From positions 1 through 43,611 of the IMG/VR virus record IMGVR_UViG_3300005518_000022: DNA of 43,611 nt, one strand, 5' to 3'. Below the pieces are notes generated by a model. The model did not search any database. It was given only the letters and a program-made list of their open reading frames with translations, and was not told the DNA's origin. This stretch comes from a virus. A program made the translations under genes and the position numbers. This document shows positions 1 to 43,611 of this stretch, piece after piece (position 1 is the first letter of the stretch; the number at the start of each line of letters is the position of its first letter).

Positions 1-90
1 AGCTGAGGCGCTGGACGCGGAGATCGCCCGCTGTGCCGTCGAGGGCTGGCCCAAGATCTCATTGCACATGGACGTGCGCGACGCCATGAA
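1..90. repeat. Terminal redundancy, left copy
   Basis: Bases 1-90 are identical to 43522-43611. Such an exact end overlap is the usual sign that an assembler closed a circular or circularly permuted molecule. A gene (43415 to 121) reads through the junction without interruption, which supports true circularity of the assembly rather than a biological 90-bp repeat. Confidence 0.95.
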
Positions 91-121
91 ACTCGCGCAG
101 TTCTTACGGAAGGCGGGATAA
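1..121 (+). CDS. 3' part of small hypothetical protein (begins at 43415)
   Basis: This is the end of a 75-residue protein whose 5' part is at 43415-43521 across the circular junction; its TAA stop is at 119-121. The joined protein is charged, starts MELKDDLARAIRRAGG and ends LAQFLRKAG. No recognised domain. It sits between two small virion-type genes and ahead of the next head-region gene, so it is probably a small protein of the head operon. Confidence 0.7.
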   Translation, partial: AEALDAEIARCAVEGWPKISLHMDVRDAMKLAQFLRKAG

Positions 122-782
122 CGCTACGGCCATCCAGATTCAGGGCAATGGGGGGACGGTCGTAGAAGTGAGCGGCACGGTCTTCCGGGGCATGCATGTG
201 CATGTCAAGCCGATTGAATATGGCGTCCTCGGGCATTACCGCGTGACGCATCGGTGTCTCTTGGCGACGGCCCAAGCCGCCGCCTCGCGGGTCTTCGAGG
301 GTCGGAATACCCACGCCTCGAATCTGATCGTGGCGACCCGGTTCATGGTGCGGACGGCCCAATCGGCCGCTGGCACCGCGCAGGACAATAGCTTGGACGT
401 ATTCCGCGATACCACCTTCTCCGCCGTGGATACGACGAACACCGTGACGCCCACAGCGATTGTGAAGCGCACGACGGGCATGGCGGCGGCTCCTGGTGCC
501 TTGGCGCTCAGAGGCGTGACGGCAACGGGCGTGGCGGCGGGGATGACGGGCGGGACGCGGACGCCGGATGCCTCGCCGTTCGCGCAGCATCCCATCTCCG
601 TGCAAGCGGCCGTCCAATGGCCCTTCAACGCCAGTGACATGCTGGACGATGTGAATGGGACGCATCCCTTTGTGTGGCAGAACAACGAGGGGTTCGAGGT
701 GCAGAACCGCGTGCTCAACGTCACGACCTATGGGGTCATGGCCTACTTCGATGTCTCGTGGGCCGAAGTGACGAGTTTCTGA
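120..782 (+). CDS. Hypothetical virion-type protein, start codon unresolved
   Basis: The frame is open from 90 and ends with TGA at 780-782. The first standard start is GTG 168, but the residues before it (ATAIQIQGNGGTVVEV) read like a normal protein N-terminus directly after the previous stop. No ATG, GTG or TTG lies there in frame, so the true start may be a rare codon or the sequence may carry an error near 120. The protein has no recognised domain. It is rich in Thr, Ala and Val with little charge, like phage structural proteins, and lies in the head operon. Coordinates mark the likely extent. Confidence 0.65.
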   Translation, partial: NATAIQIQGNGGTVVEVSGTVFRGMHVHVKPIEYGVLGHYRVTHRCLLATAQAAASRVFEGRNTHASNLIVATRFMVRTAQSAAGTAQDNSLDVFRDTTFSAVDTTNTVTPTAIVKRTTGMAAAPGALALRGVTATGVAAGMTGGTRTPDASPFAQHPISVQAAVQWPFNASDMLDDVNGTHPFVWQNNEGFEVQNRVLNVTTYGVMAYFDVSWAEVTSF

Positions 783-783
783 T

Positions 784-1056
784 GTGGCCAGCGCCTTCGT
801 CTCGGGACTGCGGCCGCGCGAGAAGCGGACACCGAATACCTGCGGATTCATCGTGCGCTGCTACTTCGCGGGCAACGATGTGCCCGACAACTTGGAGGGG
901 ACGGCCCAAGAGTTGGATTTCGAGATCGCCATCGGCTACACCTTGGCCGACCTGAAAACGGCGATGCTCAACAGTATCATTGCCTATGGAGCGATCCTCG
1001 GGCTCACGGTACTCTCGACGGATATTGACATCATTGGCTTTGAGTCCGGGCCCTGA
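784..1056 (+). CDS. Hypothetical protein, head operon
   Basis: A 90-residue protein of unknown function. GTG 784 is chosen because it follows the preceding stop by one base; an overlapping ATG at 782 is in another frame. The middle (QELDFEIAIGYTLADLKTAM) is helical and the C-terminus hydrophobic. Its position in an unbroken chain of small genes between portal and head-morphogenesis genes suggests a virion or assembly role, but nothing in the sequence proves that. Confidence 0.6.
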   Translation: MASAFVSGLRPREKRTPNTCGFIVRCYFAGNDVPDNLEGTAQELDFEIAIGYTLADLKTAMLNSIIAYGAILGLTVLSTDIDIIGFESGP

Positions 1057-1272
1057 ATGCTCATTGCCCGTGGAGAATTGGCAATGGTGGCGGGGACACA
1101 GACGGTGACGGTCCCCCGGATTCCTGCTTCAGCCGTCGTGGTGCTCTCGCCCCGCTCGCTCTTGGGGACCATCGGGACGCTGGCCTGGTCTATTAACGCC
1201 GGGGTCTCCTTCACCGTGGTCAGTACGAGCGTCTTGGATTTGAGCGTCGTGCGCTATGCGGTGTTTGTATGA
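1057..1272 (+). CDS. Small hydrophobic hypothetical protein
   Basis: A 71-residue protein starting at ATG immediately after the previous TGA. It is almost entirely small and hydrophobic residues (Val, Ala, Leu, Ser, Thr) with few charges, which fits a beta-rich packed virion protein better than a transmembrane helix. The last four bases overlap the next gene (ATGA), implying coupled translation. Confidence 0.6.
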   Translation: MLIARGELAMVAGTQTVTVPRIPASAVVVLSPRSLLGTIGTLAWSINAGVSFTVVSTSVLDLSVVRYAVFV

Positions 1273-1730
1273 GCGTCCTCCTCGCCCTCCAAGGCACCGC
1301 GCCGTTTGTCGCCACCGATACTGATAGCTTCACGCTCTCCGAGCTGGAGCGGGTCAGCGTCCAAGCTGTCAGCCCCGAATCCCTAGCGCTCAGTGAAGCC
1401 TTTGCGCTCGATGCCAAGTCCCTGGACAGTGAGTTCATGTTGGCTGGGGATGCCCACAGCCTCAATGCCGCGTTGGCCACCAGTGAATCGGGCACGATTT
1501 CGGAGACCGAAACGGCTTCACAGTCTGGCGGTGGCGGCCCGCAGTTCGACACGGATACGTTCACGTTCAGCGAGTCGGAGCGCATCTTCGTCCTGGCGCT
1601 GCCAGAGTTTACGGAAAGCATCGTCCCGCAATATCAGCGCCGTCGCAAGCATCCTGACTATGCGCTGGCGGCGATTGCCGCGGCGAGTTGGGAGACCTAC
1701 TTCGAGTTGCCCGATGATTCTGTGGACTAA
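1269..1730 (+). CDS. Acidic Ser/Glu-rich protein with internal repeats
   Basis: 153 residues starting at an ATG that overlaps the previous stop. It contains repeated acidic segments of the type DTDSFTLSELER and DTDTFTFSESER, a Gly linker (SGGGG), and a short basic stretch QYQRRRKHPDYA near the C-terminus. The repeats suggest small beta or fibrous modules. The family is not recognised. It overlaps the following head-morphogenesis gene by 17 bases and may be a virion surface protein. Confidence 0.6.
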   Translation: MSVLLALQGTAPFVATDTDSFTLSELERVSVQAVSPESLALSEAFALDAKSLDSEFMLAGDAHSLNAALATSESGTISETETASQSGGGGPQFDTDTFTFSESERIFVLALPEFTESIVPQYQRRRKHPDYALAAIAAASWETYFELPDDSVD

Positions 1731-2607
1731 GCCCCCCGTCCAGGTGGTGCAGAAAGCCCCGGGCGACCAATGGTGGCGGGCGCTGCATCGGGTGGCCGAT
1801 GGCTTAGAGCCCGATGTGCGCTTGGCCTTCCTTCGGGCGGTGCGGATGGTGCAGGCCAAGCTCGATATCGTGAACTTGGAAGATGCGTTGAGTCGGGGCC
1901 AGTTAAGCCACGCCGCCTTCTGGGACGCGCTGCAATCGGAGTTGGACTCCTCGATGCGGTCGCCCATTCGGGAAGCCTTGATGGGCGGGGCCGAGATCGC
2001 GGATCGCCGCCTGCCCTCGGGGACGATGCGGTTTGACTTGACCAACCCGGCGGCCGTCCGCGCGGTGGATACCCACGTCGCGCAACTTGTCCAAGAGATT
2101 ACCGACGAGAGCCGGACAGCGATTCAAGACCTGGTGCGGGAGAGTTTGCAAGGGAGTTACGACGTGCATCAGCTCGCCCGCCAAGTCCGAGGGAGTATCG
2201 GCTTGACGAGTCGCTATGCCGTGGCGGTCGAACGCTACCGGGCCAATCTCGTTGAACAGGGGATGGCCGAAGGGAAAGCGGCCGACCGGGCGCAGTCCTA
2301 TGCGGATCGATTGCTCCGAGCACGGGCGGAGAGCATCGCCCGCACGGAAGTGATTCGCGCGACCTCAGCCGGACAGCAAGCCGTGTGGGGCGACGCCCAA
2401 GCGGAAGGCTTGCTCCCCGTGGATGCCCAACGCATCTGGATTGTGACGCCCGATGATCGGCTGTGTGAGATTTGCGCGGCGATGGAGGGCCAAGTCGTGG
2501 GTCTCAACGAACCTTTCCAATCAGACGACGTAGGTGCGGTGGACTATCCGCCAGCGCATCCCGCGTGTCGCTGTGCGGTCGGGATCGCGCCCCAAGAGGA
2601 ACCGTGA
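1714..2607 (+). CDS. Phage head morphogenesis protein (Mu gpF / SPP1 gp7 type)
   Basis: A 297-residue minor head protein of the kind that associates with the portal during procapsid assembly. ATG 1714 is chosen, overlapping the previous gene by 17 bases. The C-terminal part carries the family pattern: a helical segment with RAESIARTEVIRATSAGQQ, then TPDDRLCEICAAMEGQ and the closing HPACRCAVGI with paired cysteines. The Cys pairs may bind metal. Location after the portal and before protease and capsid genes is typical. Confidence 0.88.
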   Translation: MILWTKPPVQVVQKAPGDQWWRALHRVADGLEPDVRLAFLRAVRMVQAKLDIVNLEDALSRGQLSHAAFWDALQSELDSSMRSPIREALMGGAEIADRRLPSGTMRFDLTNPAAVRAVDTHVAQLVQEITDESRTAIQDLVRESLQGSYDVHQLARQVRGSIGLTSRYAVAVERYRANLVEQGMAEGKAADRAQSYADRLLRARAESIARTEVIRATSAGQQAVWGDAQAEGLLPVDAQRIWIVTPDDRLCEICAAMEGQVVGLNEPFQSDDVGAVDYPPAHPACRCAVGIAPQEEP

Positions 2608-3230
2608 AACTCCACCGCAGCGTCGCCATTGTCGGGCTTGACCGTCCCGGCGAATGGGTCTCCCACTTCAATGCGCCAGGAACGGAAGTCTGGAGCTTGA
2701 ATAGCGCCCACGAAGTGCTGCCGGGCGTCCACTTTCATCGCTACTTCGAGCTGCATCGCCGCGCCTATCTCCAGCGATACGAGATGGGGAATTGGGAAGC
2801 GCGCCTCAAATGGATGCGCGACCTGAAACGCAAGGATTGTCCGGTCTATGTCTGGGAAGTCTGGCCGGAATGCAAGACGGCGCGTCTCTATCCGAAAGCG
2901 GACGTGGAGCAGCTCACGCCACACGGGCGCTACCATCTCGGCAGTTTCGATTGGATGGTGGCGCTGGCCATTCTGGAAGGCTTCGAGACGATCAAGCTCT
3001 TTGCGGTGGACTTCTCGCGCGGCGGCGAACCCATCGGGGCGCGGGCGTGTCTGGAATACTGGCTCGGCTTCGCCGAAGGGCGCGGCATTGGGGTGGAAGT
3101 GTTCGGGCGTGGTGACCTGTTCAAGACCTATCAGCTCCTGCGGTCGGACAAGCAATATGGCATTGAGGATGTGCATCTGGTAGAGGATGCGCCCGATATT
3201 TCCGGCGTGGTATGGCAAACGAAACGCTGA
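2604..3230 (+). CDS. Putative GT42-like glycosyltransferase (paralogue of 9937 gene)
   Basis: 208 residues from GTG 2604, overlapping the previous stop as GTGA. The N-terminus SVAIVG and WSLN (30-33), the segment SFDWMVALAILEGFETIKLF (114-133) and VDF (135-137), then LEYWLGFAEGRGIGVEVF (150-167), align by eye with the CMP-binding core of Campylobacter Cst-II-type (GT42) sialyltransferases, and with the larger protein at 9937. The catalytic-type His seen in that paralogue is absent here (IGARACLEYW). Directly upstream of a NeuA-like gene, it could transfer the activated sugar or be an inactive partner. The fold assignment is from memory of the family. Confidence 0.6.
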   Translation: MKLHRSVAIVGLDRPGEWVSHFNAPGTEVWSLNSAHEVLPGVHFHRYFELHRRAYLQRYEMGNWEARLKWMRDLKRKDCPVYVWEVWPECKTARLYPKADVEQLTPHGRYHLGSFDWMVALAILEGFETIKLFAVDFSRGGEPIGARACLEYWLGFAEGRGIGVEVFGRGDLFKTYQLLRSDKQYGIEDVHLVEDAPDISGVVWQTKR

Positions 3231-4339
3231 TCGTCATTCCCGTGCGGGCGGGGTCGGTCGGCATCCCCCACAAAGCCACCCGCTTGCTGGGGGGCGTTTC
3301 CCCGCTGGTGCGAACGATTCGCACCGCGCAGCAAACGGGGCAGACCGTATTGGTCACGACAACCGATGCACGGCTCTCCGAGGTGGCACGGGGCGAAGGG
3401 GCGATCGTCGTTCACGAATCCCCATCGCTGAATCCCGACGGCTCCCGGAGCCTAGATGCGGCAGTCCACGCCGTGGTCGAGCCGTATCCTTGGCCAGCCC
3501 AAACCGTGGTGACGCTCCAAGCGACCTGCCCCTTCACCACCGTGGAGACCGTCCGGCGCTGCATCCAACTATCGCAAGAGCTGGACTGCTCGGTCTTGAC
3601 CGTGCGGGATGACCGGGCGTTGCGCTGGACGATGACGCCCAACGAACCCCATCTCACCGACCGCGCCCCGGCGAGAGTCATTCGCCAGCATATGCCCCCG
3701 ACCTGGCGGGAGACGGGAGCCGTCTTTGCGACGCCCCGACGCTACGTCATATCCGATTACCGCTTCGCACCCACAACCTACTTGCTCCCCGTGACGGGCG
3801 CCGAAGCGATTGACTTGGACGCCCCGGAAGATTGGGCGGTGGCCGAATGGTATGCCGGGGCTCCGTCCACCCGCGAATGCTTGATGGCCCGCGTCTTGGC
3901 GGATCAGCGGCCGCCCGATAGTCCGAGCAACCTCATCATCCAACTCTCCGCTTGGGATGAGGAGACGGACGACACGTCCTTCCGGGATGCCACGCTGCGG
4001 AATCTCTCAGGCGAACTCTTGCAGCCCCGGGGGACGAATACGCGTGAAGAAGCCCAGATGTGTGCGGGGGCAGTGAAGCGGGTGCGGGACGTGCTCTTGC
4101 TGACCTCAGCCTATCACCAACCCCGGGCCTTTCTCACCTTCCTGAAAGTCCTCCAGCAGCATCATTGGGCGCAGCGGGTGCGGCTCTGGAATGTTCCGGC
4201 CGCTTCCCGGATGGACAAGCTCCCAGCCGAATGGCAGAAGATTACCGCCTATCAAACGAAAGGACATGTCGCGTCGTTGGAGGATGGCTTGACCCATCTC
4301 GACTGGCGCGATCGGCAGGTGGCATGCCTGGCGACCTGA
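3212..4339 (+). CDS. NeuA-like CMP-nonulosonate cytidylyltransferase fused to a DUF218-like domain
   Basis: 375 residues. Residues 5-220 match CMP-sialic acid synthetases: nucleotide-binding PVRAGSVGIPHK (10-21), TTTDARL, LQATCPFTT, RETGAVFATPRR and the closing DLDAPEDWAVAEW. The predicted reaction is CTP plus a nine-carbon sugar acid to CMP-sugar. After about residue 225 comes a second region with GTNTREEA and LLLTSAYHQPRAFLTFL, the signature half of DUF218 (YdcF/SanA-like) proteins. Fusion of the two is unusual, and the DUF218 part looks shortened at its front. It overlaps the previous gene by 19 bases and lies in the sugar cassette. Confidence 0.85.
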   Translation: MANETLIVIPVRAGSVGIPHKATRLLGGVSPLVRTIRTAQQTGQTVLVTTTDARLSEVARGEGAIVVHESPSLNPDGSRSLDAAVHAVVEPYPWPAQTVVTLQATCPFTTVETVRRCIQLSQELDCSVLTVRDDRALRWTMTPNEPHLTDRAPARVIRQHMPPTWRETGAVFATPRRYVISDYRFAPTTYLLPVTGAEAIDLDAPEDWAVAEWYAGAPSTRECLMARVLADQRPPDSPSNLIIQLSAWDEETDDTSFRDATLRNLSGELLQPRGTNTREEAQMCAGAVKRVRDVLLLTSAYHQPRAFLTFLKVLQQHHWAQRVRLWNVPAASRMDKLPAEWQKITAYQTKGHVASLEDGLTHLDWRDRQVACLAT

Positions 4340-4341
4340 AA

Positions 4342-4485
4342 ATGACGCTGACTATCCTCGATCTGCCAGACATTATGGAGATAATCGAGGAGTGTCTTTC
4401 AGAGGTGCCCTCATGGCAACAGGAGCAGCTTCGCGCTCGTTTACAGGTCATCATTGATCGCGCCAAGAGCCGATGCGCTACTTGA
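4342..4485 (+). CDS. Small hypothetical protein in sugar cassette
   Basis: A 47-residue frame starting ATG 4342 (an in-frame ATG at 4324 is an alternative) and overlapping the epimerase start by 13 bases. It has an acidic amphipathic segment (DLPDIMEIIEECLSEV) and a basic helical tail (ARLQVIIDRAKSRC). It fills the only gap in the cassette and fits the overlap pattern of its neighbours. No family is recognised. Confidence 0.5.
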   Translation: MTLTILDLPDIMEIIEECLSEVPSWQQEQLRARLQVIIDRAKSRCAT

Positions 4486-5414
4486 TCTGTGGCGGATCGG
4501 GATTTATCGGGAGCCACTTGGCCCGGCATCTTCTCGCTGACGGCCATCAAGTCACCACGGTGGATATGAAAGCCTCTCCTATCCGGGGGACGCATCACGT
4601 CTATGGCAACGTGGCGGAACGCCGCTTGATGACCCCGCTCATCCAGCGCCATGATGGGGTGTTTCACTTGGCTGCGGTGGTAGGATTTGCGAAGGTCATG
4701 CCGAACGTGATCCAGACCGTGACGGAGACTACCGCCACCTCACAAACGGTCTTTGCCATCGCTAGCCAGACCAAAACGCGGACGCTCTTTACCTCGACTT
4801 CGGCAGTTTATGGGCGAGGGAACGGGCATCCCGCGAAGGAAACGGACGATGCCTTAGTGGGGCCCTCTCCGACGCAGAGTTGGAGCTATGCGTATGCGAA
4901 AGCCGCCGCCGAGTGTCTCGCCTTTGCCTATCACCGGGAAGCGCAGGCCCCGATCATCGTGACGCGGGTATTCAATACCGTGGGGCCGGGCCAGTCGGCG
5001 GAAGCGGGATTCGTCTTACCCCGGTTCTGCAAGCAAGCCTTGCATGGGGAGCCGTTGACCGTCTATGCCCCAGGGACACAGCGGCGAACGTTCTGCCACG
5101 TCTCGGATGTGGTGCGAGCGTTAGCGGATTTGATGACGTGTGACGAAGCGGTGGGCGAGCTGGTGAATGTTGGGGGGACGGCGAATGTCTCGGTACGGAC
5201 GCTGGCCGAGGTGGTGCGGTTCCGGGCGAATAGCTTGAGTCCGGTCACCGTCCAGCCGCCGCCCTATCCCACCGGCTATGACGACATCGAAGCGCGGCAA
5301 CCCGATCTGACGAAGATCGCGGGGCTGATAGACTACGTCCCCAAGTATTCATTGGATGAAATGGTGGATGACGGGTTAGCCAGTGTCCAAGAACGGAGGC
5401 TGCAACTCGCGTGA
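4473..5414 (+). CDS. NAD-dependent sugar-nucleotide epimerase (extended SDR)
   Basis: 313 residues. GGSGFIG (7-13) and Asp31 form the NAD-binding Rossmann start; TSTSAVYG (107-114), Tyr139 and Lys143 (YAYAK) give the SDR catalytic set; RVFNTVGPGQ and RTFCHVSDVVRA are typical of GalE-like enzymes acting on NDP-sugars. The TDE motif of 4,6-dehydratases is absent (STSAVYG instead), so an epimerase is more likely than a LegB/PseB-type dehydratase. Its place between NeuA- and NeuB-like genes implies it supplies or edits the precursor sugar. The substrate is unknown. Confidence 0.88.
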   Translation: MRYLICGGSGFIGSHLARHLLADGHQVTTVDMKASPIRGTHHVYGNVAERRLMTPLIQRHDGVFHLAAVVGFAKVMPNVIQTVTETTATSQTVFAIASQTKTRTLFTSTSAVYGRGNGHPAKETDDALVGPSPTQSWSYAYAKAAAECLAFAYHREAQAPIIVTRVFNTVGPGQSAEAGFVLPRFCKQALHGEPLTVYAPGTQRRTFCHVSDVVRALADLMTCDEAVGELVNVGGTANVSVRTLAEVVRFRANSLSPVTVQPPPYPTGYDDIEARQPDLTKIAGLIDYVPKYSLDEMVDDGLASVQERRLQLA

Positions 5415-6436
5415 AGCTGCCCTATTTGATTTGCGAGATTGGGCTCAACCATGACGGATCGCTGACCCGCGCCGTGCAAATGATTTATGCCATTGCGGAA
5501 GCGGGCCGAGGGTATGCGGGGGGCATTGCGGCGAAGTTTCAAGCGGTCTTTCCTGACAGGCTCTGCACCAAGACCGCGCCCGTCTATTTCCAGCAGGACG
5601 GGAATCCTGCCCAGACGCAGCACGAGTTCTTCTCTCGGAGCGCGACGTTCAGCCGCGCCGATTATGAGCACCTGGCGCAGGAATGCCGGAGTGCGGGGAT
5701 AGACTTCCTCTGCACGGCCTTTGATGTGGAGACGGTTGGCTGGCTGGCGCCGCTCGTCAAAGCGTTCAAGGTGGCGAGCGCCGATATCACAAATCTACCT
5801 TTGCTGGAAGCGATCGCTGCCTATGGCAAGCCGATCTACCTGTCCACGGGGGCTGCCACACAGATAGAGGTCGCAAATGCGGTTCGTGGCATTGCCAAGA
5901 GCAGGATCAATGTGCGGCGCGACCTTACGTTTCTACATTGCGTCTTGGCATATCCCACGCCTACAAATCAAGCTGCGCTCAGCCAAATTACCGCCCTACG
6001 GGAGTTTCAGCGCGGCGATTGGTCGTGTCCCGTCGGATATTCCGACCATACCCTGTTCAATCTCGACGTGCTGACTACGGCGTGGCTCTTGGGAGCCTCG
6101 GTGATCGAGAAGCACTTCACGCTCGACAAGGGCCTGCCGGGAAACGACCATTACCATTCGGCGGATGCGGCCGATCTGAAGGCGCTGATCGCCAAGTTCC
6201 AGTTCTTGCAAACCATCATTGGAGACGGGGAAAAGCGGGTGCTCCCGATTGAGGAGGTCTCCCGCCAGTACGCGCGGCGGGGTCTCTATGCGGCTCGCCC
6301 CATTTCAGCGGGCAAGGTGCTCGAAGCAGCTGATGTGGCTATCCTGCGTCCCACCGCGCGGTTAGGCCCCGAACGCTACGCCGAGTTGATCGGTCAGCCG
6401 TTCCCGGAAAGCCGGGCCGAAGGAGAGCCGCTGTAG
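5411..6436 (+). CDS. NeuB-like nonulosonic (sialic) acid synthase
   Basis: 341 residues from GTG 5411 (GTGA overlap). These enzymes condense phosphoenolpyruvate with a six-carbon amino sugar to give a nine-carbon nonulosonic acid. Family landmarks are complete: EIGLNHDG (9-16), KVASADITNLPLL (120-132), LSTGAAT, LHCVLAYPTP, VGYSDHT (His213), EKHFTLDKGLPGNDH (His235), and a C-terminal antifreeze-like SAF domain beginning RRGLYAARPISAGKVL (289-304). The two histidines correspond to the metal ligands of the family. Length is normal, and the gene looks intact and functional. It ends the cassette ahead of a terminator. The exact sugar (NeuAc, legionaminic or pseudaminic) cannot be told. Confidence 0.92.
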   Translation: MKLPYLICEIGLNHDGSLTRAVQMIYAIAEAGRGYAGGIAAKFQAVFPDRLCTKTAPVYFQQDGNPAQTQHEFFSRSATFSRADYEHLAQECRSAGIDFLCTAFDVETVGWLAPLVKAFKVASADITNLPLLEAIAAYGKPIYLSTGAATQIEVANAVRGIAKSRINVRRDLTFLHCVLAYPTPTNQAALSQITALREFQRGDWSCPVGYSDHTLFNLDVLTTAWLLGASVIEKHFTLDKGLPGNDHYHSADAADLKALIAKFQFLQTIIGDGEKRVLPIEEVSRQYARRGLYAARPISAGKVLEAADVAILRPTARLGPERYAELIGQPFPESRAEGEPL

Positions 6437-6440
6437 GGAC

Positions 6441-6470
6441 TTGCGCAGGGGTGCAGGAAGTTGCACTATA
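6441..6470 (+). promoter_or_regulatory. Putative promoter or regulator site, copy A
   Basis: TTGCGC at 6441-6446 is followed by TGCA and GAAGTTGCACT, ending ACTATA (6465-6470). The same 30-base pattern occurs at 38565 with 24 identities and no gap. TTGCGC could be a -35 element with a -10 near 6464-6470. A TTG lies exactly 36 bases downstream (6477) and opens a 12-codon frame ending inside the following terminator. Confidence 0.45.
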
Positions 6471-6494
6471 CGGGCGTTGGGGGAAGCAGTCATC

Positions 6495-6534
6495 GCGGGC
6501 CTTTCTCAGTTCTGAAGAGGGCCCGCCGTTTTTT
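6495..6534 (+). terminator. Rho-independent terminator before the capsid operon
   Basis: GCGGGC at 6495-6500 pairs with GCCCGC at 6521-6526. The stem extends inward by C6501-G6520 and weaker pairs, and a run of six T follows at 6529-6534. The hairpin separates the sugar cassette from the protease-capsid operon by only seven bases, so capsid transcription must either read through it or be antiterminated. Confidence 0.85.
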
Positions 6535-6541
6535 CTAGGAG

Positions 6542-7072
6542 ATGACGTTGCCGATCGCCGGTTACAAGGATTTTGCTGCGTGCGTCGCGGCGAACAGCGA
6601 CAAGGCCGATCCAAAGGCGTATTGCGGCACGATTGAAGCCGCAACACAGAAAGCCTTGGAGGCGGATCAAGCCTTGAAAGACGGCACCATCCCGGAGCGT
6701 CCCGTCCTCAAAGTGGACGAAGAGCAAAAGATGGTCTTTGGCTGGGCGAACGTCGCCATGCTGAGTGAGACCGAGCCCGTGGTGGATTTGCAGGACGATG
6801 TGATCGACGGCGCGACTCTAGAAAAAGCGGCCTACGATTACGTCCGGCGCTACCGCGTCGTGAACGACATGCATCACGGGCCGGCCGTGGGCGATCTGGT
6901 CGAATCCTTCGTCATCACCCCGGAAAAGCTCAAAGCGATGGGCCTGAAAGCCGATGGGGCTCCGGCGGTCGGGATGTGGGTCGGCTACAAGCTCGATGAC
7001 AGCGAATGGGCGGCATTCAAGCGGGGCGAGCGGCCCATGTTCTCGATCGAAGGGGAAGCGCAGCATGCCTAA
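6542..7072 (+). CDS. Prohead serine protease, XkdF-like
   Basis: A 176-residue maturation protease that would cleave scaffold and head proteins. The core matches the XkdF family: MVFGWANVAM, VVDLQDDVIDGATLEKAAYDY, a conserved H in NDMHHGPAVGDLVESFV, and the MFSIEGEA segment near the end with the likely catalytic Ser. AGGAG at 6537-6541 touches ATG 6542, so TTG 6548 at six-base spacing may be the real start (MPIAGYKDFAACV). The N-terminus contains two cysteines. It overlaps the scaffold gene by eight bases. Confidence 0.82.
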   Translation: MTLPIAGYKDFAACVAANSDKADPKAYCGTIEAATQKALEADQALKDGTIPERPVLKVDEEQKMVFGWANVAMLSETEPVVDLQDDVIDGATLEKAAYDYVRRYRVVNDMHHGPAVGDLVESFVITPEKLKAMGLKADGAPAVGMWVGYKLDDSEWAAFKRGERPMFSIEGEAQHA

Positions 7073-7787
7073 GCATCTGAAGGAGTTGGTCATCCGCGGC
7101 GTGGCCTTGGTGGATCGCGGCGCCAATCAGCACGCGAAAGTGCTCATCTCGAAACGGGTGGACGACATGGCCGACGACGATCTCAAGACCAAGCTGGCGG
7201 AGGCCGAAGCGAAGCTCACCGCCGCGACGAAGGAACTCACCGAACTGAAAGCGGCCGGGACCGTGACCTCCGATCTCGACACGCTGAAAAAGCAGCATGC
7301 CGAGGCCGAGAAGGCGCTGACCCGCGAACGGCAGGAACTCCAGGAGCAGTTGGAGAAGCGCACCAAGGAGGTGGAGGACGCCCGCGCCGAAGTCGCCAAG
7401 ATCAAGACGCAGCGGCGTCGCGAGAACTTCCTGAAGCGCGCCCACGAACTCACCGGACTCCCGGGAGCCGCGGCGGATGACTTCGGGGAGATTCTGGACA
7501 ACGTGGAAGCCGGGCTCCAAGCCGTCATTCCCGAGAAAGCGGAGAAGCAGTTCGGCAAGCTCAATCAGCTCCTCTCCTCGTGGAACGCCATCGTCGGCAA
7601 GAGCGCCATCCTCGAAACGGTGGGACGCTCGGTGACCGGACAATTCCGGGGCGCGGCCGCGCAGCTCGATCATCTGGCGAAGGAGAAGTCGGCCGCAGAG
7701 AAGATCACCTACCAGAAGGCCTATGCTCAGGTGATGGCGGAGAATCCTGAGCTGTACCGGAAGTATCAGACTGAACAGGAGTCCTGA
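7065..7787 (+). CDS. Capsid scaffolding protein
   Basis: 240 residues. After a conserved-looking head (ELVIRGVALVDRGANQHAKV) comes a long, strongly charged coiled coil from about residue 40 to 130 with heptads of Leu and Ala, then a helical C-terminus. This is the usual architecture of a scaffold or delivery protein placed between protease and major capsid. The VDRGAN motif is often seen at the N-terminus of such phage proteins and may be where the protease acts. ATG 7065 overlaps the protease stop. Confidence 0.75.
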   Translation: MPKHLKELVIRGVALVDRGANQHAKVLISKRVDDMADDDLKTKLAEAEAKLTAATKELTELKAAGTVTSDLDTLKKQHAEAEKALTRERQELQEQLEKRTKEVEDARAEVAKIKTQRRRENFLKRAHELTGLPGAAADDFGEILDNVEAGLQAVIPEKAEKQFGKLNQLLSSWNAIVGKSAILETVGRSVTGQFRGAAAQLDHLAKEKSAAEKITYQKAYAQVMAENPELYRKYQTEQES

Positions 7788-7789
7788 CC

Positions 7790-8206
7790 ATGGCCTACGA
7801 AATCCCCATTCTGTCCGACTCCTTCCCTTCGACGGCCGCGGTCATTCAATACCGCTTGGTCGTGCTCACGTCGGGCGGCGGGGTCAAGCCGTCCACGGGG
7901 CTCTCGACCGGCACCGCGGCCGTGCGCCCCTTGGGTGTCGCGCAGGACAAGACGACCGGCTCAGGCCGAAACGTCCCCGTGATGACCTTCGGCGTCTCGA
8001 AAGTCGCTGCGTCCACCGGGGCGATCAAGAAGGGCCAGTATCTCCGCCAGACGACAGGCGCTGCCTCGACGGCAACGAATCTCGGGGGCACGGTGAAAGC
8101 CGCCACGGCGCAGAGTGCGTTCTATGTGATTGGGCAGGCCATGACGAGCTGCGCGGCGGCTGCGGCTGGTAGCCAGCGGTTCATTTCCATGAAGTTCCCG
8201 GTGTAA
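7790..8206 (+). CDS. Capsid decoration protein, DUF2190-like (first paralogue)
   Basis: 138 residues in the position and of the size of head decoration proteins that cement HK97-type capsids. The pattern RPLGVAQDKTTGSGRNVPV and the C-terminal AASTATNLGGTVKAAT with an Ala-rich strand are shared with the protein at 9488, showing the two are paralogues. Beta-rich, few charges, no cysteine cluster. It starts two bases after the scaffold stop and precedes the major capsid gene. Confidence 0.75.
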   Translation: MAYEIPILSDSFPSTAAVIQYRLVVLTSGGGVKPSTGLSTGTAAVRPLGVAQDKTTGSGRNVPVMTFGVSKVAASTGAIKKGQYLRQTTGAASTATNLGGTVKAATAQSAFYVIGQAMTSCAAAAAGSQRFISMKFPV

Positions 8207-8218
8207 GGAGACCCGACC

Positions 8219-9181
8219 ATGCCTTTGCCTGCCCCTTCGCAAGTCCATGCGGTTGATGTGCCGCTCTCGAACATCAGCCAGGCGATCATCCAGGACGAGA
8301 TGCTCTACGGGGTCTCCCGCAAGGTGTTCCCCATCGTCCCGACCGACCGCCAGTCGAACAAATACTACGTCTGGGATCAGAAAGACTTCTTCCGCTCGGA
8401 CGCGAGAAAACGCGCACCGGGCGCGGAGTCCGCTGGCTCGGGCCTCCGGCTCTCGACCGATTCCTATTACTGCGATGTCTGGGCCTCCCACTTCGACATT
8501 GACCACCAGACAGCGGCCAATGCGGATGCGGGGATTGACCTGGAACGGGGAGCCGTGGCCAAGGTCACGCGGGACATTCTGATCCAGGAGGACATTGACT
8601 GGGCGGCGACGTTCTTCGTGACGGGCGTTTGGAACTCCTCGGCCGGGCCGGTCAACGGGACCTGGGACTTGGTGAACTCGACGCCCATCGAGGATATGCG
8701 GGCGCGATATTACACGATGGCCCAGAACACCGGGACGCCCCCGAATACCTTGACCTTGGGGGCCAACGTCTTTAAGCGCCTCCAGGATCACCCGGACCTC
8801 TTGGACCGCATCAAGTACACCCAGAAGGCCGTCGTGACGCAGGACTTGATCGCCTCGGTCCTGAGCCTCAGCAATGTGTACGTCCTGTTCGGCGTCCAGA
8901 ACACCGCGACAGAAGGAGCCTCAAGCGGCACCTTCGCCTTCAATGCCAGCAACCACGCGCTGCTCTCCTATGCGCCCCCGGCCCCGAGTCTCTATGCGGC
9001 CTCGGCGGGCTATACGTTCAACTGGACGGGGCTCTATAACGCGAACTTCCCGATCGCTATCACGCAATTCCCCATTCCGCAGCGCAAGATCATTGCGCGG
9101 GTGGAAGGGGAAGCGGCTTTCGATAACAAGCTCGTCGCCACCGTGCTGGGCGAGCTGATCTTGACGGCGGTCGCGTCGTAA
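8219..9181 (+). CDS. Major capsid protein
   Basis: 320 residues with a strong ribosome site (AAGGAG) before ATG 8219. Identification rests on size, position after protease, scaffold and decoration genes, and resemblance to Mu-type or E-type HK97-fold capsid proteins: an N-terminal arm, YYVWDQKDFFRSDARKRAPG, a helical spine (QEDIDWAATFF), and a C-terminal strand set around FPIAITQFPIPQRKIIARVE. The protein begins directly at its likely N-arm with no long delta domain, consistent with a separate scaffold gene. Confidence 0.85.
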   Translation: MPLPAPSQVHAVDVPLSNISQAIIQDEMLYGVSRKVFPIVPTDRQSNKYYVWDQKDFFRSDARKRAPGAESAGSGLRLSTDSYYCDVWASHFDIDHQTAANADAGIDLERGAVAKVTRDILIQEDIDWAATFFVTGVWNSSAGPVNGTWDLVNSTPIEDMRARYYTMAQNTGTPPNTLTLGANVFKRLQDHPDLLDRIKYTQKAVVTQDLIASVLSLSNVYVLFGVQNTATEGASSGTFAFNASNHALLSYAPPAPSLYAASAGYTFNWTGLYNANFPIAITQFPIPQRKIIARVEGEAAFDNKLVATVLGELILTAVAS

Positions 9182-9427
9182 ATGTTCGCGCTGAAGGACT
9201 TCGCCTATCAGGACCGGGCGACCGGACGTCGGGTGGAGGTGCGGGCGGGCCAGGAAGTGGACCCGCTCGCCCTCGCCCGGCATCAGTGCGATGTCCCGAA
9301 GCTCATCCGCACCCGCTTTGTGGTGGCGGAGGAAACCCCGAGCGAGTTCACGCCACAGACTGTGGCGCGGGCGAATGCCGAGCAGCCGCGCAAACGAGGG
9401 CGTCCGAAGAAAGTCCAGCCAGCATAA
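9182..9427 (+). CDS. Small head protein with AT-hook-like tail
   Basis: 81 residues starting directly after the capsid stop. The body (FALKDFAYQDRATGRRVEVRAGQEV) is a short beta domain of a type often encoded after capsid genes, and the C-terminus QPRKRGRPKKVQPA contains an AT-hook core (RGRP). A DNA-binding tail on a protein next to the capsid could contact packaged DNA. Function is not established. Confidence 0.65.
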   Translation: MFALKDFAYQDRATGRRVEVRAGQEVDPLALARHQCDVPKLIRTRFVVAEETPSEFTPQTVARANAEQPRKRGRPKKVQPA

Positions 9428-9436
9428 ACCGGGCTG

Positions 9437-9455
9437 CGGGGGCACGCCGCCCCCG
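9437..9455 (+). terminator. GC-rich hairpin between head genes, possible weak terminator
   Basis: CGGGGGC at 9437-9443 and GCCCCCG at 9449-9455 form a perfect seven-pair stem with a five-base loop. Only a mixed pyrimidine tract follows, not a T run, so termination would be weak. It may instead act as an attenuator or mRNA stabiliser downstream of the highly expressed capsid gene. Confidence 0.5.
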
Positions 9456-9487
9456 TCTCCCTTTCACGTTTTGAGAGGGCTCCTGCA

Positions 9488-9937
9488 ATGGGTCAGCGCA
9501 AGTTCCGCGAAGAAGTGACCGCGCCGAGTTTCAATCCGGTCATCAGCTTCACCTCGACCGCGGCGATTATCAAAAACCGCGTCGTGAAGCTCGCCAACAC
9601 CGGCAATATCAAGCACACCACGGGCACCTCAGGTCGGGCCGTGGTGGGGGTGGCCTTAGCCGCCGCGACCGGCGGAGGCAAGAAGATTCCCGTCCAATGG
9701 TTCGGCAAGGTCGCCATTCAAGTCTCCACCCGCGCGGTCGCCATTGGCGATTGGGTGCGGGCGAGTTCGGGAGCGGCCTCGACGGCCAGCAATCTCGGGG
9801 GCACGGTCCGCACGACCACGGTGAACAATCAGATTCTCGGGATTGCTTTGACCTCAGCGGCGGCGGCGGCGGCGGGCACCCAGCGCACGGTGAACGTGCT
9901 GCTCAATCCCACCATCAACACGGTGGCGCTCGTCTAA
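9488..9937 (+). CDS. Capsid decoration protein, DUF2190-like (second paralogue)
   Basis: 149 residues, related to the protein at 7790. Shared elements are GAASTASNLGGTVRTTT, an Ala-rich strand and the RAVVGVALAAATGGGKKIPV beta segment. GAGGG lies upstream of ATG 9488. Two related decoration proteins flanking the capsid gene could occupy different surface positions or form a mixed lattice. The last base overlaps the next start (TAATG). Confidence 0.72.
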   Translation: MGQRKFREEVTAPSFNPVISFTSTAAIIKNRVVKLANTGNIKHTTGTSGRAVVGVALAAATGGGKKIPVQWFGKVAIQVSTRAVAIGDWVRASSGAASTASNLGGTVRTTTVNNQILGIALTSAAAAAAGTQRTVNVLLNPTINTVALV

Positions 9938-10965
9938 TGCGCGGCGAACGGAAGAAAGTCGCCATCGTCGGCTATACGGCGCATCAGTGTCTCGCGCCTT
10001 GGCTCGATGATGCGTGGGAAATCTGGGGCCTGAACGATCTCTACGAGGTCATGCCGCAATACAACGAGCATCTCCTCAAGGGGGACGAGTGGGAGCGCGT
10101 CCAGTGGTTCCAGGTGCATCGGAACGATCACGGGATGATTCCCGAGGGGGCGCGCGACCCCAAGCATGGGGAGTGGCTCAAGAACGCCAAGTGCCCCGTC
10201 TGGATGTTCGAGCCGCTGCCTGAGGTGCCCCGGGCGCAGCGGTATCCCATCGAGGACGTGTTGAAGCTCTTTCCCCGGGCCTACTTCAACAACACGATCA
10301 GTTGGATGATCGCCAAAGCCCTGTTGGATGGGTTCGAGGAGATTGGCATTTGGGGCGTGGACATGGCTTTGGACGGGGTGCATGGCCAGTCCGAGTACGC
10401 CCATCAGCGGCCCTCCGTGGAATATTTCGTGGGCTGGGCGGATGGGCACGGGGTCCAGTTCTACATCCCCATCGAGTCGGAGATTTGCAAGTGCGGCTTC
10501 CTCTACGGGAAGGACAACATCACGCCCGTCCGCCGGAAGCTCACGGATCGCTTGGAGCAGTTGAAGCAGCAGGAAGCCGGGACCGTGGCGACGTATGAGA
10601 GCATCAAGAAAAACCTCTTTGGGGTCCAAGGGGGCCTGTTCGCCATGCGGAACCTCGATCTCACCGCGATTGCCGAGGACAAGCGCCCGCCGTGGATCGC
10701 GCAAGGCCAGGACTTCGAGCAGAAGGAAGAAGTCTTGAGCCAGCAGTTGGAGGATGCCAAACGGGCTTTGCATGAGATTCGCGGAGCCTTGAACAACACC
10801 GAATGGCTCCTGCGGAACTACTTCCCCGGCGACGGCCCCACACAAGACGTGGCGCGGTTTCCGGGCGCGGTCGTGAGTGACCCCCAGCCGTCCGATGGGA
10901 AGCCCCCGACTAATCGGATTGCGGGGATGGTCTTGCCGGACTATCCGGCGTTGGGAAGCGGCTGA
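9937..10965 (+). CDS. Putative GT42-like glycosyltransferase with coiled-coil extension
   Basis: 342 residues. Residues 7-190 carry KVAIVG, WEIWGLNDLYEVMP (27-40), WFQVHR, NTISWMIAKALLDGFEEIGI (119-138) leading to GVDM, and EYAHQRPSVEYFVGWADGHG (153-172). The order and spacing recall Cst-II (GT42) sialyltransferases, and His156 sits where their catalytic-base His is expected. Proteins of this kind are common in tailed phages but usually uncharacterised. Residues 195-290 are coiled coil and the tail is Pro-rich. A shorter paralogue is at 2604. Location among decoration and connector genes suggests action on, or incorporation into, the virion. The assignment is by eye. Confidence 0.6.
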   Translation: MRGERKKVAIVGYTAHQCLAPWLDDAWEIWGLNDLYEVMPQYNEHLLKGDEWERVQWFQVHRNDHGMIPEGARDPKHGEWLKNAKCPVWMFEPLPEVPRAQRYPIEDVLKLFPRAYFNNTISWMIAKALLDGFEEIGIWGVDMALDGVHGQSEYAHQRPSVEYFVGWADGHGVQFYIPIESEICKCGFLYGKDNITPVRRKLTDRLEQLKQQEAGTVATYESIKKNLFGVQGGLFAMRNLDLTAIAEDKRPPWIAQGQDFEQKEEVLSQQLEDAKRALHEIRGALNNTEWLLRNYFPGDGPTQDVARFPGAVVSDPQPSDGKPPTNRIAGMVLPDYPALGSG

Positions 10966-11342
10966 TGCAACTCGTCGAAACGGGCATCCGCACCATCGTC
11001 CTCTCGACCGGCGTCGCGGCGGCGTCGAGTGGTTCCTGGCAGGGCCTGGGGGCGAGCTATTCGCGGTTCGGCCTGCGGTGTGTCCGGGGGACGAGCATCG
11101 GGACGAGCAACTTTACCGTGAGTCTCCGGGGCAGTTTGAGCACCAAGAACACGACGGGGGCCGCCGTGGGGGCGATCGGGGCCTACACGCCCTCAACGTT
11201 GATCGCCTACACTCAGACCTCGGTCGGCAAGCTCAAGGTCTCGACGGGGAATCTCCCGGCCCAGTATGTGAAGTTCGTGGTCTCGGCGCTCACGACCGCG
11301 GCGAACCGGAAGCTCAGAATCGAGTTAGTGGCTATCCCGTGA
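10965..11342 (+). CDS. Small beta-rich virion protein
   Basis: 125 residues, Ser/Thr/Gly-rich with alternating hydrophobic residues, no cysteine cluster and no membrane segment. ATG overlaps the previous stop by one base. It lies between head and connector genes, so a head-surface or connector accessory role is likely. The family is not recognised. Confidence 0.6.
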   Translation: MQLVETGIRTIVLSTGVAAASSGSWQGLGASYSRFGLRCVRGTSIGTSNFTVSLRGSLSTKNTTGAAVGAIGAYTPSTLIAYTQTSVGKLKVSTGNLPAQYVKFVVSALTTAANRKLRIELVAIP

Positions 11343-11349
11343 GGCCCGG

Positions 11350-11793
11350 ATGAGTTTCACCTATGGCGGGGCACCGAGCACCGCAACGTCAACGGGCCGC
11401 CGCGATGTGGTCCGTTTGTTGTTAAAGGACGTATCGTCCGGGACGGCGCTGTTCAATGATGCGGAGATCAGCTTCTTCCTGACGCATCATGGGAACAACG
11501 TCTGGCGAGCCGCAGCCTCGGCCGCGCAAGGGCTTGCGGCTCGGACAGCGGAATCGAAGCAGGTGGGGGACTTGGCGATTAGCGGGTTCGGCAAGAGCTG
11601 GCGCGAGGTGGCGATGGACTATAAGGCCCATGCCGACGCCCATGTCACGAACTATGCGGGAGGGATCAGCATCAGCGACAAAGAAACGGCGGAACAGAAT
11701 ACCGACCGGGTGCCTCCGGCGTTTACCCGGACGCTGTTCCAGAACCCCTTGATTCCGAATGTCTCGGTAGCGGGGACAACGAGTAGCACATGA
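11350..11793 (+). CDS. Head-tail connector protein (gp6-like adaptor)
   Basis: 147 residues. The helical start with GRRDVVRLLLKDVSSGTALFNDAEISFFL and the Ala-rich helix WRAAASAAQGLAA are typical of the all-helical adaptor that binds beneath the portal (HK97 gp6/SPP1 gp15 group). It is the first of four small genes in the usual connector order and overlaps the next gene by four bases. Confidence 0.65.
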   Translation: MSFTYGGAPSTATSTGRRDVVRLLLKDVSSGTALFNDAEISFFLTHHGNNVWRAAASAAQGLAARTAESKQVGDLAISGFGKSWREVAMDYKAHADAHVTNYAGGISISDKETAEQNTDRVPPAFTRTLFQNPLIPNVSVAGTTSST

Positions 11794-12119
11794 GCTTTGA
11801 AACCGGCTTCCTCGATTTGATGCCTGCGACGGTGACGCGGAATGCGTTCACGAAGCGGGCGAACGACGGCTATGGCGGCCCGAGTTTCTCGACAGCGGTG
11901 AGCAGCTACCGGGCGCGCGTCGTGCAGAGCCCCTTGCTGATTCAGAACGCGCAAGGCATGGAGGTGGTGGTGACGCATACGGCCTGGCTCGCGACGACCG
12001 CGAGTATTCAGCCGGAGGACAAGATCACCTACTTGGGGAGCACCTATCAGATTCAAGAGATTGGGCGCTTCCCCGATGACCAGGGCGGCCATCACACGCG
12101 CTTACGGCTCCGGGGCTGA
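11790..12119 (+). CDS. Head-tail joining protein (stopper-like)
   Basis: 109 residues, predicted small beta barrel: RARVVQSPLLIQNAQGMEVV, then DKITYLGSTYQIQEIGRFPD and a closing strand. This follows the pattern of SPP1 gp16/lambda gpFII-type stoppers, where short proteins end in a strand that includes G-x-x-Y-x-I. Second in the connector block. Confidence 0.62.
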   Translation: MSFETGFLDLMPATVTRNAFTKRANDGYGGPSFSTAVSSYRARVVQSPLLIQNAQGMEVVVTHTAWLATTASIQPEDKITYLGSTYQIQEIGRFPDDQGGHHTRLRLRG

Positions 12120-12584
12120 ATGGACATTCAATGGACGGGCCTTCGCACGGTGAGCCGCCAACTCCAAGCGGCATCGGAGAGCGTCGTGCCCACCGTCGGG
12201 GCGAGCTTGTTTCAGGAGGCGGAAACGATTCTCACGCTTAGTAAGACGGACTATGTGCCAGTAGACACAGGTGCTCTACGGGCTTCGGGCTTTGTGGAAC
12301 CGCCGATCATCGCTTCATCGCAGGTAAGCGTGACGCTCGGCTTTGGCGGGCCAGCGGCTCCGTATGCCGTCATCGTCCATGAGGATTTGACCAAACGGCA
12401 CACGGTCGGGCAGGCCAAGTACCTCGAAGTGCCGTTGAAAGCGCGGCTCCAGGGGATGCCGGCGGTCTTAGCCTTCCGGGCGCAGGAAGCGATCCGCCAA
12501 AGCATTCAACGGCTGGCGAACGTGGAACGGAATGTCTTGGCCGGACGGGATGTGAACTGGGGGCAACCGCTCTTTGCTCCTTGA
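12120..12584 (+). CDS. Tail completion protein, HK97 gp10-like
   Basis: 154 residues with the family's helix, the motif YVPVDTGALRASGFVEPP, and YAVIVHEDLTKRHTVGQAKYLEVPL. The VDTGALRAS and YA..VHE elements are the recognisable part of HK97 gp10 proteins. It would act at the tail-head interface during tail completion. Starts directly after the previous stop. Confidence 0.8.
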   Translation: MDIQWTGLRTVSRQLQAASESVVPTVGASLFQEAETILTLSKTDYVPVDTGALRASGFVEPPIIASSQVSVTLGFGGPAAPYAVIVHEDLTKRHTVGQAKYLEVPLKARLQGMPAVLAFRAQEAIRQSIQRLANVERNVLAGRDVNWGQPLFAP

Positions 12585-12972
12585 CGAAATCGGCACCCGC
12601 TTAACGGGCCAAGGCGTCGCGTCCACGGCCTCGACCGCCTCCTGGTTTCTGGCGAAGGGCTTTCTACCCCCGACGCCAGACAAGGTGATTGCGCTCTTTG
12701 AGACGGGCGGCTTTCCGAATGACGGGCATGAGTCGGCCTTGATTGACCGCCCGACCTTTCAAGTGCGCGTCCGGGGCGATGCCTTCGGGTATTCGACGGC
12801 GCGGACGAAAAGCGCCGCGGCGCGGACGGCGTTGGAGATCGGGAACGCCAGTCTGTCAGGACGTTACTATGTGCATGTCGTGGCGCAGGGAGAGCCGGTG
12901 AGTTTGGGCCAGGATGAAAACAACCGACCGAGCGTGGTGATGAACTTCACCGCCCTTCGGTCTCGCACCTAA
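12574..12972 (+). CDS. Tail terminator / minor capsid-type protein
   Basis: 132 residues from TTG 12574, overlapping the previous gene by 11 bases. It has an N-terminal helix, the strand pair VIALFETGG...PTFQVRVRG, and helices containing ARTKSAAARTALEIGN. This arrangement is that of gpU-like tail terminators, which cap the tail tube. Fourth in the connector block and directly before the tail tube gene. Confidence 0.65.
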   Translation: MLLDEIGTRLTGQGVASTASTASWFLAKGFLPPTPDKVIALFETGGFPNDGHESALIDRPTFQVRVRGDAFGYSTARTKSAAARTALEIGNASLSGRYYVHVVAQGEPVSLGQDENNRPSVVMNFTALRSRT

Positions 12973-12981
12973 GAGGGTCGT

Positions 12982-13419
12982 ATGCCGACTGCATCCGTCA
13001 CGGGCCGCAAAGCCTATATCCGCTCCTCGACCGCCGCAGCGTCCACGGCCTCGACCTCGCAAACGCTCTGGGCCGAGATCACGGACTATACCCTGACGGT
13101 GGAGCGGGCAGAGATCAACGTCACCAATCACGACTCCTCAGGCTTCCATGAGAACCTCTCAGGGATTGCAACGTGGCGGTGGTCGGGCGACGTGAACTAC
13201 CTCTCGACCGGGGCAGGACAGGGTGCCTTGCGGCAACACGTTCTGGGAGTCAACCCGATCACCGTGAACATCACGTTCCAACAGACGACGACGGTGACGG
13301 CGAAGAAGTATCAGGGCAAGACCCGGATCACGATGTTCGACGTGAAGCACCCCACGGACGGCGCGGTGACGGGCACGATTGCGGGGATTGGGACGGCAGC
13401 CTTGGCGCGGACGGCCTAA
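12982..13419 (+). CDS. Major tail (tube) protein
   Basis: 145 residues preceded by GAGGG. It contains the beta sandwich pattern of tube proteins: GRKAYIRSS, TDYTLTVERAEINVTNHDSS, RWSGDVNYL, VNITFQQTTTVTAKKYQGKT and a final strand pair. The V.NHDSSGF..NLSGI.TW..SGD layout matches phage tube proteins of the gpV type. It stands between the tail terminator and the tail chaperones. Confidence 0.78.
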   Translation: MPTASVTGRKAYIRSSTAAASTASTSQTLWAEITDYTLTVERAEINVTNHDSSGFHENLSGIATWRWSGDVNYLSTGAGQGALRQHVLGVNPITVNITFQQTTTVTAKKYQGKTRITMFDVKHPTDGAVTGTIAGIGTAALARTA

Positions 13420-13796
13420 TGGCGATCAAGGCGGTCTATTGCCAGCTCAACGGCCATGAGTTGGCCATGCGCCTTGACCTGACGGCCATGGCCGAGCTAG
13501 AGGATCGGGGCTTCCCCATTGAGGAGATCGTGGCCCATCTCCAGACGGGCACTTTTTCGGCCAAGCGCCTGCGGCTCCTTCTTTGGGCGATGTTGCAAAG
13601 CGCCGAGCCACCGCCCTCGGTCGCGGACGTGGGCCGCTGGGTCGATGGCGGGAACTTCGTCCACGTCACCGAGAAGGTGGGCGAAGCCTTGCGGTTGGCC
13701 TTTCCCGAGGCGACCAAGGAGAGCCCGCCCGTCCCTCCGCCGGGCGCTGGGACTGGCGAGCCACCCAGCGCCTCGCCTACGGCCCGCTCGCCCTAA
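13419..13796 (+). CDS. Tail assembly chaperone, first frame (gpG-like)
   Basis: 125 residues starting one base into the previous stop. The N-terminal domain (NGHELAMRLDLTAMAELEDRG, then RLRLLLWAMLQ) matches tail tube chaperones with the pattern of a helical domain that senses the tape measure. The C-terminus becomes Pro/Gly-rich before TAA 13794-13796. A second open frame in the -1 register continues the chaperone to 14071, as in lambda G-GT. Confidence 0.75.
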   Translation: MAIKAVYCQLNGHELAMRLDLTAMAELEDRGFPIEEIVAHLQTGTFSAKRLRLLLWAMLQSAEPPPSVADVGRWVDGGNFVHVTEKVGEALRLAFPEATKESPPVPPPGAGTGEPPSASPTARSP

Positions 13797-14071
13797 CTCC
13801 CGAGCAATTCTGGCGCATGACGCCCCGCGAGCTGGCCCTGCAACTGGATGGCTATCGCTGGCGGGATCAGCGGGCGTGGGAACGCACCGCGTGGGCCGTG
13901 GCCTATCTCCTCCAACCGTGGGCCAAGGAGGGGCACACGATACAACCAAAAGACTTGCTCACCTCGGCGGAGACGAAAGAAGTGGACGCGCTCTTAGACC
14001 CCGGCGCAGCGAGTGCGGCGGCGATTGACGAGTTTGCGAAGGCTCAAGCCGAACGAAAGAAGGCGGGCTAG
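13730..14071 (+). CDS. Tail assembly chaperone, -1 frame extension (gpT-like)
   Basis: The -1 frame relative to the preceding gene is open through the overlap and reads RWDWRATQRLAYGPL, TPEQFWRMTPRELALQLDGY and a helical tail. This resembles the second domain of G-T chaperones. No plausible start codon lies at its beginning, so it is probably made as a frameshift fusion, though I see no canonical X-XXY-YYZ slippery heptamer. The left coordinate is approximate and marks where frame-specific similarity begins. Confidence 0.65.
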   Translation, partial: RPSAGRWDWRATQRLAYGPLALTPEQFWRMTPRELALQLDGYRWRDQRAWERTAWAVAYLLQPWAKEGHTIQPKDLLTSAETKEVDALLDPGAASAAAIDEFAKAQAERKKAG

Positions 14072-15258
14072 TGGAGCTGGAGCAGGTACGCGCCAGACTC
14101 GTGGCCGATGCCTCCGGCTTTCAAGCCGGGATGCAGCAGGCCCAAGGCTCCTTGCAGGGCTTCACGCGCACGGGCGCGGATGCCGGTCGCGGGATGCACA
14201 TGGTGCGGGGAGCGATGGTGGCGTTGGCCGCCGAAGCGACGGGGACCGCCGGGCCGTTGGCCCACCTCTCCAGCGGCTTGCTCTTGTTCGGCGGTGGCTC
14301 GACCGTGCTGATTGCGATTGCGGCTGGGGTCGCGGCGATTGGCGCGGCCATTCATGCCTTGGGGGCGGAATCCCGTGAGGCGGCGAAGCAAACCGAACAA
14401 CTCCTCAAGACGCTGACGGCTATCGGTCCCATTGGGGCGGCGCGGGCCGAAATCATGCGGATCACCAGCGCATTGGCGGACGCCCAAGCGCGGCTGGCGG
14501 CATTGCAACGACCCGTGACGCCCGATATCGGCAATATTAGCACCGCACTCGACATTGCCTTCCCTCAAGGTCGCGCGGCGGATGCCGAGCGGATCAAGGC
14601 CCAAATCACCGGCTTGCAGAACGACCTCGTGCGCGCCCAAGGACGATTGAACGCCGCCATTCAGACGCAGCAGGACGCCCTAGAGCGCATCCTGCATCAA
14701 CGGAATGAGGAAGCAAGGCGGCTGGACTTCATCGGCAACAAGTCCGAGAACATTGCCTTGGACTGGCAAGCCGCTGAGGAATCTATTCGGCATTCGGTGG
14801 ATGCCTTGAATGTGCTGAAGGAAAAAGACATCGAGAAGTTGATGAGCACCGAATCGTTGGGGGGCACGAAGTTCGCCAAGGGGTTGAAGGGCCAAGTGGA
14901 GGATGCCACCAAGCCCCTCCGGGAGTTGGGCGTCTCGGCAGGACGCCAGCTCATCATGGGCATCATGGACGGCATGATGTCCATGCAGGAAATCTTGAAG
15001 CGCGTGTTCCTGACGCTGATTGATTTCGCCATTGGGCAATTCTTGGGCGGCATCTTCCACACCGGTGTCATGGGTGGTGGGCATGCGATCAGCGGCGAAG
15101 GAGCGGCGCGACTTGTCGGCCCGGCCACCATGCAGATGAACATGAACATGAGCGGGTTGCAGCCCTTGACGGTCTTTGCCTTGAGCCGCGACCCCGCGTG
15201 GCAGCAAGCGTTCAGGGAAACGCAACTCGTCGCCACGCAGCAAGGGTTCCGAGGGTAA
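14071..15258 (+). CDS. Tail tape measure protein
   Basis: 395 residues from GTG 14071. It begins VRARLVADASGFQAGMQQAQ, a typical tape-measure start, has a hydrophobic Gly/Ala segment at roughly 70-95 (STVLIAIAAGVAAIGAAIHA), long helical coiled regions, and a second hydrophobic region near 300-330 followed by MQMNMNMSG. At about 1.5 angstroms per residue this predicts a tail of around 60 nm, short for a siphovirus. It follows the chaperones. Confidence 0.88.
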   Translation: MELEQVRARLVADASGFQAGMQQAQGSLQGFTRTGADAGRGMHMVRGAMVALAAEATGTAGPLAHLSSGLLLFGGGSTVLIAIAAGVAAIGAAIHALGAESREAAKQTEQLLKTLTAIGPIGAARAEIMRITSALADAQARLAALQRPVTPDIGNISTALDIAFPQGRAADAERIKAQITGLQNDLVRAQGRLNAAIQTQQDALERILHQRNEEARRLDFIGNKSENIALDWQAAEESIRHSVDALNVLKEKDIEKLMSTESLGGTKFAKGLKGQVEDATKPLRELGVSAGRQLIMGIMDGMMSMQEILKRVFLTLIDFAIGQFLGGIFHTGVMGGGHAISGEGAARLVGPATMQMNMNMSGLQPLTVFALSRDPAWQQAFRETQLVATQQGFRG

Positions 15259-16440
15259 ATGGGCGTCTTTCGCGGATCGGCCGCCTTGCTCTGGGTAGAT
15301 AGCGACGATCAGACGACGGAACGCGTCCTCCTCCTCCGAGAGCCGTTGCGCGAACTCCGGCCCGCGCACCAGCAGAGTGTGTTCGTGGCGGAATCGCTTG
15401 ACCAGTCCCAGCGGCAAATCTTCACCGTGGGCGAAGGAGCCGATGAGTTAGTCGGGAAGGTCCGGTATGCCGACGATGCGCAGGGGCTCATGGACTTCAT
15501 CAAAGCCGGGAGCAAGCTCCGAACGGTGACCTATGTCCCCAATCTCGGGGATGCCGACCGACGGTATGCCTGCTATCTCATCGCCCCGTTGTCTCCCACG
15601 GCGTTGGGGATGGATGCCGATGCGGGGGTGGACTTCGGCTTGCTCGAAGTGGAAATCCGCCTGAGAAAGACTGACCGGACGCCCTTTGCGGATACGTGGA
15701 AGAAGGACTTGCTGTTTAGCTGGCGAGCCGGGGGACGGATGGAGGAAGCGACCTTCAGCCGCGCGGGCGTGGCGAGCTATGCCGCCTTAGCGGGTGGAGG
15801 AGGGTATGGGACGCTTTCCACGGGGGCCGCGGCGGCCGCACGCACGCATTGGATGAGCACGGCGTCGAGTAAGGGGCCGAGAACCTTTCCGACGCTGTTG
15901 CTGGAGGAGCAGCGGACGAACTTTGCCCTGCAATCCGAGAATCTGGGGAGCGCGACGTGGACAAAAATTGGCGGCCTGATAGCGACGACAGGCCAAGCCG
16001 ATCCGCGAGGGGGCACCGGCGCGGCCCTTATCAATGACAACACGACCGCCAATGGAGGCACGGCACGAGAGACCATCAATATCACCGCCCCGAGCACCAT
16101 ACGGGTATTGAGTGGTTTTATACGACGGGGGACGACCTCAACGACGGTGCTGACGCCGAATAGCAGGGGAGTGCTGCGCCTCTTGACGACGGCTGGCACC
16201 CAGCGAATTGGTATCGGCATCAAATGGTCGAGTGATAAACCCGTGCTGACCGTGGAGACGGGCGTGGCCATCGGCGTCCCCGAGAAGTGGCGCGGCGGGT
16301 GGTGGCGGATACAGCAACGTTCAACGGGTAATCTGACGACTGGCAATTATCTGCTAGACTGGATTCCTGCGGCAGGCACGACGGGGGCGGGATTCTCGGG
16401 GAAGGGCAATATGTACGTCTTTGCGGCGCAGGTCGAATAG
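15259..16440 (+). CDS. Distal tail protein with carbohydrate-binding-like C-terminus, ends at in-frame amber
   Basis: 393 residues starting directly after the tape measure stop. Residues 1-150 are a beta domain in the place of a distal tail protein. Residues from about 215 begin LLLEEQRTNFALQSENLGSA, a marker of the jelly-roll domains found on phage fibres. The protein ends NMYVFAAQVE at TAG 16438-16440, and the same frame goes on with MPLFPSSYIKTAAAAVQRVR. In related proteins these two halves form one motif (AQ-E...FPSSYIPT..AAVTRA), so the stop splits a conserved domain. Readthrough or a split subunit are both possible. Confidence 0.72.
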   Translation: MGVFRGSAALLWVDSDDQTTERVLLLREPLRELRPAHQQSVFVAESLDQSQRQIFTVGEGADELVGKVRYADDAQGLMDFIKAGSKLRTVTYVPNLGDADRRYACYLIAPLSPTALGMDADAGVDFGLLEVEIRLRKTDRTPFADTWKKDLLFSWRAGGRMEEATFSRAGVASYAALAGGGGYGTLSTGAAAAARTHWMSTASSKGPRTFPTLLLEEQRTNFALQSENLGSATWTKIGGLIATTGQADPRGGTGAALINDNTTANGGTARETINITAPSTIRVLSGFIRRGTTSTTVLTPNSRGVLRLLTTAGTQRIGIGIKWSSDKPVLTVETGVAIGVPEKWRGGWWRIQQRSTGNLTTGNYLLDWIPAAGTTGAGFSGKGNMYVFAAQVE

Positions 16441-16983
16441 ATGCCCCTCTTTCCCTCGTCCTACATCAAGACTGCGGCGGCCGCTGTCCAGCGGGTGCGC
16501 GACCAACTCTCGTTTCCGTTCACGGCTCGGCCACAGGCCATGACGGTCTATATCCGGTTCGTGGAACTCGGAAGTGTGCAGGCCAACTTGAGCCGTGTCA
16601 TCCATATTGGGAACACGGCTACGACCCTAGGACGGCTGTTCATTAGTTCCAATGGCTCCTTCTACCAAATCACCCACGGCAATGACACCTCATCGCAGAC
16701 CGCCACGCTCGCCGCCGCGCCGAGTTATGGAAGTCTAGTCGAACTGCGGGGGGTGCTAAATGCGAACGGCAGCGTTCTACTTGGGCAATCCGTTGCGGGC
16801 GCTGCCGAGACGACGACGGCGACCTCCGCTACGCTCAGTATGTCGTCCTATTGGGGAACCGCCACAATATGGTTCAATAGCGTGGGGGCTAGTGGCGTCG
16901 GATTCGTCGCGCTCCGCGACGTGAAGATCGTCGCCGGGGTGCATACGATGCAGGAAATGCGCGTCTGGGCGGGGACGGACTAA
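16441..16983 (+). CDS. Tail protein, downstream half after in-frame amber
   Basis: 180 residues in the same frame as the preceding gene, starting ATG directly after its TAG. It begins with the FPSSYIKT motif that normally continues the upstream domain, then forms a second jelly-roll-like beta domain (AMTVYIRFVELGS, YGSLVELRGVLNANGS, ATIWFNSVGASGVGFVALRDVKIV). No good ribosome site precedes the ATG, so expression depends on coupling or on amber readthrough. Confidence 0.68.
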   Translation: MPLFPSSYIKTAAAAVQRVRDQLSFPFTARPQAMTVYIRFVELGSVQANLSRVIHIGNTATTLGRLFISSNGSFYQITHGNDTSSQTATLAAAPSYGSLVELRGVLNANGSVLLGQSVAGAAETTTATSATLSMSSYWGTATIWFNSVGASGVGFVALRDVKIVAGVHTMQEMRVWAGTD

Positions 16984-19407
16984 ATGGCCTCCCGCAGATG
17001 GAAATTAGATGTGTATGCGAGAGGCGTGACCTCGACCACCGGGACGATTTCCTACACCCTCGGCTCCTCCTACTTCCGCGTGCCACCAGTCGTGGGAGGG
17101 CAAATCGTCCGGGCCGCCGAGTGTCAAGTCGAATCGAACCCCTGGCGCTGCTCCATCATAGACGTGGGCTCGACCTTCACCGCGAAGCTCGCGGACTCCT
17201 CGGGGCGACTCCATCTCTTGGGACGGCTGGCGAGACTCCGCGCCAGCTTGAACTCCACCGCGACCTCGAACTTCTCCAGCGTGACGGTCGGACGGATTAC
17301 GGATATAGCCTTAGCCCCGGATGTGGCCTCTTACGACTTGGACATCTCGGATGAGCGGTGGATCGAGCGGCAGACGACGATCTTCAGCAAGGTCACGTCC
17401 TTCAGCATCGTCCCCTATGGGAACGTGGCGAACTTCCAAGGGGTGCCTCCGGTCCAGCAGGTGCGCTGGCGCTGCATCCAAAAGACGGGGAATCTCGTCT
17501 GCCTCCGCTATGACGGCGCGCCCCCCATTCCGACGAACCCCAGCATCATCCAACTGATCGTGGACGACGTGAAGCTGGGAGCGATTCCGGGGAATACCTC
17601 GGTCGCGGCGGGGAACTTCCGCACGCTGCGGTTCAAGAACACGACGACCGCGACGGACTACGAGATCGCCGCCTTCGGGGAAGTCGGGCTGCCCTTGGCC
17701 CGCCGGCCGAACTATCCCACGGCGTCACTCTTGGGCTGGTGGACGGACCCGGCCTTGGGGACGGATGGCACCCGCGACACCCCCCAAGAAAAGCTCTACG
17801 TCTGGCTCGTCTGGACGGCCTCAACCCCAAGTCTCGATACGGATGTGATCGGGTATCTCTACGCCCCGACCCATGAGCCAACTGAGAACCTGCCGCAACT
17901 GATCGGGGGCTCGACGGGGCTCCATCCCTTTACGCTGGTCAAGCAAATCTATCAAGGCACCCATAGCGCCACGACGAGCTTGACCGTGCGGTTCTCGACG
18001 GCAGCGTTTGACCGGCTGGAGGATGACCCCTCGATGGGACGGGTATGGTATCGCGCGACCGCCGCGGAAGGGATGGCGGACTTCCTGGATAGTCGGGTCT
18101 ACGGCCCCTACAACGTCGCTCCGGTCGTGGATTCTTCGGGGAAGGTCGCTCCGCAGCGGATGTGGCTCCCGACCTCCACGCAACTGAACGTCGCGGGACT
18201 CGCGGCCATCACCTCGACCAACATCATCGGGGCGCATCCAACCTGGGAACACCCCTCCGGCGAGATCGTCAACGCCATCCGGTACAGCTATCCGCAGTAC
18301 GTCAATACGTTCCGGTGGTTCCCTGGGGACAGTCTGAGCTTCCTGCCCCGACCCACCACGCTGACCGTCCTGAACACCTGGGATACCTTGACCTACTTCG
18401 GGCGGCGGGAGCTGACCTTCCGGGCGTTGAACGTCCCCGGCCTGAACGTCCAATTCTCCACCGGCGGCTATCCCGTCTGGGGCCAAGCGATCTTCGGACG
18501 GCTGGCGCAGGGGATTTTCCACCGCTACGGGGATGGGCCAGTCTATAGCGAACTGCAATGCACGTCCTCCGTGGACGCCACGACGAACGGCGCCTTGTTA
18601 CCGGGGGCGTTTGTCAAAGTCCGCTTGGCGACGTTCCCCAATGCGGGCGTCGCGGCGAGAGGTTCCACCCGCGTTATGCAGATCGTGCGGCGGGATGTGA
18701 CGCCGTTAGGCCGGGGCTTCCGACTGTTGGATGTAGGCTCGAACCTGAACCCCCTCTCCGCCCCGACCTTGACCTTGGCCCTCTCCAGCCAATCAAGCCG
18801 CCACACATTGAAAGGCACGGTCGCGAGCTTGACGGCGGGGAGTCGCTACGAAGCGCAACTCGCCGCCTCGTCTTCCACGGGCGCGGCGTCCCCACCGGCG
18901 TCCAGTAGCCCCCGGTGGTTCACGGCCGCCGTCGGCAGCTCCACGGGCTTGGTCTGGCGCTCCGGGCCCCACGCCTCCAAGCGCAAATACTTTGGGCGCG
19001 TCCGGGCGTCCAAGTCCAACCGCATCGGCTCGGCCTGGAGTACGGCGAATGTGTCGGCGGTGACCGCGAGCATCGGAGCGCCATCCGCCTTGACGGCGGG
19101 GACTCTGACCGCAGGAACAGCCATCTTGAAGTGGACGAACGGTTCTTCGATGTACGGCACGGAAGTCCTGGTGGATGCGACCTCGACCGCCACGTTGACC
19201 TCGACCAATTATGTGGGCTGGACGCCGCCCCAGACGACCCGGTTTTCCCTGATCGGCTTGAACAGCAACGACGGGCACAAAGCCGCCGTGTGGCACAAGG
19301 ACGATTGGGGCGGGCGAAGTGCCCAAGCCACCGTGACCTTTACCACGACGACCAGCTTTACCGCCGCGCCGAGCCTCAAGGGCTTAGTGATCGTGAGTGC
19401 GAAATAA
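16984..19407 (+). CDS. Tail tip / central hub protein with C-terminal FN3-like domains
   Basis: 807 residues starting directly after the previous stop. It is the largest protein of the genome and sits where siphoviruses encode the hub or baseplate protein. The first 550 residues are beta-rich and contain an early Cys pair (RAAECQVESNPWRC). The last 200 residues form repeated fibronectin-III-like units (PLSAPTLTLALSS, SRYEAQLAASSSTG, KYFGRVRASKSNRIGSAWS). Such ends often contact the cell surface. No protease or lysin motif was seen. Confidence 0.72.
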   Translation: MASRRWKLDVYARGVTSTTGTISYTLGSSYFRVPPVVGGQIVRAAECQVESNPWRCSIIDVGSTFTAKLADSSGRLHLLGRLARLRASLNSTATSNFSSVTVGRITDIALAPDVASYDLDISDERWIERQTTIFSKVTSFSIVPYGNVANFQGVPPVQQVRWRCIQKTGNLVCLRYDGAPPIPTNPSIIQLIVDDVKLGAIPGNTSVAAGNFRTLRFKNTTTATDYEIAAFGEVGLPLARRPNYPTASLLGWWTDPALGTDGTRDTPQEKLYVWLVWTASTPSLDTDVIGYLYAPTHEPTENLPQLIGGSTGLHPFTLVKQIYQGTHSATTSLTVRFSTAAFDRLEDDPSMGRVWYRATAAEGMADFLDSRVYGPYNVAPVVDSSGKVAPQRMWLPTSTQLNVAGLAAITSTNIIGAHPTWEHPSGEIVNAIRYSYPQYVNTFRWFPGDSLSFLPRPTTLTVLNTWDTLTYFGRRELTFRALNVPGLNVQFSTGGYPVWGQAIFGRLAQGIFHRYGDGPVYSELQCTSSVDATTNGALLPGAFVKVRLATFPNAGVAARGSTRVMQIVRRDVTPLGRGFRLLDVGSNLNPLSAPTLTLALSSQSSRHTLKGTVASLTAGSRYEAQLAASSSTGAASPPASSSPRWFTAAVGSSTGLVWRSGPHASKRKYFGRVRASKSNRIGSAWSTANVSAVTASIGAPSALTAGTLTAGTAILKWTNGSSMYGTEVLVDATSTATLTSTNYVGWTPPQTTRFSLIGLNSNDGHKAAVWHKDDWGGRSAQATVTFTTTTSFTAAPSLKGLVIVSAK

Positions 19408-20279
19408 TGGGCCTGCCGAGCACGATGTTCATTGCGACGATCGGGCGGCCTCAAGTCGCGGGGCTGACCTTTGAGGCGTACCCGAGTACCGTCCGGGGCT
19501 TGCCGGTGGAGTTCCAGACGGCCACCGCCAACTCGACCGCTTCGAGTCTCTGGGCGTCGGTCATTCTGCCACCAACGAGCGCCGGGCCAGTGCGCTTCCA
19601 TGCCGCCTTCCCCAATTCGACTAAGACGTATTACTGTCGGGCGCGGCATCCAGCGGGGCCGGGCTATAGCGCGGGGCCCTTTACAGCAGTCGTCTTAGCC
19701 AAACCCGAGATGAAGGCCGAAGTGCAGCGGCGGATTGCGCCCGTGGTCACCTACAAGGGGAACATTGAAATACCGGCGGGAAGCGACCTCTGGATCTCTA
19801 GCGGCAAGACGGCCAAGGTGGGCACGGAAGTCACAACGGCGAAGGTGACAAAGATCCTTAATGTCGCGCCGTCGCAATTCACGCCCCGGACCACCGGCAG
19901 TTATTCGAAGGTGGAAACGCTGTTTCGGTCATTGACCACAGGCGTCAACTTTAGTTTTCATGCTCCCCTTCTGTTTCCGCCTGGAGTCGCGCTGACGGCT
20001 GTGATTTTCCGGGGCTTCTATGCGAGTACCGCCGACCTCCTTAAGTGCGACATCGTTCGCGTGCGCAAAAGCAATTCATCGGCTATCAATCTTGCGAGTA
20101 TGACGATCGCCACGACCGGTACAGTTGCACGCACAACGAGCATGAGCCATACGGTCACGACGGAGTTCAATTACAGCATTTTTGTCCAGATGAAGCAGAC
20201 GACAAAGAGCATCGCCAATACCGACGCGCGGGGGGCCGATATTACCTACACCATGCCATCCTATGTGCGGGGCTACTAG
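19407..20279 (+). CDS. Tail fibre-like protein
   Basis: 290 residues, ATG overlapping the previous stop by one base. An N-terminal FN3-like segment (TANSTASSLWASVILPPTSA, KTYYCRARHPAGPGYSAG) resembles the hub's C-terminus. It is followed by a short linker (KPEMKAEVQRRIAPVV) and a beta-rich C-terminal domain. As the last gene of the tail operon it is a candidate receptor-binding protein. Its stop codon overlaps the stop of the convergent minus-strand gene. Confidence 0.65.
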   Translation: MGLPSTMFIATIGRPQVAGLTFEAYPSTVRGLPVEFQTATANSTASSLWASVILPPTSAGPVRFHAAFPNSTKTYYCRARHPAGPGYSAGPFTAVVLAKPEMKAEVQRRIAPVVTYKGNIEIPAGSDLWISSGKTAKVGTEVTTAKVTKILNVAPSQFTPRTTGSYSKVETLFRSLTTGVNFSFHAPLLFPPGVALTAVIFRGFYASTADLLKCDIVRVRKSNSSAINLASMTIATTGTVARTTSMSHTVTTEFNYSIFVQMKQTTKSIANTDARGADITYTMPSYVRGY

Positions 20280-20653
20280 AACTTGAGCGTGAACTGCAAG
20301 CCTTGGGCGAGATTGCCTTCAATGGCGCTTAGGCGAAGAACGAATCCTCCGCCGAGCCAGATTTTCCGCAGCTTGGAGGGGAGGCAGCGAGCAATCACGA
20401 CATTCGCAAGTAGGCTCGCCCCGAAGTATTTGTTGAGGGCGCTGCGAGACGGCTGCTCACCGACAAAGGCGCGGGTGATCGGATTGGCTTCGCGCCCCGG
20501 TCCTTGGATGCCGTTCATGGTCGTTGACCAGTCACCGAAGATGGCCAAGGATGAGCCGACCAAGAGCACCTTGTCTGCTGTGTCGAAGCTTTGGGCGTGG
20601 GCTCTCGGGATCATGGTGAGGGCCAGGAGGCCCACCAGCCAGAGTCGTTTCAT
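20276..20653 (-). CDS. Minus-strand exported small protein (moron-like)
   Basis: 125 residues, the only convincing gene on the minus strand. ATG 20653 is chosen because it opens a clean signal peptide (MKRLWLVGLLALTMIPRAHA, cleavage after AHA); an upstream TTG at 20695 is less likely. The mature part has AIFGDWSTTMNGIQG then REANPITRAF, a D-x-ST...ExNP pattern seen in small membrane proteins of the DUF5658 kind, and a second hydrophobic stretch. Own strand, own promoter-like motif and envelope targeting fit a lysogenic-conversion or superinfection-type accessory gene. The role is not proven. Confidence 0.75.
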   Translation of the reverse strand: MKRLWLVGLLALTMIPRAHAQSFDTADKVLLVGSSLAIFGDWSTTMNGIQGPGREANPITRAFVGEQPSRSALNKYFGASLLANVVIARCLPSKLRKIWLGGGFVLRLSAIEGNLAQGLQFTLKF

Positions 20654-20660
20654 AGCGTAG

Positions 20661-20689
20661 AAGATGGAAAAGTTGCATCTTTCACGCAA
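20661..20689 (-). promoter_or_regulatory. Putative promoter copy D for the minus-strand gene
   Basis: Read on the minus strand, CTTGCGT then GAAAG and ATGCA recalls the motif at 6441, 31292 and 38565. TTGCGT occupies 20689-20684. With 17-base spacing the -10 would be CATCTT at 20666-20661, a weak match. The start ATG at 20653 is exactly 36 bases from the first T, so transcription would begin at or next to the start codon. No ribosome site is visible before that ATG. Confidence 0.45.
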
Positions 20690-20717
20690 GCCCAAACGGA
20701 ACCCAAAGGGGGGCTAA

Positions 20718-21044
20718 GTGACTATACTCGATCCAGATACGAACTGGCGCTCCACGGATAAGATCGAGCATTTCATGGGGGGATTCGTCCTCGGCTTGGC
20801 AAGCCTCTTGGCCGGGGCATCCCCGCTCGGCTCCCTCGCGGTCGTTCTCTTTGTCGGCGGAGCCTTCGAGTTGGGCCAAGTAGACACCGCCCGCAACCCG
20901 AACGTCTGCTACCGCGAGGGTACGACCTTTGGGCCCCTCTTGGGCCGCCCGGGGTTCGGCTTCGGCGTCTTGGACTTGGGCGCTGATCTGGCGGGCGGCC
21001 TCCTCGCGGTGGTGGTGGCCCTGCTCTACCGAGTGCTCGCATGA
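20718..21044 (+). CDS. VanZ-like membrane protein
   Basis: 108 residues from GTG 20718, preceded by AGGGGGG. It contains STDKIEHFMGGFVLGLASLL, then a hydrophobic stretch, FELGQVDTARN, and GVLDLGADLAGGLLAVVVALL: the D-K-x-x-H-F...E...D...D layout of VanZ-like integral membrane proteins with three to four helices. First gene of the membrane/lysis block. It might serve as an envelope-modifying or holin-related protein. Confidence 0.65.
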   Translation: MTILDPDTNWRSTDKIEHFMGGFVLGLASLLAGASPLGSLAVVLFVGGAFELGQVDTARNPNVCYREGTTFGPLLGRPGFGFGVLDLGADLAGGLLAVVVALLYRVLA

Positions 21045-21253
21045 ACACCCTCCGTCTGCTGAACGCCCTCGTCCAACTCGCCCTCTTAGGGGGGCTCATA
21101 TGGGGTCTCCTCAAGATGGGCGGGGCGGTGGAATCCCTGCGCCAGGCCACCGCCGAGCTGGTGCAGGGCTTGAAGCATGTCACCGATGTGCTGGCGAACC
21201 TGACCGCCCGGATTCTCATTCTGGAAGGCACCCCGCGAAAGAGCCGCCCATGA
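21041..21253 (+). CDS. Small membrane protein with coiled coil
   Basis: 70 residues overlapping the previous stop. One N-terminal transmembrane helix (LLNALVQLALLGGLIWGLL) is followed by an amphipathic helix (GGAVESLRQATAELVQGLKH) and a basic tail. It has the size and shape of small phage holin-like or antiholin-like proteins, but no family signature. Confidence 0.6.
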   Translation: MNTLRLLNALVQLALLGGLIWGLLKMGGAVESLRQATAELVQGLKHVTDVLANLTARILILEGTPRKSRP

Positions 21254-21483
21254 TCCTGCTCATCAGTTTGATCGCCGCCGCCGCCATTCTCTTGCAAGGG
21301 GCCGTGATCTGGGCCTTCTTGAAGTTCGTCAAGAGCTTCGGGGCCTATACCAAAGTCCAGCAGGAATTAACGTCGGCCATCTTGACCACCCATGAATCGA
21401 ACCTGCTCCTCCATCGCACGCATGTACAGATGTTTGAGGAGCTGCGGCAGTCTCATCCGATGAAGAAAGCGGAGGTCGCGTAA
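21250..21483 (+). CDS. Small membrane protein
   Basis: 77 residues with ATGA overlap to the previous gene. An N-terminal hydrophobic helix (ILLISLIAAAAILLQGAVIW) continues into a soluble helical segment with several His and Leu (LTTHESNLLLHRTHVQMFEE). Possible holin partner or accessory. No recognised family. Confidence 0.6.
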   Translation: MILLISLIAAAAILLQGAVIWAFLKFVKSFGAYTKVQQELTSAILTTHESNLLLHRTHVQMFEELRQSHPMKKAEVA

Positions 21484-21484
21484 T

Positions 21485-21679
21485 ATGCCGAGGTACTGGT
21501 GGTTCCAGGGACAGACGGTCATCGACTTGACCGCGCAACTCAATGCGGCGGGGCCGGACGCAGTGCTGGAAGTCCACCCCGACGGCGACGGCATCCTGCT
21601 GCATGTCATCGCCCCGGGGGAGGCCGCGGCGTTGAAGCCGCTCAACGAGTCCCATCCCTGCCCCCCTGTCTGCCGATAG
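21485..21679 (+). CDS. Small hypothetical protein
   Basis: 64 residues starting just after the previous TAA. It has WWFQGQTVIDL, a short strand-rich body and a Pro/Cys tail (HPCPPVCR). Not membrane-spanning, unlike its neighbours. Ends with TAG immediately before the next ATG. Function unknown. Confidence 0.55.
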   Translation: MPRYWWFQGQTVIDLTAQLNAAGPDAVLEVHPDGDGILLHVIAPGEAAALKPLNESHPCPPVCR

Positions 21680-22228
21680 ATGCATCAGATTTTGCCGGAG
21701 GTCGCGCACCAGGTCGGTCTCTTGCCGGTGCTCTGGCTCGCACTCCTCGCCGCTCGCGGAGAACGTCGAGGGGCCGAATGGTGGTGGGTCGCCGGCGCGT
21801 TCGGGGTCTCCTGGCTGGCTGATACGGTCACCCATGTCATCGGCCATCCGTGGCTCGTCACCGCCATCTATCCCGTGACGCAAGCGGCGATGATTGGAGC
21901 CGTCTTTCAGCCCCGGGAGGAGGTGGCCTTTGTGACGATGGTCTTGCTCGGGGTGGCGTTGGTGTCGCTCTCCATCGAAGGCACCACGGCGCCACAACTC
22001 ATGCTCCACGTCGCCGCGGGGATCGCCATTGTCGGGATGACTTGGCACACGACCAGCCCTATGAAACCCGCGCTCCATGTTGCCTTTGGGGTCAATCTCC
22101 TCCCGTGGGTGCTCTTTGCCCTCTGGCCAATGTGGGGGACGTGGAGTCTCTATCAAGCCGTGCGCGTGGTCAGTCTCGTCCTGTTCTGCGGCGCGGCCCT
22201 CCGCCCCCGAGTCTATGCCGGACATTAA
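21680..22228 (+). CDS. Polytopic membrane protein
   Basis: 182 residues with about six hydrophobic helices (VGLLPVLWLALLAARG, VAGAFGVSWLADTVTHVIGH, VTMVLLGVALVSLS, MLHVAAGIAIVGM, HVAFGVNLLPWVLFAL, VVSLVLFCGAALR). Conserved-looking polar residues (D, T, H in SWLADTVTHVIGH) lie in the second helix. Unusual in size for a phage lysis block. A transporter, enzyme or envelope modifier are all possible. No family assigned. Confidence 0.6.
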   Translation: MHQILPEVAHQVGLLPVLWLALLAARGERRGAEWWWVAGAFGVSWLADTVTHVIGHPWLVTAIYPVTQAAMIGAVFQPREEVAFVTMVLLGVALVSLSIEGTTAPQLMLHVAAGIAIVGMTWHTTSPMKPALHVAFGVNLLPWVLFALWPMWGTWSLYQAVRVVSLVLFCGAALRPRVYAGH

Positions 22229-22478
22229 CTGGAGCGTCCTCAATACCGCCCTCTTGGTCGCGGCGATTGGGTATCTCTACAAGCAATCCCGCATGGTAGA
22301 CCAACTCCGCCAAGCCCTCTTAGGGATTGAAGGCCAGGGGGGGATTATCAGCGAGGTCAAGATGCTGCGGGAGCGGAGTCACGACCTAGCGAATCGCATG
22401 GCGGCACTGTCCGGGGAGTTGCACGAGTTGACGCAGGTCATCGAGGAACGGAGGAAACGGCGTGACACTCCGAGCTAG
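22215..22478 (+). CDS. Membrane-anchored coiled-coil protein
   Basis: 87 residues from ATG 22215, overlapping the previous gene by 14 bases. A single N-terminal helix (VLNTALLVAAIGYLY) is followed by a long charged coiled coil (VDQLRQALLGIEGQ, LANRMAALSGELHELTQV). The layout matches small phage holin-associated or spanin-like proteins. It overlaps the holin gene. Confidence 0.6.
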   Translation: MPDINWSVLNTALLVAAIGYLYKQSRMVDQLRQALLGIEGQGGIISEVKMLRERSHDLANRMAALSGELHELTQVIEERRKRRDTPS

Positions 22479-22749
22479 CCTCGCCACACTCCCGGCGATT
22501 CAGACGCGGCGCGAGCGGGTGCCTCCGGGTAAGCGCAAGCGCCAAGCCCTCCATACGGTGATCGGGGGTCTGGTGTTCGTGGGTGCGTTCTTCCTGCCCA
22601 AGTTTCTGGGCTTCCCGTGGCAAGCGGCCATTGCCGTCGCCGCCTTCGGAGGCTTCATTGCCAGCAAAGACTTGATGGTGACCTACCTCAAGGCCATCCC
22701 AGAAGCGATTGGCGCCATTGCTGGGGCGTTCACCAAGAAGGATGCATGA
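22462..22749 (+). CDS. Putative holin
   Basis: 95 residues from GTG 22462. Basic N-terminus (RRERVPPGKRKRQ), two hydrophobic helices (HTVIGGLVFVGAFFLP and FPWQAAIAVAAFGGFIAS), a third weakly hydrophobic segment (AIPEAIGAIAGAFT) and a basic end. Small, two to three helices and positioned immediately before the endolysin with ATGA overlap: the usual holin setting. Confidence 0.7.
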   Translation: MTLRASLATLPAIQTRRERVPPGKRKRQALHTVIGGLVFVGAFFLPKFLGFPWQAAIAVAAFGGFIASKDLMVTYLKAIPEAIGAIAGAFTKKDA

Positions 22750-23168
22750 GTTTCGACCAAGCGGTGCGGTTCGTCTTGGAGCGCGAAGGAGGGTACAGCG
22801 CCGATGCGGTTGACCCGGGCGGAGAGACCAACTTCGGCATCTCGAAACGGGCCTATCCCGATCTCGACATTCGCCACCTCACGCAAGAGGGAGCGGTTGC
22901 GATCTATAAGCGCGATTACTTTCTCGCGGCGGGGTGTGACCTATTGACTCCCGGCATGGCGCTCGTCGTGTTCGACTCCGCCGTGAACTGCGGGGTCTCC
23001 CGGGCGAAGGAGTGGCTGAGTCAGTACCCCGACCCCGACGATTACCTCTGGCGGCGGATCGCCTATTATCGGAGCCTCGTCCAGAACAAGCCCCCGATGC
23101 TCAAGTTCTTCACCGGGTGGATTCGAAGGCTCGAATTGCTGCGGGACGCAATGGGAGGGATGACATGA
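22746..23168 (+). CDS. Endolysin, GH108-type N-acetylmuramidase
   Basis: 140 residues. FVLEREGGYSADAVDPGGETNFGIS near the N-terminus is the signature of glycosyl hydrolase 108 lysozymes, with Glu14 of the EGGY motif as the expected catalytic acid; the C-terminal part (DSAVNCGVSRAKEWL, RRIAYYRSL, FFTGWIRR) matches the family's peptidoglycan-binding half. It cleaves the glycan backbone of the cell wall at lysis. No signal sequence, so it needs the holin. Confidence 0.9.
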   Translation: MSFDQAVRFVLEREGGYSADAVDPGGETNFGISKRAYPDLDIRHLTQEGAVAIYKRDYFLAAGCDLLTPGMALVVFDSAVNCGVSRAKEWLSQYPDPDDYLWRRIAYYRSLVQNKPPMLKFFTGWIRRLELLRDAMGGMT

Positions 23169-24139
23169 GCGTGACTGTCCCGACCAATGCCGAGTTCACC
23201 GCGCTCAAGACCAGCGTCACGGCCTTGCAAGCGCAAGTGGCGGGCGATGAGACCCGGTTGACGAGCGTCGAGTCCGCGCTGCAGCTTCTCACGGCGCGGG
23301 TCGTGGCCCTCGAAGCTGTGCCGCCTCCTGCACCTCCTCCAGCGCCCCCGCCGTCTGGGACGCCGCCGCTCATCTTCTCGTCCGATTGGGCCTCCGGGGT
23401 CGTCAAGGATACCTGGGATACCTACGACGAGTTCAACAACGGCTCGGGGGTCATCCTCGCCCACGTTCTTCCCGGCTTCGGGCCGGGAGGCGCCAATGCG
23501 TTGCAGGTGAAGCAAGCGGGCGACCCGCCGGGCTACGCGGTGAATCTCCAGAAGGCGGGGATTCTGGCCCCCGGGCAGGACTTCTGGGTGCGCTACTACT
23601 TCCGCACGGATGATACGTCAGGGGCCGGAGACCATTGCACGACCTGTAACTTCTACCAGTACGACAACCTCACCTTCCTGCGGAAGATGGGCGGGCCCAC
23701 GTCGTGGCGGTATATCACGAGCTGCTATGGCGTGCCGATTAGTCCCCCGCAGAACGCCAACTATCCCGTGGGGCACTGGTCCCTGAGGGACCGGCTCCAG
23801 AATGGCATCTGGTATCGCCTGGAGGATGGGGTCCATTGGATAGACGGCACGCACATTCAGGTTCATAAGCGCGTGTACGACCTGAACGGCACCCTGCTCT
23901 ACGGGGATGCCGACTTCCAGCAGCAGGACTATGGCCAGTCCGGGAACCTCTCCTTCGGCGGTCGGGCCGATTGGACGCTGGCGAGCTTCTACGCGGCAGG
24001 GTATAGCTTCGGGGTACATCCCTTGGCGTTGGCCGACTTCGCCATCGGGAATAACGGGCAACAGGGCGCGACGGCCACGGGCTTGAGTTGGTACTACGCG
24101 AAAGTCGGTATCTCGACAGTCGGATGGGTTGGCGTTTAG
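23165..24139 (+). CDS. Coiled-coil protein with lyase/lectin-like C-terminal domain
   Basis: 324 residues. Residues 1-50 form a trimer-type coiled coil (TALKTSVTALQAQVAGDETR), 54-66 are Pro/Ala linker, then a beta-jelly-roll domain of about 250 residues with many aromatics (LIFSSDWASGVVKDTWDTYD, DFWVRYYFRTDD, NGIWYRLEDGVHWID, TGLSWYYAKVGIS). The fold resembles concanavalin-like polysaccharide lyases or carbohydrate-binding modules. Encoded after the endolysin, it could be a receptor-binding spike or a capsule-degrading enzyme. Catalytic residues could not be fixed. Confidence 0.62.
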   Translation: MSVTVPTNAEFTALKTSVTALQAQVAGDETRLTSVESALQLLTARVVALEAVPPPAPPPAPPPSGTPPLIFSSDWASGVVKDTWDTYDEFNNGSGVILAHVLPGFGPGGANALQVKQAGDPPGYAVNLQKAGILAPGQDFWVRYYFRTDDTSGAGDHCTTCNFYQYDNLTFLRKMGGPTSWRYITSCYGVPISPPQNANYPVGHWSLRDRLQNGIWYRLEDGVHWIDGTHIQVHKRVYDLNGTLLYGDADFQQQDYGQSGNLSFGGRADWTLASFYAAGYSFGVHPLALADFAIGNNGQQGATATGLSWYYAKVGISTVGWVGV

Positions 24140-24169
24140 AAAACTCGTATTTGAGGGAGGGATAACACT

Positions 24170-24334
24170 ATGCGGTGCCCCCATTGCGGTCAGGAGATTC
24201 AGACGTTCCAAGGGTTCGTCGCGCCGCAGCAGAACGCCGCAGCGAATCCGCTGCCCATTATCGTGGAGAAGTATGACACCACGGCGTGCGCGCCCCCGCC
24301 GAGTCTGATGTGGCGCGTGGTTCCCGTTTCGTGA
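24170..24334 (+). CDS. Small zinc-ribbon protein
   Basis: 54 residues with GAGGGAGGG upstream. MRCPHCGQEIQTF is a CxxC zinc-ribbon start, and the remaining residues include one further Cys (TACAPPP), so a complete four-ligand site is not certain. The TGA stop overlaps the next gene's start (GTGA). Confidence 0.65.
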   Translation: MRCPHCGQEIQTFQGFVAPQQNAAANPLPIIVEKYDTTACAPPPSLMWRVVPVS

Positions 24335-24870
24335 AGCTCCCCGCGCGGCTCGCCTCCTACTTAGTGGCTGGGGCCATCGTCGCGGCGCTCCTGTTCTACA
24401 TCTTCGGACGGATTGACGCCTACTTCTCGCAGCAAGATCAGCTCATCACCGAAAGCTCGAAGGCCCAACTGGCCCTCCACCCCGCCCTGGTGCGGATGCG
24501 CCAGAAGTACCTCGTCGTCGAGCAGCGCGCCTCCCAGGCCATGACTGTCCAGCGCACCCTCGGGGATTCCTTGCGGCATCTCTTGGCGACGGGCCAGCGG
24601 GTGGATACCGTGGAAGTCTTGCGGGAGATCGCTATCCACGACTCCTCCGGGCTCGCCAGTTGTGGGCTTGCCCTCCGAGCCTGTCAGCAGCGGGCGCAAT
24701 CAGCGGAAGCGGAAGCCGATAGTCTCGCTCGCCGGCTGACGGCACAGTTGCGGGTGCGAAACCATCCCTGTGGGGTCACGATGGGTCTCGGGGTCGCCGC
24801 AGGCTCGAAAGCGGCCTGGGGGGGCGCGATCCTTGTCGGGTGTCAAGTCGTGAGGTCGCCCTGGCCGTAA
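24331..24870 (+). CDS. Membrane-anchored coiled-coil protein, spanin-like
   Basis: 179 residues from GTG 24331. One N-terminal membrane helix (YLVAGAIVAALLFYIFGRI) precedes a periplasm-sized helical domain (DQLITESSKAQLALHPALVR, RQKYLVVEQRASQAM, QQRAQSAEAEADSLARRL), with Cys in ASCGLALRACQQR. This is the shape of an inner-membrane (i-)spanin. The C-terminus is Gly-rich and could be a second membrane segment. No lipobox-containing partner is evident. Confidence 0.55.
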   Translation: MKLPARLASYLVAGAIVAALLFYIFGRIDAYFSQQDQLITESSKAQLALHPALVRMRQKYLVVEQRASQAMTVQRTLGDSLRHLLATGQRVDTVEVLREIAIHDSSGLASCGLALRACQQRAQSAEAEADSLARRLTAQLRVRNHPCGVTMGLGVAAGSKAAWGGAILVGCQVVRSPWP

Positions 24871-25118
24871 GGCCGCTGGTCATCTCGGCGGCGCGGCATC
24901 GAAGGGGCGTCCGGGCGTTGCCCTTCATGCTCAGTCCGGGGGTGGCGCGCCAGCATCATCGCCGCACGCGCTTGATTGCCCGTCTGAGTGCAATCTTCTG
25001 CATTGCGTTTTGCCTGTTTGCCGTCGCGCTCTATCTCGGGGCTGAGGCCAGAACTCGGCTCGTCTTGCAGAAAGCCCGACTGCTCGACAGCTTGATTACC
25101 GCCGCGACGCCGCGCTGA
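24840..25118 (+). CDS. Small membrane protein overlapping the spanin-like gene
   Basis: 92 residues from GTG 24840, overlapping the previous gene by 31 bases in another frame; ATG 24927 would give a 63-residue form. The region before the second start is arginine-rich. One transmembrane helix (AIFCIAFCLFAVALYLGAEA) is followed by a charged helix (TRLVLQKARLLDSLITAA). No lipobox is convincing. Last gene of the lysis block. Confidence 0.5.
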   Translation: MSSREVALAVRPLVISAARHRRGVRALPFMLSPGVARQHHRRTRLIARLSAIFCIAFCLFAVALYLGAEARTRLVLQKARLLDSLITAATPR

Positions 25119-25137
25119 GACTGCAACATTTGGCATA

Positions 25138-25166
25138 TTGACAACGCGTGTTCACGCGTGCAAGTT
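25138..25166 (+). promoter_or_regulatory. Putative promoter with operator-like dyad before the accessory operon
   Basis: TTGACA at 25138-25143 is a consensus -35 element. Immediately after it, ACGCGTG (25144-25150) and CACGCGT (25153-25159) form a perfect inverted repeat with a two-base centre, sitting between -35 and the expected -10 (25161-25166, CAAGTT, poor). It lies in the only intergenic gap between the lysis block and the accessory genes. A repressor or activator site is a natural reading. Confidence 0.45.
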
Positions 25167-25172
25167 GGGGAC

Positions 25173-25334
25173 GTGAAACCGACCCGCAAGACCCCGACCA
25201 CCAAACGCACCTGCGCCTGCGGGTGCGGCAAGACTTTCCAGCCGAAGCGCCCTCACCAGCGGTTTGTCGCAGACAGCCATCGATGGGCGGACTGGCGCGC
25301 CAAGCACCTGCGCCCTTCGCAGGGGGCTGTATGA
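25173..25334 (+). CDS. Small zinc-ribbon protein, first accessory gene
   Basis: 53 residues from GTG 25173 with GGGG five bases upstream. CACGCGKTF gives a CxCxC cluster and the rest is basic (PKRPHQRF, HRWADWRAKHL). It reads like a treble-clef/zinc-finger fragment used for nucleic-acid binding. Overlaps the next start as ATGA. Confidence 0.65.
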   Translation: MKPTRKTPTTKRTCACGCGKTFQPKRPHQRFVADSHRWADWRAKHLRPSQGAV

Positions 25335-25588
25335 CCCGCCACGAGGCCCACAACGCGTTGTTGACGCCTTCGGGGCAGCGTTGGCCCCCCAACGAACCCG
25401 TGCGGGACCACATTCGGAACGCCCTGCAAATCTGCTACGGCGTGCGGGACAATCCCCCCGATATGACGAGCCTGGAGTTGATCGGCGTCATTGAGCGGCT
25501 GGAGGAAGGCTTGCGGCTGCTCGACCGGGAGGAACTGTTGCGGGCGGCGCATACGGATGCGGAACTCCGCACGAAGGGAGCCCTGTGA
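25331..25588 (+). CDS. Hypothetical protein
   Basis: 85 residues, ATG overlapping the previous stop. Helical and charged, with an acidic leucine-rich C-terminal half (GVIERLEEGLRLLDREELLR). The N-terminus reads MTRHEAHNALLTPSG. Family not recognised. Coupled to its neighbours by GTGA/ATGA overlaps. Confidence 0.6.
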   Translation: MTRHEAHNALLTPSGQRWPPNEPVRDHIRNALQICYGVRDNPPDMTSLELIGVIERLEEGLRLLDREELLRAAHTDAELRTKGAL

Positions 25589-26088
25589 AGGTCGTCATCA
25601 ACTCGTGCTATGGGGGTTTCTCGCTGTCCCCGCGCGCCGTCCAGCGTTTGGCGGAATTGCAGGGACGCAAGTGCTATTTCTATCGCAACGCGCGCACCGC
25701 TGACAACCGTCCCGACTTTGACCGTTACGAGCGCATCACGGTTGAGGAAGCCGATAGCGACTTCATGTGGTTCGCCTTTGACGTGCCCGACGCTGAACGC
25801 ACAATTTGCGTGCGCTATACAAAGGAAGAATGGCGGGCCGCGACCGACGAGCAGCGCAAAGCGTGGAACGAGGAATACTCGCGCCACCAGTTGGACGGTC
25901 GTGATTGGGTGCGCCATGACCCCCTCTTGGTGCAAGTCGTGGAGGAATTGGGCGGGGAGCATCGGCAGGGCGCGAGCGGGAAGTGCGCCAAACTCAGCAT
26001 CGTCGAAATCCCCGATGACGTTGACTATGAAATCGCTGAGTACGACGGCTTGGAGCACGTTGCCGAAAAGCATCGGACATGGCGCTGA
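25585..26088 (+). CDS. Hypothetical phage protein (MKVVINSCYGGFSLS family)
   Basis: 167 residues from GTG 25585. The N-terminus MKVVINSCYGGFSLSPRAVQ is a pattern seen in uncharacterised phage and bacterial proteins. The sequence ends with IVEIPDDVDYEIAEYDGLEH, also typical of that group. The middle is rich in aromatic and charged residues (RYERITVEEADSDFMWFAF). The function of the family is unknown to me. Likely an early-expressed cytosolic protein. Confidence 0.68.
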   Translation: MKVVINSCYGGFSLSPRAVQRLAELQGRKCYFYRNARTADNRPDFDRYERITVEEADSDFMWFAFDVPDAERTICVRYTKEEWRAATDEQRKAWNEEYSRHQLDGRDWVRHDPLLVQVVEELGGEHRQGASGKCAKLSIVEIPDDVDYEIAEYDGLEHVAEKHRTWR

Positions 26089-26237
26089 TGCATCCTGACA
26101 CCGCGTCGGTGCGCGTCCTCATCGCGTTCATTCTGATTGGCTCCCTCATCGTGGGGCTGAGCGTGCTGATCGAGAACTGGCTGGACCGGCGGGACGAGAA
26201 TGCAGACTTGAAGAACTTCAAGCGGAGGGTCAAATGA
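26079..26237 (+). CDS. Small single-helix membrane protein
   Basis: 52 residues starting ATG 26079 (an in-frame ATG at 26088 is an alternative, coupled to the previous TGA). One hydrophobic helix (VLIAFILIGSLIVGLSVLI) followed by a charged cytosolic tail (ENWLDRRDENADLKNF). Overlaps the next gene as ATGA. No family. Confidence 0.6.
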   Translation: MALMHPDTASVRVLIAFILIGSLIVGLSVLIENWLDRRDENADLKNFKRRVK

Positions 26238-26557
26238 TCGGTCACTTCCTGTCCACGCTGACGCCCGAACTAGAAGAGAGAGTGCTTACAGAAGAACTTG
26301 TTCCGTGGCCTGAGGGGGCGATCTTTTCCATGAATCGGTGCCTCGTCGTCGTTGCGAGCGACGGCGGGCTATTCTTGCGGGGTTGGCCGCCTGAGGCAAT
26401 GGACGGAGCGGTGCACGGGGTGGCACGACGCTTCGATGCGCTCAGCCGACGGTTTGGTGCGCTACGGGTTGGCGCCGCGATCCGCACCCGCATCCTCGCC
26501 AACCAAGCCCGGCGCACATTGACTGCGGCCCGTTCCGTGGAGACCGTCCGTGTTTGA
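26234..26557 (+). CDS. Hypothetical protein
   Basis: 107 residues. The central GAIFSMNRCLVVVASDGGLFL is a beta strand pair; the C-terminus is helical and Arg-rich (RFDALSRRFGALRVGAAIRT, RRTLTAARSVETVRV). Function unknown. Overlaps the next gene by eight bases. Confidence 0.55.
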   Translation: MIGHFLSTLTPELEERVLTEELVPWPEGAIFSMNRCLVVVASDGGLFLRGWPPEAMDGAVHGVARRFDALSRRFGALRVGAAIRTRILANQARRTLTAARSVETVRV

Positions 26558-26749
26558 CGGTGCATGGGACGAAGCCCGCGAAATGCTGCACGACCTGAAA
26601 CGCGCCCGCTGTGGCGATGATGGCGAATACTGCCGCCAAGACGGTTGCCCGATCTGTTCCCCGTGCAGCCTGTGCGGCGGGAGCGGCCAGTTGAGCGACG
26701 ATATCATCTGCCCCGAGTGCAAGGGCACCGGCGAGCCCCGGAGGACGAC

Positions 26750-26753
<4 letters not shown>
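26550..26753 (+). CDS. Small DnaJ-type zinc-finger protein
   Basis: 67 residues from GTG 26550. Contains CSLCGGSGQLSD followed by CPECKGTGEPRR, i.e. two CxxCxGxG modules like the zinc domain of DnaJ, preceded by further cysteines (CRQDGCPICSPC). Expected to bind one or two zinc ions. Such mini-proteins in phages may bind unfolded protein or nucleic acid. Function not known. Confidence 0.68.
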
Positions 26754-27480
<727 letters not shown>

Positions 27481-27484
<4 letters not shown>

Positions 27485-27702
27485 CGACGCCGATTGCGGC
27501 GGAGTTCCTCGCCTGGCGCTCCGGCAAGAGCTGGTCTCGTTGGCATATTTCCTGTGAGGATGTGCCGTGGCAGCCCTTGTGCGGCGCGGTGATCCCGAAG
27601 GAAGCCACGACGACGACGGCGCGGCAGATGCTCCGTCCGGGCATGCGGAATGACGAGATGTGCGCGACGTGCTTGCAGAAGCTTTCCGAGAAAGGAACCT
27701 GA
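27481..27702 (+). CDS. Small hypothetical protein with four cysteines
   Basis: 73 residues from GTG 27481. Cys residues in WHISCEDVPWQPLCG and EMCATCLQK are spaced like a zinc site joined by a short loop. It starts TTPIAAEFLAWRSGKSW. No family recognised. Ends overlapping the next ATG by one base. Confidence 0.6.
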
Positions 27703-28387
27703 TGCCGGAGACTGAGGTACTGCCCGTGGCGATCACCCCCGAGGTCAACTTGGGGGTCGTTCAAGCCAACACGCCCTCCGAGTTGGTGGCCGTGGCGACG
27801 GATGCCGCCAATGCCTTGGCGGGAGTGATCGAGTCCAAGAAGCTCTACAACACGATCTCCGGCCGGCGCTATGTGCGGGTCGAAGGGTGGACGACGCTCG
27901 CCGCCATGCTGGGCTGTCTGCCCCGCGAAGTCTCGGTGACGAGGGACGAGGCGGGGACGTACACCGCGACCGTGGAGCTGGCGCGGATGAGCGACGGGGC
28001 GATCCTGACTCGGGCCTCGGCGGAGTGCGGCATGGATGAAAAGACGTGGGCCGAACGGGCCGACTATGCGCGGCGCTCGATGGCGGTCACCAGGGCGACG
28101 AGCAAGGCCTGCCGGATCGCCTTCTCGTGGGTGATGGTACTCGCCGGTTACGAAGTCGTGCCAGCTGAGGAAGTGCCCCCCGGGGGCTTTACGGAGCCGA
28201 AGGCCGAGAAGGCGAAAGATGGTGCTCCGATGATGCCGTTCGGCAAGACGAAAGGGAAACTCCTGTCGGAGCATCCGAGCGACGAGTTGATCGCGGTGCG
28301 GGATTGGTGCAAGAAGAAAGATGCCGTGAAGTTTGCCCAACTGTGCGAGCAGATTGATGACGTGCTCGCCGCACGCCAGGGGGAGTA

Positions 28388-28388
<1 letters not shown>
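27702..28388 (+). CDS. Putative recombination-associated protein (Rad52/ERF-like candidate)
   Basis: 228 residues. The first 150 residues contain GRRYVRVEGWTTLAAMLGCL, ARMSDGAILTRASAECG and RSMAVTRATSKACRIAFSW, the layout of an uncharacterised phage family whose sequence style (T-SKACR-A...LAGYE) resembles single-strand annealing proteins; I cannot prove that. The C-terminus has FGKTKGKLLSEHPSDEL, as in small domains appended to phage exonucleases and helicases (PFGK...GK...). If correct, this is the only recognisable DNA-metabolism gene besides the nucleases. Confidence 0.55.
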
Positions 28389-29187
<799 letters not shown>

Positions 29188-29191
<4 letters not shown>

Positions 29192-29403
29192 TCGGGGACG
29201 AGATGGCCCCCTACTTCAAGTCCCTAGGGCTCGATATCAACGTGTGCCCTTATACCGGGAGAAGGCTCGACCCGAACACGGGGGACTATCTGCCCGAGGA
29301 GCCGCCCAAATGGGTGGCGGGGTTGGAGAAGTTTCCGAAGCAGCTCGTGGAGCGCGAGATTTACCCATGGGAAGTCTCTGAGGATGGGGAGATTCTGGAA
29401 TGA
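29188..29403 (+). CDS. Small acidic hypothetical protein
   Basis: 71 residues from GTG 29188 (GTGA overlap). Contains CPYTGRRLDPNTGDYLPE, a single Cys with a turn-rich segment, and an acidic helix. Family unknown. Confidence 0.6.
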
Positions 29404-29582
29404 GCAGCGAGTTGAATTGGGACGCGGCAGAGGCGCATCTACGCGAAGTGCGGAAAGCGTATGCGGAGATTGGCGCGGCGGGTATCTTCGGGCTGCGCGT
29501 CGTACTTGACCCGTTGCAGGTGCGCTACGAGAAGGGCGAGCGCACGGCAGAGTTGTACGAGGCAATTTTCAACACGGAGTGA
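29400..29582 (+). CDS. Small hypothetical protein
   Basis: 60 residues with ATGA overlap. Predicted helix-strand-helix: WDAAEAHLREVRKAYAEIG, GLRVVLDPLQVRY, RTAELYEAIF. Its TGA is followed immediately by the first pairing strand of the structured region. Confidence 0.58.
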   Translation: MSSELNWDAAEAHLREVRKAYAEIGAAGIFGLRVVLDPLQVRYEKGERTAELYEAIFNTE

Positions 29583-30120
29583 GTGAGGCGGTGCGCGGCG
29601 CCTGAGTCCGCGCAGTGTCCCCGAAGGGTAGGTGATGCCACTTGGAAGCACGCGGCCCAAAGGAAGGCGAGCCCGGCTTCATGTAGGTCGGCGGCGCGCA
29701 GCGCCAAGAGTTGTCTGCGCGGTAGCCTTGCGTCGCCCCGGCAGAGCGGGGCTAGGGATTGTATCGGAGGAGCGGTTCGATGGGGTGCAACTCCCCCGGC
29801 CTGCTAGCCGCCTGTGGCAGCGGTCGAATCGCACTGAGAGCGTAGCGCCGACTCAGCGGCTGGCCGAACGAATCCTGTTACTGGAACGCGTGTTCGACCG
29901 CGCGGCAGGGCATGGACGGGTGAAGCTCAAAAACGCGGCTGGGGCGCTCCGGACGCCGAGATTGCCGACAATCGCGCACGAGCACCCGCGAAGGCGGAAG
30001 CTTGCAGGGGTAGCGTCCTGCCACTCGTATTGATTCGGGGCTGGCCCGCGAGTGGCTTGAGCCGGTCAGCGGTGAGGCGTCCTGTGGACGCTAGACCGAC
30101 CGCCAGCCCTCACCTTTGAG
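29583..30120 (+). ncRNA. Candidate large structured non-coding RNA, about 540 nt
   Basis: The only long gene-free stretch. GTGAGG (29583-29588) can pair with CCTCAC (30108-30113), closing the region. Inside are perfect hairpins: 29592-29598 with 29608-29614 (7 bp), 29695-29701 with 29715-29721 (7 bp), 29735-29740 with 29747-29752 (6 bp), 29960-29964 with 29969-29973 (5 bp), 30020-30027 with 30049-30056 (8 bp), 30063-30067 with 30094-30098 enclosing 30077-30082 with 30086-30091. GGCTAG (29750-29755) and CTAGCC (29804-29809) offer a competing long-range pairing. Size is in the class of phage ROOL and GOLLD RNAs, but I do not recognise a consensus. It sits between genes of one operon, so it could be transcribed as a leader of the next gene. 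Confidence 0.65.
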
Positions 30121-30128
30121 GAGGCATC

Positions 30129-30560
30129 ATGCCAGAAGTTCCCGAGTACGAATTGCGCGACCTGCGCGGTCTCAAGACGTTCAGTTACTGGTTCTGGCGC
30201 AGCCTCGTCGTGGTGCTCATTCTCGTTGTCGGGCTCGCGTGGGGCTGTCCGAAGTACCGCGTGTGGCAGCAGGGGCTCGAAGGACAAGCGGAGTTGGCCC
30301 GCGCCGAGCAGAACCGCCAAATCGCCATCCAAGTGAGTAAGGCGAAGTTCGAGGCGGCGCAATTCGAGGCGGCCGCTGATACGATGCGCGCCCACGGCAT
30401 TGCCCGCGCGAACGCTATTATCGGGGAAAAGCTGGCGGGCGAAGCGGGCGAGCGGTATCTCCGCTACCTCTGGATACAGGGCATTGGTGAGAACGGGCAC
30501 GTCGTCTATGTGCCCACGGAAGCGGGTCTGCCCATTCTCGAAGCGGGCAAACGTCAGTGA
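30129..30560 (+). CDS. Membrane-anchored SPFH-like phage protein
   Basis: 143 residues with a strong ribosome site (GAGGAGG, 30118-30124). One helix (SLVVVLILVVGLAWG), then a charged coiled coil (QAELARAEQNRQIAIQVS, KFEAAQFEAAADTMRAHG) and a C-terminus RYLRYLWIQGIGENGHVVYV leading to PTEAGLPIL. The heptad-rich part and end resemble the C-terminal half of prohibitin/HflK-like proteins carried by phages. First gene after the putative RNA. Confidence 0.68.
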   Translation: MPEVPEYELRDLRGLKTFSYWFWRSLVVVLILVVGLAWGCPKYRVWQQGLEGQAELARAEQNRQIAIQVSKAKFEAAQFEAAADTMRAHGIARANAIIGEKLAGEAGERYLRYLWIQGIGENGHVVYVPTEAGLPILEAGKRQ

Positions 30561-30745
30561 GCGCCCTCTGGCTGCGGGTGGATACTCTCACCGACGGGCA
30601 GATCGCCCAACTCTCAATGGCCTATATTGGACTCGCGGAGCATTTTCCCGCACGCATCCGGGCAGCGTTGGAGCGGCTGGCCGTCCCCACGCTCCCCGCT
30701 GGAACTGTCATCCTTGACCAATTCCCACCAGCGGAGCCGCAATGA
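30557..30745 (+). CDS. Small hypothetical protein
   Basis: 62 residues from GTG 30557 (GTGA overlap). Helical, with LTDGQIAQLSMAYIGLAEHF and a short basic helix RIRAALERL. Function unknown. Coupled at both ends. Confidence 0.55.
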   Translation: MSALWLRVDTLTDGQIAQLSMAYIGLAEHFPARIRAALERLAVPTLPAGTVILDQFPPAEPQ

Positions 30746-30936
30746 AACGCCGCAAGCCCGGGCGTCGCAGTCCAATGAACCGCGACCGCGTGTGGGGCGA
30801 AGTGGTCAGGAAGGCGCTCGGGCGGCCGCGCCCCGTTTGGAGTCGCACGGGCTACGAGATTTTGACGCCGGAGCTAACGGCGTGGCTGCTGAATCAATGG
30901 GGCGCACGGCAGGCGTTAGGGGAGCGGCAGCGGTGA
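30742..30936 (+). CDS. Small basic protein
   Basis: 64 residues, very Arg/Lys-rich at the N-terminus (MKRRKPGRRSPMNRDR), then YEILTPELTAWLLNQWG. Could bind nucleic acid. It is followed without gap by an HNH nuclease gene and may assist it. No family. Confidence 0.55.
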   Translation: MKRRKPGRRSPMNRDRVWGEVVRKALGRPRPVWSRTGYEILTPELTAWLLNQWGARQALGERQR

Positions 30937-31286
30937 TCGTCCCCAAGCCTCCTCTGCGTGTGCGCGACGACGAAGCGCGGGCCTACATCCGGGGCTTGCC
31001 GTGCCTCTTGGCCGACGAGGAGCCCTGCACCTGCGGCCCGTACATCAACGTCGTCACCCGCAAGGTGGTGGTCGAGGTCGCGCACGTTCGCTCCCGGGGC
31101 GCCGGGCATGGCGACGTAGAGAACATCATCCCCTTGTGCTCGAAACATCACCGCGCCGAGCTGCATCTCCAGGGGAGCAAGACGTTCGAGCAGCGCCATG
31201 CGGAAGCATTGGGAGGCCGGACCTTGCAGCAGATCGCCAAGCAGCTCTGGGCGGAGTGTCACCCGCTGGCGGGACCGGAGCCCTAA
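30933..31286 (+). CDS. HNH nuclease (DUF968/HNH-like)
   Basis: 117 residues from GTG 30933. The nuclease signature is VEVAHVRSRGAGHGDVENII followed by PLCSKHHRAELH, with an upstream CTCG pair; H in AHV, the N of EN and H of KHH are the HNH residues, and the cysteines can hold zinc. Similar small HNH proteins in phages aid DNA packaging or recombination. Ends 41 bases before the next gene, which has its own promoter motif. Confidence 0.75.
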   Translation: MIVPKPPLRVRDDEARAYIRGLPCLLADEEPCTCGPYINVVTRKVVVEVAHVRSRGAGHGDVENIIPLCSKHHRAELHLQGSKTFEQRHAEALGGRTLQQIAKQLWAECHPLAGPEP

Positions 31287-31291
31287 CCCAC

Positions 31292-31320
31292 TTGCGCAGC
31301 GCACAACGAAAGGCTATAAG
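31292..31320 (+). promoter_or_regulatory. Putative sigma-70-type promoter, copy C
   Basis: TTGCGC (31292-31297), 17-base spacer, TATAAG (31315-31320). The next gene starts with GTG 31328, exactly 36 bases after the first T, so the transcript would begin at the start codon. The spacer carries ACAACGAAAGG, only partly like the copies at 6441 and 38565. Confidence 0.6.
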
Positions 31321-31327
31321 TAGTACC

Positions 31328-31999
31328 GTGGTCAACCATTCTCGCAGGGTCCGCATTGCCGCGCTCTACCGCGAAGGGCTCGACGGGGCCGCAATCGCCC
31401 GCCGGGAGCGCATTTCCCGGGAGCGGGTGCGCCAGATCGTAAAGGCCCTTGGCTTAGAGCCATTGGGGGTCGTTCAGCAACGACGCCGAGAAGAAGCGTT
31501 GCAGGCGAAACTCCTAATCGAAGCGCAACGCCAGGAGGATCGGCGCGTGCGACGGATACAGCGGCGCGAGGCTTTGTTTCTCAGAAGCGCAGACGGAAAG
31601 ACGGCGGATCAGTGCTGGCCCTGGGCCGGGCGGCGAGACCGTAACGGATATGGGCGCGTCGGGAAGCCGTGGCGATTTGCCCACCGCGAAGCCTATGCCC
31701 GGAGTCACGGCGGCGCGCTTCCTCCTCGGGGCCTCTGTGTCTGTCATAAGTGCGACAACCCTCCATGCATAAATCCGGCACACCTATTCTTGGGGACGTA
31801 TCGAGACAACATCCGGGACAGCATTACAAAGGGTCGCTTCCTCGCCAATCGTGCTCGACTTGGGACGATGTGTCGAAGCGGGAAGCACTTCCTATGGGAA
31901 GGAAATATTGTGCCCTCGAAGCCCGGATATCGGTGCCTAGCGTGTGACCGTGCACGAAAGCTCCGGTACAGAAAAGCACTATCGGCGCGCAGCGCCTAG
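31328..31999 (+). CDS. HNH homing-type endonuclease with HTH N-terminus
   Basis: 223 residues from GTG 31328 with no ribosome site. Residues 1-45 (RIAALYREGLDGAAIARRER, RVRQIVKALGL) are a helix-turn-helix like sigma-factor region 4. Residues 95-165 are an HNH_3 domain: CWPWAGRRDRNGYGRV, FAHREAYARSHGG, CVCHKCDNPPCINPAHLFLG, RDNIRDSI. A Cys-pair finger ends it (CRSGKHF...CLACDRARK). This matches free-standing homing endonucleases that spread between phages. Own promoter, different neighbours and 210 non-coding bases downstream suggest it was inserted. Confidence 0.82.
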   Translation: MVNHSRRVRIAALYREGLDGAAIARRERISRERVRQIVKALGLEPLGVVQQRRREEALQAKLLIEAQRQEDRRVRRIQRREALFLRSADGKTADQCWPWAGRRDRNGYGRVGKPWRFAHREAYARSHGGALPPRGLCVCHKCDNPPCINPAHLFLGTYRDNIRDSITKGRFLANRARLGTMCRSGKHFLWEGNIVPSKPGYRCLACDRARKLRYRKALSARSA

Positions 32000-32209
32000 A
32001 CCTGCGCTCCGTCCCAACGACGGTGCGCGCGCATCGTCTTTATCGTCGCCAGAAGTCCACAACTTTGCTTGGGGGGAGTCGGCGTGTCGCTATCGTTTCT
32101 TGGGCCTTCGCTTACAGAATCTCAATCAACACCGAAGTCCAAGGCAACGGCAGGATGTCTGCCCTACACCCTCTCGGGAAGCCGGCTTCTAAGATGTGGA
32201 AGTTTGTAA
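32000..32209. other. Gene-poor gap after the homing endonuclease
   Basis: About 210 bases with no convincing gene, hairpin terminator or promoter. It contains short direct echoes (GAAGTCCA at 32051 and 32134) and GGAAG just before the next GTG. May be flanking DNA brought in with, or left by, the endonuclease insertion. Confidence 0.4.
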
Positions 32210-32521
32210 GTGGGCGCCGACGCGAAAATGTGGCGCGCGCTCTGTGGGAAAGCGGTGGCGATCTGCGGCCAAGCGGTCTTTCGGAGCGAAGCAGCGATCC
32301 TGAAACGCTTGGTGACGCGGTTCGGGCCAGACGAAACGGAACGGATGCTGGACGGGGCGAAGGGACTGGGCTGGCGGAGCTTGAAGGGCTTAGGCTCGAA
32401 GGACGGCCTCGGGCGACGGTGGGCGGTGGAAGCTTACTGGCGAGCGCAGAACGCGGAACGGAAGGTGAAGATGCCAACGCGGATGAAAGCCATCCTGTGG
32501 GAGATCGCCAATGAAGATTAG
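32210..32521 (+). CDS. Hypothetical protein
   Basis: 103 residues from GTG 32210, with GGAAG upstream; ATG 32228 is an alternative. Mostly helical with basic patches (RFGPDETERMLDGAKGLGWR, GRRWAVEAYWRAQNAER). No family. Ends overlapping the next gene by 11 bases. Confidence 0.58.
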   Translation: MGADAKMWRALCGKAVAICGQAVFRSEAAILKRLVTRFGPDETERMLDGAKGLGWRSLKGLGSKDGLGRRWAVEAYWRAQNAERKVKMPTRMKAILWEIANED

Positions 32522-32780
32522 CAGCGGACGTGATTTCATCGAAGTTGAAGGCGATGCTAGCTTTGTCCGCTATGCTGCGACGCAGTTCGCGTATCTGCGC
32601 GTTGATGCCGCGAACTCGCTGGCTGCACGGCTAGAGGCCGAAGGGCGACGCCTCATCGCCGCTGCGGAGTGTCACCGTCGCGCCGCAAGTTCTGAGGCCC
32701 ATCGGATAACGCGCTTGGCATGGAAGCGAACGACGAAAAGCATGGAGCGGGTGGCGGATCTCCCGCCAGACCAGCCATGA
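32511..32780 (+). CDS. Hypothetical protein
   Basis: 89 residues. Begins KISSGRDFIEVEGDASFVRY, a small strand pair, then a helical Ala/Arg-rich part (AARLEAEGRRLIAAAECHRR). Function unknown. ATGA overlap with the next gene. Confidence 0.58.
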   Translation: MKISSGRDFIEVEGDASFVRYAATQFAYLRVDAANSLAARLEAEGRRLIAAAECHRRAASSEAHRITRLAWKRTTKSMERVADLPPDQP

Positions 32781-32992
32781 GCCGCGCCATTCAAGAGCGG
32801 GTGCGCCACATTCTCCAATGCTATGAAGTGGATGGCGAGGTGATGGGCGGCCTGAATCCGCCGGAGATAGAAGTCCGCTCGCATTGGAGCAGTAGGCGTC
32901 TCGTTGTCGTAATTGTTGGTGGCATTGAATACGCGCTGCGCCGCGATGACTTGGAGAAGGCTTTGGAGAACTGTACGAACTGGAGCGGATGA
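32777..32992 (+). CDS. Hypothetical protein
   Basis: 71 residues, ATG 32777 chosen for its overlap with the previous stop. Helix (SRAIQERVRHILQCYEVDG), then strands (RRLVVVIVGGIEYALRRDD) and a short helix. Overlaps the next start by four bases. No family. Confidence 0.58.
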   Translation: MSRAIQERVRHILQCYEVDGEVMGGLNPPEIEVRSHWSSRRLVVVIVGGIEYALRRDDLEKALENCTNWSG

Positions 32993-33198
32993 CTGAGCCC
33001 GCGATTTCTTTTGATGCTCCTGCGCCTGGGGAGCCGATTTGCCGGACGCCCGACTTGCGCGCCCCGTGCCAATTCGCGCACATCTGCACACAGCATATTC
33101 AGGAGCGCCAGCATGCGCTCAATCTCCGAGGGACGGAGTGCCGACACTTTGTACGGTTGGGGGAGTTGGCGACCCGTTACCCGAGCATGAGCCGATGA
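32989..33198 (+). CDS. Small cysteine-containing protein
   Basis: 69 residues. CRTPDLRAPCQFAHICTQHI and GTECRHF give four Cys and nearby His in a pattern compatible with a zinc site. Located directly before a methyltransferase-like gene with ATGA overlap. Function unknown. Confidence 0.6.
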   Translation: MTEPAISFDAPAPGEPICRTPDLRAPCQFAHICTQHIQERQHALNLRGTECRHFVRLGELATRYPSMSR

Positions 33199-33680
33199 GA
33201 TTCGCCTTCGCGGATCCGCCCTATATCGGCCAAGCGCAGCGACACTACGGCTGCCCAGAGATCGACCATGCGGTGCTCGTTCGGCGACTCGTCGCGGCTT
33301 ATCCCGACGGTTGGGTACTGTGTCTCAGTTCCCCTACGTTGCGGCAAATCCTCGAGCTGTGTCCTGCTGACGTGCGGGTGGGCGCGTGGGTCAAGCCGTT
33401 TGCTTCGTTCAAGCCCAATGTGAATCCTGCCTATGCGTGGGAGCCCGTAATCTGGCGTGGGGGCCGGAAGCGCGACCGCGCCGAGCCGACGGTGCGCGAT
33501 TGGGTGAGCGCCAGCATGACGATTCGCAAGGGACTGGCGGGGGCCAAGCCGCCGGAGTTCTGCGATTGGGTCTTTGATCTGCTCGGCGCGACGGACGAGG
33601 ACGAGCTGGACGACCTTTTCCCCGGCACAGGTGTGGTGACGGCTCGATGGAAAGCCCGTCAGGGAGTGCTCGCGGTATGA
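33195..33680 (+). CDS. MT-A70-like DNA methyltransferase-like protein
   Basis: 161 residues. Starts MRFAFADPPYIGQAQRHYG, where DPPY is the catalytic motif IV of N6-adenine methyltransferases. Further family-like elements are HAVLVRRLVAAYPDGWVLCL, GAWVKPFASFKPN and AYAWEPVIWRGGRKR. The normal AdoMet FxGxG motif is reduced (DLLGATDEDELDDLFPGTG near the C-terminus may supply it). Expected to methylate adenine in phage DNA, protecting it from host restriction. Confidence 0.72.
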   Translation: MRFAFADPPYIGQAQRHYGCPEIDHAVLVRRLVAAYPDGWVLCLSSPTLRQILELCPADVRVGAWVKPFASFKPNVNPAYAWEPVIWRGGRKRDRAEPTVRDWVSASMTIRKGLAGAKPPEFCDWVFDLLGATDEDELDDLFPGTGVVTARWKARQGVLAV

Positions 33681-33943
33681 CCTGGCCCCGGTCTCCCGAG
33701 GATGCCGCCAAGCTCGCTTCTGGCGCGTGGATGACGGAGTTGCGCCCCGTGCATCTCCCGGGTAACACGATTGCCTTTCGGGAGACGATCCGTCCCGTGA
33801 CGGACTTCCCCGAAGAGACCGGTGGCTCCCCGTCGCCAGCGCGAGCGCAAGTGAAGAACGGGCTCGTTAGTCGCGCGCTCCGGTCGCTCAGGCGGTCAGG
33901 AATGAGCCACAAAGAGGCGCGGCGCTTGGGGCTGCTTCCGTGA
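33677..33943 (+). CDS. Hypothetical protein
   Basis: 88 residues with ATGA overlap. N-terminal WPRSPEDAAKLASGAWMTEL, a strand segment (HLPGNTIAFRETIR), and a basic C-terminal helix-turn-helix-like end (RALRSLRRSGMSHKEARRLG). The last part could bind DNA. No family. Confidence 0.58.
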   Translation: MTWPRSPEDAAKLASGAWMTELRPVHLPGNTIAFRETIRPVTDFPEETGGSPSPARAQVKNGLVSRALRSLRRSGMSHKEARRLGLLP

Positions 33944-34137
33944 GATATCGGGCACAAGAGCGCGCGTGGGTGATGCGGCTACTGGCCCGAATGAACCCGG
34001 ATCAGCGGGCGCGGTATGAGGCTGCATGCCGCATCGCGCCCCGGCACTATCGCTCGGGAAAACTGTACGATGGCGCGAAGGCGGGGATTGCCGAGCGCAT
34101 TCTCTACGACGATGCCCGCGCCGAAGAGGGTCAATGA
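33940..34137 (+). CDS. Small basic hypothetical protein
   Basis: 65 residues from GTG 33940. Helical and Arg-rich (YRAQERAWVMRLLARMNPDQ, ARYEAACRIAPRHYRSG). Function unknown. Coupled on both sides. Confidence 0.55.
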   Translation: MRYRAQERAWVMRLLARMNPDQRARYEAACRIAPRHYRSGKLYDGAKAGIAERILYDDARAEEGQ

Positions 34138-34289
34138 GCCGCGCCTATACTTGGCGTAACCCCTATCTCTGGGTTGCGTCCCTGCTTGCGGCGGGCGTGC
34201 TGCTGCTGACGGGGTCAATAGTGACTACTGGATTCGCACTCGCTATCGGTATCCGGTTGCTGATTGACAAGGTGCGGCAAGGCCAGTGA
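34134..34289 (+). CDS. Small membrane protein
   Basis: 51 residues, ATG overlapping the previous stop. Two hydrophobic stretches (WVASLLAAGVLLLTGS and VTTGFALAIGIRLLI) with a short basic end (DKVRQGQ). Could be a two-helix membrane protein. GTGA overlap with the next gene. Confidence 0.58.
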   Translation: MSRAYTWRNPYLWVASLLAAGVLLLTGSIVTTGFALAIGIRLLIDKVRQGQ

Positions 34290-34585
34290 GCGCCCTACGG
34301 GTAGGCCCGACCATTTCCGTCGCATTGAAGTGGCGTCATCGTTGGCGCTTGTTGTGCGGCAGTCCTCTCGAGGTTAACTGTCGGCAAATTGGCGACGAGT
34401 GGGTGCCCGAGATTACCGTTGGGCATGAAGCTCTGCTGTGCTGGTACGTGTGGGACGGCGAGCCGTTCTTCGGGCCAGTCTATACCCTCTCTGGGCCCTG
34501 TCAATCCGACGCCTATGACACATATCCGGTCGGGCTCCCCAGCCCGCGCAAGTCCCTTCCTGAGAGGGAGCCGGACTCTCCGTGA
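34286..34585 (+). CDS. Hypothetical protein
   Basis: 99 residues from GTG 34286. Aromatic and strand-rich (LLCWYVWDGEPFFGPVYTLS) with a Pro-rich end. Two Cys. No family recognised. Confidence 0.55.
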   Translation: MSALRVGPTISVALKWRHRWRLLCGSPLEVNCRQIGDEWVPEITVGHEALLCWYVWDGEPFFGPVYTLSGPCQSDAYDTYPVGLPSPRKSLPEREPDSP

Positions 34586-34875
34586 CTATGCAGCTCGCCT
34601 TGCGCCTCCGCGCCCACCACGGTGACCCGGAAACGAGCAGAGAGGCTGCGCGTTCCATGCAGGACGGGGCGGCGCACCACCGGCAAGTGATTCTCCACGC
34701 CATGCGGGGCAAGCCAGCGATGACCTACGTCGAAATCGCCACGGTGGCCCATCTGAATCCGATCGCCACCGCGCGACGCATGAGCGAACTGTTGCGGATG
34801 GGGAGCGTCCAGCGGCTCCAAGAAACCCGATTGACCCCAAGTGGGAGGCCCGCGCACTTATGGGAAGCGATATGA
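34582..34875 (+). CDS. Winged-helix DNA-binding protein
   Basis: 97 residues from GTG 34582. DPETSREAARSMQDGAAHHR, then HAMRGKPAMTYVEIATVAHL, ATARRMSELLRMGSVQRLQ and PSGRPAHLWEAI follow the helix-helix-recognition helix-wing order of small phage wHTH proteins that open with a DPETSREAA motif. A possible transcriptional regulator, and the only evident DNA-binding regulator besides the HNH proteins. Confidence 0.72.
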   Translation: MTMQLALRLRAHHGDPETSREAARSMQDGAAHHRQVILHAMRGKPAMTYVEIATVAHLNPIATARRMSELLRMGSVQRLQETRLTPSGRPAHLWEAI

Positions 34876-35060
34876 GCCTCGACCAGCCGAAGATTTGCGA
34901 GGAGTGCGGCGAGAACATTCGGACGTATGGGCATCGCATTGGCTGCCGCACGGGCCGTTTAGCATTGCTGGGCCCTTGCTCTGAGTGTGGGGAGCCTGAC
35001 GATCACATCCATTATCCGGGACTGCGTGACCTCTGGGAACAAGTAGGATGGGGCTCGTGA
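34872..35060 (+). CDS. Small double zinc-finger protein
   Basis: 62 residues. CEECGENIRTYGHRIGC then CSECGEPDDHIHY give two CxxC pairs with His, consistent with one or two zinc ions. ATGA overlap with the previous gene and GTGA with the methyltransferase. Confidence 0.65.
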   Translation: MSLDQPKICEECGENIRTYGHRIGCRTGRLALLGPCSECGEPDDHIHYPGLRDLWEQVGWGS

Positions 35061-35455
35061 CCGACCGTCCCGACGTGGCGCGCCTCGCCCCACTCTTTTC
35101 GTCGGCCTCGGTGCATTGGTCAACGCCACACGATTTGTATGCGGCGCTCGATGCCGAGTTCCACTTCACGCTTGATCCCTGTCCCCTTGCTGGCGATGAA
35201 GATGGCCTCATGCGCTCGTGGGTCGGTCAGCGCGTCTATTGTAACCCGCCTTACGGGCGCGGCGTGGGCGACTGGCTGGCGAAGGCACGGGAAGCCGACT
35301 TAGCGGTGTTCCTGCTTCCAGCGCGCACCGATACGAAATGGTGGCACGACTACGCGATGCGCGCGGACGAGATTCGCTTCCTACGGGGACGCTTGAAGTT
35401 TGGCGACGCGAAGGCTGGCGCTCCATTCCCGTCCGTGGTGCTGATCTATGAGTGA
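35057..35455 (+). CDS. Phage N6-adenine DNA methyltransferase (Dam family)
   Basis: 132 residues. GTG 35057 is chosen because it overlaps the previous stop; ATG 35048 is the alternative. HWSTPHDLYAALDAEFHFTL, DPCP and VYCNPPYGRGVGDWLAKARE are the hallmarks of the phage DNA N-6-adenine-methyltransferase family, NPPY being the catalytic motif; FLLPARTDTKWWHDY and IRFLRGRLKFGD complete it. Methylates adenines, usually to evade restriction. Its N-terminus (MTDRPDVARLAP) is repeated at the start of the next protein. Confidence 0.88.
   Translation: MTDRPDVARLAPLFSSASVHWSTPHDLYAALDAEFHFTLDPCPLAGDEDGLMRSWVGQRVYCNPPYGRGVGDWLAKAREADLAVFLLPARTDTKWWHDYAMRADEIRFLRGRLKFGDAKAGAPFPSVVLIYE
35063..35091 (+). 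repeat. 29-base direct repeat, copy 1
   Basis: Encodes the N-terminal DRPDVARLAP of the methyltransferase. The same 29 bases with a single change occur at 35454-35482 in the next gene, 391 bases away. Related shorter GTGGCCCTCGCGCC blocks occur at 35631, 35769 and 35945. Confidence 0.85.
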
Positions 35456-35876
35456 CCGTCCCGGCGTGGCGCGCCTCGCCCCTTGCCCATTCTGCGGCAA
35501 TCCGCAGCCGGACGTGATTCACTGGACTGAGGCTGGTGAGGATAACTGGCGCGTGGTCTGCCTCAACTGCCTCCATAGCAATCGCGAGAGCGAAGCAGCG
35601 GCGGTTGCTGCATGGAATCGTGCGCGGGGCGTGGCCCTCGCGCCGGAATGTGGGAAGGTATTCGCAGAAGGCGCGGGTGGGCCGCGCATCTGCGTTCGTA
35701 AGAAGGGTCACGGTGGCGCAAGCACTGACCATACCGACCAAGTATGGCTCGCCAAACAGCTAGATGGCGTGGCCCTCGCGCCCCCAACGCTCAAGCCAAA
35801 CCAGCACAAGTGCCCTATCTGTCTCGGCTCTGGCATCGTGCGAGACGCCGAGCCGGGAGAAATGGTGGACGTATGA
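35448..35876 (+). CDS. Lar-like restriction-alleviation protein with zinc ribbons
   Basis: 142 residues. LAPCPFCGNPQPDVIHW, WRVVCLNCLHSNRESEAAAV and AAWNRARG match the Lar family (CPFCG...C..C...A..WN.R), which relieves host type I restriction. The rest has additional Cys (ECGKVF, RICVRKKGHGG) and a final zinc pair, CPICLGSGIVRDA, so two to three zinc sites are likely. Paired with the adenine methyltransferase it forms an anti-restriction unit. VALAP segments link the parts. Confidence 0.75.
   Translation: MSDRPGVARLAPCPFCGNPQPDVIHWTEAGEDNWRVVCLNCLHSNRESEAAAVAAWNRARGVALAPECGKVFAEGAGGPRICVRKKGHGGASTDHTDQVWLAKQLDGVALAPPTLKPNQHKCPICLGSGIVRDAEPGEMVDV
35454..35482 (+). repeat. 29-base direct repeat, copy 2
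   Basis: Near-identical (28 of 29) to 35063-35091; encodes DRPGVARLAP at the N-terminus of the Lar-like protein. Each copy sits at the very start of its gene, so it looks like a duplicated gene start or a shared linker or targeting peptide. Confidence 0.85.
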
Positions 35877-36289
35877 GCCTCGAATATTGCGGTCGCTGCG
35901 GAATGAAGATGAGCGAGCATACGACAGGCGGCTGTCCTTCTCGGGTGGCCCTCGCGCCCGGCGCGGAGCTGGCATGGCTCATTGAGCGCGGCCAGCAGGA
36001 AGGATGTGAGCCGCCGTTGTGGTGGGCTGGCAGGTTTACGTGGGACTGGACTCGTAATGTGAGTGAAGCTGTGCGCTTCGCCAGGCGTGAAGATGCCGAG
36101 CGAGTGGTACGGGGGCTCAGCGAGCACTTTGAGAAGCCTTTCGGTCGCGCCGAGCACGTCCCCGAGAGCGAACGGTGGCGCGTGAACATGACCGCGCCCC
36201 TGAACTGCATCTGCGATGTGCCGGGCCATAGCACGTTCTCGGACTGCAATTTCGCGCCTGAGTTGGTATGGACCGAGGAGACCACGTGA
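35873..36289 (+). CDS. Zinc-finger protein with VALAP linker
   Basis: 138 residues, ATG 35873 chosen for ATGA overlap. N-terminal YCGRCGMKMSEHTTGGCPS zinc knuckle, a VALAP linker, then a domain with AELAWLIERGQQEGCEPPLW, WWAGRFTWDWTRNVSEAVRF and ARREDAERVVRGL that looks like a small helix-strand fold. C-terminus has LNCICDVPGH. No family. Confidence 0.6.
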   Translation: MSLEYCGRCGMKMSEHTTGGCPSRVALAPGAELAWLIERGQQEGCEPPLWWAGRFTWDWTRNVSEAVRFARREDAERVVRGLSEHFEKPFGRAEHVPESERWRVNMTAPLNCICDVPGHSTFSDCNFAPELVWTEETT

Positions 36290-37017
36290 CGGCCCGCCCA
36301 GACCAGGATCGGCTCGCCGCGCTGCGTTGGATAGAGGCGTTGACCGAAGAACAACTCGCTCCGTGCATCGAGCAGCTATATGACGTGCTGCGAGATTATC
36401 CACCCAATGTCACGGCGCGCGAAGCGATGCGTCGGTTACTGCGGCAGTTGGTGGGCGTCTCCCTGTCTGCACCTCCAGCGGAGCCGAGTGAGGAAGCGAT
36501 TACGCTGGCGCTCAATACCTACGTCAATTCCTTAGGACGCGCTATCGAAGAAAACAATGGGACGATTCCAGTGACAGGCTATTACGAGGCGCACCGTGGC
36601 GCGCTCCGTGCCGCCTATGCGATAGATGGGGGCCGCGCCGCGTCCCGGCAGGCCGCCCCGACCGATGCTGATGAGCCACCGTGGGACGGTTGGTTCTCCT
36701 GTGCTGATTGCTTCGGCTGGTTCTACGGGAAGCCAGAAGCCTACGATTCGGGCGACGAAGTCTGTGCGTCCTGTGCAGAGAGGCGCGACAAAAAGGGGGC
36801 GTCCGACGCGCTCCGCGCCGCCACACCACAAGGGCCGTGGCAATTAGCGCCACCGAATGAAAAACTCGGTACGTTCGGCGTGGAGCGCGAACCGCAGCCC
36901 GGTGTCGTGTGGTATCACGGAGCCTTCGCTTCCGAGCAAGAAGCCTTGGCCGTGCGGGACGCGCTGAATCGCGTGGCGGCGTTGCGCTTTGTCAACGGAT
37001 GCGAGCGCATCCCGTGA
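36286..37017 (+). CDS. Hypothetical protein with central zinc domain
   Basis: 243 residues from GTG 36286. A helical N-terminal region (PDQDRLAALRWIEALTEEQL) is followed by a domain with WFSCADCFGWFYGKPEAYDS and DEVCASCAERRD, a CxxC-CxxC zinc site, and a C-terminal module (WYHGAFASEQEALAVRDALN). The layout suggests a small multi-domain protein joined by Pro/Ala linkers. Function unknown. Confidence 0.6.
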   Translation: MTARPDQDRLAALRWIEALTEEQLAPCIEQLYDVLRDYPPNVTAREAMRRLLRQLVGVSLSAPPAEPSEEAITLALNTYVNSLGRAIEENNGTIPVTGYYEAHRGALRAAYAIDGGRAASRQAAPTDADEPPWDGWFSCADCFGWFYGKPEAYDSGDEVCASCAERRDKKGASDALRAATPQGPWQLAPPNEKLGTFGVEREPQPGVVWYHGAFASEQEALAVRDALNRVAALRFVNGCERIP

Positions 37018-37319
37018 GACTCGTTCAGTCCATTGGCGGCAAGCAGAATATCCATGCGGCGCTCGATAAGCCGCACGACCGCGCGCTCTGCGGATACCGC
37101 ATTGGGCGGTCGTGGCTTGACCACGGCCGCCGCTGGCTGGAGCCGCCGAGCTATCCCCGCGTTTCCTGCAAGCGGTGCCGTCGCGTCTTGGGCGTCCTTG
37201 AACCGGCTTCGGTGAAGTTGCGCTGCGCGGTACGCCAGCTCGGTGAGGTCGTGGCGCTCGCAATGGAGCGGGGCACATTCGCTCATTTGGCCGCGCCGCC
37301 CAGCGGGAGAGAGCCCTAA
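37014..37319 (+). CDS. Hypothetical zinc-finger protein
   Basis: 101 residues from GTG 37014 (GTGA overlap). IHAALDKPHDRALCGYRIGR is followed by YPRVSCKRCRRVLGVLEP, giving a C...CxxC set compatible with zinc, and a helical end. Function unknown. Immediately followed by the next start without spacing. Confidence 0.58.
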   Translation: MRLVQSIGGKQNIHAALDKPHDRALCGYRIGRSWLDHGRRWLEPPSYPRVSCKRCRRVLGVLEPASVKLRCAVRQLGEVVALAMERGTFAHLAAPPSGREP

Positions 37320-37598
37320 ATGCAAGAGACACGCTACGACGGTGACGTGGTGCTCACCGACCGCGCCACGCAGGAGCAGGTCGAACGCGCGATGTCCGAC
37401 CCGTCGAACAAGGTGGTGGCGCTCCACAAGCCGGGCTCGGAGGTCACGTTGCGCGACGGAAGTAAGTACGTCTGCCAAGCGGACGGCTCCTGGAAGCGGG
37501 TGAAATCCGCCATCGAGCTGCACGCTGAGATGTTGCAGCGCCGCATCGAAGAATTGGAGCGTGGGGCGCCGCCCAGCGGGAGGACGGACAATGTGTAG
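37320..37598 (+). CDS. Hypothetical protein
   Basis: 92 residues. Begins MQETRYDGDVVLTDRATQEQ, then strands (VVALHKPGSEVTLRDGSKYV, CQADGSWKRV) and a C-terminal helix (IELHAEMLQRRIEELERG). The VVALHKPGSEV element suggests a small beta fold. Unknown family. Confidence 0.58.
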   Translation: MQETRYDGDVVLTDRATQEQVERAMSDPSNKVVALHKPGSEVTLRDGSKYVCQADGSWKRVKSAIELHAEMLQRRIEELERGAPPSGRTDNV

Positions 37599-37686
37599 CG
37601 GCGTCATTCTTGCAAGCGGAGCCATTGGCTTCCTTGTCGGTCTCGTCATTGGCGTTTTTTACCGCGTGCGGAAGGAGTTACGATGA
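37591..37686 (+). CDS. Tiny membrane protein
   Basis: 31 residues from ATG 37591, overlapping genes on both sides. MCSGVILASGAIGFLVGLVI is one hydrophobic helix with a short basic tail (YRVRKELR). Its TGA overlaps the next ATG, and AAGGAG inside it serves the next gene. Small but in phase with the overlap pattern. Confidence 0.5.
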   Translation: MCSGVILASGAIGFLVGLVIGVFYRVRKELR

Positions 37687-38126
37687 CTCCTTCCCTCGAC
37701 GCGCTGCGGCAGGAGTGGCGAGCAATGGACACCGCCTACGAATCCGACAATGACTGGATTGCGGCGGTCGGCCCGTTTGTGGAACGGCTCTTGGCCGAGG
37801 CTGAGCGGTTGGAGGCCGAGAACGCCCGCCTCACGGCAGACTTGAAAATCGCGCAGGCCGCGACGATGCAATCCGGTATTGCGGAAACGATGGTAGCTCA
37901 GCAGGTGGAGCGCCTAGAGGCGCAGGTCGCCGCGCTCAGGGATGTACTCATACAAGAACCGTTTGGCGACGGTCTCACGGACTTGCTGACGCATGCCGCG
38001 AAGTGCCTATGGGGCCAGAGACCGAATGATGACCCGATACAGTTGGGTCGCATCTTGTCGGGCCGAGCGTCACGCATTGAGGATGCGGTGGGAACTGTCC
38101 TGCACGCGACGGAGCCGTCTGTCTAA
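37683..38126 (+). CDS. Coiled-coil protein
   Basis: 147 residues, ATG 37683 with AAGGAG upstream. A helical region (VERLLAEAERLEAENARLTA) continues with leucine heptads (QVERLEAQVAALRDV). N-terminus has an acidic patch with aromatics (YESDNDWIAAV). No family. Likely dimer. Confidence 0.6.
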   Translation: MTPSLDALRQEWRAMDTAYESDNDWIAAVGPFVERLLAEAERLEAENARLTADLKIAQAATMQSGIAETMVAQQVERLEAQVAALRDVLIQEPFGDGLTDLLTHAAKCLWGQRPNDDPIQLGRILSGRASRIEDAVGTVLHATEPSV

Positions 38127-38562
38127 GCCCATTGTCTTACAAGCCCGTCCGGAGAACTATGGCTGGACTGCCTGCCGTATCTGCGGCAAGCCTTTCGCCA
38201 AGAAAGTCCCCAATCACCGCTATCATTCCCCGGAATGCGCCAAGATCGGATATGAGAAGGCCCCCTCGAAGCGATCGCACGCCAGTCATCGGCCCCCGGA
38301 ATACAAGATTCGCCCGTTACATGGCCCGAAAGCCCATCCCTATTGCCAAGCGTCAGAATGGGTCGAGCGCCAGCTCATACGCCGCATTGTGCCACGGAAT
38401 CTCTATGACCGGGCCGCGCAATTGTTCTGCACGTTGCCGCACTGGCGACCGCTCTTTGCAAAGATGCTGGCCTTCATGGCTTCCGAGCGTCGCAAAGGGC
38501 GGCATGAGGGGAAGTGCCGGTGTACGCTGTGCTGGCTCAGGAGGAAACCCGTTCGCTCGTAG
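38083..38562 (+). CDS. Zinc-finger protein before terminase, start uncertain
   Basis: Up to 159 residues. ATG 38083 overlaps the previous gene by 44 bases and adds an Arg-rich N-terminus; CTG 38119, five bases after CGGAG and close to the previous stop, is an alternative giving SKPIVLQARPENYGW. Zinc-type motif CRICGKPFAKKVPNHRYHS with PECAKIG, then a helical domain (EWVERQLIRRIVPRNLYDRA) and a final CRCTLCWLRR pair. Function unknown; genes in this position can be small packaging or nuclease factors. Confidence 0.58.
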   Translation: MRWELSCTRRSRLSKPIVLQARPENYGWTACRICGKPFAKKVPNHRYHSPECAKIGYEKAPSKRSHASHRPPEYKIRPLHGPKAHPYCQASEWVERQLIRRIVPRNLYDRAAQLFCTLPHWRPLFAKMLAFMASERRKGRHEGKCRCTLCWLRRKPVRS

Positions 38563-38564
38563 GC

Positions 38565-38594
38565 TTGCGCCCCGCTGCAAGAAGTTGCACTTTA
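38565..38594 (+). promoter_or_regulatory. Putative promoter or regulator site, copy B, before terminase genes
   Basis: TTGCGC (38565-38570), TGCA, then GAAGTTGCACT and TTA, aligning without gaps to 6441-6470 with 24 of 30 identities. It heads the terminase-portal operon. The -10 would fall around CACTTT/ACTTTA. Position +36 is 38601, where the frame of the terminase small subunit begins to look protein-like, though no start codon lies there. Confidence 0.5.
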
Positions 38595-38600
38595 GACTCT

Positions 38601-38957
38601 GACTCCCACAGCAGCCAAACCGCGACCCAAACCGCCAGGCCGTCTCCCAAGAACGGCAACCGCCTACCTCTCGGCGCGCACCCTGGTAACACGGGCGGCA
38701 AGAAAGGTCGCTCGGGGCCGAAGTCTCTTGACTTCTACGTCCAGTGCCAGGGGGCGGTAGATAATCACGTCCTTCCCAAAGTCATCGCGGTCGTGAAAGA
38801 GCGGTCCCCGGTGGGCAAGAAGGGTCAGCCCGATGGGGCGTACTGGGCCGCCGCGAACTTTCTTGCGAAGTATGCCCGCTCGCCCGCGATGCCCTCCATG
38901 CAGCTCAGCCAGGAATCCGGGAAGGTGACGGTCACGCTGGACTTGGGTGAGCAATGA
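38601..38957 (+). CDS. Terminase small subunit, N-terminus possibly frameshifted
   Basis: The open frame encodes GAHPGNTGGKKGRSGPKSLD, then a helical domain (AVDNHVLPKVIAVVKERSPV, YWAAANFLAKYA) and SGKVTVTLDLGEQ, the pattern of small terminase or packaging DNA-binding proteins placed before the large subunit. No start codon fits its beginning. In the next frame CTG 38599 opens TPTAAKPRPKPPGR, exactly the kind of basic N-terminus such proteins have, so a one-base shift near 38640 (error or real) seems likely. Coordinates are approximate on the left. Confidence 0.65.
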   Translation, partial: DSHSSQTATQTARPSPKNGNRLPLGAHPGNTGGKKGRSGPKSLDFYVQCQGAVDNHVLPKVIAVVKERSPVGKKGQPDGAYWAAANFLAKYARSPAMPSMQLSQESGKVTVTLDLGEQ

Positions 38958-40186
38958 CCGCGGCCTTAGAGATTGCCTATCAGCGTCCTTGGCTCTATCC
39001 CGCGCAGAAAGCGGCGATCTTCGCGCCGCAACGCTACGATGTGGTCGAAGCCTCGACCAAGAGTGGCAAAACGCACGGCTGTCTGGTCTGGCTGTTCGAG
39101 CAAGCGTTACAGGGCAAAGCAGGTTGGCAGTATTGGTGGGTCGCCCCCTCGCGCAAGCAGGCGAAGATCGGCTACCGACGGCTGAAGCTCGCCCTCCGCC
39201 GGGCGGGGCATCTGTTCGCGTACAACGATACGGAACTGACCATCACGCTCCCCACGCAAACCGTCTTGTCCTTCCTCACGGGCGAGAAGCCCGATCTGCT
39301 GTACGGGGATGACGTGCATGCGGCGGTAATTGATGAAGCCACCCGCGTCCGGGAAGATGCCTGGCATGCGATCCGCTCGACATTGACCGCGACCCAAGGG
39401 CCGCTCCGCGTGATTGGCAATGTCCGCGGTCGGAAGAATTGGGCCTATCAGTTGGCGCGGAAAGCCGAAGCCGGTGACCCGGACATGCATTACGCCAAGC
39501 TCACCTATCACGATGCGGTGGCGGCGGGCATTGTCGCGGCGGAGGAAATCCTGGACGCTAAACGTCTGCTCCCGGAAGCCGTATTCAACGAGTTGTATCT
39601 GGCGCAGCCGTCGGATGATGGCGGGAATCCGTTCGGCCTCCAGCATATCGCTGCGTGTGTCGGGCCGATTTCGACGGCCGCGCCCGTTGTGTGGGGCTGG
39701 GACTTGGCGAAGTATGTGGACTGGACGGTGGGGATAGGGCTTGATCGCGCCGGCGCGGTCTGTCGCTTAGAGCGATTCCAATCCTCCTGGGATGATACCG
39801 AGCGGAAGATGCTCCAGTCCATCGGCAAAACGCCAGCCTATATTGACTCGACGGGGGTCGGTGACCCGATCTTCGAGCGGCTGGCGCGAAATCGCCCCTG
39901 GCTCCGGGACTACAAGTTCACGAATCAGACGAAGCAGCAACTCATGGAGGGCTTGCAGGTGGCGATTCAGCAGCACCGCATCCGGGTCCCCGAAGGGCCG
40001 ATTCGCGCCGAACTGGACAGCTTTGAGTTCCAGGTGTCGCGCACCAGCGTCAAGTATGGGGCACCCGATGGGATGCACGATGATTGTGTGGTCGCCTTAG
40101 CCCTTGCGGTGCATGGTTGGCAGCCGAGCGTGCAGGCGGGCATCGGCCTTCCCGTTTCTATGGAGCAGGTCAGCACATGGCGCTAA
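38954..40186 (+). CDS. terL: Terminase large subunit
   Basis: 410 residues. N-terminal ATPase: Walker A STKSGKT (34-40) and Walker B AAVIDE (123-128). C-terminal RNase H-like nuclease with acidic residues in WGWDLAKYVDWTVG (Asp250), AYIDSTGVGDPIFE (Asp298) and MHDDCVVALALA (Asp376/377). It drives DNA into the procapsid and cuts it. ATGA overlap with the small subunit. Rather short at the N-terminus but all motors and nuclease motifs are present. Confidence 0.93.
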   Translation: MTAALEIAYQRPWLYPAQKAAIFAPQRYDVVEASTKSGKTHGCLVWLFEQALQGKAGWQYWWVAPSRKQAKIGYRRLKLALRRAGHLFAYNDTELTITLPTQTVLSFLTGEKPDLLYGDDVHAAVIDEATRVREDAWHAIRSTLTATQGPLRVIGNVRGRKNWAYQLARKAEAGDPDMHYAKLTYHDAVAAGIVAAEEILDAKRLLPEAVFNELYLAQPSDDGGNPFGLQHIAACVGPISTAAPVVWGWDLAKYVDWTVGIGLDRAGAVCRLERFQSSWDDTERKMLQSIGKTPAYIDSTGVGDPIFERLARNRPWLRDYKFTNQTKQQLMEGLQVAIQQHRIRVPEGPIRAELDSFEFQVSRTSVKYGAPDGMHDDCVVALALAVHGWQPSVQAGIGLPVSMEQVSTWR

Positions 40187-40485
40187 TCCTGTTCAGCCTA
40201 GTGGTGGCCGGGCTGGTTGTCTGGATGCTGTGTTCCGGCATCAACCATGAATCGCGTCATCCGTCCCTGCCGCGCGAGCGGCGCATGGGGGTCATTCAGC
40301 AGATGGGCCAGCAACTCGGCTGGTGGCCCACGAAGGATTTCTTCGGCCTGAGGCCCGACCCGACGTTCTTACCGCCCGCTGTGGAGGTTGAGCAGCATAC
40401 CAAGACCATCGCGGAAGTGACGGGCGAAACCGCGACGCGCGAAATTAAGAAAGTCGGGCGCGTCGAGGAGATTCTCGGCGCATGA
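40177..40485 (+). CDS. Membrane-anchored protein between terminase and portal
   Basis: 102 residues overlapping terL by ten bases. N-terminal helix ALILFSLVVAGLVVWMLCSG, then a basic/aromatic segment (RMGVIQQMGQQLGWWPTKDF) and a charged C-terminal helix (TIAEVTGETATREIKKVGRV). Unusual between terminase and portal. Possibly a small envelope or head-completion factor. Function unknown. Confidence 0.62.
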   Translation: MALILFSLVVAGLVVWMLCSGINHESRHPSLPRERRMGVIQQMGQQLGWWPTKDFFGLRPDPTFLPPAVEVEQHTKTIAEVTGETATREIKKVGRVEEILGA

Positions 40486-42527
40486 CCGCCCGCGTCAAGC
40501 AGGCCCCTGCGAATGGCAATGGCTCCGCTGTGGACCGCGGGGCGCCCGCCTCCGTTGATGCCTTGATGGGCCTCGGGCGCACAGGGCTCCGTCAATGGTC
40601 GGGCCGCATTGACGAAGAGTTCTTGAAGGAACTGAAGAACGAGCGCAAATATCAGGTCTACAAGGAAATGTCGGAGAACGACCCCATTGTGGGCTCGGTC
40701 CTCCGGGCCATTGAGTTCTTGATTCGCGGCGTAGACTGGCGCGTCGAGCCCGCCGACCAGACGGATACGCAGCAGCAAGAAATGGCCGACCAGATCAAAG
40801 CCCGACTCTTTGGGATGCGACGGTCGTGGGCGGAAGTGTTGGTCGAGATTCTGTCGTTCCTGCCCTACGGCTGGAGCTTCCACGAGCTGCTCTATGAAGC
40901 GAAACCGGATGGCGTGTGGTGGGCGGATTGGCCTGTCCGAGCCCAGGAGACCCTGTTTCGTTGGGTCTTCGTCAAAGGGGCGGACGGCAAGGATACGGAT
41001 GTGCTCGAAGCCATGGAGCAGATGGTGCCCACGGACTCGAAGAAGCGCACTATCCCGATCAATAAAGGGCTGCTCTTTCGGCTGGGGAGCCACAAGAACA
41101 ATCCCGAAGGCATCTCGATCATCCGCAATGCCTATTTGCCGTGGTATTACAAAAACCACCTCCAGCGTATCGAGGCCATCGGGATTGAACGGGACTTAGC
41201 TGGCTATCCCGTGCTCTACGTCCCCGGCGAAGTGTTGGACAATCCCTCAGGGGCTGGATATGTCGCCGCCCAGAAGATCGTCACGAACATCAAACGGGAC
41301 GAACAGGAAGGGGCGTTGCTCAACTCGGGACGCGACGCGCAAGGGAATCCGATGTGGGAATTGAAGCTCCTGTCCACCGGGGGAACCCGAGCCTTCAATA
41401 CGAACGACATTATCAACCGCTACGACACGCGGATCGCCCAGACGTGTCTCGCGGATTTCATCGTGCTCGGTCAGCAGGGCCGGACGGGTTCCTTCGCCCT
41501 GGCGGACAGTAAGACGGAAATCTTCTCGCTGGCGTTGAAAGCCATCTTGGATACGATCTGCGGGACGGTCAACCGGGACGCGATCCCCAAGCTCGCGGAG
41601 TTGAACGGCTGGCCGACGGAGGACTTGCCGCAGCTCGTCCACGGGGATATCGAGTTGCCTGACCTCGCGGCGGTGGGGGCCTATATCACCGCGCTCTCGG
41701 GGGCTGGCGTCCCCTTGTTCCCCGACATGAAGCTGGAGAACCGGCTCCGGGAATTGGGCGGCTTGCCGACCCTTTCGACCGAGGAGTTTGACACTCGGGA
41801 GCAGACCTTACAGCAGGACAAGCAAGCCCAGCAGGAAGCGCAACTGGCGGTCTTGCAGCAGGGACAGCAGCAGACGGACCAGAAGGCGACCGAGGCGGGC
41901 GCGAAAGCCGATGCGGCTATGAAGTGGCTGGCGGATACTCGGCCCGTGTTGGAACGCCGCGACGAGTTGCTCAAGAGTTTTGGCGAACCCAAGCCGCCGA
42001 TTGTCGTACCCGCGCCAAACGTCACCATTCAGATGGCCCCGACGACGGTCACGGCTCCCACTCCCGGGGCGCAGACGTTCAATATCCCCGCGCCGACGGT
42101 GCAGCATAGCGTGGCCCTGGCCCAGCCGATTGAGGTGCAGCCGGCGAGTCCGTCTCCCGTGACGGTGACGGTCGAAGCGGCGAAGGCCGCCGATGTGAAG
42201 GTCGAAGCCCCCATCACGGTGCAAGCGGCTGCTCCCGTCGTCGTTCCTGCGCCCATCGTGACCGTGCCCGTCGCCATTGAAGCGCCCGCCGCGCCAGATA
42301 TCACCGTCAATGTCGCACCCGCTGATGCCCCGATCGTGAAGGTGGATAGTCCTGTGACGGTGGACACCACTGGCTTAGGGGAGGCGGTGCGCGAGCAGAC
42401 GGTCGCCCAGCAGGGCTTGTGGGATCGCTTCTTGAAGGTGCTGCAAACGGTGCTGAAGCGGCCTAAGAAGCTGGATATCACGCTCCCCGATGGGACACAG
42501 GCGGAGGCGAAGCCGTCCGATGAATGA
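40482..42527 (+). CDS. Portal protein (DUF935/Mu gp29-like) with long C-terminal extension
   Basis: 681 residues. The first 430 match DUF935-type portals: MSENDPIVGSVLRAIEFLIR, VDWRVEP, EVLVEILSFLPYGWSFHELL, the clip/stem, and LFRLGSHKNNPEGISIIRNA. Residues 430-500 are a Gln-rich coiled coil (EQTLQQDKQAQQEAQLAVLQ). Residues 505-630 are low-complexity Pro/Ala/Val strands (VVPAPIVTVPVAIEAPAAP), a beta-repeat extension not seen in standard portals, and the last 40 form an amphipathic end. It forms the head vertex through which DNA is packaged. Confidence 0.9.
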   Translation: MTARVKQAPANGNGSAVDRGAPASVDALMGLGRTGLRQWSGRIDEEFLKELKNERKYQVYKEMSENDPIVGSVLRAIEFLIRGVDWRVEPADQTDTQQQEMADQIKARLFGMRRSWAEVLVEILSFLPYGWSFHELLYEAKPDGVWWADWPVRAQETLFRWVFVKGADGKDTDVLEAMEQMVPTDSKKRTIPINKGLLFRLGSHKNNPEGISIIRNAYLPWYYKNHLQRIEAIGIERDLAGYPVLYVPGEVLDNPSGAGYVAAQKIVTNIKRDEQEGALLNSGRDAQGNPMWELKLLSTGGTRAFNTNDIINRYDTRIAQTCLADFIVLGQQGRTGSFALADSKTEIFSLALKAILDTICGTVNRDAIPKLAELNGWPTEDLPQLVHGDIELPDLAAVGAYITALSGAGVPLFPDMKLENRLRELGGLPTLSTEEFDTREQTLQQDKQAQQEAQLAVLQQGQQQTDQKATEAGAKADAAMKWLADTRPVLERRDELLKSFGEPKPPIVVPAPNVTIQMAPTTVTAPTPGAQTFNIPAPTVQHSVALAQPIEVQPASPSPVTVTVEAAKAADVKVEAPITVQAAAPVVVPAPIVTVPVAIEAPAAPDITVNVAPADAPIVKVDSPVTVDTTGLGEAVREQTVAQQGLWDRFLKVLQTVLKRPKKLDITLPDGTQAEAKPSDE

Positions 42528-43089
42528 GCGCGCCCTGATGACGGAGCAGCAAGCTTCGACGCTCGGCGTGTATCTCTCGGACGGGTTGCGCTGGCATTGT
42601 CACACCCGCGCGACGCTCTCGCGTCCGGGGGAGACAACGCCCTTCCTGACGGTCGAGCAGGACGGCAACGCCTTGCTCCTTGGCGGGGCCTCGATGCTCT
42701 GGGAAGGCTTGAAAGGCGGCGGGACGACTTCGACCGGGAGCGCCAAGAAGTTCTTCAATGCCACGGCCGCGCTGGGCTTGGGGAACAGCTCCGCGGCGGT
42801 CGTCAATACCCAGATCAACCTCCAGGGGGCGTCGAAGAAGTACAAAGTGATGAGCGCGGGGTTTCCGACACACACCACCAGCTCGACCGCCAGTACCGCA
42901 TCGAAGTTCGTCGCCAAGAGCACCTACACGACCACGGAAGCCAACTTCTCCTGGAAAGAATGGGGGCTGTTCAACAAAGTGACCACGGGGGCCACGCAGC
43001 GGATGCTGAACCGGAAAGCCTCTAGCGGCCTCTTGACCAAGACGAGCGCCGCGACCGCGAGTCTGACCGTGACGCTGAGTCTCGCCTAA
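42520..43089 (+). CDS. Virion-type protein
   Basis: 189 residues, ATG 42520 overlapping the portal stop. Ser/Thr/Ala-rich beta protein: TRATLSRPGETTPFLTVEQD, LGLGNSSAAVVNTQINLQGA, NFSWKEWGLFNKV and an end LLTKTSAATASLTVTLSLA. The WKEWGLFN turn is typical of phage baseplate or fibre modules. The family is not identified. Directly followed by another small structural gene with one-base overlap. Confidence 0.62.
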   Translation: MNERALMTEQQASTLGVYLSDGLRWHCHTRATLSRPGETTPFLTVEQDGNALLLGGASMLWEGLKGGGTTSTGSAKKFFNATAALGLGNSSAAVVNTQINLQGASKKYKVMSAGFPTHTTSSTASTASKFVAKSTYTTTEANFSWKEWGLFNKVTTGATQRMLNRKASSGLLTKTSAATASLTVTLSLA

Positions 43090-43424
43090 TGGGCGCCTCC
43101 GGCACGACCACGGTGGACTTCGGGGCCTTCCCCGGGACCAGTCACGCGACGGTAGACGTGACGGGCCAAACGGGCTTCGTCACCACCTCAGAGGTGGAAG
43201 CCTGGATACAGCCGGTGGCGACCGCCGATCATTCCGCCGACGAGCATAAGGTCGAGACCATCAAGGTCGTGGCGTCCTATAAGGTGGACGGGACGATCAC
43301 GATTGATGCGTTCAATACGAGCCAGCTCAATGAGCCGACCTTCGGGCCAGCGGCGCAAAACTGGGTTGGCGGCAAGGGGACACGGCTGTATGGCGTCTGG
43401 AACGTGGGCTGGGCATGGAACTGA
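43089..43424 (+). CDS. Small virion-type protein
   Basis: 111 residues of beta-rich sequence: GTTTVDFGAFPGTSHATVDV, VETIKVVASYKVDGTITIDA, and a C-terminal strand RLYGVWNVGWAWN. Few charges. Overlaps its neighbours by one and ten bases. Its VDF-G-FPG-SHA-V pattern recurs in phage proteins of unknown role. Likely structural. Confidence 0.62.
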   Translation: MGASGTTTVDFGAFPGTSHATVDVTGQTGFVTTSEVEAWIQPVATADHSADEHKVETIKVVASYKVDGTITIDAFNTSQLNEPTFGPAAQNWVGGKGTRLYGVWNVGWAWN

Positions 43425-43611
43425 AAGACGATCTGGCGCGCGCGATTCGTCGGGCAGGCGGAGCGGATTGCTTGCCTCCCGCTGATGGCCCGAAGCTCGA
43501 CCGCTGGCATCCGCGCACGTTAGCTGAGGCGCTGGACGCGGAGATCGCCCGCTGTGCCGTCGAGGGCTGGCCCAAGATCTCATTGCACATGGACGTGCGC
43601 GACGCCATGAA
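43415..43611 (+). CDS. 5' part of small hypothetical protein crossing the junction
   Basis: Starts ATG 43415, overlapping the previous gene by ten bases, and runs to the window end without a stop. Because 43522-43611 repeats 1-90, it continues at 91 and ends at 121, for 75 residues. Basic and helical N-terminus (DDLARAIRRAGG), Pro-rich middle and a Cys-containing helix (EALDAEIARCAVEGWPK). No domain recognised. Confidence 0.7.
   Translation, partial: MELKDDLARAIRRAGGADCLPPADGPKLDRWHPRTLAEALDAEIARCAVEGWPKISLHMDVRDAM
43522..43611. repeat. Terminal redundancy, right copy
   Basis: Identical to 1-90 for 90 bases; see the left copy. Removing it gives a 43,521-bp circle. Confidence 0.95.

Follow-up and report, generated by a model that had tools for sequence, protein, structure and literature searches.

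The window, the whole stretch of 43,611 nucleotides analyzed here, is a terminally redundant 43.6-kb phage genome with a 90-base direct terminal repeat. Four long plus-strand ORFs (2604–6436) lie between the gene for a MuF head protein, which runs to 2607, and that for an S78_2/XkdF protease (6542–7072), where an earlier note on this DNA had correctly placed a sialic acid cassette (Table 1). The note described the genes as overlapping throughout; overlaps occur at three junctions (MuF/2604, 2604/NeuA, and epimerase/NeuB), but a gap of 133 bases separates NeuA from the epimerase. A small ORF at about 4339–4485 had no convincing family match in Pfam or PHROG and was dropped, also because in the close relative L002 the NeuA gene overlaps the epimerase start instead. 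The hairpin after NeuB has a predicted energy of −21.7 kcal/mol, equaled by 1 of 200 shuffled sequences, and is absent from the listing of a consensus terminator scan. The two small head proteins are paralogs, and the gene for GTl starts where the second of them ends.

Table 1. Features of the nonulosonic acid (NulO) cassette and the surrounding head module
Feature	Position	Strand	Evidence or remark
MuF-type head morphogenesis gene	1729..2607	+	PF04233 E=1.5e-14; phrog_3517 E=1.3e-47
GTs, short GT42-like protein, 208 aa	2604..3230	+	GTG start overlaps MuF stop
NeuA-like CMP-sugar synthetase domain (residues 1-215) with fused DUF218-like domain (about 225-375)	3212..4339	+	
Extended SDR sugar epimerase	4473..5414	+	PF01370 E=1.1e-44
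NeuB, NulO synthase with SAF domain	5411..6436	+	PF03102, PF08666
Terminator-like hairpin (6495-6526) followed by T run, between NeuB and protease gene	6495..6534	+	
XkdF-type head maturation protease	6542..7072	+	PF14550 E=9.2e-17
Small head protein, candidate acceptor	7790..8206	+	phrog_673 E=2.5e-9
Major capsid protein, candidate acceptor	8219..9181	+	phrog_1005 E=3.2e-67
Second small head protein, candidate acceptor	9488..9937	+	phrog_673 E=5e-6; directly before GTl
GTl, long GTs paralog with extra C-terminal helical hairpin	9937..10965	+	downstream of capsid gene

Predicted synthesis of an activated nonulosonic acid

NeuB matched both the synthase domain (PF03102, E=2.7e-61) and the SAF domain (PF08666, E=6.2e-5) above the cut-offs, as well as the NCBIfam model NeuB_NnaB (E=2.9e-76), and its PDB matches were SpsE, the best solved relative, PseI, and NeuB. 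In an alignment with Neisseria NeuB (2wqp), E9, K42, Q44, T102, K120, S123, Y181, S211, H213, H235, D246, and R313 are kept, and Asn184 is replaced by L179; the compared positions belong to the active site, and those kept include the metal and PEP-site residues (H213, H235, and the Lys, Ser, and Thr positions). The earlier description of a complete NeuB with metal-site and SAF-domain landmarks stands for the TIM-barrel domain, the SAF domain, and the metal and PEP residues. The scores fell below the curated NCBIfam equivalog cut-offs (NeuB_NnaB, 256.6 bits against 399.65; PseI, 193.1 against 340.25), at which none of the named subtypes (Neu5Ac, Leg, or Pse synthase) was assigned.

The NeuA-like protein matched CTP_transf_3 (PF02348, E=4.9e-10), and its best PDB match was the CMP-Neu5Ac synthetase of N. 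meningitidis (E=6.7e-11, residues 3–212). The two C-terminal Asp residues of NeuA are present, with DLD aligned to DID of the meningococcal enzyme. The nucleotide motif is divergent, reading RAGSVGIPHKA in the window and RGGSRGIPRKA in L002 versus RQNSKGLPLKN in N. meningitidis, and in the window protein other residues take the place of the first Lys and of the Asn in the canonical RxxSKGxxxKN. The cytidylyltransferase domain and typical end reported previously were recovered; the nucleotide motif reported with them is the divergent one given here. The DUF218-like domain (PF02698, E=6.8e-7), which the earlier note did not mention, is also fused to NeuA in L002.

The third enzyme, described as an NAD-dependent epimerase, indeed belongs to the extended SDR family. 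Its best PDB matches were UDP-glucuronate decarboxylases, and its TSTSAVYG motif lacks the Asp-Glu of 4,6-dehydratases; a LegB label was discarded, because the score of 116.8 bits lay below the cut-off of 475 and the dehydratase motif was missing. Judged by these sequence features, the epimerase does not define a NulO pathway. The window contains no hydrolyzing 2-epimerase and no dehydratase with aminotransferase, and PF02350, PF01041, and PF02719 are all absent from it, although present in various relatives. Because these early enzymes are missing from the window, the host must supply the six-carbon precursor, as had been proposed. Taken together, the domain assignments give good support to the prediction that the phage makes an activated NulO (CMP-NulO) via NeuB and the NeuA-like enzyme.

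Two proteins with a GT42-like fold

Searches of Pfam, NCBIfam, and PHROGs gave nothing for GTs. Its AlphaFold model (pLDDT 76, pTM 0.76) gave six best Foldseek matches in the PDB that were all sialyltransferases, led by the GT42 enzyme CstII (1ro8, E=2.7e-4, prob 1.00), and the GTl model (pLDDT 83) likewise matched CstII best (1ro7, E=2.1e-3, prob 1.00). A profile of 53 family members searched against PDB sequences returned sialyltransferases as its nine best matches, at E values (0.015–0.16) that fall short of a significant sequence match to GT42, and the two phage proteins are only 13 to 15% identical to CstI/CstII. One of the 53 members matched Pfam CST-I (E=0.011), and none matched Maf_flag10, which was therefore rejected as the family of these proteins. 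A viral DUF115 protein was matched at the fold level only. In a by-eye alignment, a conserved Asn lies near the position of CstII Asn31, whereas a near-invariant Glu lies near that of the catalytic His of CstII, and only some members have His. The models support the GT42-like assignment of ORF 2604, made previously from sequence, and of its 9937 paralog at the fold level.

Recurrence of the cassette among phages

L002 keeps the same cassette gene order, and in two further relatives (L123 and L111) NeuA–NeuB also lies between MuF and protease, which answers the question of whether related phages retain the block in place. All cassette frames are open in both the window and L002, and every cassette gene shows the codon-position pattern of purifying selection between them, with third positions diverging most. 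The epimerase and GTl are 76% and 77% identical to their L002 counterparts; at 34–45% identity, GTs and NeuA have diverged more quickly than the head genes (70–76%). Head genes flank the cassette on both sides in these two phages, which argues against contamination. Other relatives have fuller pathways in this module: in L012, a full NulO-type cassette that includes PseB-, PseC-, and PseH-like genes is placed between portal and MuF. Several of the phage lineages have nearly full NulO pathways. The pairing of a GT42-like gene behind MuF with a second one behind the capsid gene is repeated in divergent phages. Several relatives have NeuB at a distance of 10 to 20 kb or more from their GT genes.

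In counts that take in related records and fragments, NeuB was present in 16 of 18 GT42-like-positive contigs of at least 45 kb versus none of 13 family-negative relatives, and among records chosen by MuF it accompanied the GT42-like family in five of seven cases versus 1 of 31 without the family (p=2.4e-4). The CTP-transferase also co-occurs with the family. The family forms 24 clusters at 50% identity, 16 of which include NeuB; some positive contigs have no NeuB in view. The NulO cassette pattern thus recurs across many phage lineages, more broadly than a single genome could reveal.

Among 50,697 isolated-phage records, tblastn found no match to GTs, a match to GTl only in Microcystis phage Mvi-Yong1342-1, adjoining its terminase gene, and matches to NeuB only in a bacterial-looking Moritella contig, a marine single-cell virus, and an uncultured phage. 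Neither ORF 2604 nor ORF 3212, used alone as the query, gave a match in viral scans. Against bacterial genome contigs, the GT42-like query found no relative, and the MuF query found one Bacillota MAG, without GT or NeuB. In the partial set of open-licence papers searched, we found no phage NulO/GT42 head cassette described.

Candidate acceptors and biological meaning

In this uncultivated bacterial virus and in many distant relatives, the occurrence of these enzymes beside capsid genes, together with sialyltransferase-like proteins, probably means that the viruses sugar-coat their own particles or their host. We consider the chances slightly better than even that the cassette is a virion-glycosylation module, in which a sialic-acid-like sugar is transferred to structural proteins by the GT42-like enzymes. 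NeuB would condense a host-supplied six-carbon amino-sugar precursor with phosphoenolpyruvate to a NulO, the NeuA-like domain would activate it to CMP-NulO, and GTs and GTl would move it onto phage structural proteins in the cytoplasm late in infection. The sequences establish the families of NeuB, of the NeuA-like enzyme, and of the SDR epimerase, along with the GT42-like fold, the head-module placement, and the cross-lineage co-occurrence; that the enzymes are active, what NulO they make, and that it goes onto the virion are inferred. The make-and-transfer proposal of the earlier note is upheld in part, as far as activated NulO synthesis, the fold, host precursors, and retention in relatives are concerned. 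Counted against virion glycosylation were the divergent NeuA motif, the replaced Asn184 of NeuB, the CstII His that is not conserved by eye, and the distance of NeuB from the GT genes in several relatives. Known GT42 enzymes act on glycans rather than proteins, which also counts against a virion-protein acceptor.

Characterized GT42 enzymes (CstI, CstII, and the Pasteurella enzyme) sialylate lipooligosaccharide, and it is conceivable, if rather unlikely, that the CMP-NulO is made and that the GT42-like proteins then put it on a glycan of the host surface (LPS, capsule, or similar), changing the receptor so that superinfection is blocked or progeny are kept off debris. Serotype-altering phage glycosyltransferases, cited in PMC12619734, offer a precedent. 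However, the cassette lies with the late head genes, not among early or lysogeny genes, GT42-like genes after MuF and after capsid recur in divergent phages, and the part of the window ORFs scanned held no integrase, flippase, or O-acetyltransferase. It seems improbable that the GT42-like proteins are instead head-assembly or nucleotide-binding proteins of the MptE/DUF115 type, with the neighboring NulO genes serving otherwise: sialyltransferases top three independent searches and the family co-occurs strongly with NeuB and CTP-transferase, against weaker fold similarity to thiamin pyrophosphokinase and to MptE-like and DUF115 proteins of viruses, a GTl hairpin that could be structural, and the positive contigs without NeuB in view.

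The incomplete pathway and the faster divergence of GTs and NeuA would suit passenger cargo without a role in the virion, a moron that is decaying or neutral, but open frames in two phages, changes concentrated at third codon positions, the order kept in L002, and the theme repeated in distant lineages make this decidedly improbable. Attachment of the sugar to phage DNA as an anti-restriction hypermodification is hardly credible; we know of no CMP-sugar DNA glycosyltransferase, the cassette lies in the head module, and no modified-base gene was found among the part of the window ORFs scanned. Its precedent is the DNA-glycosylating phage glycosyltransferases cited in PMC12619734.

Virion glycosylation with a NulO would have parallels in known systems. 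Maf enzymes (Maf_flag10) have a CstII-like core and use CMP-NulO on flagellin, and their genes lie near that of an abundant structural protein (PMC11339370); transfer onto head proteins, the proposed acceptors here, would parallel this placement of NulOs on flagellin. The differences are that GTs is a single small domain and GTl a domain with a helical hairpin, that phage head genes replace flagellin genes, and that the window pathway is incomplete compared with those for pseudaminic and legionaminic acids. Mycobacteriophages glycosylate capsid and tail tube using their own enzymes (Che8 gp110, Corndog gp38, and Myrna; PMC12363180); NulO or CMP-sugar synthesis is not reported there, whereas the window phage has its own genes for donor synthesis, and its transferases apparently belong to a different family. 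In B. subtilis, which has no GT42-family enzyme, the sps CMP-legionaminic acid pathway, the source of SpsE, decorates the spore crust, a protein layer, with NulO (PMC7439481); its dehydratase and aminotransferase have no counterpart in the window.

A broader claim, to which we give slightly less than an even chance, is that tailed phages of a large, hitherto undescribed class put NulOs on their virions by means of their own CMP-NulO pathway and an unnamed family of head-module GT42/Maf-like protein glycosyltransferases, which has no match in Pfam and PHROGs and hardly occurs in cultured phages. At least one ocean-wide survey left out viral auxiliary genes on contigs with "lipopolysaccharide islands" of glycosyltransferase, nucleotidyltransferase, and sugar epimerase genes (PMC11360552), and such cassettes may therefore be routinely filtered out. 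If the claim is true, uncultivated phages would commonly coat their virions with sialic-acid-like sugars, an unnamed GT42-like family would gain a function, and phage assembly would be tied to bacterial sialic-acid chemistry, with small candidate protein sialyltransferases on offer.

Head module and sugar cassette

The 43,611-base contig, from an IMG/VR virus record, carries a direct terminal repeat of 90 bases and is therefore probably a complete, circularly assembled genome; its head module is normal in make-up and spans the contig ends. The four genes read earlier as a sialic acid cassette do lie between the head morphogenesis gene (MuF) and the protease gene, and their reported overlap holds at three junctions but not between the NeuA-like and epimerase genes, which are separated by a 133-base gap. 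Purifying selection was found on the cassette genes. The second small head protein gene stops where the GTl gene starts, likewise in the close relative L002, for which no equally clear hairpin is listed at the NeuB-protease position. Elsewhere in the window, at 26645-29191, ORFs that overlap one another encode long Ala-rich runs (AAADADA-like) within a GC-rich zone (0.69-0.70 GC).

Features of the head module and cassette in the window
Feature	Position	Remark
Terminase	38954-40186	head module
Portal	40482-42527	head module
MuF	ends 2607	head module
GTs	2604-3230 (+)	GT42-like
NeuA-like	3212-4339 (+)	DUF218-like part, 3881-4339
Epimerase	4473-5414 (+)	
NeuB	5411-6436 (+)	
Terminator-like hairpin	6495-6534	3' of NeuB, before protease
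Protease	6542-7072	head module
Scaffold-like gene		head module
Small head protein	7790-8206	phrog_673; one side of capsid gene
Capsid gene	8219-9181	head module
Small head protein	9488-9937	phrog_673; paralogue, other side of capsid gene
GTl	9937-10965 (+)	GT42-like, longer paralogue of GTs

Donor-making enzymes

The window NeuB is a full-length nonulosonic acid (NulO) synthase with an SAF domain. Residues at the catalytic positions of Neisseria NeuB are kept except for Asn184, a position that also differs in other solved relatives in the alignment. The NeuB_NnaB model is nearer to this protein than PseI, with scores below the curated cut-off of both, and its closest solved structure is the spore coat protein SpsE, which B. 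subtilis needs to make legionaminic acid (PMC7439481).

CMP-Neu5Ac synthetases align along the entire NeuA-like domain, in keeping with a NeuA-type enzyme, but the nucleotide motif is divergent. A DUF218-like domain is fused to it here and in L002, and the NeuA-like proteins of two other viral loci (L123:3632-5077 and L111:10814-12283) have approximately 250 extra C-terminal residues with no Pfam match. An extended SDR, the epimerase carries the motifs TSTSAVYG and YAYAK, which suit epimerases better than 4,6-dehydratases. Because no hydrolysing 2-epimerase, DegT aminotransferase or PseB-type dehydratase was found in the window, the six-carbon precursor must be supplied by the host, as had been proposed.

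A GT42-like family accompanying NeuB

GTs and GTl have no match in Pfam, NCBIfam or PHROGs. Their AlphaFold models (pLDDT 76 and 83, respectively) were used for a PDB fold search, in which sialyltransferase CstII ranked top for both and the best six matches of GTs were all sialyltransferases; the GT42-like reading of both ORFs thus stands at the level of fold. The model of GTl has an additional, long helical hairpin. A profile built from 53 members of the family gave sialyltransferase sequences as its top nine PDB matches (E 0.015-0.16), which are individually weak and jointly consistent. Conserved across these members are the motifs W-G-L-N and F-x-x-H/N, a helix running to G-x-D, a near-invariant Glu (52/53), an Arg/Lys and a Tyr that never varies. 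Judged by eye, the family does not appear to have kept the catalytic His of CstII, and we therefore name it GT42-like, not GT42.

Among 38 records picked by MuF similarity alone, NeuB occurs in 5/7 with the family versus 1/31 without (p=2.4e-4), three of the five positives belonging to one cluster; G034, the one record with NeuB and no family member, is a fragment of 19 kb. The same pattern holds for CTP-transferase. In 35 records picked by the family, NeuB is present in 19 and CTP-transferase in 24. On pooled contigs of at least 45 kb, NeuB was found in 16/18 family-positive versus 0/13 family-negative cases. Of the 24 family clusters obtained at 50% identity, 16 include one or more NeuB-carrying members and 2 others have CTP-transferase only. 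The 25 records with both family and NeuB, the window counted, include 17 with a PseB-type dehydratase and 2 others with a hydrolysing epimerase. These counts draw on records that are related to one another, from sets that were ascertained differently, and many of the records are fragments; in several relatives, moreover, NeuB and the GT genes are 10-20 kb or more apart. Six loci (L135, L139, L143, L146, L147 and L150; records G048, G050, G051, G054, G055 and G056) have GT42-like and CTP-transferase genes with no NeuB seen; they may draw on host NulO, use another CMP-sugar or be incomplete contigs.

The check suggested earlier, whether related phages keep the block in place, came out positive for L002, which has the entire order MuF-GTs-NeuA-epimerase-NeuB-protease-scaffold-small head-MCP (major capsid protein)-small head-GTl. 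L123 and L111 share portal-MuF-NeuA-NeuB-protease-MCP, and in L123 a GT42-like gene comes next. In L012, a sugar cassette of several genes lies between portal and MuF and comprises GT42-like, CTP-transferase, hexapeptide transferase, NeuB, PIG-L and PseH-like (41.9 bits; cut-off 93.1), PseB-like (393.8; 407.75) and PseC-like (378.5; 423.5) genes. In each of L051, L052/L054 and L056, portal-MuF is preceded by NeuB, DegT and PIG-L genes and the capsid gene is followed by a GT42-like gene; a PseF-like gene is present in L051, where it was tested for. Nine loci (L136, L144, L161, L162, L163, L165, L167, L172 and L174) carry paired GT42-like genes, the first shortly after MuF.

Possible role in virion glycosylation

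The sequences establish the donor-making families, the fold, the head-module placement, the selection and the co-occurrence; enzyme activity, the identity of the sugar and the acceptor are inferred. The nearest analogy is Maf, whose central domain is CstII-like, as the phage family is by fold, and which O-glycosylates flagellin with a CMP-NulO donor (PMC11339370). Virion glycosylation by phage enzymes is established in mycobacteriophages (PMC12363180). Given this analogy and precedent, we favour virion glycosylation by the NulO cassette and GT42-like proteins, on balance a credible role, over modification of the host envelope, which we consider rather unlikely.

NulO synthesis, NulO glycosylation of proteins and phage virion glycosylation are each already known; no account of phage head modules that unite them with an unnamed family of transferases was found in the partial, open-licence literature searched. 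A family member annotated as a methyltransferase lies immediately before the terminase genes of the cultured Microcystis phage Mvi-Yong1342-1 (L180:11905-12708), which may offer an accessible experimental system. There is a fair chance that cassette-bearing phages form a broad unrecognised class.
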